Assembly: GCA_030682495.1 (NCBI GenBank) | Contig: JAUXOC010000057.1 | Location: 1 to 64,000, forward strand | Source of the DNA: Alphaproteobacteria bacterium | GTDB taxonomy: Bacteria; Pseudomonadota; Alphaproteobacteria; Micavibrionales; UBA2020 | Direction of reading: 5' to 3' | DNA length: 64,000 bases | Shown here: one piece after another, positions 1 through 64,000 of the stretch | Numbering within the stretch: the first letter of the stretch is position 1 | Layout of the letters: every line of letters starts with the position of its first letter | Program-made: the position numbers and the translations under genes | The notes under the pieces: model-generated | Database searches by the model: none | Told to the model about the DNA's origin: nothing | Seen by the model: only the letters and a program-made list of their open reading frames with translations

Positions 1-13
1 TGTACGTGCGACC

Positions 14-1240
14 ATGGCGGTGGTGAGTTTCGCCTTCCTCGGGTTTCTGTCCTGGGCGGCTTTTGCGAATATCCACGAGATTGCGCGCACACCCGGCGAA
101 ATCGTGCCGAGCGGCTTTCAACAGGCCATACAGCACCTGGAAGGCGGCATGGTGCGCGAGATTCTGGTGCAGGAAGGCGACAGCGTAGAGAAGGGGCAAA
201 TCGTACTGCGACTGGATGGTGCGGGTATTGAAGCGGACCTCAAGCGGGCGCAGGAACAGGCGCTCACGCTGCAATTGCAAGAAGAGCGGCTGCGCGCCTT
301 CCTCGAGAACCGCGCACCGGGTTTTCCTGCCGAAGCCATGGCACGGCCGGACATGCTGCGCGATCAGGAGTCTTTTTTCAGCAGTATGCAAGCCGCACAG
401 GAGAAAGAGCGCGGCGTCATCCGACAACAAATCGACCAGAAAAAACAGTCCATCGGCGCGCTACAGGCGGAGCTGGACACGGCGCGGCAAAATTTCCGCA
501 TCGTGTCTGACCTTTACGCCAAGCGCCGTGAGATGAACCGGCAAGGCGTCATGCCCGAAGCGCGCGTGATGGAGACGGAGCAGCAGCACAACCATCTGCA
601 AGGCCAGATCCGTAGCGTACAAAGCCAGATCGGCGCGGCGCAGGCGGCGATCAGGGAATATCAGGGCAGGCTGGCCGCGCTTGACGCCGGCGCGGCAGAG
701 GGCAGCAATCAGCGTCTCGACGTCATTATTTCAGCGCAGGTACAAAACCACGAGCTCATCACCAAACTGCGTGAACGCGTCGCACGGCTGGACGTGCGCG
801 CGCCGGTGCGCGGCACGGTCAAAGGACTCGCCGTGAATACCATCGGAAACGTGGTGCAGCCCGGCCAAACATTGATGGAAATTCTGCCTGCCGATGCCCC
901 CTTGGTGGTGTCACTAAAAATTCCGCCGCGCTACATCGGCCATATCCACACGGGTCAGAGCGTTCAGGTTAAATGCAGCAGCTTTGATTTTTCCCGCTAT
1001 GGCGCTTTGCCCGGCACGCTTGAATTTATCTCGGCCGCCAGTTTTTCCGGCGACGGGGGCGAGCGGTATTTTCAAGGCCGCGTACGTCTTTCGCGCAGTC
1101 ATGTCGGCGAAGACACGCGCAATGCTATCATCCCCGGCATGACGGTCATGGCGGATATCATCACAGGCGAAAAAACAGTTTTGCAATATCTGCTCAAGCC
1201 GGTTCGAAACGCGATGTCGACAGCCTTTACCGAGAGATAA
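14..1240 (+). CDS. HlyD-family type I secretion periplasmic adaptor (membrane fusion protein), probably 5'-truncated by the window edge
   Basis: N-terminal TM, then 'GEIVPSGFQQAIQHLEGGMVREILVQEGDSVEKGQIVLRLD' biotinyl-lipoyl motif, long coiled coil, C-terminal 'VRAPVRGTVKGLAVNTIGNVVQPGQTLMEILPADAPLVV'. Frame is open upstream of the first Met to base 2. Confidence 0.9.
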   Translation: MAVVSFAFLGFLSWAAFANIHEIARTPGEIVPSGFQQAIQHLEGGMVREILVQEGDSVEKGQIVLRLDGAGIEADLKRAQEQALTLQLQEERLRAFLENRAPGFPAEAMARPDMLRDQESFFSSMQAAQEKERGVIRQQIDQKKQSIGALQAELDTARQNFRIVSDLYAKRREMNRQGVMPEARVMETEQQHNHLQGQIRSVQSQIGAAQAAIREYQGRLAALDAGAAEGSNQRLDVIISAQVQNHELITKLRERVARLDVRAPVRGTVKGLAVNTIGNVVQPGQTLMEILPADAPLVVSLKIPPRYIGHIHTGQSVQVKCSSFDFSRYGALPGTLEFISAASFSGDGGERYFQGRVRLSRSHVGEDTRNAIIPGMTVMADIITGEKTVLQYLLKPVRNAMSTAFTER

Positions 1241-1267
1241 TACATTTTACACAGGGGGGAATATCTT

Positions 1268-1852
1268 ATGAGCTTACAGACACAAAATGCAGACATGCAA
1301 ACAGATGAAGACAGCGGCAGTCTGGAGAGAAAGCCCCCCGCCACCGTGCCGCGCGATCTACATGCCGGATTTTCGTTGATCGACACCTGTAAATTCAAGA
1401 TCAGCACCGTGGAGCAAGCCGCCGCCCTGTCGCGCTTCGCAGCCGCCATGTTTCGTGACCCCGTGCGGCTGGAGCCGGGACTTTACGCGCTGATGCTGAA
1501 TGCAGTCGAACATGGCTGCCTTGAAATTGGCTATGACCTGAAAAACCGCCTGCTGGCCGATGGCCACTGGCAGGCGGAGATTCAGCGGCGACAGAGCCTG
1601 CCCCAAAACAGACAGAAAACAGTTGAAATCGTCATCGCCCGCAGGCCGGAGGGCGTTTTTATTGTTATCACAGACCCCGGATCCGGCTTTGACTGGAAAT
1701 CATGGATCAATATTGACCCTGCCCGCGCCCGCGACACACACGGACGCGGCATTGCACGGGCGCGCGGCGTCAGCTTTGACAGCCTTGCCTATAACGCCGC
1801 AGGCAATCAGGTCGCCCTGCATGTCCGCGACGTCGCGCCTGCCAAGTGGTAA
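1268..1852 (+). CDS. ATP-binding protein of the anti-sigma/HATPase_c type
   Basis: 'LMLNAVEHGCLEIGYDLK' N-box-like and 'VFIVITDPGSGFDW...DTHGRGIARARGVSFDSLAYNAAGNQVAL' G-box-like motifs. Confidence 0.75.
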   Translation: MSLQTQNADMQTDEDSGSLERKPPATVPRDLHAGFSLIDTCKFKISTVEQAAALSRFAAAMFRDPVRLEPGLYALMLNAVEHGCLEIGYDLKNRLLADGHWQAEIQRRQSLPQNRQKTVEIVIARRPEGVFIVITDPGSGFDWKSWINIDPARARDTHGRGIARARGVSFDSLAYNAAGNQVALHVRDVAPAKW

Positions 1853-1861
1853 GTTACAGCG

Positions 1862-4800
1862 TCAATTTACCACATGCACCAGCTGACCGATGCGCTGGCT
1901 GACAAGGACGAGCATTTCCAGCTCTACCTTCGGCTGGCCGCGCAGATCGTCGACGAGCTGGCCGATTTTGCCGACCATTTCGGCATGCTTGCCGAACCAT
2001 TGGTCGACCAGCTTGGCATCCACGCGCGTTTTCCGGCTGACGCTGGCAAAAATCGCCGCCGTGATCGCCGCCTGATGGATAAAATAATCATCCATCAATC
2101 CGCCCATCACGCGCGCCTGCCAGGCATTTGCCGGCACAATGACCGAGGCTTGATTGCGCAGCCAGTCCAGACCGAGGCGTTCGCCAACGCGGAAATAGGC
2201 GGGCGCGATTTCGGCCACATCGTCTTCGGATTTGCGGCTGATATTGACGATATCGCTGGCTGATGACAGCAGCTTCATGACAGCAATATCAGATGCAATG
2301 GCGGCAGGGACGCCCCATTCCGTCAGCTTGCTTTCCGTCAGCTCCAGCCTTGTCCGGACATCTTCGGGCACCATCTGCCGCACCGTCTTGCGCAGCGTGT
2401 CGATGCCGGGACGGAAGGCTTCAATCTCGTCCTGCACGTCCAGATTTTCACCGCCATAGCGCAAGAACCACGTCACGGCGCGTTTGACGACACTAAAGAC
2501 CTCCTTGAGCGCGGAAAGCTGAACCTGTGACGGCACGCGATTATCCAGCGCCTCGATTTTTTGCCAGATATCATTGAGCCCATAAGCGCCGAGCACGATC
2601 ATAAAGGCTTTGATGACTTCTTCGTCACGCTCGCCGGTTTTGGACACGCGGGAGGCGACGAAAACGGCGCCCATGCGGTTGACCAGTGTATTGACGATTT
2701 GCGTGGCGATGATTTCACGGCGCAGTTTGTGATCGCGGATTTCGTCTTCGTATTTATGCAGCGCCTTGGGGAAGTACTCAAACAGATGTTCTTCCATCGC
2801 GGGCGCATCGGGGATGTCGCTGGCCAGAATGCGCTGGTAAAGCACGATTTTGACATAGGACATCAAAATTGACAGCTCGGGACGCGTCAGTCCCTGCCCG
2901 TCGCGCGCCATGCGGGCGAAAGTTTCATCGTCCGGCAAGCCTTCCAGCGCGCGTTTGATAAGACCGGATTTTTCCAGATCGCGCACCAGCTCGGCATGCA
3001 AATTAAGGTGTTCAACCGCATGCAGCTCTTGCAGGCTCAGCGCCTGCGTTTGCTGGTAGTTGTCGCGCAAGACCAGCTTGGCGACCTCATCTGTCATGCT
3101 TTCGAGCAGCTTGTCGCGCGCCTCCAGAGACATTTTGCGGCGCACCGTGACATCGCTGAGCAGGATCTTGATATTGACTTCATGGTCGGAGCAATCAACG
3201 CCGGCCGAGTTATCAATAAAGTCGGTATTGATACGCCCGCCCCTGCGTGCATATTCCACACGTGCCAGCTGCGTGACGCCGAGGTTTGCCCCCTCCCCGA
3301 TCACCAGCGCGCGCATGTCGCGGGCATCGACGCGCAAGGCGTCGTTGGATTTGTCATCTGCATCGGCGTGGCTCTGGCGTGACGATTTGACGTAGGTACC
3401 GATACCGCCGAACCACATCAGCTCCACGTCGGCTTTCAAAATCGCGGCCATCAACTCGTCCGGCGACAGCGTATCGCGCTCGAGGCCCAGCATCTTTTTG
3501 ACGGTTGCGGAAACCTTGATCGATTTTGCCGAACGCTCGAAAATCGCGCCGCCTGCGGACAACAGCGATTTATCGTAGGCATCCCAGCCACCGCGCGATT
3601 TAAACAGGCGCAGACGTTCGGCATAGCTTGTCTCCGGGTTTGGCTCCGGATCGCAGAAAATATGCACATGGTTAAAGGCGAATTGCAGCTTGATTTGCTT
3701 GGACAGCAGCAGGGCGTTGCCAAAAACGTCGCCGCCCATATCGCCGACACCGGCCACGGTGAAAGGCTCTTTCTGGATATCCTTGCCCATTTCGCGGAAA
3801 TGGCGCTTCACTGACTCCCAGCCGCCTTTGGCGGTGATGCCCATTTTTTTGTGGTCATAGCCCGCAGAGCCGCCAGAGGCAAAAGCATCGCCAAGCCAGA
3901 ACCCATGCGCCAGCGACAAACCGTTCGCAATGTCGGAGAAAGTCGCCGTGCCCTTGTCGGCGGCAACCACCAGATAGGGGTCGATGCCATCATGACAGAT
4001 GACGTCTTTGGGGCGTACAACCTTGCCCTTGATGTTGTTGTCGGTGATATCGAGCAGTGATTGCACGAAAAGTTTATAGCATTCGATACCTTCCTGCTGA
4101 TAGGCGTCACGCCCGCCGGTTTGCGGCGGCTGCTTGACCACAAAACCGCCCTTTGCGCCCACAGGCACGATGACGGTGTTCTTGACCGTCTGCGATTTCA
4201 ACAGCCCCAGAATTTCGGTGCGGAAATCGTCGTGACGGTCTGACCAGCGGATACCGCCGCGCGCGATTTCACCGCCACGCAGATGCACAGCTTCGACGCG
4301 CGCAGAGTAAACAAAAATTTCGACATGTGGACGCGGCAGCGGCAGACCATCCACGTTTTTGCTGTCGAGCTTGAAGGCGATGCAGGGTTTCGGCTCGCCC
4401 TCTGCATCGGTTTGGTAAAAATTGGTACGCAGCGTATTTTCGATCAGCATTTTAAAGCCGCGCAAAATGCGGTCGTGGTCGAGCTTTTCCACGTCTTGCA
4501 GCATATCGAGAATTTTTTCGCCTGCCGCATCGGCATTCAACGCCTTCGATCCTTTCGGGTCGTGCTTGGCGCGGAAGAAATCTACAAGCGCGCGCGCGAT
4601 GTTGGGATAGCTGCTGAGCACCTGCTCCACATACACGCGGCTGTAAGGGAAGCGCGCCTGACGCATATAGCCGCTATAGCCGCGCAAGATCATCGTTTCA
4701 CGCCAGCCGAGGTTCGCGCGCAGCGCCAGATGGTTCAGCCCGTCGTTCTCCGTCTGTCCGTACCAGACGTGCAGGAAAGTGCTTTCGACGTTTTCTTTGA

Positions 4801-6682
4801 CGGCATCAAGGTCGATATCCTCCGCGCCCGTCAGCTTGAAGTCGTGAATCCAGATCGCACCCTCAAAACCATAGGGGCGCACTTCGTAGGGCAATTCAGA
4901 CACCGCCTGAAGCCCCATATTGCCCAAAACCGGCATGATGTCAGAAAGCGGCACGGGCGTACCACTGTGATAAACTTTCAGGTGCATCTCGCCCGCGGCC
5001 ATGCCTTGCAGACGATAGAAATCGACATGGATCGTCTCGCCGGTCTTCATCATCTGTTCAAGGTGGCGGATATCATGCACGGCATTGCCGACATGGATGG
5101 ATTCATGATAGGCGGCGGTAAAGGCACGGGCGAAGGTGAAAGAAAGCTCTGCCCCTTTCGCGCGGCCATGTGCGGCGACCAGTACTTGTTTCAGGCGTTC
5201 ATCCCATTCGCGGCCCAGCTCGATCAGCTGCGCTTCGATGTAGCCTTGATCATATCCGGCATCTGCACCGTCTTCGAGCAAAACAGTGAACAAAAGCCGC
5301 GCAAGCGGGCTGTCGTCCAGCGTCGTAAAGTAATTCACCACCTTGCCGCGATAGCCGTGCTCGAGGATACGCGCGGCCTGAAGACGGAAGCGCGTGTTAT
5401 AGCGGTCGCGCGGCACATACAGCAGGCACGACATGTACTGTTTCATCGGGTCCATATGCGTGAAAAGTGCAATGCGCTGCTTGGCTTGCAAGCGCAGAAT
5501 CCCCAGTGACAGACGATCAACGTCTTCGGGCGATGCCTGAAACAGCTCGTCGCGCGGCATTTTCTCAAGGATATGTTCCAGCGCCTTGGCGTCGTGCGAG
5601 CCTTTGATAAAACCGGCACGCGCGACAGTTTCGGCCACTTTCTGACGTACAATCGGCACTTCGTTCGTGCGACATGAATAAGTGCTGGATGTAAACAGGC
5701 CGACAAACAGGTGCATCCCCTGCAAGCTGCCGTCACGCCCGACAATCTTGATACCCACGGCATCCAGCGGCACGCGGCGATGAACAGCGGCATATTGTTC
5801 GATCAGTTTACTGACCATCACGGGCCAGCGCGCTTCGGCAAGCAGCGCCATTTTTGCGCTGCTGATATCATCGCCGAAGCCAAGCGTCTGGCCGCCCTTC
5901 AAAACGCCGAGGTCAGAGCCTTTGACAACAGCAAGGCTTGCGCCTTCCTTGCGCGATGAAAAACGATATTCGCGGTAGCCGAGGAAAGTGAAGTTGTTGG
6001 CTTTGAGGTAGCTCAGAAACTCTTCCGCTTCCTTCACGTCGGCAGCGGCATGGCTTTTGCCGTAAGCGTCGGGTGCAGCAAGAATTTCATCGATACGCGC
6101 CAGCATCCTGCGCCAATCGCCCGTTGCGCGGCGTACATCGCTCAGCGTGTGGTCAAGCGCCTGCGCCAGTTTTTCGCAGGCATCGGGCGACAGCGTCTGT
6201 TCCAGATGCAGATGAACGTGGGATTCCGTGACATAGCCGCTCGCGATGGCTTTGCCGGACTGGATATCTTGCAGCGCGCCGGTTTTGTCGCGGCTGGCGT
6301 TCAAAATCGGGTGCAGCAAAAGATCGATATTCATGCCCTGCCAGGTCAGCTCGGACGTGATGGAATCGATAATAAAGGGCATGTCGTCGTTGACGATCTG
6401 GATCACAGTGCAGGGCACATGCCAGCCGTCGCGCTTGTGATCGGGGTTAAAGACGCGCAGTTTGTGCGCGCCGGGTTTGCGCGTCTGCGCCCAACCCTGC
6501 ATCGATGCGGCGATCTGCGTCAGCTCCGGCGCGGTAAAACCGGCAATGTCTTCGGCGGGCACATGGCGGAAAAACATATCGGCGAAATGCGCGCTGCCGC
6601 GTGATACTTTGCGCGCGGGCGTTTTGCCGCCCGCCGCCGTCCGCGTGGTTTTCGAGCTGTTCTTTTTTTGCGCCTTTGCCAT
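1862..6682 (-). CDS. NAD-specific glutamate dehydrogenase, large (180 kDa) type
   Basis: About 1600-aa ORF with 'GGIRWSDRHDDFRTEILGLLKSQTVKNTVIVPVGAKGGFVVK', 'VAGVGDMGGDVFGNALLLS', 'WFGGIGTYVK'. Start set at MAKAQKK; ORF track extends to 6760. Confidence 0.95.
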   Translation of the reverse strand: MAKAQKKNSSKTTRTAAGGKTPARKVSRGSAHFADMFFRHVPAEDIAGFTAPELTQIAASMQGWAQTRKPGAHKLRVFNPDHKRDGWHVPCTVIQIVNDDMPFIIDSITSELTWQGMNIDLLLHPILNASRDKTGALQDIQSGKAIASGYVTESHVHLHLEQTLSPDACEKLAQALDHTLSDVRRATGDWRRMLARIDEILAAPDAYGKSHAAADVKEAEEFLSYLKANNFTFLGYREYRFSSRKEGASLAVVKGSDLGVLKGGQTLGFGDDISSAKMALLAEARWPVMVSKLIEQYAAVHRRVPLDAVGIKIVGRDGSLQGMHLFVGLFTSSTYSCRTNEVPIVRQKVAETVARAGFIKGSHDAKALEHILEKMPRDELFQASPEDVDRLSLGILRLQAKQRIALFTHMDPMKQYMSCLLYVPRDRYNTRFRLQAARILEHGYRGKVVNYFTTLDDSPLARLLFTVLLEDGADAGYDQGYIEAQLIELGREWDERLKQVLVAAHGRAKGAELSFTFARAFTAAYHESIHVGNAVHDIRHLEQMMKTGETIHVDFYRLQGMAAGEMHLKVYHSGTPVPLSDIMPVLGNMGLQAVSELPYEVRPYGFEGAIWIHDFKLTGAEDIDLDAVKENVESTFLHVWYGQTENDGLNHLALRANLGWRETMILRGYSGYMRQARFPYSRVYVEQVLSSYPNIARALVDFFRAKHDPKGSKALNADAAGEKILDMLQDVEKLDHDRILRGFKMLIENTLRTNFYQTDAEGEPKPCIAFKLDSKNVDGLPLPRPHVEIFVYSARVEAVHLRGGEIARGGIRWSDRHDDFRTEILGLLKSQTVKNTVIVPVGAKGGFVVKQPPQTGGRDAYQQEGIECYKLFVQSLLDITDNNIKGKVVRPKDVICHDGIDPYLVVAADKGTATFSDIANGLSLAHGFWLGDAFASGGSAGYDHKKMGITAKGGWESVKRHFREMGKDIQKEPFTVAGVGDMGGDVFGNALLLSKQIKLQFAFNHVHIFCDPEPNPETSYAERLRLFKSRGGWDAYDKSLLSAGGAIFERSAKSIKVSATVKKMLGLERDTLSPDELMAAILKADVELMWFGGIGTYVKSSRQSHADADDKSNDALRVDARDMRALVIGEGANLGVTQLARVEYARRGGRINTDFIDNSAGVDCSDHEVNIKILLSDVTVRRKMSLEARDKLLESMTDEVAKLVLRDNYQQTQALSLQELHAVEHLNLHAELVRDLEKSGLIKRALEGLPDDETFARMARDGQGLTRPELSILMSYVKIVLYQRILASDIPDAPAMEEHLFEYFPKALHKYEDEIRDHKLRREIIATQIVNTLVNRMGAVFVASRVSKTGERDEEVIKAFMIVLGAYGLNDIWQKIEALDNRVPSQVQLSALKEVFSVVKRAVTWFLRYGGENLDVQDEIEAFRPGIDTLRKTVRQMVPEDVRTRLELTESKLTEWGVPAAIASDIAVMKLLSSASDIVNISRKSEDDVAEIAPAYFRVGERLGLDWLRNQASVIVPANAWQARVMGGLMDDYFIHQAAITAAIFASVSRKTRVDAKLVDQWFGKHAEMVGKIGQLVDDLRGQPKVELEMLVLVSQRIGQLVHVVN

Positions 6683-6842
6683 GATCGACTTTCTTTTTTG
6701 AAACAGGTTTTTTTGCTGCTGCGCCCGCCTTGAAACAGACGTTTCGCCTGCGCGCATCATACCTTAAAACTGCCACAAGCGGCAGAAAAGCGGTGCAACA
6801 AAAGCGCCTTACAAAAAGGCTTTTTCACGGGCCGCACCGCAA

Positions 6843-6882
6843 TAAAAAACGCCCGCGGCATTTTCCCCGCGGGCGTTTTAAA
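6843..6882 (-). terminator. Rho-independent (bidirectional) terminator downstream of peroxiredoxin gene
   Basis: Perfect stem ACGCCCGCGG (6849-6858)/CCGCGGGCGT (6867-6876) flanked by A-run and T-run. Confidence 0.85.
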
Positions 6883-6902
6883 ATTCTGTAAAAGGATGCC
6901 GG

Positions 6903-7448
6903 TTAAGCCGCCTTTTTACTCAGCGTCTCTTCGCCTTTCGTCCAGTTGCACTGGCACAGCTCGTCCGTTTGCAGGGCATCGAGTGTGCGCATGACTTCAT
7001 CGACATTGCGGCCGACTTTCAGGTCGTTGACGGAGACAAAGCGGATCACGCCTTGCGGATCGACGATAAAAGTCGCGCGGTTGCAAACGCCGGCTTCTTC
7101 GTTGAGGATACCAAGCGCGGTCGACAATTCGCGCTTGATGTCGGACAGCATCGGGAAGGGCAGTTCGTTGAGGTCTTTGTGGTTTTGACGCCAAGCCAGA
7201 TGCACATAGTCGCTGTCGGTGCTGAGACCCAAAATCTGCGTATCGCGATCCGCGAAATCACGGTTCATTTTGCCGAAAGCGGTGATTTCCGTCGGGCAGA
7301 CGAAGGTGAAATCTTTCGGCCATGCGAAAACAACCAACCATTTACCTTTATAGGTGTCGTTGTTGACGGTTTCGAAAGCGGTTTTGGGGTCGGAAGAAAC
7401 GACGCCGGTGAGGTTGAAAGACGGAAACTTCTGGCCGATGGTCAGCAT
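6903..7448 (-). CDS. Peroxiredoxin (AhpC/TSA family)
   Basis: 'VVFAWPKDFTFVCPTEITAFGKMNRDFADRDTQILGLSTDSDYVHLAWR' PxxxTxxC active site. Confidence 0.95.
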   Translation of the reverse strand: MLTIGQKFPSFNLTGVVSSDPKTAFETVNNDTYKGKWLVVFAWPKDFTFVCPTEITAFGKMNRDFADRDTQILGLSTDSDYVHLAWRQNHKDLNELPFPMLSDIKRELSTALGILNEEAGVCNRATFIVDPQGVIRFVSVNDLKVGRNVDEVMRTLDALQTDELCQCNWTKGEETLSKKAA

Positions 7449-7639
7449 GGCTTTTTTGCCCTTTCTTGGTTGTTTATGCGCATTTATGCGGCACTGCGGT
7501 AACGGCGAAAATGACGCTTCCCCCTTGATTCGTCAAGGGTTTCGCGAAAATTTGATTTAAAGTTATGCAATAGGTTTGCGCCGCGCAATTTTTGATGCGC
7601 GGCACGCAAAAACGAAAGGGAAAAGATCAGGCCTTCGCG

Positions 7640-8281
7640 TCAGTTTGGCGCGACGTTGACACCGTAATCGCGCGCGATTTTGAAAAGACCGCCGTCGGAG
7701 CCTGTGCCCATTGCTTTGAATTTCCAGCCAGCGCCATCGCGCTCCAGCTCGCCAAAGATAATGGCGTTGTCGGATGACGCATCTTCAGTCAAATCGAAAT
7801 GCGCCAGTTCCTGCCCTGTCGCTTTGTTCACGATGCGGATATAGGCTTCCTTGACGAGGCCAAAGGTCTGCTGGCGATCTTCAGCGTTGTGGATGGTCAC
7901 GGCAAAAGCAATTTTTTCGACATCAAAACCCATGTTTTCGAGATCAAGCTCGATCGCCTCGTCATCGCCATCGGCATCGCCCGTGGTATTGTCGCCCGTA
8001 TGTTTGACAACGCCGCCATCGGTATCGAGGTTGTTGTAAAAAACAAAATCCGTATCGCGGCGGACGCGTCCGTCACGGTTCAAGATAAAAGCCGAGGCGT
8101 CGATGTCGATCGGGAAGCCCTGGTTTTCCGGCGGCGCGCTCCAGCCCACACCGACCAGGACATGCTTGAGCGTCGGGTCGAGCGTTTCGAGGTTAACCTC
8201 GTCCCCCTTGTTCATCATCGAAATCTGCCCGAAGGAGCTTTTGAGGTCTTTCTCGTTTTGGGCGCCATCTTCAGTAGACAT
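7640..8281 (-). CDS. TerD-family (tellurium-resistance/stress) protein
   Basis: 'FPIDIDASAFILNRDGRVRRDTDFVFYNN...VVKHTGDNTTGDADGDDEAIELDL' TerD calcium-binding signature. Start MSTEDG preferred (ORF track start 8353 overlaps the neighbouring gene). Confidence 0.9.
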   Translation of the reverse strand: MSTEDGAQNEKDLKSSFGQISMMNKGDEVNLETLDPTLKHVLVGVGWSAPPENQGFPIDIDASAFILNRDGRVRRDTDFVFYNNLDTDGGVVKHTGDNTTGDADGDDEAIELDLENMGFDVEKIAFAVTIHNAEDRQQTFGLVKEAYIRIVNKATGQELAHFDLTEDASSDNAIIFGELERDGAGWKFKAMGTGSDGGLFKIARDYGVNVAPN

Positions 8282-8282
8282 C

Positions 8283-8318
8283 TTGTCTGTTCCTGTCTGG
8301 TTGTCTGTTCCTGTCTGG
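8283..8318. repeat. Perfect 18-bp tandem duplication just upstream of the preferred terD start codon
   Basis: TTGTCTGTTCCTGTCTGG x2 at 8283-8300 and 8301-8318. Confidence 0.95.
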
Positions 8319-8345
8319 ATTACGTTGGCATTCGGGTTTTGCGTC

Positions 8346-9323
8346 TCAGCCACGCGCGCGGCGCAGGGTCTGAAGCAGCGTTTTCATGTCCGGCGGCAGT
8401 TCCGCCTGCAAGGATATTCTATTTTCGCTGATCGGGTGAATAAATTCAAGCTGCGCGGCATGCAGCGCCTGACGGGGGAAGCTTCCCAGCGCGGCGGCCG
8501 CGGCGGGCGGTATCTTCATCTGCTTCGTGAATTTGGCGGGCGAGGCTTTGCCGTAAAGCGGGTCGCCCGCCAGCGGATGGCCGATATGCGCCATATGGAC
8601 GCGGATTTGATGCGTGCGCCCCGTTTTAAGGCGGCATTCAACCAGCGCGCCCCAAAGCCCGAAAGTTTCCAAAATACGGTAATCTGTCACGGCCTCTTTG
8701 CCGCCGCCGTCCAGCACCGCCATTTTTTTGCGGTTGGTCTTGTGGCGGCCGATTTTCGTCTCGATACGCCCCTGCGCGGGTGACGGCACACCCCAGACGA
8801 TGGCCTGATAAACCCTTGTCAGGGCGCGGGTCGCCAGCTGCGCCGACAGGCCGTGATGCGCGCTATCGTTCTTGGCGACAACCATCAGCCCCGATGTTTC
8901 CTTGTCCAGCCGGTGCACGATGCCGGGGCGTTTGACCCCGCCAATACCCGACAAAGCATCGCCGCAATGCGCCAGCAAGGCATTCACCAGCGTACCGTCA
9001 TGGTTGCCCGCCGCCGGATGCACCACCAGATCAGCGGGTTTGTTGATGACGATCAAATCGCTGTCTTCGTAGGCGATATCGAGGGGGATATCCTGCGCCA
9101 CCGGCACGGCTTCTTCGGCGGGCGGCACGGTGATGTCGAAAATCTCGCCCGCACGCACTTTACGGGAACTATCGGTCACGGGGCTGCCCGCGGCCTGCAC
9201 GTGACCAGCCGCGATCAGCGCCTGCAAGCGCGCGCGTGACAGACCGCCCGCGCCCGCCGCCAGCACCTTGTCGAGCCGCTGGCCGTCTTGCGCATCGGAT
9301 ACTTTGACCGTAATCGTTTCCAT
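8346..9323 (-). CDS. RluA-family 23S rRNA pseudouridine synthase (RluD-like, S4 + PseudoU_synth_2)
   Basis: 'GIVHRLDKETSGLMVVAKND' active site; N-terminal S4 'QRLDKVLAAGAGGLSRARLQALIAAGHVQ'. Start METITV preferred. Confidence 0.93.
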   Translation of the reverse strand: METITVKVSDAQDGQRLDKVLAAGAGGLSRARLQALIAAGHVQAAGSPVTDSSRKVRAGEIFDITVPPAEEAVPVAQDIPLDIAYEDSDLIVINKPADLVVHPAAGNHDGTLVNALLAHCGDALSGIGGVKRPGIVHRLDKETSGLMVVAKNDSAHHGLSAQLATRALTRVYQAIVWGVPSPAQGRIETKIGRHKTNRKKMAVLDGGGKEAVTDYRILETFGLWGALVECRLKTGRTHQIRVHMAHIGHPLAGDPLYGKASPAKFTKQMKIPPAAAAALGSFPRQALHAAQLEFIHPISENRISLQAELPPDMKTLLQTLRRARG

Positions 9324-9376
9324 GCTATCAATATAAACCACTTGCCCCACAGACGCCAGACGAGGTTAGCCGTATC

Positions 9377-9733
9377 ATGAGCCTTCTGAACAATCAAAAA
9401 TTCCTGCAAAACGCGATCATGGTCATGTCGATTCTGATTTTGGCAGGGCTGGCTATTCTGGTGCATGGCATCGTCAAAAAATCCGGCAGCTCGGGCGGCG
9501 CGGGCATCTCGCTCTCCACGCCCAGCGTTGATGCGCCCGACGGTACGCTGGTCGTGCAACTGCCGCCGCGCAGCCAAATCGCCCATATGACATCCTATAA
9601 CGGCGGCGTGGCGCTTTATACGCGTACGGCAAGCGGAAATTTCATCTACTTCGTGAATTCACAAACCGGCAAGATCGACGGAGCGCTGAAAATAGACACG
9701 CTGCCGCCGGCGCGCGGGCCGCTGCAACGCTAA
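9377..9733 (+). CDS. Small single-TM protein (DUF6476-like)
   Basis: N-terminal TM 'AIMVMSILILAGLAILVHGIVKK' followed by a short periplasmic domain. Confidence 0.65.
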   Translation: MSLLNNQKFLQNAIMVMSILILAGLAILVHGIVKKSGSSGGAGISLSTPSVDAPDGTLVVQLPPRSQIAHMTSYNGGVALYTRTASGNFIYFVNSQTGKIDGALKIDTLPPARGPLQR

Positions 9734-9751
9734 ATCCGGCCTTTTAAAACG

Positions 9752-10372
9752 CTATTTTTCAAGCTGTGCGGCAAGGCTGTCGAAAATCGCGCCTTTGTCC
9801 CATTCGCGCGGACCGTCGAATTGTTCGATCACCACACCGTCACGCCCGATCAGGAAACTGGCAGGTATACCGGCATATGTCCATTTCATCGGGATCTGCC
9901 GGTCGGTATCGACATAAAGGCTGATCTGCTCCACACGCCGCGCCGCCAGAAATTCTGCAACCTCGGCGGTGGATTTGCTGTCGAGCGATACCGGCAGCAC
10001 ATGCAGGCCGCGGTCACGCAGTTTTGCCTGAAGCGTATCGAGCGCGGGCAGCTCCGCCACACAAGGCGGGCACCAGGTCGCCCAGAGGTTGACCAGCAAA
10101 ACCTCGCCCGCGAAATCGGCCAGACGCACCGGCTTCCCCTCCGCATCATAAAACGTCACATCGGGCAGGGTCTTTCCCGCCTGCGAGGGGCGCGGCGCAC
10201 GAACGGCCACAGCCTTAAATTCTGCCCCCTTTTCAGCCGTTTCCATATTTTTTATTGTTTTTTCAGAGGGCGTCGATGGGAGCTGAATATTAACAAGAAT
10301 GGTGTAAGATAAACCGATGGCCAAGAGCATGGCCCCGACGATCATCAGAATACGGTGTTTTGGTTTGAGCAT
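9752..10372 (-). CDS. TlpA-like thioredoxin-fold disulfide reductase
   Basis: 'VLLVNLWATWCPPCVAELPALDTLQ' WCPPC motif; N-terminal TM. Confidence 0.9.
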   Translation of the reverse strand: MLKPKHRILMIVGAMLLAIGLSYTILVNIQLPSTPSEKTIKNMETAEKGAEFKAVAVRAPRPSQAGKTLPDVTFYDAEGKPVRLADFAGEVLLVNLWATWCPPCVAELPALDTLQAKLRDRGLHVLPVSLDSKSTAEVAEFLAARRVEQISLYVDTDRQIPMKWTYAGIPASFLIGRDGVVIEQFDGPREWDKGAIFDSLAAQLEK

Positions 10373-10434
10373 ATTTTCCTCCCCCGCCCGCCTTGGCGGA
10401 CAGCCTTCTGCGCCGGAGTATAATAGAGAGTGAT

Positions 10435-10659
10435 ATGAGATTAACAGTCTTTTCGATTTGCGCCCTGCTGGCTATCGTGGTTTTGCCCTCCGGCTGCGGC
10501 ATCAAGCCCTCGCACGTCGAGCCGCCGCCGAAAACCAAAGCAGACGGCACACTGCAAACCAAGGAAGAGGCGCGCAAAAAGGATTATTTTCCGCGCACCT
10601 ATCCTGACCCCGCCCATGACCCCGCCCCCAAACCTGCGCCCGAAAGGCTGATCCGCTGA
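10435..10659 (+). CDS. Small lipoprotein (LptM/YifL-like) upstream of lysA
   Basis: Signal + lipobox-like 'VVLPSGCGIKPSHVEPPPK'; stop next to lysA start, typical gene order. Confidence 0.75.
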   Translation: MRLTVFSICALLAIVVLPSGCGIKPSHVEPPPKTKADGTLQTKEEARKKDYFPRTYPDPAHDPAPKPAPERLIR

Positions 10660-11924
10660 TGCTGACCACGCACTATAAAAACAAAAAACTGCATATCGAA
10701 GACGTGGCGCTGGAATCGCTGGCGGAAAAATACGGCACACCGCTGTACTGCTATTCGGCCGCGCAGATCACACAAAATTTCAATGCTTACCGCGATGCCT
10801 TTCTGAAAGTTGCAGCGGCGGAAGACTTCACCATCTGCTACGCGACCAAAGCCAACAGCAACCTTGCCGTGCTGCGCTTGCTCGGCGGGCTGGGCGCGGG
10901 GGCAGATATCGTTTCGGGCGGCGAGATGGCGCGCGCACTGGCCGCGGGCATCCCTGCATCGAAAATCGTTTTTTCCGGCGTCGGAAAATCCGAAGAGGAA
11001 CTGCACGCCGCCATCGCCAAGGGCATCTTCCAGATCAATGTGGAATCCGAAGAAGAGCTTGCGCAGATCTCCGCCCTTGCCGTGAAGCTGAAAAAGAAAG
11101 TCGCCGTCTCGATCCGCGTCAACCCCGATGTAGACGCCAAAACCCACGCCAAAATCACCACGGGCAAGAAAGAAAATAAATTCGGTATCGATATCGACCG
11201 CGCACCCGCGCTCTATAAAAAAGCGCTGAAACTGCCAGGCGTCGATGCCGTGGGCGTGGCCGTGCATATCGGCTCGCAGCTGACCTCCCTCGCCCCCTTC
11301 AAACGCGCCTATGAACGCGTGGCGGAACTGGTCGTCAAGCTGCGCAAGCAGGGCAATACAATTACGCGTGTTGATCTGGGCGGCGGCATCGGCATCACCT
11401 ACAAAGACGAAACCCCGCCCGACCTGACCTTCTATGCCCTGATGGTGCGCGATATCATCATGCCGCTGAATGTGCATGTTGTCATGGAGCCCGGCCGGTC
11501 GATTGTCGGCAACGCCGGTGTGCTGCTTAGCCGTGTGCGCAGCGTCAAAAAAGGCGCATCGAAAAAATTCCTGATCCTCGATGCCGCGATGAATGACCTG
11601 ATGCGTCCCGCGCTCTATGACGCCTATCACGCCATCTGGCCGGCGCGGCAAGCGCCTGCGAAAGAGCTTTATGATGTTGTCGGCCCCGTTTGCGAAACCG
11701 GCGATACATTCCTCATCAATGAAAAACTGCCGGTGCTAAAAGCCGGTGACGTTGTTGCGCTGATGACCAGTGGCGCTTATGGCGCGGTCATGTCATCGAA
11801 TTACAATACCCGCCCGCTGGTGCCTGAAGTGCTGGTGAGTGGCAAAAAATCTGCGCTGGTGCGCAAACCGCAGACGATACAAGACCTTTTGAAACACGAC
11901 CTGATACCGGAGTGGCTGGACTGA
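10659..11924 (+). CDS. lysA: Diaminopimelate decarboxylase
   Basis: 'YGTPLYCYSAAQI', 'YATKANSNLAVLRLLGGLGAGADIVSGGEMARAL', 'GPVCETGDTF'. Confidence 0.96.
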   Translation: MLTTHYKNKKLHIEDVALESLAEKYGTPLYCYSAAQITQNFNAYRDAFLKVAAAEDFTICYATKANSNLAVLRLLGGLGAGADIVSGGEMARALAAGIPASKIVFSGVGKSEEELHAAIAKGIFQINVESEEELAQISALAVKLKKKVAVSIRVNPDVDAKTHAKITTGKKENKFGIDIDRAPALYKKALKLPGVDAVGVAVHIGSQLTSLAPFKRAYERVAELVVKLRKQGNTITRVDLGGGIGITYKDETPPDLTFYALMVRDIIMPLNVHVVMEPGRSIVGNAGVLLSRVRSVKKGASKKFLILDAAMNDLMRPALYDAYHAIWPARQAPAKELYDVVGPVCETGDTFLINEKLPVLKAGDVVALMTSGAYGAVMSSNYNTRPLVPEVLVSGKKSALVRKPQTIQDLLKHDLIPEWLD

Positions 11925-14359
11925 TGGATTTTCTGAGGCGCGCATTATACTGGTGGACGATCGGGTGGAGCTTTGTCTCCCTCTGGGCGGAACGCCTGTG
12001 GGCGCGGCTCTGGGCGCTCTGTACCGTTCTCATGTTCTTCGGCGCTTTTGCCGTCAGCGGGCTGATTTTCAAATTCGGCAAGACGGGGCATTTCGTTTTG
12101 CTGATTGTCTTTCTGGGTATGGCCATTCTGGCGGCGTTCTATATGGGGCGCCGTTTTATCCTGCCGCGCCGCTGGCAGATCGAACGGCGGATCGAGCGTG
12201 AGTCCGGCCTGAAACACCGCCCGCTCGCCATGATGCACGACAAGCCGGAAGAAGGCGCCAGCCCCGCCGCGATCAAACTCTGGTACAAACAGCGCGCCGA
12301 AACGCAAAAGGCATGGGGCGGGCTGCGCATCTGGCGTCCCCGTCCGCGCGTTGGACGGCAGGACAAATATAACCTGCGTTTTACCGCCATGCTCTGCCTT
12401 GCCGTTGCGCTACTGTTTGCGCAGGGGCGCGCCCTTGACAGGCTGGAAGCCGCGCTGCGACCGCCTGCGATGTTCAAAATGCCCGTCACCGCCGTGGCGA
12501 TGGATGTCTGGATCGAACCGCCCGCCTATACCACCGCCGCCCCCGTTTTTCTGGCGACCGCACAGACCGGCCGCACCACCGCCGAAGCCGCGAGCGTGCC
12601 GGATGGCAGTATTCTAAAACTACGCATCGGCGGACTGAAACGCGCACCAAAACTTTTTTATAACGGCAAGAAAACCATTCTGTTCGAAGAAGCCGCGCCC
12701 GGCAGCTTTACCCTGGAAATGCCCCTGTCCAAAAGCGGCGTCATGGAAATCCGCCGCGGCTGGTGGCAAAGCCCGCTTGGCAGCTGGAACATCGAGATCA
12801 TCCCTGACAATCAGCCCGATGTGCAGATCCTCAGCGCCGATGCCGCCGAGCGCGCTGCGCTGAAAATCACCTATACCGCGCGCGACGATTACGGTATCCG
12901 CAGCCTGCGCGCCGTGATCGACCCCTCGCCCGATATTCCGCCCGAGCCTTGGCACGAAACGATTACCTTCGATATCCCCTTCAGCGGGCGGCAAAGCCGC
13001 GAGGCGGAATTCCATGTCGAACATCTCGCCCATCACCCCATGGCAGGCACGCCTGTCATGGTCAGGCTTGTCGCAACGGACGACACCGGCCATGCCGCCG
13101 AGAGCAATATCGAAAAAATCGTCCTGCCGGAGCGTCAATTCAAAAACCCCGCCGCCATCGCAATCAACCGCGAACGCAAGCGGCTGATCCGCTTTGACGA
13201 TCTGCTGACTTTTCGTCTGACCAGTGCTGCCTTGGTCAGCCTTGCCAACCGCCCCGGCGTCATCAAGGAAGACCTGCGCGTCTTTCTGGGGCTTGTCGTC
13301 TCGGTCAAGCGCCTTGGCTATACGCCGACCAAATATTCGGCTTTCACCGTGCGCGATATTCTGTGGAACCTTGCGCTGCGGCTGGAAGACGGCGGATTGG
13401 TGCTGGCGCGCGAAGAGCTGCGGCAGGCGCTGCAAAAACTCAATCAGGCGCTGAACGACAAGAACATATCCGAAGAGAAACTTCAGGAACTGAGCGAAGA
13501 TGTGAACAAGAAAACCCAGCAGTATATGCAGGAGCTGGCCAAAGAAATGCGCCAGCGCATGGAGCAGGGCGACGGCGAACAGCAAAAACAGCCTGAAATA
13601 TCGCCGGAGCTGGCGCAAAAGCTGATGGACAAAATGGATATGTCGGACATCGAAGAAATGATGCGCCAGATGCAGCACGGCGACAGCCGCGAGCAGATGC
13701 AGGCGATGACCGAAATGATGCAAAAGATGCTGGATTCCACCGACCCCGGTAATGCGATGGGCGAGCGCGAGCAAAAAGCGATGGAACAGCTGCAAAAGAT
13801 GGAAGACCTGATTCAAGACCAGCAAAAGCTGATCGACGAGACCGGCAAGATGGAGCCGAAACAGGAAAGCGGGAAGCAGGAAGGCGAACAGGGACGCATC
13901 CGTCAGGAACTGGGCGATGTCATGCGCGGTATGGGAGAGAACATGCCCGAAGTGCCCGAACAATTCGGCAATGCCGATCAGGAAATGAAAGGCGCGCAAC
14001 AACAGTTGAGCCGCGACAGCCCCGAAGGCTCCATGCCGCATCAGAAAGAAGCGCTGAAACAGCTGCAAGAAGGGCAAGATCAAGCCCTGCAACAGATGGC
14101 CGACCAGATGAAGGCGGGCATGTCCGGCGGCAGTGGCAGCGGCCAGTCGTCCGGCAATTACGGTGAAGGCTATGACCCGCTCGGCCGCGATCAGGGCAGG
14201 CAGCATCAGCCCTTTAGCAACGTCAAAATTCCCGACGAAAAAGAACGCCGCCGTGTGCAGGAAATCATTCAGGAGCTGCGCGGCCGCTCCAACGATTGGG
14301 AACGCCCGCGCGAAGAGCGCCAGTATATCGACCGCCTGCTCGACCCCTTCAGCAATTAA
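11924..14359 (+). CDS. TIGR02302-like (DUF4175) membrane protein with long Gln/Met-rich helical C-terminus
   Basis: N-terminal TMs, alphaproteobacterial family architecture, start overlaps lysA stop (TGATG). Confidence 0.85.
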   Translation: MDFLRRALYWWTIGWSFVSLWAERLWARLWALCTVLMFFGAFAVSGLIFKFGKTGHFVLLIVFLGMAILAAFYMGRRFILPRRWQIERRIERESGLKHRPLAMMHDKPEEGASPAAIKLWYKQRAETQKAWGGLRIWRPRPRVGRQDKYNLRFTAMLCLAVALLFAQGRALDRLEAALRPPAMFKMPVTAVAMDVWIEPPAYTTAAPVFLATAQTGRTTAEAASVPDGSILKLRIGGLKRAPKLFYNGKKTILFEEAAPGSFTLEMPLSKSGVMEIRRGWWQSPLGSWNIEIIPDNQPDVQILSADAAERAALKITYTARDDYGIRSLRAVIDPSPDIPPEPWHETITFDIPFSGRQSREAEFHVEHLAHHPMAGTPVMVRLVATDDTGHAAESNIEKIVLPERQFKNPAAIAINRERKRLIRFDDLLTFRLTSAALVSLANRPGVIKEDLRVFLGLVVSVKRLGYTPTKYSAFTVRDILWNLALRLEDGGLVLAREELRQALQKLNQALNDKNISEEKLQELSEDVNKKTQQYMQELAKEMRQRMEQGDGEQQKQPEISPELAQKLMDKMDMSDIEEMMRQMQHGDSREQMQAMTEMMQKMLDSTDPGNAMGEREQKAMEQLQKMEDLIQDQQKLIDETGKMEPKQESGKQEGEQGRIRQELGDVMRGMGENMPEVPEQFGNADQEMKGAQQQLSRDSPEGSMPHQKEALKQLQEGQDQALQQMADQMKAGMSGGSGSGQSSGNYGEGYDPLGRDQGRQHQPFSNVKIPDEKERRRVQEIIQELRGRSNDWERPREERQYIDRLLDPFSN

Positions 14360-14370
14360 CCGCCTTTAGC

Positions 14371-14409
14371 AAACAAAAAGCCCCGCAGAATTTGCGGGGC
14401 TTTTTGTTT
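14371..14409. terminator. Bidirectional intrinsic terminator, 17-bp perfect stem
   Basis: AAACAAAAAGCCCCGCA (14371-14387) / TGCGGGGCTTTTTGTTT (14393-14409). Confidence 0.9.
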
Positions 14410-14422
14410 GGGCGTTGTCATC

Positions 14423-14462
14423 ACCAATGCCGGACGCGTCAATTACCAATGCCGGACGCGTC
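14423..14462. repeat. 18-bp direct repeat spanning the 3' end of the DUF882 gene
   Basis: ACCAATGCCGGACGCGTC at 14423-14440 and 14445-14462. Confidence 0.95.
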
Positions 14463-15027
14463 CGGTATCGACATGGACGAAATCGCTGCGCGGATAAAAA
14501 CCGACGCCGCCCGATTTCAAATCAATCGCCGCATTACGCACAACCGACAGGCGCGTCCCCGGCAGCTTGAGGTCAATTGCCTGACCTGTCATATGCAGGC
14601 TGTTGCGGGCAACGCCTTCGCTGTTGCGGCGCAGGCGCGCATTGGTGGCCGGCGAGCGATAGCCCGACAGCACATGATACGGCCCGCTGTTTTTCAAACG
14701 ACCATGCATGACATAGAGAATGTCCATCAGGCGCGGATCAATCGGAAACTGTTCGTTGATACGGTGATCGCGCATCAGCTTTTTGATTTCGGCAAAAGCA
14801 GACGGCAGATATTTTCCGTTGTACCAGTATTCACCGGTAAACTTTTCACCCGTATGCGCGTTCTGCAGGCGAATGATACGTGCCGTGTTCGGCGCGGCGG
14901 CCTGCGCCAGCGCGGGTGTCCAGAAGCCAAGGGCGGCGGTAACGAACAGGCCAGCTTTCAGAAAGCCGCGGCGGTCGGAATCATAAGCCTCCGCCGCAAG
15001 GGCGTTCTTCTCGATTAAGTCTTGCAT
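14443..15027 (-). CDS. DUF882/YcbK-like M15-type peptidase, possible Tat signal
   Basis: 'DRRGFLKAGLFVTAALG' twin-Arg signal; 'YHVLSGYRSPATNARLRRNSEGVARNSLHMTGQAIDLKLPGT...FVHVDTGRVRHW'. Confidence 0.93.
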   Translation of the reverse strand: MQDLIEKNALAAEAYDSDRRGFLKAGLFVTAALGFWTPALAQAAAPNTARIIRLQNAHTGEKFTGEYWYNGKYLPSAFAEIKKLMRDHRINEQFPIDPRLMDILYVMHGRLKNSGPYHVLSGYRSPATNARLRRNSEGVARNSLHMTGQAIDLKLPGTRLSVVRNAAIDLKSGGVGFYPRSDFVHVDTGRVRHW

Positions 15028-15237
15028 GGTATTACCCCATGTTTTGCGTGTGATTTATTTTTCTTATTTTACCCCACCTATAAGAATATCAAAAAAAGCG
15101 CCGGTTCAAGAGCAAAAACGCCCATGCGACATAATCCTGAAATGAAGATGCAATTAAAAACAATGAATTGAAGCATTCCTGCGCGGCACATATGCACCGC
15201 GACCGCAGAGTCTGAAATCAATAAAGAACAGAAAGCT

Positions 15238-16113
15238 CTATCCGCGTGACAGCGTCTGCGGCGCGAGACGCTTATCGAGTCTCTTGTCCGGCACCAGCGT
15301 CTCCAGCCGTGCGGTGATATCGCGCATATTCGCCTGAAGTTCGGCCACGGTCTGCTCCAGCGTCTGTACCTGCGCGGCCAGTCCCGCAATGCTCGGCGCG
15401 GGCCTTGCATCGGGCTTGAAGATCGCGCGCGCCGTCTCCAGTGTCTCCGCGGCTTTCTGGTGGCCGAGCGTGCGCTCGGTAATCAGCGCAACATCAATAT
15501 CCGCGGCATGTTTCTGCGCGAGGTGAAGACACATTTCGGTCTGCCCCGCACTTGCGGCATGGCGCAGCATATGTTCGTTGTCACTGTGAATGTCAACCGT
15601 CAGGCGCGGCTTTACGGCATCGAAACCGGCAATAAAACCCGCAGCAGCAGCCGTTTTCAGGAATTGGTCGCCCCCTTCTACCTTATCGATCCCCTGCTTG
15701 AGGATATGCCCGAGCACCGCTTGCTTGATCTCTTCAGGCATTTTCGCGTCACAGAGCGCCGTAAAGGGATGGTAACTGGCTTTATCTGTAGGTAGCTTGA
15801 TATCCGCACTGATAAAAATTTCCATCAGATCGGTACGCCCTTTCGAAAGAGCTCCGAAAAACATCACACTGCGGAGCGCATCGCGGGAGCCTGCCTTGAA
15901 TCCCCATTTTTGCCAGTGCGCATCGGACACATCGTGGACCAGAAGGCGCGTCATCTCGTCCGAGAGCTTGCTGAAATCCATGTGGTACTGAAGCAGCAAA
16001 TCAGCCGAAGAGATTTTCTTGCCGATCAGGCTGGATGCCGCCGCGACGTCATTCGTCTGCAGCGCTTCTTTCATGATCTCGTAGTTTTCTCTGAACATAT
16101 TTTTGAAGCTCAT
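15238..16113 (-). CDS. Ankyrin-like helical repeat protein with C-terminal coiled coil
   Basis: Repeating 'DLMEIFISADIKLP', 'MLRHAASAGQTEMCLHLAQKHAADIDVALI'; C-terminal 'LAAQVQTLEQTVAELQANMRDITARLETL'. Start MSFKN preferred. Confidence 0.55.
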   Translation of the reverse strand: MSFKNMFRENYEIMKEALQTNDVAAASSLIGKKISSADLLLQYHMDFSKLSDEMTRLLVHDVSDAHWQKWGFKAGSRDALRSVMFFGALSKGRTDLMEIFISADIKLPTDKASYHPFTALCDAKMPEEIKQAVLGHILKQGIDKVEGGDQFLKTAAAAGFIAGFDAVKPRLTVDIHSDNEHMLRHAASAGQTEMCLHLAQKHAADIDVALITERTLGHQKAAETLETARAIFKPDARPAPSIAGLAAQVQTLEQTVAELQANMRDITARLETLVPDKRLDKRLAPQTLSRG

Positions 16114-16207
16114 GCGGCGATCCTCCGGCCTGGCACCGGACCATACCGGCAGCACGACAAGCCTTGAGAAGCTATTCCCGAATGATGATTATGTCAAGAG
16201 GTCGCCA

Positions 16208-16942
16208 TCAAGGGGAGGGAGGGCCGAAGCTCTTGTTTTTATGTGTATTTTGCGGCGGCGGCGAGGGGCGTAGCTCCTTGGGGGTCAAAAAATGCGTCAA
16301 CTGTGCGAGCAATTTGACGGACTCGGGGCTGATATCATGTCCCTGCCCGCCCAAAACAGCGCAATCCACGCGGAAGCCTTGCGCATCCAGCTGCGCGCGC
16401 GTTTTCTGTGCCATGGGATAGCCGGAATAATCCTGATGCTCACGCTCCCCCGCCAGCAAACCCACTGGCGGCTTGGATACGGGATCGGTCAGACGGTCGA
16501 GCGCGCCGCCGGACAGGCAATAGACACCGGCAACTTCGGACGTACGCAAAAGGCCGCTGTAAAAAGCCATCGTGCCGCCTTGCGAAAATCCTGCGATGAT
16601 GACGCGGTCTTCGCTGATACCTTCGCGGCGGATCACATCATCGATATATTGCTGCGCGGCCCGTGCGGCGCTCCGCGCGCGCGGGGCAACCACATCACAA
16701 TTCGGATCATCAAGAACATCGCTGACATCAAACCAGCTGTGATAGCTGCGCCCTTCGCTGTCGGTGCCCAGAACGATGGGGCCATCGGGGCAGTAAAGCC
16801 TTGCGCTTTGCAGATGCGGAGCAAGAAGATCGCCCACGTGCTGAGCCATACTGGCGCCGCTGGAGCCGTAGCCGTGGAAAAAAATAATCACCTGCTCCGG
16901 CCTTTGGCCGTTTGGCGGATCGACGACAACATCACTGAGCAT
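16208..16942 (-). CDS. Phospholipase/carboxylesterase family alpha/beta hydrolase
   Basis: 'VIIFFHGYGSSGASM', 'VIIAGFSQGGTMAFYSGL' nucleophile elbow. Confidence 0.92.
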   Translation of the reverse strand: MLSDVVVDPPNGQRPEQVIIFFHGYGSSGASMAQHVGDLLAPHLQSARLYCPDGPIVLGTDSEGRSYHSWFDVSDVLDDPNCDVVAPRARSAARAAQQYIDDVIRREGISEDRVIIAGFSQGGTMAFYSGLLRTSEVAGVYCLSGGALDRLTDPVSKPPVGLLAGEREHQDYSGYPMAQKTRAQLDAQGFRVDCAVLGGQGHDISPESVKLLAQLTHFLTPKELRPSPPPQNTHKNKSFGPPSP

Positions 16943-17062
16943 ACAACTGCCTGTACTTTAAAAATAAGGATCGGGCGTCTGAAAACTGCGTCCAGACTAC
17001 CTAAATTGTAACATTATGTCAAGAAAAAAGGGCCGGCGGCCGCAATTAGAAAGCGACAACGA

Positions 17063-17719
17063 CTAGAAATCTTCAGTCGTTTTCATCTGCTTCGGTTCGG
17101 ATTTGTCGCGGTCATTTTGCTGCTTGGCTTCCTGAATGGCGCGGCGGAATTCGAGCGGTGCCTCGATGGACGGCAGCAGAACCTCGCCCACACCCATCCC
17201 GCGGATCAGCACGCGGCCATAACCGAAAATACGACCCAGCACACCCTGCCGCACAGACACGCCTTCAATACGGTCAACGTTCAGCTCACCGACGTGACGG
17301 GCGATCAGGCCTTTTTTATAGACGAGGCGTTCCGACGTGACGGCAATTTCTGTTGTCGCTTTGACGATCATCATATGCGCAAAGAAATAAAGGCCGAGCA
17401 GGAAGCTGCCCAGAATGCTGAAACGCATCAGCGCATTCAGTCCCCAAAGGATTTTGAGATAGCCGCCTTTACGTTCTACAATAAAATTCCACATTTGTTG
17501 GTAAATATGCGCCGGAATATCGTCGCCCATCGGGTTGCTTCCACTGACGTTGCGGATCTCTTCGTTAATCGTCCACCATACGCCGATGTAGCCAATCAAC
17601 ACGCCAATAAACAAGCCGAACATAATCCAGAACACCGCGCCAAGCGTGTACATCCAATGGAAGCGCGCGCCCATCAGGATTTCCTCGTTCGGCCCCAGTG
17701 ATTGCTGGACATACAACAT
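17063..17719 (-). CDS. Bacterial PH-domain membrane protein
   Basis: TM segments followed by 'TTEIAVTSERLVYKKGLIARHVGELNVDRIEGVSVRQGVLGRIFGYGRVLIRGMG'. Confidence 0.88.
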   Translation of the reverse strand: MLYVQQSLGPNEEILMGARFHWMYTLGAVFWIMFGLFIGVLIGYIGVWWTINEEIRNVSGSNPMGDDIPAHIYQQMWNFIVERKGGYLKILWGLNALMRFSILGSFLLGLYFFAHMMIVKATTEIAVTSERLVYKKGLIARHVGELNVDRIEGVSVRQGVLGRIFGYGRVLIRGMGVGEVLLPSIEAPLEFRRAIQEAKQQNDRDKSEPKQMKTTEDF

Positions 17720-17790
17720 GTTTGTTTAAATTCCCCGCTTGCGGAAAAAGACTTTATGCTCTGTTATGCCTTATATTAGTCAACAGGCGG

Positions 17791-18882
17791 TTAATCGCCA
17801 AGACAAATACCGAGCAGCCGCGCCGTATGGACCAGCGCGCCCTTGGTATCCACGGCCTGATAGCTGGCAATCGCCTCTTCAATAGACACGTCGATGACGC
17901 TGCGGTTCGACCAGGCCACCATTCTGTCAAATTTACCCTGTTCGACCAGATCCACGGCATGCACGCCAAAGGCCGCCGCAAGGACGCGGTCGGACGGAAT
18001 AGGGGAAGAGCCGCGCTGTACGTGGCCGAGCACGGTGACGCGGGTTTCGCTGCCCGTTTTGGCGGCCAGTTTTTCACCCAGATAATGGCCGATACCGCCA
18101 TAGCGTTTCTCACCGCCATGGTGTTCAACCTGCAGCGCATCACCACTCGCCGTCTTGACCGCTTCGGACACAACGACGAGGGCGAAGTTGCGCCCCTCTT
18201 CTTCGCGCACGCGCCTGATCTTGTCGGCAATTTTGTCGAGGCTATAGGGAATTTCCGGGATCAAAATCACATCCGCACCACCGGCGATGCCGGTTGACAG
18301 CGCGATGTTGCCCGCATCGCGCCCCATCACTTCCAGCACCATCACGCGGTCGTGGCTGGCCGCCGTGGGCTGCAAACGATCCAGCGCTTCAGTTGCGACA
18401 TAGAGCGCGGTATCAAAGCCAACCGAGCTTTCGGTATTGCCGACATCGTTGTCGATGGTTTTAGGAATGCAGACGAGATTAAATTTTTTGCCGTTGTCGG
18501 ACAGTTTGCGCAAAATCGCCATGCTGCCATCGCCGCCGATACCGATCAGCGCCTCGATCCCCAGTTCATGCAGGCCGGAGACGATTTCGTCGGAGCGGTC
18601 TTTCAGCGTGCCGTCAGGCATCGGAAACTGGAACGGGTTGCCCTTGTTGGTCGTACCCAAAATCGTACCGCCAAGACGCATCACGGTCGTATCGAACATC
18701 GCCTTGGTCAACATCTTGTAGCGCATCGGGCGGTCGATCAGCCCGGCAGTGCCATCTTCAAGGCCGATAATTTCCCAGCCCTTTTCTGTTGCGGCATGTA
18801 CCGCCGCGCGAATGGTCGCATTCAGACCCGCGCAATCGCCGCCGCTGGTCAGGATACCGATGCGTTTCTTTTTTGTAGACAT
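17791..18882 (-). CDS. 6-phosphofructokinase
   Basis: 'GILTSGGDCAGLNATIRAAV', 'IGIGGDGSMAILRKL', 'CIPKTIDNDV', 'VMVLEVMGRDAGNIAL'. Start MSTKKKR preferred. Confidence 0.95.
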   Translation of the reverse strand: MSTKKKRIGILTSGGDCAGLNATIRAAVHAATEKGWEIIGLEDGTAGLIDRPMRYKMLTKAMFDTTVMRLGGTILGTTNKGNPFQFPMPDGTLKDRSDEIVSGLHELGIEALIGIGGDGSMAILRKLSDNGKKFNLVCIPKTIDNDVGNTESSVGFDTALYVATEALDRLQPTAASHDRVMVLEVMGRDAGNIALSTGIAGGADVILIPEIPYSLDKIADKIRRVREEEGRNFALVVVSEAVKTASGDALQVEHHGGEKRYGGIGHYLGEKLAAKTGSETRVTVLGHVQRGSSPIPSDRVLAAAFGVHAVDLVEQGKFDRMVAWSNRSVIDVSIEEAIASYQAVDTKGALVHTARLLGICLGD

Positions 18883-18913
18883 AATTCTCTCCCTCTGCCG
18901 TGCCGCCACTTAT

Positions 18914-18935
18914 AAAAACCCGCCTGATGGCGGGT
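18914..18935 (-). terminator. Intrinsic-terminator-like hairpin in the pfk leader
   Basis: Minus strand: ACCCGCC-ATCA-GGCGGGT followed by U-run (18935 to 18914), ending about 31 nt before the pfk ATG. Confidence 0.65.
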
Positions 18936-19077
18936 CTTGCCGTTGAACCAGGTGCCTAAAAGTGCCTCTGTCTGCGGTGAAATGCAATACACAAATAAAG
19001 CACTTAAAAAACCACGCTTTTCCTGATAAAATGTTTCACCAAAACCAAGGATACCCACAGAGGGGCGCAAAGCCACC

Positions 19078-19284
19078 ATGCTGCCTGAAGAACAAGACGA
19101 ACTCGAGCGCATGCTCGAACAGCTGAAAACAGAGCACCGCGACCTCGACGTCGTGATCCAGCAGATGACGGAAAGCGTACCTGTGGACTTTCTGCGCCTC
19201 CAGCGCCTCAAAAAACGCAAATTATTCCTCAAAGATTCGATCCTCAAAATCGAAAGCATGCTGGTGCCGGATATTATTGCTTAA
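19078..19284 (+). CDS. DUF465 (YdcH-like) small protein
   Basis: 68-aa 'LERMLEQLKTEHRDLDVVIQQMTE...LQRLKKRKLFLKDSILKIE'. Confidence 0.88.
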   Translation: MLPEEQDELERMLEQLKTEHRDLDVVIQQMTESVPVDFLRLQRLKKRKLFLKDSILKIESMLVPDIIA

Positions 19285-19313
19285 TTCTGGAAACGCCCAT
19301 CCCCCGACGCCGT

Positions 19314-19982
19314 CTACGCGGCACTAAACAAATCACGTACAAGCGGCACGGTCACTTTACGTTTCTCGGCAAGTGCCTTGCGGTCGATGGCCTCTACGAT
19401 ATCGCCCATTGCAGCAAAGGACCGCTCCAGCCGCGGCAGCAAAAACTCCACGACTTCTTGCGGTACAAAAATTTGCCGGTCTGAAAAGAGCTTGGTCAAA
19501 ACCACTGCCATCAATTGGTCGTCGGGCGAGCCCACCGCAACAACAGGCGCGGCGAGCAGGCGTGATTCCAGATCGCGCAGCACAAAGCGCCATTGGCGCG
19601 GCGGCGTTTCGGCAGCGGCAAGGAGATGCCCGCCGCGTTCTTTTTGAATGTTATAGAGATGTAAAAGCGTTTCTTCACGCGCGGCATCACCGATAAAGCT
19701 TTCGATGTCGTCCAGCACCACGGCGTCCGGCAAGGCCTCCGGTGCTGCGGCATCATAGAGCGCCGCGCCGGTTTCGTTTTGCCAGACCTTCAGCAGATGC
19801 GTCTTGCCGCAGCCGCGCGGACCGTGAATGACCAAAAGCGGCGCGGGCCAGTCCGGATATTTATCCAGCCAGGCCACGGCATCCTGATTGGATTGCGACA
19901 CCCAGAAATCGTCGCGCGCAAAAGCCGTGCGGTGGCCGAGGTCGAACGGAAGTTGCTGCGGTTTTTTTTGTTCGGGCGTCAT
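19314..19982 (-). CDS. DnaA-related AAA+ regulator (Hda/HdaA-like)
   Basis: 'PLLVIHGPRGCGKTHLLKVWQ' Walker A, 'DAVVLDDIESF' Walker B, arrangement as in HdaA. Confidence 0.85.
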   Translation of the reverse strand: MTPEQKKPQQLPFDLGHRTAFARDDFWVSQSNQDAVAWLDKYPDWPAPLLVIHGPRGCGKTHLLKVWQNETGAALYDAAAPEALPDAVVLDDIESFIGDAAREETLLHLYNIQKERGGHLLAAAETPPRQWRFVLRDLESRLLAAPVVAVGSPDDQLMAVVLTKLFSDRQIFVPQEVVEFLLPRLERSFAAMGDIVEAIDRKALAEKRKVTVPLVRDLFSAA

Positions 19983-19990
19983 CTCTCCGC

Positions 19991-21130
19991 TCAGCCTTTC
20001 GCGGCGATTTTGCGTTTTGGCGGCGCATCGTCATGGTAATAGCTGCTTTGCAGGTACTGCGCGATACCGAAGCGGATCAGCACCGCCGAAACCGCCGCGA
20101 CCGGCACGGCGATCATCACACCTGTAAAGCCCAGCAGCGCGCCCCCCGCCATCAGCGCGAATAAAATCCACAGGGCATGCAGGCCGATTTTATCGCCCAC
20201 CAGCTTGGGCGTCAGGACATTGCCTTCCAGCAGCTGTCCGATACCGAAGATCGCCGCAATCAAAATAAGCTTCTGCGTATCACCATCAAACTGGAACCAG
20301 CAGACCAACATGCCCGTCGCAAACCCGACCAGCGTGCCGACATAGGGAATAAAAGACAGAATGCCCGCGGCAAAACCGATAAAGAATCCGAAATTCAAAC
20401 CTGCGACAGACAGCGCAATCGCATAGATTAAACCCAGCACCAGGCAAACCATGGCCTGCCCCCGCACGAAGCCGCCGAGCGCGGAGTCCATCTGCCGCAA
20501 AAGGCCACGGATCGTCTCGGCATGGCGGCGCGGCAGCCAGTTATCAACCTTTCCGACCATCACCGGCCAATCGCGCAGCATATAAAAAGACACCACCGGC
20601 GCAATCAGCAGGATCGACAGAATGTCAAAGAGCGCAACGCCGCCATCCCATATTTTTTTCAGCGCGCCCGTCGCCCATGACAGCGCCGCAGTGGCCACGC
20701 CGCCCGCCTGCTGCTGGATTTTTTCCGGCGGCGTCGACAGTATTTGCGTTTGCAGCTTTTCGATCCACGGCGCGCTCAATTCGCGCAGCTTGGCGATATA
20801 GGCAGGCACTGTTTCGGCAAAAGCGATAAACTGCCCCTGCAAAACCGGAAAGGTCAGCATCGCCGCCAGCACGAACAAGGCCGCAAAACAAAGCAGCACC
20901 ACAGATGTCGCCAAGGCGCGCCCCATCCCCGCGTGCTCCAGCCGCCGCGTCACGGGGTCAAGGAAATAAGCCACCGCCATACCGATGATAAAGGGCAGCA
21001 AAACGCCCTTGAGCACCCAGAGGAGCAAGAAGGTTATCGCCAGCGCGCCGGCCCAAAACCATAAATGTCTTTGCAATACCGCAATCGTGGGGGGCGGGAC
21101 ATCGTTCTTGATCTTCACGTCAGTCGTCAT
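19991..21130 (-). CDS. AI-2E/PerM-family transporter
   Basis: Multi-TM protein with 'GFFIGFAAGILSFIPYVGTLVG' and 'LLEGNVLTPKLVGDKIGLHALWILFALMAGGALLG'. Confidence 0.92.
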   Translation of the reverse strand: MTTDVKIKNDVPPPTIAVLQRHLWFWAGALAITFLLLWVLKGVLLPFIIGMAVAYFLDPVTRRLEHAGMGRALATSVVLLCFAALFVLAAMLTFPVLQGQFIAFAETVPAYIAKLRELSAPWIEKLQTQILSTPPEKIQQQAGGVATAALSWATGALKKIWDGGVALFDILSILLIAPVVSFYMLRDWPVMVGKVDNWLPRRHAETIRGLLRQMDSALGGFVRGQAMVCLVLGLIYAIALSVAGLNFGFFIGFAAGILSFIPYVGTLVGFATGMLVCWFQFDGDTQKLILIAAIFGIGQLLEGNVLTPKLVGDKIGLHALWILFALMAGGALLGFTGVMIAVPVAAVSAVLIRFGIAQYLQSSYYHDDAPPKRKIAAKG

Positions 21131-21162
21131 CGGAAAGTCTCTCCAGCTTGCGCGCCAAAAAA

Positions 21163-22674
21163 TCAGGGATAAAGACGAAGATCGTAGACCGGCGTGCCGT
21201 AAGCCGTGGTGACTTCACGCGACGGCGTCATCACAATACCCTGCGCCGCCAGTGCATTTTGCAAGACCGGCACGCTGCCGTCATAACGCATGACAAAGCG
21301 CGCCGTATTGCGCGAGAGGGAGCGGATATCGATGCGCACCGGCGGTGACATCGCCGACAAACGGCGCTGCACATTCATCCAGGCATTGAAATCACTGAAG
21401 CTAAGCATCGCCTCAACCTCCTGCCCTGACAACGAACCATAGGCCGCAGCAGCAGGCGTGCCTGCATCCGCCATGCCGCTTTCATAGGGCTGTGCGCTGG
21501 TGACCAGCGACGGACGGCTCGCCACCTGTTGCGGCACGGGCTGTGCGCCGACAACACTGCGGCTGATATTTTCGACCGCGCCGCCAGCAGTCGGCGCAGG
21601 GCGCTGCAAATAGGCCAGCACGTCATACATCGCCTGCTGCCATGCCGCGCTGTCGGGTTTGTCACCCGCATAGGGCGTCAGGGCATGACGGCGGTTCAGC
21701 TTGCCGTTTTCGTAGAAATAAAGATCGATACTCATATGCGCACCGGATTTATTGGCAACAGCCAAGACAACCTGCGCCACGCCATAGTTGGCGCGCAGCT
21801 TTTCCAGCGTACCGTAATCACCCGACCAGACCGCATTGGACGACCCCGCCGATATATCAGCAATATCACCAAGGGGGATCACGATCTTGTTCAAAAACTG
21901 GCTGCTGATGCCCGACCCGCTGCCCGGCATGCGCTGCCATGTCTGGCGCCACGGGTTCGGATCTTCCCACAATACCGTCTGGCCGCCCATGTTTTCGTAA
22001 TAGGGCAACAGCAAGGCCGGCCCCGCCACACGCGGCGCGGTATTGGCAGGGGGTGTCGTGGCCATTGACGGGCGCAATGTATCGCCCGATGCCGAATAGG
22101 GCACACCGGTCATGTCGTCTTGACCGCCGCCGATAACGAGCGTTTCCGTACCCGGCTGTACCGCTGCGTCACCCGACATTTGCCGCCATGTCGGTGTCAC
22201 CGGCTGGCTGGCCACGTCACGGGGCGCGTAGGGAATGTTTATGTAATTGCGGACACTCTCGCGGAAACGAACGGTAAACTTGGCGACATAGCGCGTGGCG
22301 GAGAGCTGTTCCCCCACGATTTCAAAATCCTGTACCAGCGTGGCGATGGTTCTGTCGTCCGGCATTCTAAAATTTGCATAAGCACCCGGGGTCAGATGCC
22401 GCTGTGCCAGTTTACGAAAGGCCTGACTCCGTGCCTCGGCTATGGCCTGCTCCCGCGCCAGAACGGCGTTGTCTGCGGTGCGGTCAATCATCACGTCATC
22501 GACCACAAGGTTGGCATCCTCGCGCTGCACAGCGCCCGGTGTCGGCAGCGGTGTCAGCTGCGCGGGGGCGCCCTTTATCAGACGTTCCTGCGCCCCTGCC
22601 ACTGGCGAAAAAGCCATGACAATCAATATTGTAGTAAAAAAAATGAAAGTTTTAGGCGATTTTGAGAGAAACAT
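21163..22674 (-). CDS. DUF2066-like exported protein
   Basis: Signal peptide; 'LVVDDVMIDRTADNAVLAREQAIAEARSQAFRKLAQRHL'. Start MFLSKSP preferred. Confidence 0.75.
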   Translation of the reverse strand: MFLSKSPKTFIFFTTILIVMAFSPVAGAQERLIKGAPAQLTPLPTPGAVQREDANLVVDDVMIDRTADNAVLAREQAIAEARSQAFRKLAQRHLTPGAYANFRMPDDRTIATLVQDFEIVGEQLSATRYVAKFTVRFRESVRNYINIPYAPRDVASQPVTPTWRQMSGDAAVQPGTETLVIGGGQDDMTGVPYSASGDTLRPSMATTPPANTAPRVAGPALLLPYYENMGGQTVLWEDPNPWRQTWQRMPGSGSGISSQFLNKIVIPLGDIADISAGSSNAVWSGDYGTLEKLRANYGVAQVVLAVANKSGAHMSIDLYFYENGKLNRRHALTPYAGDKPDSAAWQQAMYDVLAYLQRPAPTAGGAVENISRSVVGAQPVPQQVASRPSLVTSAQPYESGMADAGTPAAAAYGSLSGQEVEAMLSFSDFNAWMNVQRRLSAMSPPVRIDIRSLSRNTARFVMRYDGSVPVLQNALAAQGIVMTPSREVTTAYGTPVYDLRLYP

Positions 22675-23076
22675 GGGGCTTCCGCAGTGAAAAGAAACAG
22701 GGGCGAATGACTGCTTCACCTTACCCCCCGATTGAAAAAAAATCCAGATATTCCATAGATTAAAACACAAAAAGATCAAGTGTTCACGCAACTGTATGTT
22801 GCTCCGGCCGCGCAAGCTGGCTATGCTGACGGGAGAGACAGCTTTGCATGAATATCAACAAGATATTAATGATTTCATGCAAGGATAGGCTTTAGGACAT
22901 GTTTCTGCTGCCCGACCTTGGGCGCACATGGCCAAACCGGCGACAACCGGTTTCTGACTTGAGGAAAAATCTGAACTATCTCTACTTGCTCTTTCTTTTT
23001 TCTGTCTCATCCAACGGGGGGATTTTTGGGGAGACGCTGTCCTGATTTTCTGTGCCGCCACAGCACGACCCGCTTT

Positions 23077-26000
23077 ATGGCGATGGTCGCATTGCTTTTT
23101 GCTGCCGGGATTTTTGCTGCCAGCCTGATTTTTGCCCTGCCCGCCGCTGCACAGCAAAAGCGGGCGCAGCCGGTGACTGTCGCTGTCAGCTCCCCGCCCG
23201 CACCGCAAGTCGCCGTTGGCCCCGCGCCAATCCCTGCGGCAATGAAGCCCATCTTTCTCTCCAGCAGCACGTCCCTCTACGACGTGGTACAGCATATCCA
23301 ACTGTTTGAAGGTCCGCGCGAACAGGTCTCCCTGAGCCAGATCATCCCCCAGTTCAGAAACGGTCAGGGCAAGCGTCAGGAAGAAGGCCCCATCCTTATC
23401 GGCCAGTCCGGCAATGCCTATTGGCTGGTCTTCAGTGTCTATAACCGCAGCCAGAGCCGCAGCCTCTGGATGCTCGACTTTGGCAGCCGGATGACCGGCA
23501 GCGCGGGGGCGGTCGACCGCATCGCCGTTTACAGCGACCTCAGCCCCGACCAGCCGTTGATGCGCGATGGACGCCTGACCGACAACAAACTTCACATCAG
23601 CGGCCAGAAACGCAACGCCCTGCCCGTCAGTTTTGAACCCGGACAAGGCCGCATCATCGGCATTTATATAGAGCCCACGCGCGGCCTGCCGCTGAGCCTC
23701 GACATCAAAATGCGCGAGCAGGCAGAATTCGCCGCGGTTTTTGACAAGCGGGAGATGGAAGAGAACATCCTCTTCGTGGCCGCCCTTCTGGTCTTCGGCA
23801 TGTATCTGATTTTCTGGAGCAACTATCGCCGCCAGATCCCGCTGCTGCTCGGCGGCTATGTGCTGGTGCATTACACCATTTTTGCCGCCACCGACAGCAT
23901 CGCGCCGTCGGGCAACAGCACCGAAATCCAGTATATAGATCTTCTTTATGCGGCGGCGGCTTTCCTCTCGCTCGCGCTGACCCGCCATGTTCTGGCCGTC
24001 GGTGAAAAGCGAGGCGGCCACAAAGTGCTCATCACCGCCATCGCAAAAGGGGCCGTGGTTTTGCTGGCGCTTGCCGCCATCGCCATCGGCCGCGGCTTTG
24101 GACTGACCGACATCCTGCTGCTGCGAGTGATACCTATGCTGGTCTGCGGCATTATTATCGCCCTTGGCATCATGACCGTTTTGCGGAGCGAACGCCCGCA
24201 GTCCCTGCCCTATACGCTGAGCTGGGCTTTGTTGATGGCAGGGATTGTCATGGCAGAGATCGCGGGCTTTGGCGGCGGTGTCCCGGGCGGCGCCAATGTT
24301 TACTGGCTGTGTTTTGTCGCGCATCTCGCCTTGCTGTCTTTCTCTTCGCTGCGCTTCCTGATTGTTTCCGAAAGCTTCCAGCGGCGCGAGCGCGAGGAAC
24401 AGCGCCGCAAACGCGAAGAAGAAAACGAAATCCGCAAGACCAAGGAATTGGCCGACCAGACCCGTCTGCTGGGCGTCATGCAGCGTGAAAAAGAGCTGAT
24501 GGCCGATTTGCGCAACCGCGAAGCCGAACGTATTCAGGCGCTGCGCCATGCCAAAGAAGTCGCCGATAATGCCAACAAGGCGAAATCGGACTTCCTTGCC
24601 GTCATGAGCCATGAAATCCGCACCCCCATGACCGGCATCATGGGGATGATCCGCCTGCTCCTCGATACCCGTCTTGACAAGCAGCAGGAAGAATACGCCC
24701 GCACCATTCAATACTCCGGCGATGCGCTGCTGACGCTGCTGAACGATATCCTCGACCTCTCCAAGGTCGAAGAAGGCAAGATGACCATCGAAAGCATCGA
24801 TTTCGACCTGCACAAGCTGGTCGAATCCGTCGCGATGCTGATGTCGGGACGCGCGGAAGAAAAGAAAATCGGCCTCAAGGTCGAAATCGACTCCGAAGCG
24901 CCGCAGATGCTGAAGGGAGATCCCACGCGCCTGCGCCAGATTTTCCTCAACCTTGTCGGCAACGCCATCAAGTTTACCGACGCCGGTTTTGTGACAATCT
25001 CGGTTCGCCTCTACGACAAGGAAGCGCAGCGCCCGCGCATCTACTTTGCCGTATCCGACACAGGTATCGGCATTTCCGACGATGCACAGAAAAAACTTTT
25101 CACGCCTTACGCGCAGGCAGATTCCAGCATTTCGCGCAATTTCGGCGGCACCGGTCTTGGCCTTGCCATTTGCAAGCGGCTGGTCGAAGCCATGGGCGGC
25201 ATGATACAAGTCGCCAGCAAAGCCGGACGCGGCACGACATTCTACTTTATTCTGTCGATGGATTACGGCGCCGAAGAAGCGCATCATCCGGCGGCCGGCA
25301 GCGCCGCGCAAAAACCCATTGTCCCCATGTCTGTGCTGGTCGTTGATGACAACATCATCAACCAGCGCGTGATTGCGGGGCTGCTGGAAAAAGACGGACA
25401 CGAGATGGTCACGGTCAGCGGCGCAGAGGGTGCCTATGCGCTTTTAAAAGAACGCAGCTTTGACGTCATCCTGATGGATATGGAGATGCCGGACATTGAC
25501 GGCGTTTCGGCAACCGAAACAATCCGCCGCCTGCCCGACCCGAAAATCGCGAATATCCCGATCATCGCCATGACGGCGAATACGCGCCCCGAAGACGTTG
25601 CGCGCTGCCGTGAAGCGGGCATGAATGATTTCGTCAGCAAACCCGTCAACCCCGACGAAATCCGCGGCAAGATCGCCCCGTTTGCCTCCAAGGATAAAAA
25701 CGCTACTGCCGCCGCGCCGCCTGCCCCTGCGCAGACGCCGCCAGCAGAGCCGGTGAATGCGCCACCCGCCCCGACAACCGCACCGCAAGAAGAAGCCGCC
25801 ACCGACGATGCCGCACTGGTCGAAGCCGCCGCCGCAAACGGTGAAATCACGCCGCCCGCCATCGAAGATTACGACCCGAACGAAGCCTTTCCCGATCCGG
25901 ATTCCTTGCCGCCCCATGATCCGAACGAGGCTTTCCCCGACCCGGATGCGGCGATGCCCGCCACCGCAGATTACGATCCGAACGAAGCCTTTCCCGATCC

Positions 26001-26439
26001 GGATGGTGACGCCGAGCGTGCTGCAGCAGCAGCCGCGCAAACCCCGCTGCCCACCGCCCCTGCGCCCGCTGAAGCTGCCGCAGCGCCGGCGGGGCCGAAA
26101 CTGTTTGACCCCGATATGCTGGGCAGCCTGAAGTCCAGCCTCGGCAAGGTGCAGATGGACGAGATGATGCAAGGCCTTTACGAGAAAACCGAAGAGCTGA
26201 TCGCCGATGCCGAAAAGGCCGCCGCCGAAGGCGATATTGCCGGTCTGGGCAGCCGCGGCCATGATATCAAGGGCATGACAGCGAATTTCGGCATGACCGA
26301 AATCAGCGCCATCGCCGGCAGGCTGGAGCGGCAGGCCAAGGAAAATTTCCCGCTCGAAACGCTCGCCGATATTGTCGCAAAACTGCGCCCCGTGTATCAG
26401 GATACACGCTTGCAGCTTGACGTTTTCATGCAGGAATAA
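23077..26439 (+). CDS. Hybrid sensor histidine kinase: 7TMR-DISM-like sensor, HisKA/HATPase, receiver, C-terminal Hpt
   Basis: '[26 protein letters not shown]', '[20 protein letters not shown]', '[23 protein letters not shown]...[14 protein letters not shown]', Hpt-like '[22 protein letters not shown]'. Start at 23077 or TTG 23026. Confidence 0.95.
25865..26004 (+). repeat. Three in-frame copies of (D/H)[10 protein letters not shown] in the REC-Hpt linker
   Basis: [12 protein letters not shown] / [11 protein letters not shown] / [12 protein letters not shown]. Confidence 0.95.
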
Positions 26440-26442
26440 AAA

Positions 26443-27198
26443 TCAGGGCTTGGCCTGAGAACTGCGCAGAGCAGCCCCCGCGATTGGCACCGGCGCGCAG
26501 GACGGGATAAATCCCAGCACCTCGCGAAAATCGCGCACCACTGCATCCGCACCGGCCAGACGCATGGATTTCTCTTTTTCAACCGCCACCGCGCCGCTGC
26601 CAAAACGCGGATCGAGGTAAGCGATCACGAAGGCACCCGCCGCGCGTCCGGCGACGATGCCCGGCTCGGTATCTTCGATAACAATCGTATTCTGCGTCGA
26701 TGATCCGTTCGCCCGCATGGCGTAAAGAAAGATGGCAGGATCGGGTTTTTTGCGCCCATCCACCAAATCAGGGCCGTAAAGGCGCGAGCCGAAATGATCG
26801 ATCAACCCCTCTTTTTCGAGCCCGAGGCGCGAACGGCCCGTGGGATTGCTGGAGCCGATACTGAGAATATCCCCCGCCGACGACAGCGCCTGCAAAACTT
26901 CCGGCACGCCCGGCACAACCGGCAGGCGTTCGCCGTAATAAATTTGCTGTTTAAGGTCTTCGTGCGCCAGCGTCAGGTCGGTAATTTCGGCAGGCGTGAA
27001 GCACATGCCCGCCGCATGGGCGATACCGGCGAATTTATCTTCGCAGCCAAGACCGGCAAACCGCTGGAAGACCTCCTCCGGCGACATGGCACAGCCGCGA
27101 TCCGCCGCCAGCTCGGCGGTGATGCGCGATACCTCGAATTCGGTATCGAAAATCGTACCGTCGAGGTCGAAAATAATGTGCCGCTGTTTATGCTGCAT
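26443..27198 (-). CDS. HAD-superfamily hydrolase (phosphatase-like)
   Basis: 'HIIFDLDGTIFDTE', 'LSIGSSNPTGRSRLGLEK', 'IVIEDTEPGIVAGRAAGAFVI'. Confidence 0.93.
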   Translation of the reverse strand: MQHKQRHIIFDLDGTIFDTEFEVSRITAELAADRGCAMSPEEVFQRFAGLGCEDKFAGIAHAAGMCFTPAEITDLTLAHEDLKQQIYYGERLPVVPGVPEVLQALSSAGDILSIGSSNPTGRSRLGLEKEGLIDHFGSRLYGPDLVDGRKKPDPAIFLYAMRANGSSTQNTIVIEDTEPGIVAGRAAGAFVIAYLDPRFGSGAVAVEKEKSMRLAGADAVVRDFREVLGFIPSCAPVPIAGAALRSSQAKP

Positions 27199-27303
27199 AA
27201 CAAGTATCCATGAAAGAGCTATTTCTTATTTTACCACGGACATAAAAGATGCGGGGGATTTAGCGCCAAGGGCTTGTTTTTCAAGATATTGAACGCCCGC
27301 ACG

Positions 27304-27339
27304 AAAAAACCCGCCGGCAAAGTGCACGGCGGGTTTTTT
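27304..27339 (-). terminator. Terminator downstream of ndk (bidirectional)
   Basis: CCCGCCG (27310-27316)/CGGCGGG (27327-27333) with A- and T-runs. Confidence 0.85.
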
Positions 27340-27356
27340 GCGGGAATCTACGGCGA

Positions 27357-27779
27357 TTACCCGACGATTTCGGTTTCGCTGAAGAAGAAAGTGATTTCTT
27401 TTTTCGCGTTTTCGAGACTGTCGGAGCCATGCACCGAGTTCGCTTCGATCGATTCAGCGAATTCTTTGCGGATCGTACCGGCATCGGCGTTCGCCGGATT
27501 GGTCGCGCCCATGATGTCGCGGTTGGCGGCGACGGCGTTGTCACCTTCCAGAACTTGAACAACCACAGGGCCGGAGATCATGAAGCTGACCAGCTCGCCG
27601 TAGAACGGGCGCTCTTTGTGCACTTCATAGAATTTGCCGGCTTGCTCCGGTGTCAGGTGCAGGCGTTTTTGCGCAACGATGCGCAGGCCTTTTTCTTCGA
27701 ATTTCGCGTTGATTTTGCCGGTCAGGTTGCGGCGCGTCGCATCCGGTTTGATGATCGACAGTGTGCGTTCCTTGGCCAT
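27357..27779 (-). CDS. ndk: Nucleoside diphosphate kinase
   Basis: '[20 protein letters not shown]...[40 protein letters not shown]'. Confidence 0.98.
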
Positions 27780-27940
27780 GTTATTTCCCTCTTGTTTTAA
27801 TGGCGGGGCAGCCAGATGGCCGTCCCAGATGTGCGTCAGGCCGCAGAGCCCTTTGCCCGGCGGTCGCGTTTTCTATACGGTCTTTTTACAGATAAATCAA
27901 GCCCGTGCAAGCCTATTGAATTACAGGCAGTTAGAGACCT

Positions 27941-30607
27941 TTATCCCGCCAGTGCCGCCTCGATTGCCGCCACCGCGTCATTGGCCAGCTTGCCGTCGGG
28001 TCCGCCTGCCTGCGCCATGTCGGGACGGCCGCCGCCGCCTTTGCCGCCCAAAACGGCGGAGCCGGTCTTGACGAGATCGACGGCACTCACGGTCTTGACC
28101 AGATCGGCCGTCACGGCCACGACCAGCGATGCCTTGCCGTCCTCGCCCGAAACCGACACCAGCGCGACAACGCCGGAGCCCAGCTTCGCCTTCAGGTCAT
28201 CGGCCATCGGCTTGAGCTCGTTCGCCGGAACGTCTTCAAGGACGCGGGCGGAGAATTTGACGCCGTTGATCGTCTTGGTTTCCGGCGCAGCGCCCGCACT
28301 GCCGCCTGTTGCCAGTTTACGGCGCAAATCAGCGATTTCTTTTTCCAGCTTTCTCTTGTCGTTCACCAAGGCTTCGACACGCGAAACCGTTTCGGCGGGC
28401 GATGATTTCAGAAGCGTGGCGATGTCCTGCACGCGCGTTTCCTGTTCGGCCAGATATTTCAAGGCGCCTGCGCCCGTCACAGCTTCAACGCGGCGAATAC
28501 CTGCCGCCAGCGCGCTTTCGGAGACGATGCGGAACAAGCCGATATCGCCCGTACGGCGCACATGCGTACCGCCGCACAGCTCGATGGAATAGGCGCTACG
28601 TTCGCCATCCGGATCCGTACCGCCCATAGACAGGACGCGCACTTCGTCGTCGTATTTTTCACCGAACATCGCCATGGCACCAAGCGCGCGCGCGTCATCA
28701 ATCGGCAGCAGACGCGTGGTCACTTCGCTGTTCATGCGGATACGGTCATTGACTTCGCTTTCGATCACGGCGCGCTGTTTGGCTTCGATCGGGGTCGGCT
28801 GGCTGATATCGAAACGCAGGCGCGTGTCATCGACCAGAGAGCCTTTTTGCACCACATGCTTGCCCAGATGGCGGTGCAGCGCGGCATGCAGCAAATGCGT
28901 GGCCGAGTGATTGGCGCGGATCGCATCGCGGCGCTTGGTGCAGATTTTCAGCTCCACCGCATCGCCGATCTTGATGTCGCCCTTTTTCACCGTGCCGATA
29001 TGGACAAAAAGCCCGCCGAGTTTTTTGAGGCAGTCGCCAACAACAATCTCGCCGCCCTTCGCCGTATTGATCCAGCCGTGGTCGCCGGCCTGACCGCCGG
29101 ATTCGGCATAGAACGGCGTCTGGTTGACGACAATCATCACCTCTTCGCCCTCTTTGGCACTTTGGACTTCTTCGCCTTTGGCATTGACCAGTGCAAGCAC
29201 CTGCCCTTCGGCCTGTTCCTGCTGATAGCCCAAAAATTCGGTCACGCCGGTTTTTTCTTTGATGCCGAACCAGATGGTTTCGGTTGCCGCCTCGCCCGAG
29301 CCGGACCACGATTTGCGCGCAACTTCGCGCTGTTTTTCCATCGCAGCTTCGAAACCGGCCACGTCAACCTCGCGCGCCTGTTCGCGTTTCAGAACGTCCT
29401 GCGTCAAATCAAGCGGGAAGCCGAAAGTGTCATAGAGCTTGAAAGCAACATCGCCCGAAAGCGGCTGTTTGTCGCCCAGCTTCGCCGTTTCCGCGGCCAA
29501 TAGAGACAGGCCGTTATCAAGCGTTTTCTTGAAGCGCGCTTCTTCCAGCTTCAGCGTTTCGGCAATCATGGCGCCCGCTTCGTTCAGCTCCGGATAGACC
29601 GCGCCCATCTTGGCTTGCAGCGCGGGCAACAAACGGTACATCAAAGGTTCTGTTGCACCCAGCAGATGCGCATGACGCATGCCGCGGCGCATGATACGGC
29701 GCAGGACATAGCCGCGCCCCTCGTTCGACGGCATCACACCTTCGGCAATCAGGAAGGCCGAGGCGCGCAGGTGATCTGCAATCACGCGGTGCGACACGCT
29801 TTTCGGCCCGTCAGGGTCGGTATTGGTCAGGTTCGCAGCGGCTTCGATGATCGAGCGCAAAAGATCGACGCTATAGTTATCATGGCTGCCCTGCAAAAGC
29901 GCCGTCATACGCTCCAGCCCCATCCCCGTATCGATGGACTGTTTGGGCATGTTGATGCGGCTGCCGTCGGGCAGCTGTTCGTACTGCATAAAGACGTTGT
30001 TCCAGAATTCGATATAGCGGTCACCGTCTTCATCGGCACTGCCCGGCGGGCCGCCCGCGACCTTGTCGCCATGGTCGTAGAAGATTTCCGAGCAAGGGCC
30101 GCAAGGGCCGGTGTCGCCCATCATCCAGAAGTTATCCATGGTCGGAATGCGGATGATGCGGTCGTCGGAAAAACCGGCGATGGATTTCCACAGCTTCGCC
30201 GCCTCTTCGTCTTCGGAATAGACCGTCACCAGCAGACGGTCTTTGGGCATGTCGAATTCTTTGTTGATCAGCTCCCACGCGAAGCTGATTGCTTTTTCCT
30301 TGAAATAATCGCCGAAGGAAAAGTTGCCGAGCATTTCAAAAAACGTATGGTGACGCGCCGTAAAACCCACGTTGTCGAGGTCGTTGTGCTTACCGCCGGC
30401 GCGCACGCATTTCTGCGCCGTGGTCGCGCGGCTGTACGGACGTTTTTCAACGCCGGTAAAAACATTCTTGAACTGCACCATGCCCGAATTGGTGAACATC
30501 ATGGTCGGGTCATTGCGCGGCACCAATGCGCTTGACGCCACGGCCTCGTGCCCGTTCTTTTTAAAGAACTCGAGGAAGGTTTTGCGAACGTCGTTTGCGC
30601 TGGTCAT
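27941..30607 (-). CDS. alaS: Alanyl-tRNA synthetase
   Basis: '[40 protein letters not shown]...', '[13 protein letters not shown]', C-terminal DHHA1 region. Confidence 0.98.
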
Positions 30608-30748
30608 GTGATGCCTCTTTGCCGTTTCCGCCCACAAGCGGACGGTCGATGAACTGTTGGATAAATACGGAGAGAGCCCGCAAAGCGAGCCCCTTTTCCG
30701 GCTGGATATGATACTGGATGGCGGCAGATTACGCCAGAGGGCGCAGGC

Positions 30749-32737
30749 CTAGCGCGTGAAGAAAAAGCCGGATTCGGCCAAAGCGCTTCTGCCCGCGCCG
30801 TCCTGACCGTTGTAAACCGGCCAATCCCCCTCCACCACGTTATCGAGGGAGGTCGTGCGCTGGCCGAGTTTAATGCGGTAAATCCAGTAATTGGCCAGTA
30901 CCCGTTCGACAAAAATGCGGGTTTCGGCGGCGGGTATCGATTCGATGAACAGCAGCGGGTCGTCTTCATACCGCACACTCTGCTGCCAGCGGCTCAGCTT
31001 GCCCGGTCCGGCGTTATAGGCCACAGCCAGCTTGAACAGGTTATTGTCAACGGCGCCATGCGACAAAAGCTCGGCCAGATATTTTTGGCCAAGGTCGATG
31101 TTGATCTGCGGGTCGCGCAGCTTGCCATCTTCCAGCTTCTCGCCGTGCTGGCGCGCCACATGCCGCGCTGTGGCCGGCATCAGCTGCATCAGCCCCTGCG
31201 CACCCGATGAACGGTTGATGACCTGCGGATCAAACTTGGATTCCTGACGGATAAAGGCATATACCAGAGCCTTATCGACGTGGAAGCCGCGCTCCGGCGC
31301 CCAGGGCGCATCTGGATAAAGCGCGGCATCATATAATTCGCCCCTCGCATCGCGGAAGGCGCTGCCCATGCGCATGGCCAGATGCGGCATGCCTTTGCCG
31401 GTTGCAACGGCGATCATCGCCTCTTGCAGCAGCAGATCGCGGCCCGGGTTGATCTGGCGCATCTCCAGTTCGGCCAGATCGAAGCGCTCCGCATCCACCA
31501 GCGCCAGCGCGCGGCGGCCTGCGGGCACGGCAGAGAGTGCCTTGACATGACGGTCGGTCAGCGGCGGCACTTGCCAGCTGAATTTGACCTGTTCCATGCC
31601 GAGCGCTTTGAGCGAAATAATGCCGTAAAACGTGCGCGGATATTCAGCGCTGCGGCGCAACCAATAGCCGACTTTGCTGGGCTGATGGTTACGCAGATAA
31701 GACCGCGCCGCCCAGTATGCGCCCGCCGCGCTCATCCAGGCGGAGGAGCGGGAGGAATTGGCTGTCAGCTCGAAAAACCCGCCGGCATCAGCGTAATTGC
31801 CCAGTTTCCACGCAGACAGACCCGCAATCCAGCCCGCCTGCGGCGCATCGAGCTTGGAGCGCTGTGCCGCGGCGCGCGCAAGGTCATGCGCTTCGCGTGT
31901 CTTGCCGTTGAAGAAATAGGACGCGGCAATATCGGCACGGAGGCTGTCGTATTCTTCGGCCGAGAACAGGCGGCGCGCTTCTTCGGTTTCAAGCGTACGC
32001 AGCGCGGCAGTGGGAGAGTCCGAGAGATTGCGGCGAATGACGGAAATAATTTCTTTGGCGCGTCCAGTATGGTTGCGCTGCGTCAGGTAAGGCTGCGCCA
32101 GCTGGCCGACATCATAATCCTGCTGGCCCATCACACCGCGGCCATAGCGCGAGGGGGGCACAGCCCCGACCCCCGCAGGTTTGCGGCGTTCGGCAAGCTC
32201 GCTGATTTTCTGCGCGCCCGGATGATCGGCATAAAGCTTTAGCCAGCCTGCCAGTTCATCATAGCGCGCCGTGTATTTGGGGTGCATATAACGCTGGTAC
32301 ATGACATGACCGATCAGCCGGTCGTCGTCGAGTTTGGCGATTTCGGCATCGGCGCGGGTAAAATCACCCGTATCCTGAAAGGCAAAAATATGCGCATAGC
32401 GTGCCGCATCATGGTCATGCAGGCGTTTGCCCGCCGAAATATGGCCGAAAACGCGCGAGAAGATGGACGGACGCTGCGACGGCACAGCCGAAGCCGCCGC
32501 GGCCGAGGCGGCAGCCGCGGGCATACCCCCCATAGACGGCATGACACCCTGCGGCTTGCGGCGCGGGTACATCACATCCTTGGCAAGAATATCGTTTATC
32601 GGATCACGCGGCTGTATCTGGCGCGCCTGCTGTGCAGGCTTACGGACGGGCAGCGGTATAGACGTTGCCGCAATCGCCGTGCCGATGCAGGAGACCAAGG
32701 CCGCCATGGCCAAAATCCCGCGGATCTGCTTTTGCAT
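30749..32737 (-). CDS. Soluble lytic murein transglycosylase (Slt70-like)
   Basis: 'VYAFIRQESKFDPQVINRSSGAQGLMQLMPATARHVARQ', 'FKLAVAYNAGPGKLSRW'; superhelical N-domain. Start MQKQIRG preferred. Confidence 0.93.
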   Translation of the reverse strand: MQKQIRGILAMAALVSCIGTAIAATSIPLPVRKPAQQARQIQPRDPINDILAKDVMYPRRKPQGVMPSMGGMPAAAASAAAASAVPSQRPSIFSRVFGHISAGKRLHDHDAARYAHIFAFQDTGDFTRADAEIAKLDDDRLIGHVMYQRYMHPKYTARYDELAGWLKLYADHPGAQKISELAERRKPAGVGAVPPSRYGRGVMGQQDYDVGQLAQPYLTQRNHTGRAKEIISVIRRNLSDSPTAALRTLETEEARRLFSAEEYDSLRADIAASYFFNGKTREAHDLARAAAQRSKLDAPQAGWIAGLSAWKLGNYADAGGFFELTANSSRSSAWMSAAGAYWAARSYLRNHQPSKVGYWLRRSAEYPRTFYGIISLKALGMEQVKFSWQVPPLTDRHVKALSAVPAGRRALALVDAERFDLAELEMRQINPGRDLLLQEAMIAVATGKGMPHLAMRMGSAFRDARGELYDAALYPDAPWAPERGFHVDKALVYAFIRQESKFDPQVINRSSGAQGLMQLMPATARHVARQHGEKLEDGKLRDPQINIDLGQKYLAELLSHGAVDNNLFKLAVAYNAGPGKLSRWQQSVRYEDDPLLFIESIPAAETRIFVERVLANYWIYRIKLGQRTTSLDNVVEGDWPVYNGQDGAGRSALAESGFFFTR

Positions 32738-32972
32738 CGTGGTCGTTGTCAAAACACACACGCCCCTGTTGTTCAAAGGTAGCAGAGTCGTAGCGCGAAA
32801 CAGGGGGTTTGGCAAACTTTTACGGTATTATTGAAAATTAAATCGCCAAAACAAGGCCTTATTGGGGCTTTTGCACGCCGCCTGTTTATTAATTATGTAA
32901 ATTAGACGGGCATTTATCCCCACCCGCCGCGATTCTGGCAGGCGGGGATTTGAAGAGCCCTTGCGTGGCACA

Positions 32973-33200
32973 TCAGCCGTCCAGCAGGGCGATCCCCTGT
33001 TCGATCAGCATATTCACCCGCGCCGACCAGCCGGTGCCGGTCAGCTTTTCCAGCCCCAGAATATCCAGCGCGGTCGGCTTTCCCTTGCGGCGGTCGAACT
33101 GTACGGTCAGACCGGAGACGTGGCGGGCGATTTTCTTGATCTCATCGACTTCCCATTCGGCGGGGGCTTTCAGGGGCATGGCGGCGGCGGCTTTGGACAT
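32973..33200 (-). CDS. Small conserved-looking protein, unknown function
   Basis: 75-aa ORF; plausible amphipathic/basic composition 'LTVQFDRRKGKPTALDILGLEKLTGTGWSARVNMLIEQGIALLDG'. Confidence 0.5.
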   Translation of the reverse strand: MSKAAAAMPLKAPAEWEVDEIKKIARHVSGLTVQFDRRKGKPTALDILGLEKLTGTGWSARVNMLIEQGIALLDG

Positions 33201-33544
33201 GGGGTTTCTCCTCCCGGTTTGCGGCCAGCCGCATGCACACGCGGAGTCTGGCCTATATTCATGTTTAACGTCTGGTTCTGGGGGCCTGATCGCGCTCAGG
33301 CGGCGTTGGTGCGGCGGATGTCAGATCAATGACAAATTCGTCGCACGCTGGTCTGTCGCAGGGACAGGGTATGAAGTCGCATGATACAGGGCGCGGAGGC
33401 CACAGACACGCCATTCAGGCATGCGGCCACGGAGAGGAGGTGAAGATGTACGTTGTTTTGTACGGTTTTCATGTTTGCGCTTTCTGCTGCCTTTCATGCT
33501 ATGGGCGAAGGCAGGCCACTGTCAAACACCGCGTATGAAAAAAG

Positions 33545-34393
33545 TCAGGAAATAACGCCCAGCGCGCGCAATTTGTTTTTTAATGACAATAAATCGGCCC
33601 AAGCCAGAGATTTTTGCTGTGGCGAGCGCAAAAGATAGGCCGGATGGAACATACAGATCGCGGGAATCGGCTGCACCAATGCAGGAGCCTCGAAATCCGT
33701 CCACTTGCCGCGCAAACGGGTGATGCCCTGCGTGGTTTCAAGCAGAGCCTTGGCCGCCACACCGCCGACAAAGACCACGGCAGCGGGATTGACCAGTTCG
33801 ATATGCCGTCGGATAAACGGCAGGCTGAGCGCGATTTCGGCATCGTCCGGCGCGCGGTTACCCGGCGGGCGCCAGTTGATGACATTGCTGATATAGGCGT
33901 TCTCTTCACGGCTGAGGCCAATGCTGCCGAGCATCTTGTCGAGCAGCTGGCCGCTGACACCGACGAAAGGCCTGCCGATGCGATCCTCGTCCGCGCCCGG
34001 TGCTTCGCCCACGAACATCACCCGCGCCTGCGGGTTGCCGTCGGCAAAAACCATCTGCGTTGCCGTGCGTTTGATGCCAAGCCCCTTGAAACTGTCAATC
34101 GCGGCGCGCAGTTCATCCAGCGTTTGCGCGGCAGCGGCCAGCGTGCGCGCCTCCTCCATCGATTCAATCGCACCGGCAACGCCATCGGCGGGCGCAGACG
34201 CAGCGGCTACCGTTCCCGAAAGCGGCGCGGCAGAGGGTGTGCTTGCAGAGGGGGCAACCATCGGCAGAATTTTTTCCGGAATCAGCGTGCGGTCAAGTGT
34301 CTCGTCGCCCATAACCTCGTCCACGCCGCAATCCACATAAAACTGGAGCAGCTGGAAAGGCGAAAGGGCTGAAATGGAAAGGTTTTCTTCCAT
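33545..34393 (-). CDS. Type-4 (Fe-S) uracil-DNA glycosylase
   Basis: 'VMFVGEAPGADEDRIGRPFVGVSGQLLDKML', 'AYISNVINWRPPGNRAPDDAEI', 'CMFHPAYLLRSP'. Confidence 0.95.
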   Translation of the reverse strand: MEENLSISALSPFQLLQFYVDCGVDEVMGDETLDRTLIPEKILPMVAPSASTPSAAPLSGTVAAASAPADGVAGAIESMEEARTLAAAAQTLDELRAAIDSFKGLGIKRTATQMVFADGNPQARVMFVGEAPGADEDRIGRPFVGVSGQLLDKMLGSIGLSREENAYISNVINWRPPGNRAPDDAEIALSLPFIRRHIELVNPAAVVFVGGVAAKALLETTQGITRLRGKWTDFEAPALVQPIPAICMFHPAYLLRSPQQKSLAWADLLSLKNKLRALGVIS

Positions 34394-34464
34394 TGGTGAC
34401 GGATATACCTATAATGTTGTTCACTCGTTATACTCTAAAGCGACAATAATATAAAGAGAACGCC

Positions 34465-36114
34465 ATGACCGATTTGCACACCCCCGAAGCACCCGCCCGC
34501 GATGTGATGGCCTATGACGTGGTGATCGTCGGTGCCGGCCCCTCGGGGCTCAGCTGCGCCATACGGCTGAAACAGCTGAAGCCGGAGCTATCGGTCTGTA
34601 TTCTCGAAAAAGGATCTGAAGTCGGCGCGCATCTGCTGTCGGGCGCGGTTCTGGAGACGCGGGCGCTTGACGAGCTGATCCCCGACTGGAAAGAAAAAGG
34701 CGCACCGCTCGATACGCCCGCCGGTGAAGACAAATTTCTGTTCCTGACCGAAAAGCGCGCCTTCCGCCTGCCGACCCCGCCGCAGATGCACAACAAGGGC
34801 AATTACATTATCAGTCTTGGTGTCTTTGCGCGCTGGCTTGCCGATCAGGCGCAGGCACTGGGCGTGGAGATCTACCCCGGCTTTGCCGCGGCCGAAGTGC
34901 TGTATGATGAAAACGGCGCGGTGCGCGGCGTGGCGACTGGCGACATGGGCATCGGCAAAAACGGCGAACGTACTGCCGCCTATCAGCCCGGTATTGAACT
35001 GCACGCGCAGCAAACGGTTTTCGCCGAAGGCTGCCACGGTTCGCTCACCAAGACCCTTTTCAAAAAATTCGACCTGCGCAAGGATTGCGACCCGCAAACC
35101 TATGGCATCGGCATCAAAGAGCTTTGGGAAATCCCCGCCGAGAAACACCAGAAAGGCCTGATCGTGCACACGGCTGGCTGGCCGATGGATAGCATGACCT
35201 ATGGCGGGTCGTGGATGTATCATCTGGAAGGCAATATGGTGTCGATCGGTTTTGTGATCGGGCTTGACTATCAAAACCCGCATCTCTCGCCGTTTCATGA
35301 ATTCCAGCGCTTCAAGCTGCACCCTGCCGTGCGCAAATATCTTGAAGGCGGGCGACGCGTCTCCTACGGCGCGCGGGCGCTCAGCGAAGGCGGCTTGCAA
35401 TCCGTGCCCAAACTCACCTTCGCGGGCGGGCTTTTGGTCGGCGATACGGCGGGGTTCCTCAATGTGCCGAAGATCAAAGGCAACCACACCGCCATGAAAT
35501 CCGGCATGCTGGCCGCCGAGGCGCTGGCCGAAACCTTCGCCGCCGGTGCGGCGCAGGGCGCGGAGTGCGCATCCTATACGCAGAAATTCAAAGACAGCTG
35601 GCTGCACACAGAACTTCACCGCGTGCGCAATATCCGCCCGAGTTTTCACAAGGGCTTTATCGCGGGTTTTCTCTATTCTGCCATCGATACGGTATTCCTG
35701 CGCGGGCGCGCGCCGTGGACGCTGAAAAACCACGCCGATCATACGCAGCTGAAAAAAGCCAAGGACGCGCCAAAGATCGACTATCCGAAGCCAGACGGCG
35801 TGCTGACCTTTGACAAGCTGTCGTCGGTTTTCGTTTCAAACACCAACCACGAAGAAGACCAGCCCTGCCATTTGCAGCTGAAAGACCCGAGCGTGCCCGT
35901 GCGCATCAACCTTGCCGAGTACGACGAGCCTGCGCAGCGCTACTGCCCCGCCGGTGTCTATGAGATTGTGACGAACGAGGCGGGCGAGCCGCGTCTGCAG
36001 ATCAACGCGCAGAACTGCGTGCATTGCAAAACCTGCGACATCAAAGACCCGACCCAAAACATCAACTGGGTCACCCCCCAAGGCGGCGGCGGTCCTAATT
36101 ACGGGAGTATGTGA
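34465..36114 (+). CDS. Electron transfer flavoprotein-ubiquinone oxidoreductase
   Basis: '[17 protein letters not shown]', 'CPAGVYEIV...[34 protein letters not shown]'. Confidence 0.97.
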
Positions 36115-36687
36115 TTACAGGCTATCCGAGAACGGCCTCAGGCAGGACACAAACTCTACCAACTCTCTTTTCTCTAATCCTGACAAGTATTCTTCAACAC
36201 TCAGTGTGGGATTTTTTAGTCGAGCCCTGCATTTTTTAAGAGCCTTGCACACACGCCCAGAATCTAAGTCGAAAAGATGAGTAAGAAACTCATCAGGATG
36301 CTGCGCCTCTACTCCATACGGAGCAAGAACGTCTGACGGAAAATCTTTGAGATTATAGGTAACAATAACATCCAAACGGCCTTTTATCGCAGCCGCCAAC
36401 ACATGGCGATCTTTAGGGTCGGGCAAATTAAGACCGTCAATAATACCGTCATATCCCGTAACAAGCGCATCACTCACATTTTCATTCATAAGCCGCCTAA
36501 TAGTAGTCCAGTTTTCAACTGGCACGTCTGGCCTTTTGTCTTTCAACCTTTCAAAGCATTCATCCAGAATTTCTTCGCTCCAACGCGCCCTGAACAGGCT
36601 CGTCATAGAAAGCTCCATCAAAACATCTCTGACGGAATAAGGGTAAAGAACGCAAGCATCGAAAATCGCGCCGAAAGAAGTCATCAA
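36115..36687 (-). CDS. PIN-domain ribonuclease toxin (PIN_3-like)
   Basis: 'FGAIFDACVLYPYSVRDVLM', 'LPDPKDRHVLAAAIKGRLDVIVTYNLKDFP' acidic PIN motifs; 4-bp overlap with upstream HTH gene. Confidence 0.85.
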   Translation of the reverse strand: MMTSFGAIFDACVLYPYSVRDVLMELSMTSLFRARWSEEILDECFERLKDKRPDVPVENWTTIRRLMNENVSDALVTGYDGIIDGLNLPDPKDRHVLAAAIKGRLDVIVTYNLKDFPSDVLAPYGVEAQHPDEFLTHLFDLDSGRVCKALKKCRARLKNPTLSVEEYLSGLEKRELVEFVSCLRPFSDSL

Positions 36688-37148
36688 AAATCAAGCCCCA
36701 ATTTTTGAGTTTCTACAGTCAGCGCGTCCAAAGACGCCGAGCGGGCGCTATCAATTTCCTCTTTGTACTTAACCAAGTCTTCAAACAAAACGCGCCGATG
36801 TGTGCCTACTTTCCGGTATGGAATCGTCCCCTCTTCCAACAAACCAATTAAGTAAGGTCTAGATACATTCAAAAAATCAGCACCTTGCTGCGTCGTCATT
36901 TCCGCATGCATGGGGATCAAGGCAATAGCATCCCCCTTCGCCATAGAAGAAAGAATGTCCATCAACAAACGCATGATCGCCGCCGGAAGTACCACTGTAC
37001 TGTTCGGCTCTTCAGCAATCGTTACTTTAAGTTCATTTTTCTTGGTCAGGTGGCGCGCAAAAAGCCGCCCTGTCGTCTTCGCAAATTCTGCATCTTCATG
37101 GGAAGGGAGCACAAAAGGCCCGCCACTGCTTTTAGAAAGAGCTGTCAT
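36684..37148 (-). CDS. Excisionase-type HTH antitoxin partner
   Basis: 'MTTQQGADFLNVSRPYLIGLLEEGTIPYRKVGTHRRVLFEDLVKYKEEI' helix-turn-helix. Confidence 0.85.
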   Translation of the reverse strand: MTALSKSSGGPFVLPSHEDAEFAKTTGRLFARHLTKKNELKVTIAEEPNSTVVLPAAIMRLLMDILSSMAKGDAIALIPMHAEMTTQQGADFLNVSRPYLIGLLEEGTIPYRKVGTHRRVLFEDLVKYKEEIDSARSASLDALTVETQKLGLDF

Positions 37149-37190
37149 GTCTTGATCTCCTTTCTAACCTCAGAATATCACACAAAAGAA

Positions 37191-37217
37191 ATATTCGCAA
37201 TAAACGAATTATTCGAA
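37191..37217. promoter_or_regulatory. Candidate operator upstream of the TA operon
   Basis: ATTCG...CGAATTATTCG (perfect palindrome 37205-37215), AT-rich, about 55 bp upstream of the antitoxin start. Confidence 0.4.
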
Positions 37218-37256
37218 ACAGACGATGTCAAGGGAACTATTTGAACAGGTTTAACT

Positions 37257-38105
37257 TTACCTCGGCCCGCCAAACAGCGGCTTTGATTTGGCGTTCTTGG
37301 CTGTCCATTCCGGATTTTGCGGCAGGTCGTCGTTGGCGGGGACGGCGGGGTATTTTTCGGCGCCGTATTTTGCGCCGTCAAACGGGCGCCAGTCGCCTTC
37401 CTTTTGCGCCAGACGATCCATCAGCGCCACGACAGCAGGCAGATTGGCGATCATGCCGAGGTGGCCGGAGCGCACTTCGATATTTTCCGTCTGCTTGCCT
37501 GCGGGGTTGAGACAGCTTTCCCACCAGACGATACCGTCGAGTTTCGAATAAATACCCGTTGTCGGCACGGGCGGCGGCGTCGCGCCGCGCACTTGCAGGT
37601 CGAGGTTTTCGTGTTCGGATTTCGGGTTGAACAGCCCGTAGAGATGTTCCAGCGCCGGAGAAGAAGACCCCGGTTTGCCCACCATGCCTGCCGGCGTGCC
37701 CAGTGTGACAACGCCGCGCACCAGATCGGGGAATTCGCGCGCCAGTTCCCGCGCGAAAATGCCGCCGAGACTGTGGCCGACCAGCGTGACTTTTTGCCCG
37801 CCGCTTTCTTCGTAAATTTTATGCAGCTGTTCGCGCAGATGCTTGGCCGCGCGGTCGTCGAAACCGGTATTCATGCCGCCGTCCCAGGCATGGACGGCAT
37901 AGCCCTGCTGTTTGATCGCGCCGCGCAGCGTGGCCGTATAGCTGTCATCGGTCAGAAAACCGGGCAGCACCAAAACAGGGTGGCCGTCGCCCCTCGGCAC
38001 CGTGTCCTTGACCTGATTCCAGCCAGCGCGGAACGTCAGAGCGTCCGTCATCAGACGCGCCATCTCGTTGGTGGCATTAAACATCTGGGTCAGTCGTTTT
38101 TGCAT
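37257..38105 (-). CDS. Lipase/esterase, alpha/beta hydrolase fold
   Basis: 'HPVLVLPGFLTDDSYTATLRGAI', 'VTLVGHSLGGIFARELAREFP'. Start MQKRLTQ preferred. Confidence 0.88.
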   Translation of the reverse strand: MQKRLTQMFNATNEMARLMTDALTFRAGWNQVKDTVPRGDGHPVLVLPGFLTDDSYTATLRGAIKQQGYAVHAWDGGMNTGFDDRAAKHLREQLHKIYEESGGQKVTLVGHSLGGIFARELAREFPDLVRGVVTLGTPAGMVGKPGSSSPALEHLYGLFNPKSEHENLDLQVRGATPPPVPTTGIYSKLDGIVWWESCLNPAGKQTENIEVRSGHLGMIANLPAVVALMDRLAQKEGDWRPFDGAKYGAEKYPAVPANDDLPQNPEWTAKNAKSKPLFGGPR

Positions 38106-38465
38106 TTGTGTCCGTCCCGCTGGCTTCTTTTCCAAAACATTCGATATGTTGCGCCGTAACATCCGGCAGCGCAAGAAAAAACTCATTTTTGTGCGCTGCA
38201 CACAAGAAAATTTCCAGCTTTTCTGCCACATCACGCAACATGCTTGCGCGCAGACGTAATCATCTTTCCCTTAAAAAAATCTGACCATAATCGGCGGATA
38301 GTCACGGGTTGTTAACTACTTTATGGGATTCTGTACGTAGGGGAAAAAGCCCTGTCTTTTGCACATTAATATGCACCTGAAGTGAGACATTCATATTAAC
38401 AGCAGGCGGCGCGGCCAAGGAAAACGTGAAACGAAAAAAATTCAGGACAGAAAGCCCGCTGACGG

Positions 38466-40214
38466 ATGACATCTTTTTTCTGCTCTTTTAAAACCCTGAC
38501 GATGGTCTGCGCGCTGGCGCTGGTCGGCAGCCCGCTGGTCGCCTTTGCCAATTCCGAACAGACGACTGAAATCAATCAGGCACTTTTTGTGCTGACGCCC
38601 GTTGCGTCCGGTGATTTGCAAACCGGCAGCACCTTTTCCGGCAATTACCTTGCCGCGCGTTTCGCGCAGCGCCAACAAGACTGGACAGCCGCGCAGCACT
38701 ATATGAACGCCGTGGTCGAATTTGACGAGAACAACGAGCTGATGGCCAACCGTGCCTTTCTGCTTTCGCTCGGCGCGGGGGAATTGCCTGCGGCGCGCCG
38801 TCTGGCCGAACGCATTCTGACCGACCAGCAAAACGGCACGGATATCGCCCTGATTTTTCTGGCCAGCGAAGCACTGAAACGCGGCGAATTTCAATCGGCG
38901 CTTGATCTTGTCGCCAAACTGCCCGAAGACGGCTTTGGCCAATACACCAAACCGCTGATGACCGCCTGGGCGCAATTCGGCCTTGGCGATCGCGCCGGTG
39001 CGGTCACGCATCTCTCCGCCTATTCCGAAGAAACCGACCCGACCTATAACCTGCACCTCGGCATGATGTACGACATTGAAGGCGACATGGCGAATGCGGC
39101 GAAGCATTACACCATCGCCCTCGAAGACAGCCTGACGCTGCACAATGCCCTGCTGCTGGCCGATTTCTTTGAACGTCACGGAGATAAGGCCACCGCGCAC
39201 CGCCTGTACGACGGGCTTGGCAGCCTTTACAGCAAAACCGCGGCGCCGACACCCGCCTCCGGCCATAGCATGATCCGCAGCCCCGCAGATGGTGCAGCGG
39301 TTGCGCTGTTTGAGCTGGCTACGATGCTGTTTGAACGCCGCTCTTTCGACAGTGCGCAAATTTACGGACGGCTGGTGCTGGTGCTGGCGCCGCAATCCGA
39401 TTTTGGCCGCCTGATGATCGGTGATATCGCCGCGATCAATGAACACCATCCCGAAGCCGTCGCGGCCTATGGCGAGATTGCCAAAAATTCTCCGCTTTAC
39501 CTGCTCGCACGGCTGCGCATCGCCGAAGTATACGAAACCGCTGACCTTCCTGATGCTGCATCCGGTATGCTGCGCGATCTTGCCGCTCTGCCTCAGGCAC
39601 GCACACAAGCTCTGACAGCCCTCGGTGATATGCACCGCCGCCGCGAAGATTTTGTACAAGCCGTCGCCGTCTATGACGAAATTCTGACCGAAATCGGCGA
39701 GCCGGCGGAGCCGCACTGGGCACTGATCTATGCGCGCGGCATGTCGCTGGAGCGCGCCAATGAATGGGACCGTGCGGAAAAAGACCTCTTGCTTGCCCTC
39801 ACCTTCCAGCCCGATAACCCGATGATCCTGAATTACATCGGCTATACCTGGGTCGACAAAGGCGTGAACCTGCAAAAAGGCATGGACTTCATTCGCCGCG
39901 CCGTCGCCCTGCGCCCCGATGACGGATATATCCTTGACAGCTATGGCTGGGCTTTTTACCGCCTCGGCGATATGGAGCAGGCGGTCTATTGGCTGGAAAA
40001 ATCTGTGGCGCTGGTGCCGGATGACTCCACCATCCTCGACCACCTTGCCGATGCCTATTGGCAGACAGGACGTAAAACCGAAGCCCGTTTCAAATGGCAG
40101 CACGCACGCGGGCTGAGCAAAGACGCCGATTTCCGCGCCTCGGTCGAGCGCAAGATCAAAACCGGTATCGAACCTGCCGCCACGGTCGTGGTGCAGAAAG
40201 ACACCTCGCTTTAA
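38466..40214 (+). CDS. Tetratricopeptide-repeat exported protein
   Basis: Signal peptide; TPRs, e.g. 'ANEWDRAEKDLLLALTFQPDNPMILNYIGYTWVDKG', 'MEQAVYWLEKSVALVPDDSTILDHLADAYWQTG'. Confidence 0.93.
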   Translation: MTSFFCSFKTLTMVCALALVGSPLVAFANSEQTTEINQALFVLTPVASGDLQTGSTFSGNYLAARFAQRQQDWTAAQHYMNAVVEFDENNELMANRAFLLSLGAGELPAARRLAERILTDQQNGTDIALIFLASEALKRGEFQSALDLVAKLPEDGFGQYTKPLMTAWAQFGLGDRAGAVTHLSAYSEETDPTYNLHLGMMYDIEGDMANAAKHYTIALEDSLTLHNALLLADFFERHGDKATAHRLYDGLGSLYSKTAAPTPASGHSMIRSPADGAAVALFELATMLFERRSFDSAQIYGRLVLVLAPQSDFGRLMIGDIAAINEHHPEAVAAYGEIAKNSPLYLLARLRIAEVYETADLPDAASGMLRDLAALPQARTQALTALGDMHRRREDFVQAVAVYDEILTEIGEPAEPHWALIYARGMSLERANEWDRAEKDLLLALTFQPDNPMILNYIGYTWVDKGVNLQKGMDFIRRAVALRPDDGYILDSYGWAFYRLGDMEQAVYWLEKSVALVPDDSTILDHLADAYWQTGRKTEARFKWQHARGLSKDADFRASVERKIKTGIEPAATVVVQKDTSL

Positions 40215-40236
40215 ACACCGTGATAGGCTATAAATA

Positions 40237-40272
40237 AAACCGTCCGCGGATTGACGCCGCGCGCGGTTTTTT
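40237..40272 (+). terminator. Probable intrinsic terminator after TPR gene
   Basis: AAACCG..CGCGG / CCGCG..CGGTTTTTT imperfect stem with T-run. Confidence 0.65.
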
Positions 40273-40299
40273 ATCAACGACAAACATCTCTTTCAGACC

Positions 40300-40629
40300 A
40301 TGCGCATCGCCCTGCCTGTTCTTTTTATCCTGATTATTTCAACCGTAATCGTCCTTGTGCACGATAGCGCGCCCGCCATCGGCGACGACCCCGACCTTGC
40401 CCTGCCCATTTACAGCGCCTGTATAGCAGACAGCGACTGCACCCTTGTCTCCCTTCCCTGCGGTGCCATTGCCGCCGCGCGCAAAGACCGCCGCACCGAA
40501 CTTCAGCATTACTACGACGACGTGAAATTCCGCATCCGCTGCGCCAAGATCGAAGAACCGCAGCTGCTGCGCGCGGTCTGTGCCGAGAAAAAATGCACCG
40601 CCGTGCCGCTGAACAGCGAAGAGAACTGA
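40300..40629 (+). CDS. Small exported Cys-rich protein, unknown function
   Basis: Signal peptide; 'YSACIADSDCTLVSLPCGAIAAARKDRR...RIRCAKIEEPQLLRAVCAEKKCTAVPL'. Confidence 0.7.
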   Translation: MRIALPVLFILIISTVIVLVHDSAPAIGDDPDLALPIYSACIADSDCTLVSLPCGAIAAARKDRRTELQHYYDDVKFRIRCAKIEEPQLLRAVCAEKKCTAVPLNSEEN

Positions 40630-40630
40630 T

Positions 40631-41545
40631 ATGCGCCACACCAACATGAACAACATGAGCAATATGAGCGCGAAGAGCTTCGCCCTCGCCGCACCTGCAA
40701 AGATCAACCTGTTCTTGCACGTCACCGGACGTCGCGATGACGGCTATCATCTTTTGCAAAGTATTGTCGTTTTTGTCGATGCGGGCGATCATCTGACGTT
40801 TTCGCGGCACGACAGTCTTTTTATCGATATCCAGGGATATTTCGCGGACGATGTCGGCGACCTGCGCGACAATCTGGTCTATAAAGCCGCACAGGCGCTG
40901 GCGCAGGAATACGATTATGTGCCGACAGGGCAAATCTCGTTGCAAAAAAATCTGCCCGTGGCCTCGGGCATGGGCGGCGGGTCTTCGGATGCCGCAACCA
41001 CGCTGCGCGGCCTTTGCAGGCTGTGGGGGCTCTCGGAAGAAGCCGGACGGCTGGAGAAACTAGCCGCACAGCTGGGCGCGGATGTGCCTGCCTGTCTTTA
41101 TCGCCGCCCCGTCTGGATGGAGGGCGTGGGCGACAAGATGATGCGCATGCAGGACATGCCCGACATGCATCTGGTGCTGGCCACACCGCCGGTGCAGACG
41201 CCGACGCCGGAAGTCTTCAAATGTTTTGCGCGGCGGTTTTCCGGACGCTACAGCCCGCCCATCAAACACGCCGGCCGCCGCAAGAGCTTGCAGGAATGGA
41301 TCGCGGATCTCCGGTTCTACCGCAACGACCTGACCGATGCGGCCATCGAAGTCAGCCCCGATATCCGCACCGCGCTGGCGGCCATCGCCGCCACGCCGAA
41401 TTGCCACATTGCGCGTCTGTCGGGCAGCGGCGCCACCTGTTTTGGTCTATACGACAGCGCGGGCGCCGCGCAGGCCGCCGTCAACAAGCTGCGGCAGGAA
41501 TACCCGCACTGGTGGATCAAAGCGACCGGACTTTTCAAAGAATAA
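40631..41545 (+). CDS. ispE: 4-diphosphocytidyl-2-C-methyl-D-erythritol kinase
   Basis: 'APAKINLFLHVTGRRDDGYHLLQSIVVF', 'NLPVASGMGGGSSDAATTLRGL', 'ARLSGSGATCFGLYDS'. Confidence 0.97.
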   Translation: MRHTNMNNMSNMSAKSFALAAPAKINLFLHVTGRRDDGYHLLQSIVVFVDAGDHLTFSRHDSLFIDIQGYFADDVGDLRDNLVYKAAQALAQEYDYVPTGQISLQKNLPVASGMGGGSSDAATTLRGLCRLWGLSEEAGRLEKLAAQLGADVPACLYRRPVWMEGVGDKMMRMQDMPDMHLVLATPPVQTPTPEVFKCFARRFSGRYSPPIKHAGRRKSLQEWIADLRFYRNDLTDAAIEVSPDIRTALAAIAATPNCHIARLSGSGATCFGLYDSAGAAQAAVNKLRQEYPHWWIKATGLFKE

Positions 41546-41559
41546 ATAACGGCAAAAAC

Positions 41560-43044
41560 CTAGCGCAGAACAGGGAGGGCTGCTTCTGCCTGCTGCGCGC
41601 GCAGACGCGTCAAGCGGCGCACCGCAAGGGCGGCATCGCGGTTGCCCTCGGCGGCGGCGACATCGTACCATTCAATCGCGGCTTTGATATCCGGCTTGCC
41701 CAGCGCATCACTTTCGTAGATAACGCCCAGATTATAAGCGGCCTGCACCATACCCGCATTCGCCGCCCGTTTAAAATAGGATGCGGCGCGCACCGTGTTT
41801 TTGGCGATGCCGCGACCTTCGGCATAAATAAGGCCAAGATTATACATCGCTTCCGGATGGCCCAGTTGCGCGGCTCTCTCGTAATGCCCTTGTGCGGCGG
41901 CAGCATCAGCAGCCACGCCCAGCCCCTGCTGCGACATCACGCCCAGATTATAATGTGCATTGGCAATACCCGCCGCCGCCGCGCGGGCGAACCAGGCGCG
42001 GGCGCGGGCATAATCCTGACGCACACGGCGGCCTTCGGCATAGAGTGTCGCAAGATCATGCTGCGCTTCGGGCATGCCGTCAAAAGCGCGAGCTTCCAGT
42101 GCCGCCAAAGGCTGCGGCAGACGCGCATCGCGCATCAGCGGCGCATCCGGCTGCGGGGCTGCGGTGGTGGTGGCAGGCGCTGCAGGCCGTGCGAGGGTTT
42201 GTTTGGGCGCTTCGGGCGCGGCGTCCACCACGGCAGGCACAGTGTGCAAATCCTCATCATCCAGCGCGCTATGCGGTGCAGCAGGCTCCGCCAAAGCCAT
42301 CTCTGCAGCGAGAGCGAGAGCGAGAGCCGTATCCATGTCCGGATTGGCTGCGGCTGTTTCTGCCGTCAGGTCTTCGAGCGCATCGGCCAGATGCTCGTCA
42401 AAATCATCCGCATCATAGACCGCTGCGGCAGCGGCGGATTGCTCCCCTTCGGGCGCCCGTGGCAGCAGCGGTTGCGGGGGCAAAACGGCTTCGGTCAAAA
42501 CGCTTTCGTCCGGCGCCGTCAGCGCTGGCTTTTCGGCGGCGGCGGTTTCTTCGGCAGCTGCACGGTTATGCCAGCCGCCCCGCGGCAAGGCCTCTGCCTG
42601 TTGTTGCAGCGGTGCCGTAAAACTTGTGGCTGCGGTGCGCGGGGTCTGCACCGCAGCGCCCTGCGGCAAATCCTGCATCATCACCGCACCAAGCGTGAGC
42701 AGCGCGAGCACCAGACTGGCCAGTGCGGCAGGCAAAGCAAAACGCTGTGCCGCTGAAGCGGGCGGCGGTGTTGCAGATTCTATTTTGGCGGGCAGATAAA
42801 GGCGGCCTGTGTTTTCGTCACGCTCGGCGCTGTCTTCGATATCGGACAGGCGGCGGGCAAGGATAAATCTTTCGGCCTCCGCCTTCTCCAGTTTGCGGCC
42901 CAGCTGTTCGATGGCGCGGAACATTTCGAAATACACGCGTTCCTGATGCGAGAGCGCATCGCGCGGCTGGCGCGACAACACATCGACCGGCTTTTGCGGC
43001 GCGGCGGGGGCGTTTTTCGGCGTATCGATCGGCGGACGTGTCAT
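41560..43044 (-). CDS. SEL1-like repeat protein with single TM
   Basis: TM 'ALPAALASLVLALLTLGAVMM'; SEL1 repeats 'AQHDLATLYAEGRRVRQDYARARAWFARAAAAGIANAHYNLGVMSQQG...'. Confidence 0.93.
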   Translation of the reverse strand: MTRPPIDTPKNAPAAPQKPVDVLSRQPRDALSHQERVYFEMFRAIEQLGRKLEKAEAERFILARRLSDIEDSAERDENTGRLYLPAKIESATPPPASAAQRFALPAALASLVLALLTLGAVMMQDLPQGAAVQTPRTAATSFTAPLQQQAEALPRGGWHNRAAAEETAAAEKPALTAPDESVLTEAVLPPQPLLPRAPEGEQSAAAAAVYDADDFDEHLADALEDLTAETAAANPDMDTALALALAAEMALAEPAAPHSALDDEDLHTVPAVVDAAPEAPKQTLARPAAPATTTAAPQPDAPLMRDARLPQPLAALEARAFDGMPEAQHDLATLYAEGRRVRQDYARARAWFARAAAAGIANAHYNLGVMSQQGLGVAADAAAAQGHYERAAQLGHPEAMYNLGLIYAEGRGIAKNTVRAASYFKRAANAGMVQAAYNLGVIYESDALGKPDIKAAIEWYDVAAAEGNRDAALAVRRLTRLRAQQAEAALPVLR

Positions 43045-43464
43045 GCAGATATCGATCCTTGGCGGCGATGGGGCGCGGCGCACCTATGGCGATGCCATTC
43101 GGCGCGGGCGACCCGCTCTTTATGTAAGGTACACACCATAACAGATTCTCCCCCCGCCTTACAGACCGGCGATGGCCGGACGGGTCTCAAAGCTTGGGCG
43201 CGCTACCGTACCCCAACCGCAGCCCCCATGGCCGCGCCGCAACAGCCCTCCCCCGGCCTATCGGCAAAAGGGCTGTTTTTACTCGCCTTATGTATAAATT
43301 ACGTAAAATGAAGACGACAGACGAATTGACCCCGACCTCACGCTTACTTCTTGCGCGGCGCAGGAATTTTTTATAGAGTGTCACGACTTTGGTGAGCCGG
43401 ATTCTGCATAAGACGCCCGATACACGCCAAAGCCCGATTGTTGCGCGTCTCTCTTCGCGCATGT

Positions 43465-43539
43465 TGGGGTGTAGCCAAGCGGTAAGGCAGCGGTTTTTGG
43501 TACCGCCATTCCTAGGTTCGATCCCTAGCACCCCAGCCA
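43465..43539 (+). tRNA. tRNA-Gln (anticodon TTG), CCA encoded
   Basis: Acceptor TGGGGTG/CACCCCA, anticodon stem GCGGT-TTTTGGT-ACCGC, T-arm CTAGGTTCGATCCCTAG, 3' GCCA. Confidence 0.95.
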
Positions 43540-43749
43540 TTCAGTCCTCCCCTGTCCGAACTGTGAGCAGAAGACGCCAGAAACGGTGCGGTTGCGAGAG
43601 ATTTTCGTGCATCTGTTTTTCGTCGAACGGTGAGCAGGTAGGTGCTGAGGCTAAAAAATCCAGGCTTTGCTCAGGATGAGGTTTTGCCGTTCGACCACCA
43701 AGAGCAAAATTGGTAGAATTCACCACAGCCCGCAGCTGAGGAGAAGCCG

Positions 43750-44895
43750 GTGGAACTCATCAACAATCTCGACGCGATCAATCACCAAAAGGCCATCGCG
43801 AGCTATGCCGAAAATGCAGATCATATAATTATCGTTAGCCCCTTCATATTCGATGATTTTTCCGAGTGGTTTAAAAATACGAATCTTTCATCCCTAAGAA
43901 AAGTTGAACTTGTCACAAGCCTGGCCGAGTCTGGCGACAACCAAATCAAGAAACCATTTGCGTTAAAGTCGTTCTTTGATTGCTGCGAGCAATACGCAAC
44001 AAACGCGGAAGTATGTATCCATGCCAACAATAAACTGCACGGAAAAATCTATTTATTCAGAAAATCAGATATGTGGCTTGCTGGAATTATTACTTCAGCA
44101 AACTTTACATGGTCGGGCTTGGAAAAAAATCATGAATGGGGAATATTAACAAGAGAACCCAGATTTCTGGACACTCTTTATAAGCAAGTATTTTCTTCGT
44201 TTGAGTATGAGAACATTCCTAAAAGACTCATTACTACAAAACTCATTCCTGCCGCAGAGCAGTTTAAAAAGAATAATACAGACGTGATGGATATACCTCC
44301 TGCAAGAGTCGGCCTATTAAACCTTCTTGAAAGAAACTACCCGAAGGCAAATGAGACGATCGACCTTGACCTTGAACATGCAAAAAATATCTTCTTAAAA
44401 CCAAACGGAGACAAAGATAATCCAGTCAGTCTCGAAGACAGACGCCCCTTTGGTCCCAACAATAAAGCCTTACACTTCCCCAAAAATCCTGCCCCTAGCG
44501 ATGTAATGCCGGGGGACGTGGTCATATCCTTTGGAACGGGGTCACGCGCACTGTTGTGCATACATACGGTACTGACCAGAGCGGAAGAGGCTTCACTAGA
44601 ATTACAGAGAAGAGACAAGAACGCGGCGCGCTGGCCATGGTATGTATCAGGACGCAACCATACACCATATTTCGGAGATCGCTGGTGGGAATACAACATC
44701 ACCGTCGACAATATAAGAGATGAGTTCCTAAAAGAATACCCAGGTAAATCTATCACCGGGAACAGCAACTCACTTGGTGCGTTCAATTACGGCGCTGGTA
44801 AACTATCTATTACATTAGATTTCGCACGATATATTGTAGAAAAAATAATGAAAATTGAGGCTGAAGGGAAAGCACCGCCTTCATCTAATTCGTAA
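43750..44895 (+). CDS. PLD-like (NgoFVII/BfiI-type) nuclease-domain protein, possible PUA/EVE-like C-terminal domain
   Basis: GTG start with AGGAGA upstream; 'KLHGKIYLFRKSDMWLAGIITSANFTWSGLEKNHEWGIL'; C-terminal 'PGDVVISFGTGSRALLCIHTVL...ARWPWYVSGRNHTPYFGDRWWEYNI'. Confidence 0.75.
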   Translation: MELINNLDAINHQKAIASYAENADHIIIVSPFIFDDFSEWFKNTNLSSLRKVELVTSLAESGDNQIKKPFALKSFFDCCEQYATNAEVCIHANNKLHGKIYLFRKSDMWLAGIITSANFTWSGLEKNHEWGILTREPRFLDTLYKQVFSSFEYENIPKRLITTKLIPAAEQFKKNNTDVMDIPPARVGLLNLLERNYPKANETIDLDLEHAKNIFLKPNGDKDNPVSLEDRRPFGPNNKALHFPKNPAPSDVMPGDVVISFGTGSRALLCIHTVLTRAEEASLELQRRDKNAARWPWYVSGRNHTPYFGDRWWEYNITVDNIRDEFLKEYPGKSITGNSNSLGAFNYGAGKLSITLDFARYIVEKIMKIEAEGKAPPSSNS

Positions 44896-46278
44896 ACGTT
44901 CGAAATATCTGCTTTCCGACAAAAGAATCGGAGACTTTCTCGCGTCGGGCAATATCACGGATAGTCACCCCCCGGAAATGCTCGTCCCGCCAGACGAATC
45001 CCTGAATAAGCTTCTTCAGCTCGGCTGCCGGCAAATCAAACATGTCTTTGGGCGTATTCTCGGGCCTAATAACAATGGCGCCCTTGCGAGATCTGTTGAT
45101 CGCATACGGAACACTGATGACCGTTCTGTCTGGAAGAAGGGTGATGAACAGTTCATTCTGACGCATTTCAACGCGTTCAATAGCCGAAACAATTTCATGA
45201 GTAGGCGTACATTCCTGAACGCCTATATGCTGGCGGACGGATTTCTCGACAAGACTCTCTATCTCGAAAGCCGGTATCCTTGCCCCTTTGCCGGCACGAC
45301 GCAAACCCTGGTCAATATAGTATCTATAGCGCTTTCCATTTTTGATCGTAAACGTGGGGCCATAAAGTCTGCCTTCCGCATCGAAAAGAATCCCCTGCAG
45401 TAAGCTTTCATCCTTCGCCTTTCGACATCCACGCGGTGACGCCGCCTGCTCTTGCAACTTTTGCTGAACGGCATCCCATACATCCCGAGAAATGATTGCC
45501 GGATGTTGTCCGTCATAGACCTTATCTTTGTGCTTTATTTTTCCGATATAAATCGGGTTTGTCAGTATCGTATAAATGGCGCCTCTTGAAAAAATGGCAT
45601 CTCCGTATTCTCTTCCTTTGTCCGATACCCTTATGGGAGTTTTGATACCACGTTCCTGTAGCTCCTGCGTCAGTTTATATACGCTGCCCAATACCAAATA
45701 TCTGTCAAAAATATGGCCTGCAAGACCAGTGTTTTCTACATCGACGAAAAGCTGGCGATTTTCTGCCCGATAGCCGACCGGAGGCGTCCCTCCCATCCAC
45801 ATGCCTCTCTTTTTACTCGCGGAAATTTTATCCCGGATACGCTCTCCGGCCACTTCACGCTCAAACTGGGCAAAAGATAGAAGCACATTCAGAGTCAGGC
45901 GCCCCATGGATGTCGTGGTATTAAAAGATTGCGTCACACTGACAAATGTTACGCCATGATGATCAAAAATTTCGACTAACCTCGAAAAGTCATCAACGAT
46001 CTGGTCAAGCGGTCAATTTTATAAACGACAACGGTATGGACCTTACCCCTTTTAATATCTTCAATTAACTCAGCCAAAGCCAGTCGCTCCATCGAGCCGC
46101 CAGAAAAGCCTCCGTCGTCATATGATTTTTTTACTGCCGTCCAGCCTTCGGCTTTCTGGCTCGTGATATACGCGAGACAGGACTCGCGTTGAGCGTCAAG
46201 GGTGTTGAACTCCATTTCTAATCGCTCATCCGTCGATTTCCTGGTATAAATAGCGCAATATTTTGTACCGGCTTTCAT
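44885..46278 (-). pseudogene. Large serine recombinase, split by a single frameshift (ORFs 45976-46278 and 44885-45937)
   Basis: N part 'YCAIYTRKSTDERLEMEFNTLDAQRESC...VYKIDRLTRSLM', C part 'VTQSFNTTTSMGRLTLNVLLSFAQFEREVAGERIRDKI'; the +1 frame bridges with 'DFSRLVEIFDHHGVTFVSVTQSF'. Confidence 0.9.
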
Positions 46279-46724
46279 CCGGCACCGCCTTTACGCTTCA
46301 GACCGAAAAAATCCCATCCGTTCCGCCGACATCCAGAGATCAGCGTCGCAACCTGTGAAAGGCTCCGGTATACAGTGCCTTGGTATTCGTAGCCATGCGC
46401 CTGCACCAGAACGGAATGCCGGACGCCGCCGTGCATACGCACAAGCCGGGTACCCGGCTTGATCTGAGGTTCATTGTCATCGAAACACCGGGAATTTCTC
46501 TTATAAGCCTTTATCATCAGATCAAGGCGCATTTGCTGATCCGGCGCCAAACCGCCGGTTTCCAGCTCTTTCAGCCTGAACTCGAGGCTTTTCTCGAGCA
46601 TTGTGCGGCCAATGAGCCCATGCGGCTGCACACCCCAGTACTCAGCCCATTTCCGGCGCAAGTCGGCCAGTGGAAGGCCGGTAATGGTATTGTCATATAT
46701 TTGATTTAATTGATTCTTTTGCAT
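46275..46724 (-). CDS. DUF2924-like protein, partner of the serine recombinase
   Basis: 'ADLRRKWAEYWGVQPHGLIGRTMLEKSLEFRLKELETGG...RLVRMHGGVRHSVLVQAHGYEYQGTVYRSLSQVATLISGCRRNGWDFFGL'. Confidence 0.88.
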   Translation of the reverse strand: MQKNQLNQIYDNTITGLPLADLRRKWAEYWGVQPHGLIGRTMLEKSLEFRLKELETGGLAPDQQMRLDLMIKAYKRNSRCFDDNEPQIKPGTRLVRMHGGVRHSVLVQAHGYEYQGTVYRSLSQVATLISGCRRNGWDFFGLKRKGGAG

Positions 46725-46862
46725 TCATAACCACCTCCCATATGTCCATGAACGCTTGCTTTTAAGAGGAAGTCCAGTCGATTTTTTCGGGTAAATCACT
46801 GACTTAAATCATTTAAAAGATACGATAATCGCTCATCACCACAAGCTTGATAGGAAGCAATA

Positions 46863-47735
46863 ATGGACAAAAAGGTCTGCGTCAGATTTTTTCAACTGCG
46901 TCGTAATTCTGAGAACGATATGTCTTTTTCAGACTGCCTTGCGTCTATCGCCGCCGCCCGACTGGGGGAGTGGATAGACTTGGGCGATGACGTGCTTGTC
47001 CGGCTTGAGCGTCATCAGCTTGATGGCGCCTTCATCAAGGGAGAATTCACCCGAAAGCAAACTACCAATATTCCTCCGAAAGCAAACGGTGATGGAGACC
47101 CTCTTGTTGCAAGCGCCGACCCGATCGCGCACAGAGCAGCATTTCAATATCACCCGGCTCTTTCTATCCTGGCTCTTGAATCAAACAAGCAGGGGATGAC
47201 ACTCGCCAAAATTGACAAAATGATTAAACAAGCTCTCCATCATTCAGGATTCGATTACCTGCCAGTCGCATCCGATGCTGCCTGGGAGAAGTTTTCCTCC
47301 TGCAGCCCCCGAAAAATGACACTTAAGGTGGCAAACCCGGAAAACCTTTCTGTCGCAGAAAACGCAACACGATCTGTCGCCCAAAATCTGAATGACCTGA
47401 AAGAAATATTTGGTGGCCCTGTCATAGAAGTTTCCGTCGGTTTTGGCCGACAGAGGGAGGGAGCGCTCAACAAAAGAGCATTGGTGTCTTTTTTCGGCGA
47501 CCTGATTCGGCAACAAGAAGCCGGTTATAGAGGGGTTCAAAAAATTGAAATCAAAGCTGAAGGAGAAGAAGAGCCTATTGATCTCCTTCTGGAACAAGTT
47601 AAAGAGAAAGACGTTTTAGATCTTAGCGATACCAATATTGAGGAACACTATAGGTCCAGGCGACAGTTTATAGAGCGCGCATTCGGTAAATATTTACCGT
47701 CGATGCGAGCCACCTACGGTCAAGCAGCAGCATAA
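46863..47735 (+). CDS. Soluble 290-aa protein, RexA-like candidate (first gene of a two-gene operon)
   Basis: RBS AGGAAG before ATG; no TM; colinear pattern resemblance to phage lambda RexA recalled from memory; multi-TM partner 3-6 bp downstream. Confidence 0.5.
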   Translation: MDKKVCVRFFQLRRNSENDMSFSDCLASIAAARLGEWIDLGDDVLVRLERHQLDGAFIKGEFTRKQTTNIPPKANGDGDPLVASADPIAHRAAFQYHPALSILALESNKQGMTLAKIDKMIKQALHHSGFDYLPVASDAAWEKFSSCSPRKMTLKVANPENLSVAENATRSVAQNLNDLKEIFGGPVIEVSVGFGRQREGALNKRALVSFFGDLIRQQEAGYRGVQKIEIKAEGEEEPIDLLLEQVKEKDVLDLSDTNIEEHYRSRRQFIERAFGKYLPSMRATYGQAAA

Positions 47736-47741
47736 CTCGTG

Positions 47742-48218
47742 ATGAAAATAGACATATATTCTTTTTTGCCCGCTTCTCTAATAACAGGCATTTACTTCTA
47801 TAAAATGAATACAGTCCATCAATTTATTAGAGAGGTAGATCTAGATCTCCAAATAATTTTTTCAGGAGCATTCAGCCTCTGTGGAATTTTAACAGGGTTT
47901 TTATTTACAATTTATTGCTTCATAGCGGTGAGCAGCAACGCATTTATAGACAGGATTCGAAATACACACACATTCTACGGCGCAAAATCTTTCGTTATAA
48001 AAACAATCCTTATAAGCCTTTTCTCTACCTTCTATTCGCTGCTTCTATCAGCATTCAGATGGCCGCTAACAGAAGCAACGGTAGATGTATATACAAAATT
48101 TACGCTTTGTGGCTGGCTTTTTATTTTTACAGCAAACATCCTGTATTTTTTAAGATGCCTGCAGCATTTTATGCTTATGGCAGATGGGTTACCGCCCCAG
48201 AAACCGCCCGCTGGATAA
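47742..48218 (+). CDS. Multi-TM (3-4) inner-membrane protein, RexB-like candidate
   Basis: Hydrophobic segments 'FLPASLITGIYFY', 'IIFSGAFSLCGILTGFLFTIYCFIAV', 'FVIKTILISLFSTFYSLLLSAF', 'FTLCGWLFIFTANILYFLRCL'. Alternative GTG start at 47739. Confidence 0.55.
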   Translation: MKIDIYSFLPASLITGIYFYKMNTVHQFIREVDLDLQIIFSGAFSLCGILTGFLFTIYCFIAVSSNAFIDRIRNTHTFYGAKSFVIKTILISLFSTFYSLLLSAFRWPLTEATVDVYTKFTLCGWLFIFTANILYFLRCLQHFMLMADGLPPQKPPAG

Positions 48219-48247
48219 AAATACTTTCTTCAATTTTTGATATCACC

Positions 48248-48919
48248 TTACGCAGCGATGCCCATCACCACACTATTCCATGCAGTTCGATGCTCATGGG
48301 CTATTGCTTTATCATTCTGCAAAAGTTCCACATAAGCAGGGAATATTAAGCTAGGGTCATTTAGAAGGCGGAGATAGTATCTGATTGACGGCATAACGCC
48401 GTTAGCAATAACTTGGCAGTCATATACAGCCTTAATGTTTTCGATAACTTTTCGCGCACCTTCATCTGGCTCACAATTTTGGTGCGTCGTTAGGATGTAA
48501 TAGCGTGATATCGATTTATCCATCACTTTAAGCTGAACATCCGCTGCAATTGCCTCTGTGATTGACAAATTGTGTTTGACTTCAACAGCTTCGAAAATTC
48601 CTTCCAATGTATCATCAGATACCTCGATATCGCCAATAGACCCTGTTTGAGAATCAGCAGCTGAATGCTCATTAAGAGGCTTTACGGTTTTTCCGTCATA
48701 CCTGCGAAGCTCCGGCACCATAACGCTATAAATAGCATGGAGTGCCAGAACGGGAAGCCTTGATGCTCCTTTCGCCCCTTTATATGATCGGAAAAAGTGC
48801 TGATGGAAGATCTCAACTATTGTTCCGATATCATGGGTTTTTGGTATCGAAAGTGTGATCCGAACCTCTTCGCGCCGATCATAGCAACGGGCTTCAGCCA
48901 TGTATGCACGGATGTCCAC
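48248..48919 (-). pseudogene. PD-(D/E)XK-type restriction-endonuclease-like protein, probably N-terminally truncated
   Basis: 'GSIGDIEVSDDTLEGIFEAVEVKHNLSI' D...ExK motif; N-terminus collides with the divergent recombinase remnant. Confidence 0.5.
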
Positions 48920-49565
48920 GGATCATCAGAAGTATTCGACCGAAAATCAGGCCGATGCTATTCGGGAATATGCCGTGCGCCGAAACATGGAGACCGTCAG
49001 GACTTATACCGATGCGGGGAAAAGCGGCCTTAAACTCGACGGCCGCGATGCCTTAAAGCAGCTCATCTCAGACGTGCAGTCCGTTGCGGCGGAATTCTCG
49101 GCCATACTCGTACTGGACGTAACCCGCTGGGGTCGGGATTTCCGCTATATTGAGATCAACCGGCAACTTCGCAAGCTTTACCCCGAAATCGTCGAGGGGG
49201 CGATCCGACGCATTCAGGAGATGGGCGGCGTTATCCGCAGAGAGGTGACCAATGACCTTATAGTCCTGAATGAAGAGATTAAAGTTTCGGTCGTTATCTG
49301 CAGATGTGTTCAAACCGCGGCTGGCTCGAACAGGTGGAAATTGCATCTGGATACAGGGCTTCTGCCGGACATTACGATCGTCATCAGGATGGACGAGAAT
49401 ACCGTCGCCCCGCTTGATTATTATTTACTGCCCGCTATCGACATCGAAAACCCGAAAATCCGACTTACCGACAATAACCATCTGGCTCTTGAAGCTTACC
49501 GGTTCGAAGATTTGGAGCCCTTTTTCATGCTGATAGAGCGCACAGAAGTACCGGAGGCCGCATGA
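48900..49565 (+). pseudogene. Serine recombinase with a large internal in-frame deletion
   Basis: Resolvase N-terminus 'MYARMSTDHQKYSTENQADAIREYAVRRNMETVRTYTDAGKSGL...LDVTRWGR' joined directly to the family C-terminus 'RRIQEMGGVIRREVTNDLIVLNEEIKVSVVICRC...LLPDITIVIRMDENTVAPLDYYLLP'. Confidence 0.8.
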
Positions 49566-50014
49566 AGAAAGAAAATACCTCCAAGGTTACGATGATTGAA
49601 ATAGATCGAATAAATATCCTGAACCCGCGTGTCAGGAACAAGAAAGCCTTTAATCAAATTGTCGATAATATTGCCCAAGTCGGCTTGAAACGGCCGATAA
49701 CCGTTACGCCCTGCCTATCCGGCACAACAGGAAAGGAGTATGATCTGGTCTGCGGCCAGGGTCGCCTCGAGGCTTTTCTCTCATGCGGACAAAGGCCCGA
49801 AAAGAAAGAGCACCTGCAGCAGAAACGCGACATTCAACTGGGGTTTGACGCAGAAATATTGAGCCTCGAAATCGGTAAGATTATGCCCATCAAAACTATA
49901 TCTGAGAGAGTGCGCGGTTCACGCCGCTACCAGCAGATCGTCGTTTCGATCAGAGAAGTCGGCATTATAGAGCCTCCCGTCGTGACGCCGTCGCCACATA
50001 TGAAGGGACGATAA
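49562..50014 (+). pseudogene. Fusion of two ParB/RepB-like N-terminal fragments
   Basis: 'MIEIDRINILNPRVRNKKAFNQIVDNIAQVGLKRPITVTP...DLVCGQGRLEAFLSCGQ' followed by a second ParB-like start 'LSLEIGKIMPIKTISERVRGSRRYQQIVVSIREVGIIEPPVVTP', then stop. Confidence 0.8.
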
Positions 50015-50158
50015 CCGCCTGTTTTCACAGAGTTCCGCAAGGTTGACTTGCCTGCCCCCCTTCCCTACACTTTGGCGGTATTCAGGATTTTCAATTATTT
50101 ACTATTTTCCGAGGCGCAGCGTATCGTCTCCCCTTCCAAAAAGCAGGAGCACATAAAT

Positions 50159-50977
50159 ATGTTTGGCAAGAAAAACAGCAAAGACACTGCCGCGAAACCC
50201 GAAGCCGCCGCAAACGAAAACGGTGCTGCCGCTTCTGCCCCGCCCGCCGAAGAAAAAGGGTTCAAGGACAGACCGCGCCCCGTATCGATCTTCCGCGCCG
50301 AAGCCGCCAAAACCACGGCCGCAAAGCAGGACACCGCTGAAAAGCGTGCTGTGGTCGATACGCAGCTGAAAGGCCTGCTCGACAAATACACCCCCACGCT
50401 GGAGGCGCACGACAAGCAGCTGACCGCTGCGGGTGACGCGCGCATCAAAGTCCGCCGCGAAACGGTTGAGGGTTTGACGCAGGAAGTCGGCACGTCAAAG
50501 CAGCTGATCGCCGAGCTGGAAAAAAGACTGCAGGAAGAACGCGCCAAACTGGCACGCTCCGAAAACAGCCTTTACACCGCCAGCCGCGAGTTGAAAGACG
50601 AAAGCGGCAAAATTGCCAAAGAACACAAAGCCGCCATGAAAGCGAAAAAACAGGAACTGGGCGGAAAAATTTCGACCGCGCGCAAAGAACGCAGCGCTGT
50701 TTACAGCGCCACAGGCGAGAAAATGCGCAGCGAACGCTGGCATACCTTTGCCCGCACGACCAAGGAAGGGCTGGCCGTGGTGCCTGACCTCACCATGCGG
50801 TTCCTGAAAGCCGCCGGACGCGGCATCAGCGAAATGAAAGCCGTCTTCGGACGTTCAGCCCGAAGCGCGAAGAAGGGCTTTGACGAGCCGACACTGTTCA
50901 GCATCCGCCGCGAAGAGCCGGTGACGCCACCGAAAAAAGAAGCGAAGCCCAAGCCGCCCAAAGCGCCGCAGCCCTAA
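50159..50977 (+). CDS. Coiled-coil, Lys/Ala-rich protein of unknown function
   Basis: Start MFGKKNSKD preceded by AGGAG; heptad-like 'VEGLTQEVGTSKQLIAELEKRLQEERAKLARSENSLYTASRELKDESGKIAKEH'. Confidence 0.65.
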   Translation: MFGKKNSKDTAAKPEAAANENGAAASAPPAEEKGFKDRPRPVSIFRAEAAKTTAAKQDTAEKRAVVDTQLKGLLDKYTPTLEAHDKQLTAAGDARIKVRRETVEGLTQEVGTSKQLIAELEKRLQEERAKLARSENSLYTASRELKDESGKIAKEHKAAMKAKKQELGGKISTARKERSAVYSATGEKMRSERWHTFARTTKEGLAVVPDLTMRFLKAAGRGISEMKAVFGRSARSAKKGFDEPTLFSIRREEPVTPPKKEAKPKPPKAPQP

Positions 50978-51000
50978 GCGCGTCGGCACGGAACAAACAA

Positions 51001-51030
51001 AAAGGCCGCCTGCATCTGCGGGCGGCCTTT
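51001..51030. terminator. Intrinsic terminator
   Basis: AAAGGCCGCC / GGCGGCCTTT perfect 10-bp stem. Confidence 0.85.
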
Positions 51031-51067
51031 TGCTTGGGTAAGATATTCTTCTCGCCTTACCTTTGAT

Positions 51068-51628
51068 TTAGCGTCTGACTTTGGAAACCTTGGTTCCCTC
51101 AAGGCTCAGCCCTGCCATCAGGCCTTGCTGGCCAAAGATAAAGGCATAGGCATCATCTTGCAGCGTCGAGCTGGACAGGTTCTTGGCGACGCCTTCATCG
51201 ACCAGAACAACGGTCGGGCCCACACCGATTTCCCAACCTTGCGAGTCATGCAATGTTTCCAGCGCCTTGTCTGTCATCAGGAAGACGGCGTAGGCGTAAG
51301 ATTGCGCACCCGCCTGCAAACCCCATGAACCGCCGACGGAATTGTAATAGTCTTCGACTTTTCCGTTCTTAATCAGCTGGCCTTCGCCATAGCTGCCGCC
51401 AAAGACAAGACCGGCCTTGACGATATTCGGGAAGATAAGGATGGCTTTGGCAGTGCCGGAAAGTTTTTTCGCAAGCGGGTTGCTATCGTAAAGACTTTGC
51501 AAAGCCTGGGCTGACTCTTTATCCAGCTCTTCCGCCGTCGCAGCCTGAGCCTGATGCGTCACACCCGGATGGATAAACGATGCCATGACAAGCATAAGGG
51601 TTAGAAAAAACATACGAATATTTGACAT
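51068..51628 (-). CDS. SYLF/Ysc84-like lipid-binding exported protein
   Basis: 'LDKESAQALQSLYDSNPLAKKLSGTAKAILIFPNIVKAGLVFGGSYGEGQLIKNGKVEDYYNSVGGSWGLQAGAQSYAYAVFLMTDKAL'. Confidence 0.92.
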   Translation of the reverse strand: MSNIRMFFLTLMLVMASFIHPGVTHQAQAATAEELDKESAQALQSLYDSNPLAKKLSGTAKAILIFPNIVKAGLVFGGSYGEGQLIKNGKVEDYYNSVGGSWGLQAGAQSYAYAVFLMTDKALETLHDSQGWEIGVGPTVVLVDEGVAKNLSSSTLQDDAYAFIFGQQGLMAGLSLEGTKVSKVRR

Positions 51629-51703
51629 TTCAATCTCCTGAAAAAAAATCATTGGAAAGTCCGGCCCCCCAAAAGGCGCCGGACTTTTTCTTGTGTGAAG
51701 CGG

Positions 51704-51874
51704 TTATTTTTTAGCGGTATCCTTCAGACCCCCAAGGGCGTTTTGAATTTTACCCTCGAGTTTCTGGGCTTTGCCTTCTGCTTTCAGCTTGGCATCGCCT
51801 GTCAGTTTTCCGGCAGTCTCTTTGATCGTTCCCGCCACTTGCTTGGCAGAACCTTTGATGCGGTCTTTATGCAT
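51704..51874 (-). CDS. CsbD-family stress protein (56 aa, absent from the supplied ORF track)
   Basis: Reverse-strand translation MHKDRIKGSAKQVAGTIKETAGKLTGDAKLKAEGKAQKLEGKIQNALGGLKDTAKK*. Confidence 0.93.
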   Translation of the reverse strand: MHKDRIKGSAKQVAGTIKETAGKLTGDAKLKAEGKAQKLEGKIQNALGGLKDTAKK

Positions 51875-51896
51875 GGGGCATTCCTTTGTTTAAGTA

Positions 51897-52343
51897 TTAG
51901 CGGTTATTATGATTTTGGCGATAATGCCTGTTGTTATAGTCACGATCGACACGGACGCCGAATTCCTGCAGCGTATGGATCGTCATACCTGTGCGGCCGG
52001 GGTAGCGTACCGTTTGGTAATCCAGAATGGCCTGTGACGTGCTACGGCCCCAGATGCCGTCAATCTTGCCACGGTAAAAACCTTCTCTGGCGAGCGACGT
52101 CTGGACTTTGCGCACATCTTCACGGCTCAGATCTTCGCCACGGATCACATAAGATTCATGTCTGGAATCTCTGTTGTCATGCTTATAGTAGCCCGCGTTA
52201 TCTCTGTAATATTTGTTGTTTTGCTGATCTTCCGTCTCGCTATGTCTGTATTCGCGGTTCTGCGTGTTGCTGCCGTGCGGTGCGGCACAAGCGCCCAGAG
52301 AAACCGTGGCCGCCAGTGCCAACATTATGATTTTGCTTTTCAT
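51897..52343 (-). CDS. Lipoprotein with peptidoglycan-binding-like domain
   Basis: Lipobox 'VSLGACAA'; 'DVRKVQTSLAREGFYRGKIDGIWGRSTSQAILDYQ'. Confidence 0.88.
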   Translation of the reverse strand: MKSKIIMLALAATVSLGACAAPHGSNTQNREYRHSETEDQQNNKYYRDNAGYYKHDNRDSRHESYVIRGEDLSREDVRKVQTSLAREGFYRGKIDGIWGRSTSQAILDYQTVRYPGRTGMTIHTLQEFGVRVDRDYNNRHYRQNHNNR

Positions 52344-52371
52344 CGTATGTTTTCCTTCTTTGTCTATTTAA

Positions 52372-52881
52372 TCAAGCGGCGCGGGACATAACATCTTTTG
52401 CATCGGCACCGCTGAGGATGTCTTTGACTCTTTGCGTACCGGCATCATCCTTGGATTCAACAGCGATAAGAATACCACCCTTGCGGACGGCCTCTTCATA
52501 CAGCTTGGCTTCATGTTCAGGAATGCCCTGGCCGACAAGCGCGCCGAGCAGCCCGCCCGTTGCCGCACCAGCACCCAGACCGACAAGACCGCCGATCAAC
52601 GCGCCGGAAACAACAAGATTCAGGCCCGGAATAAGCAGTGTACCTGCCGAGGCCAGCGCCAGACCGATTGCGCCCGCAAGGCCGCCAATCGCTGCACCTG
52701 TTGCCGCGCCATCACCGGCTTTGGAGCCTGTCTCGATACCGAAATGCTTGCCGCGTGTGTCTTCAGAAACAAGCAGCGTAATTTCTTTTTCGCTGTAGCC
52801 TGCATGCTCGAGCTTATAAAGCGCCGAATCTGCTGCTGCACGTGTATCGAAGACAGCCGTAATGACTTTTGATTGAGACAT
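52372..52881 (-). CDS. Glycine-zipper general-stress protein (YflT/DUF1269-like)
   Basis: 'VITAVFDTRAAADSALYKLEHAGYSEKEITLLVSED' + 'GAATGAAIGGLAGAIG...GGLVGLGAGAATGGLLGALVG'. Confidence 0.85.
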   Translation of the reverse strand: MSQSKVITAVFDTRAAADSALYKLEHAGYSEKEITLLVSEDTRGKHFGIETGSKAGDGAATGAAIGGLAGAIGLALASAGTLLIPGLNLVVSGALIGGLVGLGAGAATGGLLGALVGQGIPEHEAKLYEEAVRKGGILIAVESKDDAGTQRVKDILSGADAKDVMSRAA

Positions 52882-53226
52882 GGTTTTTCCTTTAAAGAGT
52901 TAGGCCCTGTAAATGAGGACAAGTGGCCGTTGGTAAAGCGGTAAGAACAGATATAGCTGGCGGCAGATAAGGATGCGATGCGGGATGCCGCTGCCCGCAT
53001 AAGGGCGGCGCAAGGAAGCCTTTTTTGCGATATAATCCGCCAGATATTCAGCCTGTATTTTACGCTACTGTTAAAACCTTGCCCTCGCCAAGCGACAATA
53101 TGGAACATGCTTGCGGTCTTAACCGGCGCGCATGACAGCACGGCAAAAACGGCGCAAATTGTTGTTTTTACGCGCCGTCCCGCGTAATCTGCGCGCAGCA
53201 TCACACCAACCGCAAAGAGGATATTC

Positions 53227-54174
53227 ATGAAAATCGGCATCATCGGTGCAGGACAGGTCGGCGCGGCCAGTGGCTATGCCTGCGTTTTGCGGGGCGTCGG
53301 GTCACAGCTTGTGCTGGTGGACAAAAATGCTGATCTTGCGCGCGCGCAGGCGGAGGATATTTTGCATGCCACCCCTTTCGCCGCGCCTGTTCCCGTTAGC
53401 GGCGGCGGCGATTATGCCGCGCTGGAGAACGCCGGTATTGTGATGATCGCCGCCGGCGTGGCGCAGCAGCCGGGCGAAAGCAGGCTTGATCTTTTAAAGC
53501 GCAACGCCGCGGTCTTCGAAGACATCGTGCCGCGCATTCTGGATGCCGCGCCGGAGGCTATCTTGCTGATCGCCAGCAACCCCGTCGATGTGATGACTCA
53601 TATGGTCACACATATTGCGGCGCGTAGCCACGGCATAGCGCCTTCGCGCATCATCGGTTCCGGCACTATTCTCGACACGGCGCGTTTTCGCGCGCTGCTG
53701 GCGGCGCATCTGGGAGTATCCAGCCATTCGGTGCATGCCTATGTGCTGGGCGAACATGGCGATTCAGAAGTTCTGCACTGGTCGGGCGTCAGCGTGGGCA
53801 ATATGCCGCTGACGGATTGTGCCGCGCAGCTGGCCGCGCCCGTCACAGAAGACATCCGCGCGCAAATCGACAGCGGCGTCCGCCGTGCCGCAGCGCGGAT
53901 TATTGCGGGCAAAGGCGCGACATGGTTCGGCATCGGCGCCGGTATGGCACGGCTTGCGCAGGCCATTGCAGACGACGAACACGCCATTATGACCTGCAGC
54001 ATGCTGACGCCGGATGTCGGGGGCGTCAAAAACGTCACCCTTTCCCTGCCGCGCACTGTATCGCGCAGCGGCATCGGGCATACGCTCCTGCCGCCCCTTG
54101 ATAACTCTGAAAAACAGGCTCTGGCGGAAAGCGCTAAAATTCTGCGCGCCGCCGCGGACAGTATCGGGTTTTAA
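53227..54174 (+). CDS. L-lactate dehydrogenase (LDH/MDH superfamily)
   Basis: 'KIGIIGAGQVGAASGYACVLRGVGSQLVLVD', 'IAAGVAQQPGESRLDLLKRNAAVF', 'YVLGEHGDSEVLHWSGVSVG'. Confidence 0.92.
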   Translation: MKIGIIGAGQVGAASGYACVLRGVGSQLVLVDKNADLARAQAEDILHATPFAAPVPVSGGGDYAALENAGIVMIAAGVAQQPGESRLDLLKRNAAVFEDIVPRILDAAPEAILLIASNPVDVMTHMVTHIAARSHGIAPSRIIGSGTILDTARFRALLAAHLGVSSHSVHAYVLGEHGDSEVLHWSGVSVGNMPLTDCAAQLAAPVTEDIRAQIDSGVRRAAARIIAGKGATWFGIGAGMARLAQAIADDEHAIMTCSMLTPDVGGVKNVTLSLPRTVSRSGIGHTLLPPLDNSEKQALAESAKILRAAADSIGF

Positions 54175-54197
54175 CGGGAACCTCTTGCCGCCGCAGG

Positions 54198-54212
54198 TGT
54201 TATAATGTAACA
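54198..54212. promoter_or_regulatory. Candidate Zur box
   Basis: TGTTATAATGTAACA: 7-1-7 near-palindrome, one mismatch from TGTTATAATATAACA, 35 bp upstream of the ABC ATPase ATG. Confidence 0.6.
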
Positions 54213-54247
54213 ATTCAAACCTGCCCGAGAAGCGAAGGTTTTGACAG

Positions 54248-54874
54248 ATGACAGCCCTTGAACTGACCGATATTCGCCACAGCGCCGGCGGGCGCGAAAT
54301 TCTGCGCATCCCCGCGCTTTCTGTGGCGGCGGGCGGACGTTTGCTGCTGCTTGGCCCTTCGGGCTGCGGCAAGACGACGCTGCTGAACCTGATGGCAGGG
54401 CTTTTGCGCGCGGAGCAGGGCCATGTCAGCTTAAACGGGCAAGCTTACGACACCCTATCCGGCCGCGCCCTTGATGCCCTGCGGCGCAAGTATTTCGGCA
54501 TCGTTTTTCAAAAACTACACCTGATCGGGCATTTGAGCGTAGAGCAGAACATCTGCCTTGCCGCCGACCACCCCGACAAAACCTATATGCACAGCCTGAC
54601 AGACCGGCTGGGCATTGCCGATAAACGCCGCAGCGCTGCCCGCAACCTGAGCCACGGCGAAGCGCAGCGCGCCGCGATTGCACGCGCACTGATGAACCGC
54701 CCCGCCATTGTGCTGGCCGATGAACCCACATCGGCGCTGGACGATGCACAGGCCGATAATGTCTCGCGTCTGCTGCTGGATGAAACCCAAACGGCTGGTG
54801 CCGCGCTGATCGTCGCCACGCATGATGCGCGTATCAAACCCCTGTTTGACACTGTGCTGGAGCTTGCGCCATGA
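54248..54874 (+). CDS. ABC transporter ATP-binding protein (LolD/MacB-type)
   Basis: 'LLLLGPSGCGKTTLLNLMAGLL', 'NLSHGEAQRAAIARALMNRPAIVLADEPTSALD'. Confidence 0.95.
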   Translation: MTALELTDIRHSAGGREILRIPALSVAAGGRLLLLGPSGCGKTTLLNLMAGLLRAEQGHVSLNGQAYDTLSGRALDALRRKYFGIVFQKLHLIGHLSVEQNICLAADHPDKTYMHSLTDRLGIADKRRSAARNLSHGEAQRAAIARALMNRPAIVLADEPTSALDDAQADNVSRLLLDETQTAGAALIVATHDARIKPLFDTVLELAP

Positions 54875-56127
54875 GTGACCTGTCCCTTGCCCTGCATGCC
54901 CTGCTGTCGCGCAAAATTGTCAGCCTGCTCTCGGTCTTGCTGACGGCTTTTGGCGTCATGATGGCGCTGGTCGTTCTGCAATTCGCCGCGGCGGCGCAGC
55001 AGCGTATCGACCGCGACGGAAAAGGGGTTGATATTGTGATCGGCGCCAAGGGCAGCCCGCTGCAACTGGTATTATCTGCACTGTATCATGCGGATATTCC
55101 GACCGGTAACATCCCTTATACCGAGGCCGAAAAATGGATGCACCATCCGCAGGTCAAACAGGCCATTCCGCTGGCGCTCGGTGATAACTGGAAAGGGTTT
55201 CGGATTGTCGGCACCACCGCCGATTATGCCGCGCATTACGGGGCAAAACCTGCGCAAGGCCAGTTGTGGGAAGCCGAATTTGAAGCTGTCGCCGGCGCGG
55301 GCACGGGGCTTGCCCTCGGACAGACATTTTCCGGCGCGCACGGGCTGGGCGCCGACGGGCACAGCCACGATCATCAGCTCTATAAAGTTGTGGGCGTTCT
55401 GGGCCCCACGGGCAGCGTGATTGACCGGCTGATCCTGACATCGGTCAATTCGGTTCTTGCCCTGCACGGACAGGAAACAACGCCCGCGCATGAAGAACAC
55501 GGAGATCATGATGATCATCATCATCACCACCACGATGACGATGACCATGACCATGAACACCATCACGATCATTCAGAACCCGCAAAACAGCCCGCAGAAA
55601 TAACCGCGCTGCTGGTCAAGACCCGCAGCCCGCTGGCCAATATCAACCTGCCGCGCAGCATCAACCGCGACAGCATGCTGCAAGCCGCAAACCCCGCGCT
55701 TGAAATGACGCGCCTGAGCGCTGTATTCGGGCTGGGCACGCGCAGCATGGGTTATATTTCCGCGTTTCTGATCGGCATGGCCGCGCTCAGCATTTTTGCC
55801 GGTATCGCGGGCAGCCTCGACAGCCGCAGCGGCGATCTGGCCGTGCTGCGCGCGCTGGGATACGGCCGCCACCGGTTGTTCGGCCTTTTGCTGATGGAAG
55901 GTCTGGCGCTGACGGCGGGCGGGCTTGCGCTTGGTTTTGTTATGGGTGTGGCGGGCTTTGTGCTGCTGGCGCCCGCTATTCCCGCACTTGGTGCGCAGGC
56001 GCTGCAGCCTGATATTCACTGGCTCTGGCTGGCACTGACAGTGCTGGTCGCGGGACTTGCCGCCAGCCTGCTGCCCGCGCTGCGCGCTGCACGTGCCGAT
56101 CCTGCACAGCTTTTAAGCCAGAGGTAA
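54871..56127 (+). CDS. FtsX/MacB-like ABC permease with His/Asp-rich periplasmic loop
   Basis: 4-bp overlap with ATPase gene; 'EEHGDHDDHHHHHHDDDDHDHEHHHDHSEP'; C-terminal FtsX-like TMs. Confidence 0.93.
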   Translation: MSDLSLALHALLSRKIVSLLSVLLTAFGVMMALVVLQFAAAAQQRIDRDGKGVDIVIGAKGSPLQLVLSALYHADIPTGNIPYTEAEKWMHHPQVKQAIPLALGDNWKGFRIVGTTADYAAHYGAKPAQGQLWEAEFEAVAGAGTGLALGQTFSGAHGLGADGHSHDHQLYKVVGVLGPTGSVIDRLILTSVNSVLALHGQETTPAHEEHGDHDDHHHHHHDDDDHDHEHHHDHSEPAKQPAEITALLVKTRSPLANINLPRSINRDSMLQAANPALEMTRLSAVFGLGTRSMGYISAFLIGMAALSIFAGIAGSLDSRSGDLAVLRALGYGRHRLFGLLLMEGLALTAGGLALGFVMGVAGFVLLAPAIPALGAQALQPDIHWLWLALTVLVAGLAASLLPALRAARADPAQLLSQR

Positions 56128-56130
56128 CCC

Positions 56131-56667
56131 ATGCGCTTTTTTCGTTTTGCCTTTATCGTGATTGTGCTTGCCGCCGCACCGCAAAGCGCTGCCACGGCTT
56201 TTGAAAAAATGGAAACCTTTACGCAAACTTATACCGATGAATTTATTTTATCGAATGTTCCCGATTTCGTGGCCACGCCCGAAGGCGGCACCGACTGGCA
56301 GGTTTTTGGCCGCACCAAGCAAATCGAATACACCGAAAAAGACAAAAGCGGGTATGACCGCAGCGGCGTGCGCCCCGCATTTCAGGACGATCTTAAAAAA
56401 CTCGACGGCCAGAATATCCTTGTGCGCGGGTTTATGTTTCCGATGGATCAAAACGAAGAACAATCTGTTTTCCTACTCGGCCCCTTTCCGCTGACATGTC
56501 CCTATCACTATCACGTGTCGAATAACCTGATTATCGAGACGCGCGTCAAAAAGCCCCTCGCCTTTTCCTACGACGCGGTCACGCTGCGCGGACGGCTGGA
56601 GCTGGTGGCACGTGACGATGATTACAATACGTTTTATCGCCTGCACGATGCAGAGCTGGCGAAATAA
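56131..56667 (+). CDS. DUF3299-like exported protein
   Basis: Signal peptide; 'LDGQNILVRGFMFPMDQNEEQSVFLLGPFPLTCPYHYHVSNNLIIETRVKKPLAFSYDAVTLRGRLEL'. Confidence 0.85.
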   Translation: MRFFRFAFIVIVLAAAPQSAATAFEKMETFTQTYTDEFILSNVPDFVATPEGGTDWQVFGRTKQIEYTEKDKSGYDRSGVRPAFQDDLKKLDGQNILVRGFMFPMDQNEEQSVFLLGPFPLTCPYHYHVSNNLIIETRVKKPLAFSYDAVTLRGRLELVARDDDYNTFYRLHDAELAK

Positions 56668-56760
56668 GCAGATAAAGCCGCCGTAAAAAGCATATTTTTT
56701 GTGCGCCGCAACACGTAAATCCCTCATAAAGTTACAAAAAACAGCTATTATTTTTCATAT

Positions 56761-56803
56761 CATGTTAGACATGTCGTTGCCAATATGTTAATTTTCTGGC
56801 AAC
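56761..56803. promoter_or_regulatory. Two nested palindromes upstream of the hydrolase operon
   Basis: CATGT-TAG-ACATG (56761-56773) and GTTGCCA-N14-TGGCAAC (56776-56803). Confidence 0.45.
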
Positions 56804-56849
56804 TAGAAACACTCAAATACAGGTTTTATTGTTAACGAGAGAGCGATCC

Positions 56850-58037
56850 ATGGCACAGAACAGGGATATTTCGGTTTTCGGCAATATATCGGCGGCGGTC
56901 GAGGCTGCTTTTAATGTGCATGAAAAAGAAATCGCCACCCGCGCCCGCGCACTGGATGCGCGTTTTCTGCCGCAATTTACGCGCCACGAATTCACCTATA
57001 CCCACCACGAAGACCGCATGAAAGCCTATCTGCCCGAAGGCCTGCACGATGATGCCAATCTGGTTAAAACCCAGCAGCTGCCGATTTCCTACAACGTCTG
57101 GAAAGCGCGCAACAACCCCGAAACGGCAGAGACCATTATCTGCCTTGGCGGCATTTACAACAGCGCGCGGCGGTTTGATTTTTTTGCCGAAGGCGCTGCG
57201 GAAAATTTCAACGTCATCGCGCTCGATTATCCCGGCAAAGGGTATAGCGGAAACCTGCGCATGCCCGGCGATTACACGCTGGAAACCTATGCCGCGATTG
57301 TGGCCGCGCTGATCGACCACATCAAACCCGAAAAAGCTTTTCACATGATCGGCCATTCACACGGATCGAAAGTGATTTACGAGATGGTCGATCAGGGCTT
57401 TGCCCATCCGCAATGGGCGGGTACGGTTATCGGCGACATGCCGCCCGAAACACCGGCGGGGCCCAAGCTGCGCCGTGCCTGGCGCAACCGCGAACGTCCG
57501 GCCTCCCCCACCGTAGACGAGGCTGTGAAAAAACTCGGCAATTTCCTTGCCGGACATGGCGCGCCGGTTGATCCGGATTTTATCGTGCATGATTTCAATC
57601 ATGGCTTTGCGCATTTCACGCGCGAAGGCTTTGGCTGGGCCTATGACCCCAATTCGATGTACGGCTACGCCGATGAATACCTGAAGCCCTACGACAAATG
57701 GGATGCTTTCGCAAAGCTGCCCGCGCCGGTTTTGCTGCTGGCGGGTGAAAAATCCAATACCGCCACGCCGGACATCGTCCAGAAAATGCTGCAAAGCCGT
57801 CCCGATATGTCGCTGATGCTTTACGAAGGCGTCGGGCATTACCCCGAACTGGTCACCGAAAAACGCATTCAGGAAGTCTGCAACTGGATCAAAACCGCCG
57901 CGCAAGCACCTGCCCCCCTGCGTGCAAGCGTACCGGCAGATCCGCAAAAAGATATGCAGCGCCACATCGTGCAAGACAACGCACCGCAAGCGGCTGCGCC
58001 CGCCCCCAAACAGGCGAACAAAGGACCCAAGCCGTGA
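56850..58037 (+). CDS. Alpha/beta hydrolase
   Basis: 'VIALDYPGKGYSGNLRMPGDYTLETYAAIVAALIDHI..FHMIGHSHGSKVIYEM'. Start MAQNRD preferred. Confidence 0.88.
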   Translation: MAQNRDISVFGNISAAVEAAFNVHEKEIATRARALDARFLPQFTRHEFTYTHHEDRMKAYLPEGLHDDANLVKTQQLPISYNVWKARNNPETAETIICLGGIYNSARRFDFFAEGAAENFNVIALDYPGKGYSGNLRMPGDYTLETYAAIVAALIDHIKPEKAFHMIGHSHGSKVIYEMVDQGFAHPQWAGTVIGDMPPETPAGPKLRRAWRNRERPASPTVDEAVKKLGNFLAGHGAPVDPDFIVHDFNHGFAHFTREGFGWAYDPNSMYGYADEYLKPYDKWDAFAKLPAPVLLLAGEKSNTATPDIVQKMLQSRPDMSLMLYEGVGHYPELVTEKRIQEVCNWIKTAAQAPAPLRASVPADPQKDMQRHIVQDNAPQAAAPAPKQANKGPKP

Positions 58038-58768
58038 GCCCTGCGCCGACCGTCATCTTTATTCCCGGCGCGTCTTCCGACGACACGGTGTGGGATGCGC
58101 AAAAAGAAGCGCTGCTGCAAAACCATGCCGCCGTGACAGTCGATATTTCAGATCTGGATGATATATCTGCCATGTCGAACCGCGTACTGGGGGCGGCGGC
58201 CGGCGACGTGATCCTCTGCGGCACATCCATGGGCGGTTATGTCGCACTCGATGCACTTAAAAAAGATATGGCCTCTGCAGGTCCGCGCGTCAAAAAAGCG
58301 ATTTTCTGTTGCACCACCGCGCGCGCCGATACGCCGGAGCGCAAACGCCAGCGTATGATCGACGTCGCCGCCGGTGCCGATAAATGGCGCGCGGCACGGC
58401 AGGACGATACGCATTATCATGCCTTTCTGGGACAGCGCGCGCAGGGCGACAAAGACCTTATCGCCCGCCTGCGCGATATTTCGCTGCGCGTTGGCTATGA
58501 CGGCTTCGCACGTCATCAAAAAGCCTGCGCCAACCGGTCGGACAGCCTTGATTTCCTATCCAGCATCCACATACCTGCACTTGTCATCAGCGGTGAAGAA
58601 GACACGCTGATCCCGCCCGAGCTGCAAACCGAAATGCACAGCCTGCTGCCGCAATCAACGCTGGTCAGCATCAAGGGCGCAGGACATATTGCGCATATGG
58701 AAGACGCCGATAACGTCACCGCCGCCATCGAAACCTTTATCACCGCCAAAACGGGGACAACCGCATGA
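58034..58768 (+). CDS. Alpha/beta hydrolase
   Basis: 'TVIFIPGASSDDTVWDAQ', 'VILCGTSMGGYVALDAL', 'LVSIKGAGHIAHMEDADNV'; GTGA overlap with upstream gene. Confidence 0.9.
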   Translation: MSPAPTVIFIPGASSDDTVWDAQKEALLQNHAAVTVDISDLDDISAMSNRVLGAAAGDVILCGTSMGGYVALDALKKDMASAGPRVKKAIFCCTTARADTPERKRQRMIDVAAGADKWRAARQDDTHYHAFLGQRAQGDKDLIARLRDISLRVGYDGFARHQKACANRSDSLDFLSSIHIPALVISGEEDTLIPPELQTEMHSLLPQSTLVSIKGAGHIAHMEDADNVTAAIETFITAKTGTTA

Positions 58769-59520
58769 CGACGCCAAAGCTCAAAGAAGTTTTTTTCGAC
58801 TGGGACGGCACCATCGCCCATACCGAAGCCGTGAGCATCGAGGTCACGCGTCGCGTGCTGTCAAACTACGCCAATGAAGCCTTCGGTAAACCCATGACCG
58901 AAGAAATCGGCATGCTGGATATGCGCGGCAAAGATTTCGGCCAAATTGCGAAGCAGTTTCAGGATGTCATCAACACCGGCCTGCCGCAGGATGCAAAAAT
59001 CACGCTCGATATCGAAGATCTGCGCATCAACAAGCTGCGGCCTGAAACGAAACAGGCCATTGTGAATGCCGCGCTCACACCCGGCATCGGCGAAGTGCTG
59101 GCCACATTACAGGATGACATGCAGCTGGGCGTGGCCATCGTCAGCAACAGCCCGCGTATGCGCATCGAACCCCTTCTCGACAAACATGGATACAGAGAGC
59201 GCATCCCTGCGCCGCGGCTCTTCAGCGCTTTTGAAGACGTTGCCGGAAAGCTGAAGGAAGACCCCGCCATTTATCTGCTCGCCGCAGAGAAAACCGGCAT
59301 CGCGCCGGCCGAAGCCGCCGCGATCGAAGACAGCGTGACCGGCATGCGCGCCGCCGTATCGGCGGGCATCGGCATCCGCGTCGGCTTCACCGGCCTTGCC
59401 GAACGTGCCGAAGTCGCCGCGCTCAAACAGGCGCTGCTCGATGCCGGCGCCCATACCGTCATCGACGACATGCGCGATCTGCCCCAAACCCTCAAACGCC
59501 TCTCCGCGCCTGCGCCTTAA
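58765..59520 (+). CDS. HAD-superfamily hydrolase
   Basis: 'EVFFDWDGTIAHTEAVSIEVTRRVL', 'AIVSNSPRMRIEPLLDKHG', 'AAIEDSVTGMRAAVSAGI'; ATGA overlap. Confidence 0.92.
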   Translation: MTTPKLKEVFFDWDGTIAHTEAVSIEVTRRVLSNYANEAFGKPMTEEIGMLDMRGKDFGQIAKQFQDVINTGLPQDAKITLDIEDLRINKLRPETKQAIVNAALTPGIGEVLATLQDDMQLGVAIVSNSPRMRIEPLLDKHGYRERIPAPRLFSAFEDVAGKLKEDPAIYLLAAEKTGIAPAEAAAIEDSVTGMRAAVSAGIGIRVGFTGLAERAEVAALKQALLDAGAHTVIDDMRDLPQTLKRLSAPAP

Positions 59521-59602
59521 CGCTCGGTTGACTCCCCGCGTGCAGGTTTATAAGATACGGCATTCTTTAACCTGTGCCGCCCGCGCCGAGGAGCCGACCA
59601 CC

Positions 59603-59833
59603 ATGACCGCACGTCCCGTTGCCGATATTCTCGAGGATATCTATGCCTCTCTCTACAACGACAACGAAAACATCGACACCTTGATCGCGGATCTGAAAGC
59701 CGCGCTTGGCAGTGCCGGTCAAAAAGACGTCGCCGTCGACCCAGCAAGGCTGGTGCAGAACAATCGTCAGGGCCGTAAAATGATGCAGTCTTATTTCAAA
59801 AAACGCGGTGTGAGCATCAGTTTTTCGGAATAA
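59603..59833 (+). CDS. Small protein of unknown function (76 aa)
   Basis: MTARPVADILEDIYASLYNDNENIDTLIADLKAALGS...; distinct start with GAGGAG upstream. Confidence 0.65.
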   Translation: MTARPVADILEDIYASLYNDNENIDTLIADLKAALGSAGQKDVAVDPARLVQNNRQGRKMMQSYFKKRGVSISFSE

Positions 59834-60004
59834 TCCGCCCCCGATACGCCACCGCCGAGCGCAAAACACTGAAATACAAAGATTTTATCCGCCGCGCCCG
59901 CCGCCGGATTAAGACTATGTTGATCTTTTTCCTTTATATTTCAATATTAAGCATTCAAGGTCGCGCTCTGCGGCCGCTTTGCCCTGCCGCCTGCCGAGGT
60001 TTTC

Positions 60005-62512
60005 GTGTCCGATAATACGCCACAGCCCAAAGCCACCCCTGCCGCCACGCCCTCCCGCGCTGGCCTGCGGCTGGATGTGGCGCTGCTCGTCTGCGGGCTT
60101 TTGTATATTCTGGCCGAGTTTATCTTCAACGCACGCCTGCTGGATACCGCCAGCGATATTACCGCGACCGCCGACGACCTGCGCGATGTCGAATATCTGG
60201 GGCGCGCGGTATCGGGCGTCGGGCTGTCATTGCTGGTGGCCGGTTTCTTTGCGCGCGACCATTTTCGCATGTCGCGCCTGTCTGACCAGATTGTCTTTGG
60301 CCTGCTGGCCATTCTTTGCCCCGTCCTGTTTCTGCTCTCACCCTTGTCACCCGCCGATGGGGGGCTTGATCCGTCCGGCGTCACCTTCACGCAACTGGTG
60401 ACCGGTGCAGGCCCCGATATCCAGCTTGATTTCCCGCCGCCCGATGCATCGATGCTGTGGATCATGTTGCCGCTTTTCGGCATTTTGACGGTCCTGCTGG
60501 CGCATTACCACCGGCTGCACCGTGCCGTGGTTGTTGCAGGGATCCTGATGATAAGCTGGCCGGCGATGTTTTTCGGGCAAAAGATTATCATCGAGCGATT
60601 TATGATTCACCCGACCAGCTGGGAAACGCGGCTGGATGCACGCTATATGCAGATGATGCGCACCGGATTCGGGCACGGTATCCTCGCCCTGCGCGATCTG
60701 CGTTTTGACGAAGACGATGATCCAGCGCTGCGTACTTTTCTGGTTTTAATGGGCAGCCTTTTCATGCAGTTCCCCGAAGAAGCCAAGGAGATGATCCGCG
60801 AGAAGGAAAACGATATCGTACAACTGGTCGTCATGCGCAGTGACATCCAGAATATCGATGCGCGCTATGCCGAATATCAGGATATCGCAAAAGAATTCCA
60901 TGAACGGGTCTTCCTGCCCTACGAAAAAGCCTCCAGCCGCTATGCCGATGCGCTGTCCGAGCCTTTCCTGCACGAAGCACGCGACAATGCCCTGCGCATC
61001 GCCCGCGCCGCCATCGACAACGGCTGGCTGAAAATGCGCGATGCGCTTGGCCATTGCCGCGCCGTTGCCAGCAAAAATGCAACGACGCTTTATATGAACC
61101 TCTTGAACTACAATAAAAACTTTGTCGCTTGCCGCGATGAAACCTGCCGCACCCGCGCAGCGATCAATTATAGGCGCATGGTTCGCGACATGGTTGCGCC
61201 CCGCGTGCCCTTTGATTACTGGTGCGAAAGCAGCGGGCTTGACCCCGCAGACGTCACCACCGCACATATGCTGGACAGCAACCTGCGCGAAATCGCACAG
61301 CGTGAAACCTTCGCCTGCCGCCCCGAAAGCATCCAGCGTGTCACCGAACGGCTCATGCCTTTCTGCACGCAGGATATTCACAAGCACACCGGATTTTCCG
61401 CCAACGTACGTACGCGGGAAGATTTCGCGAATTCGCCCACCCTGCACAAGGAAGTCCGCAAACAGCTGCTGGACGTTATGCGGCGCGAAAAGAAACTGAT
61501 GACGTTTATGCTGCCGGAAGACTGGCGCATTGATGACGTTGCAACGCTGGAGGACGCGCTTGCCCGCGGCATCATGTCACGCGCGGGCGTTGAATGGACG
61601 ATGGGCGTCAGGCGCGACGAAGATGCAGGCCTCGGCACCTCCATCGGCATGTCCGGTATGCGCGCAGGGCTACAGCTTGACGAATTCGTACAAACCGCCG
61701 TTGTCCAGCGCCAGTTGCGCGGCTATCTGGGCGACATGTACTACCCCGGATTCAGTATGAGCCTGACACGCGAAGAGTTTGTCGCCAACGTGCTTGTCCC
61801 CGACATCAAGCGCCGCGCGGCCGCCTATGTCCGCGAAACCGAACTGCAAGGTCGCAAATTCGCCAATGGCGAAAGCCTCGAAGCCGCAGGCAAGGAAGCG
61901 GTACGTTTTATCTACATCCCCAGCATCGCCTTGTTTATCTCGCTCTTTCTGGTCATGCTGACGGCAGCGCGCTGCCTGATAATGGGTGCGCGCCTCAGCT
62001 GGCGGCATTTGTATCCGGATGCGCGCCCCTCGCCCTTGCGTCTGGCGGCGGCATGGGCTGCCGTGGTGGTGGTGATTGCCAGCTTCCCTTATATCGCAGG
62101 CAGCCGCACAGCACAAAGCGAGAGCTATCAGGCTTTTCTGCACAAGTCATTTGAACGCGCGCCAGTAACCTCGGTTGTGATTGACTGGACAATGCGCGCG
62201 CAGCCGATCATTTATAGCGCCGGCAAGTCTTTGCTGGCCGCCGCCGGTGCGGGCCCTGCACTCACCCCGCGCAATATCGACAAGATGGCCCCCGTCGTGG
62301 TGTTTGACAAGACGCGCGACGAGATGATCCGCGCGGCGCAAGAAAAACTGATTGCCGGAAAGCTGCTGGAGAGCGTGCATGGCGGCGGCATCATGAACGA
62401 AGCCACGCACGAAGCCCTGCGCAGCTTCCAGAAGCGCGAAGGATTGCCGGTGACAGGCACTCTCGACGACGAGACACGGCGTGCCCTCGGCCTTGCGTCG
62501 CCTGAAAAATGA
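60005..62512 (+). CDS. Large multi-TM protein with C-terminal peptidoglycan-binding domain
   Basis: At least 4-5 TM segments and a long soluble middle; C-terminal 'GGGIMNEATHEALRSFQKREGLPVTGTLDDETRRALGL'. GTG start. Confidence 0.8.
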   Translation: MSDNTPQPKATPAATPSRAGLRLDVALLVCGLLYILAEFIFNARLLDTASDITATADDLRDVEYLGRAVSGVGLSLLVAGFFARDHFRMSRLSDQIVFGLLAILCPVLFLLSPLSPADGGLDPSGVTFTQLVTGAGPDIQLDFPPPDASMLWIMLPLFGILTVLLAHYHRLHRAVVVAGILMISWPAMFFGQKIIIERFMIHPTSWETRLDARYMQMMRTGFGHGILALRDLRFDEDDDPALRTFLVLMGSLFMQFPEEAKEMIREKENDIVQLVVMRSDIQNIDARYAEYQDIAKEFHERVFLPYEKASSRYADALSEPFLHEARDNALRIARAAIDNGWLKMRDALGHCRAVASKNATTLYMNLLNYNKNFVACRDETCRTRAAINYRRMVRDMVAPRVPFDYWCESSGLDPADVTTAHMLDSNLREIAQRETFACRPESIQRVTERLMPFCTQDIHKHTGFSANVRTREDFANSPTLHKEVRKQLLDVMRREKKLMTFMLPEDWRIDDVATLEDALARGIMSRAGVEWTMGVRRDEDAGLGTSIGMSGMRAGLQLDEFVQTAVVQRQLRGYLGDMYYPGFSMSLTREEFVANVLVPDIKRRAAAYVRETELQGRKFANGESLEAAGKEAVRFIYIPSIALFISLFLVMLTAARCLIMGARLSWRHLYPDARPSPLRLAAAWAAVVVVIASFPYIAGSRTAQSESYQAFLHKSFERAPVTSVVIDWTMRAQPIIYSAGKSLLAAAGAGPALTPRNIDKMAPVVVFDKTRDEMIRAAQEKLIAGKLLESVHGGGIMNEATHEALRSFQKREGLPVTGTLDDETRRALGLASPEK

Positions 62513-63762
62513 CGACTGCCGTCTCCCCTTTTCCGTCTGCCGATGTTTGCATTATTGGCGCAGGCCCCGCAGGACTGATGGCAGCAGAGACGCTGGCCGC
62601 GGCGGGTCTTGCGGTGCAGCTTTTCGAGCGCAAACCCGTGCCTGCACGTAAATTTTTGATGGCCGGACGCGGCGGGTTGAACCTGACCCATAGTGAACCC
62701 TTGGAAGCTTTTCTGGCACGCTACGGCAGCGGACGCGGCCTGATCGAGCAGGCCATTCGCGATTTCACGCCCGAGGCGCTGCGCAGCTGGTGCGCCGGCC
62801 TGGGCGAAGAAACGTTTATCGGCAGCAGCGGCCGCGTTTTTCCCAAAAGCTTCAAAGCATCGCCGCTGCTGCGCGCATGGCAGGCACGGCTGGCGGGCAT
62901 GGGCGTGACTTTTCGGTTTTCGCATCACTGGCAAGGCTGGAGCGCGCAAGGCGATATTATTTTCGATACACCCGAGGGCAGCCAAGCCTATACGGCACCT
63001 GCTGCCTTGCTGCTGGCGCTGGGCGGGGCATCGTGGCCGCGGCTTGGCGCGGATGGCACATGGCAGCCGCTACTGGCCGCACGCGGCGTTGACATCGCCC
63101 CCTTCCGTCCCGCGAACTGCGGCTTTCAGGTGGCATGGTCACCTTATTTCATTGAAAAAGCCGCCGGTCAACCGCTCAAACCGCTGGCACTGTCTTTCGG
63201 CGGCCGGCGCATCGAAGGTGAGGCGATGATGACCGCGCAGGGTATCGAAGGCGGCGGCATCTACGCCCTCTCCGCCGCTCTGCGCGATGCGATAGAAACC
63301 GATGGGCATGCGATCCTGACCCTCGATTTGCGGCCGGGGCTTGATTTAAAAACACTCGCGCAAAAGCTGGGCGCACCGCGCAGCGCGAAATCACTCGGCA
63401 CATGGCTGCGCAGCGCGGGCGGGCTTTCGCCGCTGGCGGCAACGCTGCTACGGGAACCCGCCGCGCAAGGAGACGACCTCGCAACGCTCGTACCACAAGC
63501 TTTGGCCCTGCGCATCAAAACGCTGCCGCTGCGCCTTGAGGCGCCGTTTGCCATCGACCGCGCGATTTCCAGCGCGGGAGGCCTTCGCGCCGCTGCGCTT
63601 GACGGTTATCGGTTGCGCGCGATACCGAATGTTTATGCCGCCGGCGAGATGCTGGACTGGGAAGCCCCCACCGGCGGATATTTGCTACAGGCAAGTTTTG
63701 CCACAGGGGTTGCGGCGGCGCGGCAGATTCTCTCTGCCTGCGGAAAGAATCTGGCGAATTAG
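62509..63762 (+). CDS. HI0933/TIGR03862-like FAD-dependent oxidoreductase
   Basis: 'VCIIGAGPAGLMAAETLAAAGLAVQLFERKPVPARKFLMAGRGGLNLTHSE', 'VYAAGEMLDWEAPTGGYLLQASFATGVAAAR'. Confidence 0.93.
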   Translation: MTTAVSPFPSADVCIIGAGPAGLMAAETLAAAGLAVQLFERKPVPARKFLMAGRGGLNLTHSEPLEAFLARYGSGRGLIEQAIRDFTPEALRSWCAGLGEETFIGSSGRVFPKSFKASPLLRAWQARLAGMGVTFRFSHHWQGWSAQGDIIFDTPEGSQAYTAPAALLLALGGASWPRLGADGTWQPLLAARGVDIAPFRPANCGFQVAWSPYFIEKAAGQPLKPLALSFGGRRIEGEAMMTAQGIEGGGIYALSAALRDAIETDGHAILTLDLRPGLDLKTLAQKLGAPRSAKSLGTWLRSAGGLSPLAATLLREPAAQGDDLATLVPQALALRIKTLPLRLEAPFAIDRAISSAGGLRAAALDGYRLRAIPNVYAAGEMLDWEAPTGGYLLQASFATGVAAARQILSACGKNLAN

Positions 63763-63896
63763 AAATTTATCAAATATTTCAGTTGCTTAACCTGTTTCAA
63801 TTTTGTATCTGTTTTCCGATTGCAAGTTCCATGGCGTTTGCTATACTTCATTTCACATAAACACACGTCGGCCCTCGGGGCGGGGAGTGCTGTAGC

Positions 63897-64000
63897 ATGG
63901 CTACAGAAAAAAACGGTCTTGGCGATGACTCAAAAAACGCCGCACAAAAAAACACTGCCGTTGGCGGTGAACGAAAGATCAAGAAAATTCACTGGTACAG
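63897..64000 (+). CDS. 5' end of a further CDS, truncated by the window edge
   Basis: ATG at 63897: MATEKNGLGDDSKNAAQKNTAVGGERKIKKIHWY..., preceded by GGGGAG. Confidence 0.6.
   Translation, partial: MATEKNGLGDDSKNAAQKNTAVGGERKIKKIHWY

Follow-up and report, generated by a model that had tools for sequence, protein, structure and literature searches.

A DUF6731 and membrane-protein gene pair in a recombinase-flanked bacterial island: a probable divergent cassette of the RexAB type

The window analyzed here, a 64,000-nucleotide stretch of alphaproteobacterial DNA, carries two adjacent genes that probably form a divergent abortive-infection cassette of the RexAB type, of the kind made up of a DUF6731 protein and a four-helix membrane protein; we put the probability of this reading at roughly 0.7. 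The reading is built on what was observed for the pair, namely its gene architecture, the recurrence of that architecture, the predicted RexA/RdgC fold, the four-helix partner, and a similarity to RexA and RexB at the level of the families. The pair and its leader are:

46835..46862, + strand: leader with a plausible ribosome-binding site (AGGAAG) ahead of the first ATG, as read from the sequence
46863..47735, + strand: gene for the RexA-like protein, 290 aa, ATG start, no transmembrane (TM) segment; a DUF6731 (PF20505) relative and predicted DNA-binding sensor of RdgC/RexA fold
47739..48218, + strand: gene for the RexB-like small membrane protein, 159 aa, GTG start; predicted to have four helices, the second and third of them joined by a short basic loop

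The original prediction had described a TM-free ORF of 290 aa followed on the same strand, after 3-6 bp, by a 159-aa ORF with 3-4 hydrophobic segments, the two being AT-richer than their flanks and lying between recombinase modules. This description held up, with the coordinates exact. The intergenic gap is 3 bp to the GTG at 47739, or 6 bp to an alternative ATG at 47742. Hydropathy gives three strong hydrophobic segments in the membrane ORF, and its AlphaFold2 model has four long helices (6-28, 33-64, 82-105, and 112-149). GC content is 48.1% in the first gene and 37.3% in the second, against 58% in the flanks and 46.3% for the island (43750-50014), and serine-recombinase genes lie on both sides of the pair (left 44885-46278, right 48900-49565). 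For the claim of an own ribosome-binding site, AGGAAG is a plausible candidate at the first gene, whereas inspection of the sequence revealed no clear site before the second, and a promoter search in the leader gave no match above chance. The two-gene arrangement is more than chance: the first protein matches PF20505, and the layout recurs in 13/13 related loci.

What kind of protein does the first gene encode? A Pfam scan gave a single match, to DUF6731 (E 4.5e-6), with a score of 26.8 bits that falls 0.2 bits under the curated PF20505 gathering cut-off of 27. When a profile of 11 DUF6731-type proteins, from which the window sequence had been left out, was compared with the protein by hhalign, residues 3-255 were aligned with a probability of 97.6 (P 4.7e-12), and the score of 84.7 compares with a maximum of 21 in 120 shuffles. 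On these sequence comparisons the window protein is classed as an outlying DUF6731 member. A literature search found no paper naming DUF6731. Searches with the window protein alone found no relatives in 94 related genomes, nor in the contig, plasmid, and phage collections, and neither PADLOC nor NCBIfam had anything informative on the pair. Four viral-contig matches were rejected, as the similarity covered 39 residues within an unrelated phage protein beside a 1076-aa ORF.

The AlphaFold2 model of the first protein, built from a seven-row alignment, has a mean pLDDT of 66.8 and a pTM of 0.67; its N-terminal part and C-terminal helix are good, and positions 154-228 are poor (below 50). A Foldseek search of 350,542 PDB chains with this model returned as its top two matches E. 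coli RdgC (2owl, 9e-5) and lambda RexA (8twq, 1e-4), each with a probability of 1.00. The original prediction had named such a search as a check and unrelated folds as the outcome that would count against it, and on this point it was supported. The next PDB matches were inner-kinetochore CENP-L, CENP-N, and Iml3 chains, and the paper describing the RexA crystal structure gives RdgC and the Iml3/Chl4 kinetochore proteins as the structural relatives of RexA (PMC11077077). The TM-score of the model to RexA is only 0.39-0.40. Domains wrongly placed with respect to each other would produce such low values, and the match is thus good evidence for the fold but gives no precise superposition. A HMMER profile searched against the PDB found nothing. 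We take the first protein to have the two-domain, RdgC-like fold of RexA, as predicted by a model that is confident only in part.

Foldseek fails to separate RexA from RdgC for this protein, and RdgC is the top match. One alternative is that this RdgC/RexA-fold protein is a DNA-binding regulator of the mobile element that tunes recombination or a lysogenic switch, with defense incidental or absent. Non-specific DNA binding is common to RexA and RdgC, the lambda switch is biased by RexA (PMC11077077), and the window pair lies between recombinase genes, all of which would suit such a regulator. RdgC, however, shares with the first protein its fold (Foldseek 9e-5) and is otherwise a housekeeping single gene without a membrane partner, whereas DUF6731 was accompanied by a membrane protein in every locus examined. 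The similarity to RdgC is not above background at the sequence level (14.0 for the DUF6731 family profile against E. coli RdgC), Pfam RdgC does not match the first protein, and DUF6731 pairs are also found outside repressor regions. We regard a regulatory role of this kind as improbable, and return to the reading of the pair as a RexAB-type cassette.

Examination of the neighborhood across genomes, another check proposed with the original prediction, supported the pairing. Every one of the 13 distinct DUF6731-type loci examined, the window included, has a same-strand ORF of 138-175 aa with 3-4 TM segments directly downstream, compared with 0/106 E. coli genes examined as a control; an adjacent downstream protein of 100-190 aa with 3-4 TM segments was counted as a partner. 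The 13 loci span prophages, a tailless Vibrio phage, and bacterial chromosomes. Of 399 phylum-sampled genomes, 6 (source genome included) contain PF20505, as do 2 of 296 genomes of another order and 2 of 300 Pseudomonas-group genomes; phage and prophage records contain it too. Strong matches to the partner profile in the phylum sample came only from the five genomes with DUF6731, and since the members from those genomes were in the profile, this result shows only that there are no further strong copies elsewhere. In BFVD, a single phage, Siphoviridae sp. ctylc9, provides the best structural match for both window proteins (E 5.2e-15 and probability 1.00).

The genes around these pairs are varied. 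At least three phage or prophage loci have a CI-type repressor upstream of the pair, as in lambda. The DUF6731 gene of Pseudomonas phage AUS531phi lies 44 bp downstream of a Cro/CI-family regulator, S24-type repressors are found upstream on the same strand in one Halomonas and one Pseudomonas locus, and an HTH gene is located upstream of the pair in L020. The pair follows an integrase in L022 and in the tailless Vibrio phage. The latter, Vibrio phage 10N.286.54.F4_PE001, is a Vinavirales phage with a 14.6-kb genome, in which the DUF6731-like gene and the small membrane gene come right after the integrase (L010:1389-2896). An E. coli prophage carries a DUF6731 gene with that of a 150-aa membrane protein between the methyltransferase/lysis region and antitermination Q (L027:3737-5136); the source record is an 834-kb 'plasmid' that may be a piece of chromosome. 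One example of the E. coli prophage pair is at 907057-908456 of NZ_AP024126.

The second window protein had no family match, and weak Pfam matches to DUF2417 and MlaE (E above 0.06) were taken as chance. Against the profile of DUF6731 partners, again with the window left out, hhalign gave it a score of 29.1, where the null maxima were 18.8 in 120 shuffles and 18.0 in 45 real TM segments from E. coli and the window. The conserved core of the partner family is a Gly-Phe pair in helix 2 followed by a basic loop, and the 'short basic loop' singled out in the original prediction corresponds to it. When the source genome was searched in six frames with the HMM of the partner family, the window membrane protein did not come up, and it is therefore placed by hhalign, structure, and position. 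It is predicted, from the model, to be a small four-helix membrane protein.

The similarity to lambda becomes apparent when families are compared. The DUF6731 profile, without the window sequence, scored 28.0 against a lambda-group RexA profile, where the null maxima were 21.0 (120 shuffles) and 20.6 (51 E. coli ORFs), and the partner profile scored 26.6 against RexB, where they were 18.4 (shuffles) and 18.0 (45 real TM segments), with the alignment in register over helix 2 and the loop. Owing to shallow alignments, hhalign itself assigns only low probabilities to the family-RexA and partner-RexB comparisons (8.8 and 23), and it is the nulls that carry the argument. Each window protein alone, compared with the lambda RexA or RexB profile, stayed within the null, so the suggestion that the window proteins are directly colinear with the lambda Rex sequences was not confirmed, that similarity being at noise level. 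Neither the window proteins nor the scanned DUF6731 relatives matched Pfam RexA (PF15969) or RexB (PF15968), in a scan in which the lambda proteins themselves match at 1e-97 and 8.5e-92.

The window pair has the lambda gene order, with rexA followed directly by rexB on one strand, and its proteins are close in size to those of lambda (290 and 159 aa versus 279 and 144 aa). As in lambda, a soluble protein of RexA fold, here predicted, is combined with a four-helix membrane protein, likewise predicted, and family-profile similarity is above the null for both. The window pair differs from lambda rexAB in lying in a bacterial island flanked by recombinase genes and not behind a CI repressor. A test of Pfam RexA/RexB membership was negative, and the pair is therefore kept apart from RexAB proper; it appears to be an outlying member of the DUF6731 and membrane-protein cassette and a distant relative of RexAB. 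The original guess of a RexAB system is supported in part: the RexA-like fold, the RexB-like partner, gene order, and operon conservation speak for it, and the lack of Pfam matches speaks against it. Calling the system 'undescribed' was only partly right, given the RexAB-type systems already in the literature (PMC12894663, PMC6426596, PMC6426606).

By what mechanism might such a pair act? DNA binding, sensing, pore formation, and phage exclusion would be expected by analogy with lambda, Sbash, CarolAnn, and P. putida RexABpp, and we infer that the pair works like RexAB. The RexA-like protein would act, probably as a dimer of RdgC/RexA fold, by binding DNA without sequence specificity and detecting a phage replication or recombination intermediate or a phage protein. 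It may then contact the membrane partner at the cytoplasmic loop that joins helices 2 and 3 of the latter; the partner would form or open a pore and compromise the membrane, bringing growth to a halt and aborting the infection. Experimental precedents exist in lambda RexAB, Sbash, CarolAnn, and RexABpp, where overexpression of RexA is toxic only with RexB present and membranes turn permeable (PMC12894663). P. putida RexABpp (PP_5643/PP_5644) is related to lambda RexA by HHpred, and its phage defense requires both genes (PMC12894663). By its published description it has the same two-gene architecture of a RexA-fold and a four-TM protein, and it is repressor-adjacent, as are several DUF6731 pairs; the difference is that its role in defense was shown experimentally. 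Sbash gp30/gp31 and CarolAnn gp44/gp43 likewise combine a RexA-like protein with a four-TM protein, both required for defense, and the central cytoplasmic loop of the Sbash system is required. No sequence signal linked CarolAnn gp44/gp43 to the DUF6731 or partner profiles. The closest family by sequence is the DUF6731 (PF20505) and small membrane-protein cassettes themselves, with identical gene order in 13/13 loci.

The roles of the two proteins may instead be reversed, the RexA-like protein being the toxic or antiviral effector that the membrane partner sequesters until infection. Mycobacteriophage Butters gp30/gp31 has this wiring with the same gene layout (PMC12894663), and from sequence alone it looks no different from that of lambda. 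The membrane protein is nevertheless the effector in lambda and in the three other tested non-lambda Rex-type systems (PMC12894663), and DUF6731 members resemble lambda RexA. We give the reversed arrangement little credence, and keep the lambda-like one as the model for the window pair.

The island in which the pair lies and its left border have the following features:

43465-43539: tRNA-Gln, beside which the island begins
43750-44895, + strand: PLD-domain nuclease related to the NgoFVII restriction endonuclease (E 4.3e-10), with weak DrmC/ZacB matches and no methyltransferase seen beside it
44885-46278, - strand: large serine recombinase broken by a frameshift that separates the N-terminal resolvase part (45976-46278) from the rest (44885-45937)
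46275-46724: DUF2924 gene, just upstream of the split recombinase
48251-48919, - strand: 223-aa ORF similar to SacI-family restriction endonucleases, and, at 35% identity, to a portion of a Staphylococcus plasmid region whose annotation is cytosine methyltransferase
48900-49565, + strand: 221-aa ORF with a resolvase N-terminal domain (about 82 aa) and then sequence without a match
49562-50014: weak ParB_N ORF, overlapping the resolvase ORF

The recombinase at 44885-46278 and the DUF2924 gene are probably an inactive integrase module, and 48900-50014 looks like a chimeric remnant. The SacI-like ORF may be truncated, as its start overlaps the divergent resolvase ORF. With the PLD nuclease to the left of the pair and the SacI-like ORF to the right, the neighborhood resembles a small defense island. 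A search for attachment-site repeats around the island gave none of convincing length, and right-flank synteny in relatives is too poorly conserved to define an empty site.

The state of this island raises the question of whether the pair is a decaying remnant, a former RexAB-like cassette that has lost its function. The left recombinase is frameshifted, the right one has only its N-terminal domain, and the SacI-type endonuclease relative is without a partner methylase within the window. The most conserved motifs of DUF6731 and its partner are altered in the window copy, which has lost consensus residues (DDEGLxEKN to ADPIAHRAA, and NLxKTG to RIRNTH). Because of the frameshifted recombinase and the altered residues, decay is a real possibility, albeit an unlikely one: both ORFs are intact and adjacent, the first has a plausible ribosome-binding site, and the L004 and L010 members vary at the same motifs.

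A 2026 paper counted only five described RexAB-like systems (PMC12894663), and a larger family of Rex-like systems had been predicted in 2019 by those who described Sbash (PMC6426596). The recognition of DUF6731 as one Rex-like branch, in which it supplies the RexA-like member of a two-gene cassette that recurs across loci, is new as far as the literature searched shows. We lean toward the view that DUF6731 and its membrane partner are a widespread, unrecognized branch of Rex-type defense, carried by prophages, a tailless Vibrio phage, and bacterial islands; RexAB would then be a general mobile cassette of which the lambda version is one specialized offshoot, and the window pair would be a cassette outside any prophage. 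If DUF6731 is RexA-like, there are natural Rex variants in E. coli, Pseudomonas, Halomonas, a Vibrio phage, and other Pseudomonadota, on which the questions of trigger and pore could be addressed, in some cases in easy laboratory hosts. The E. coli version, labeled 'DUF6731 family protein | hypothetical protein' in RefSeq, is a prophage pair that is found at >=99% identity in 18 of 5,426 E. coli genomes.
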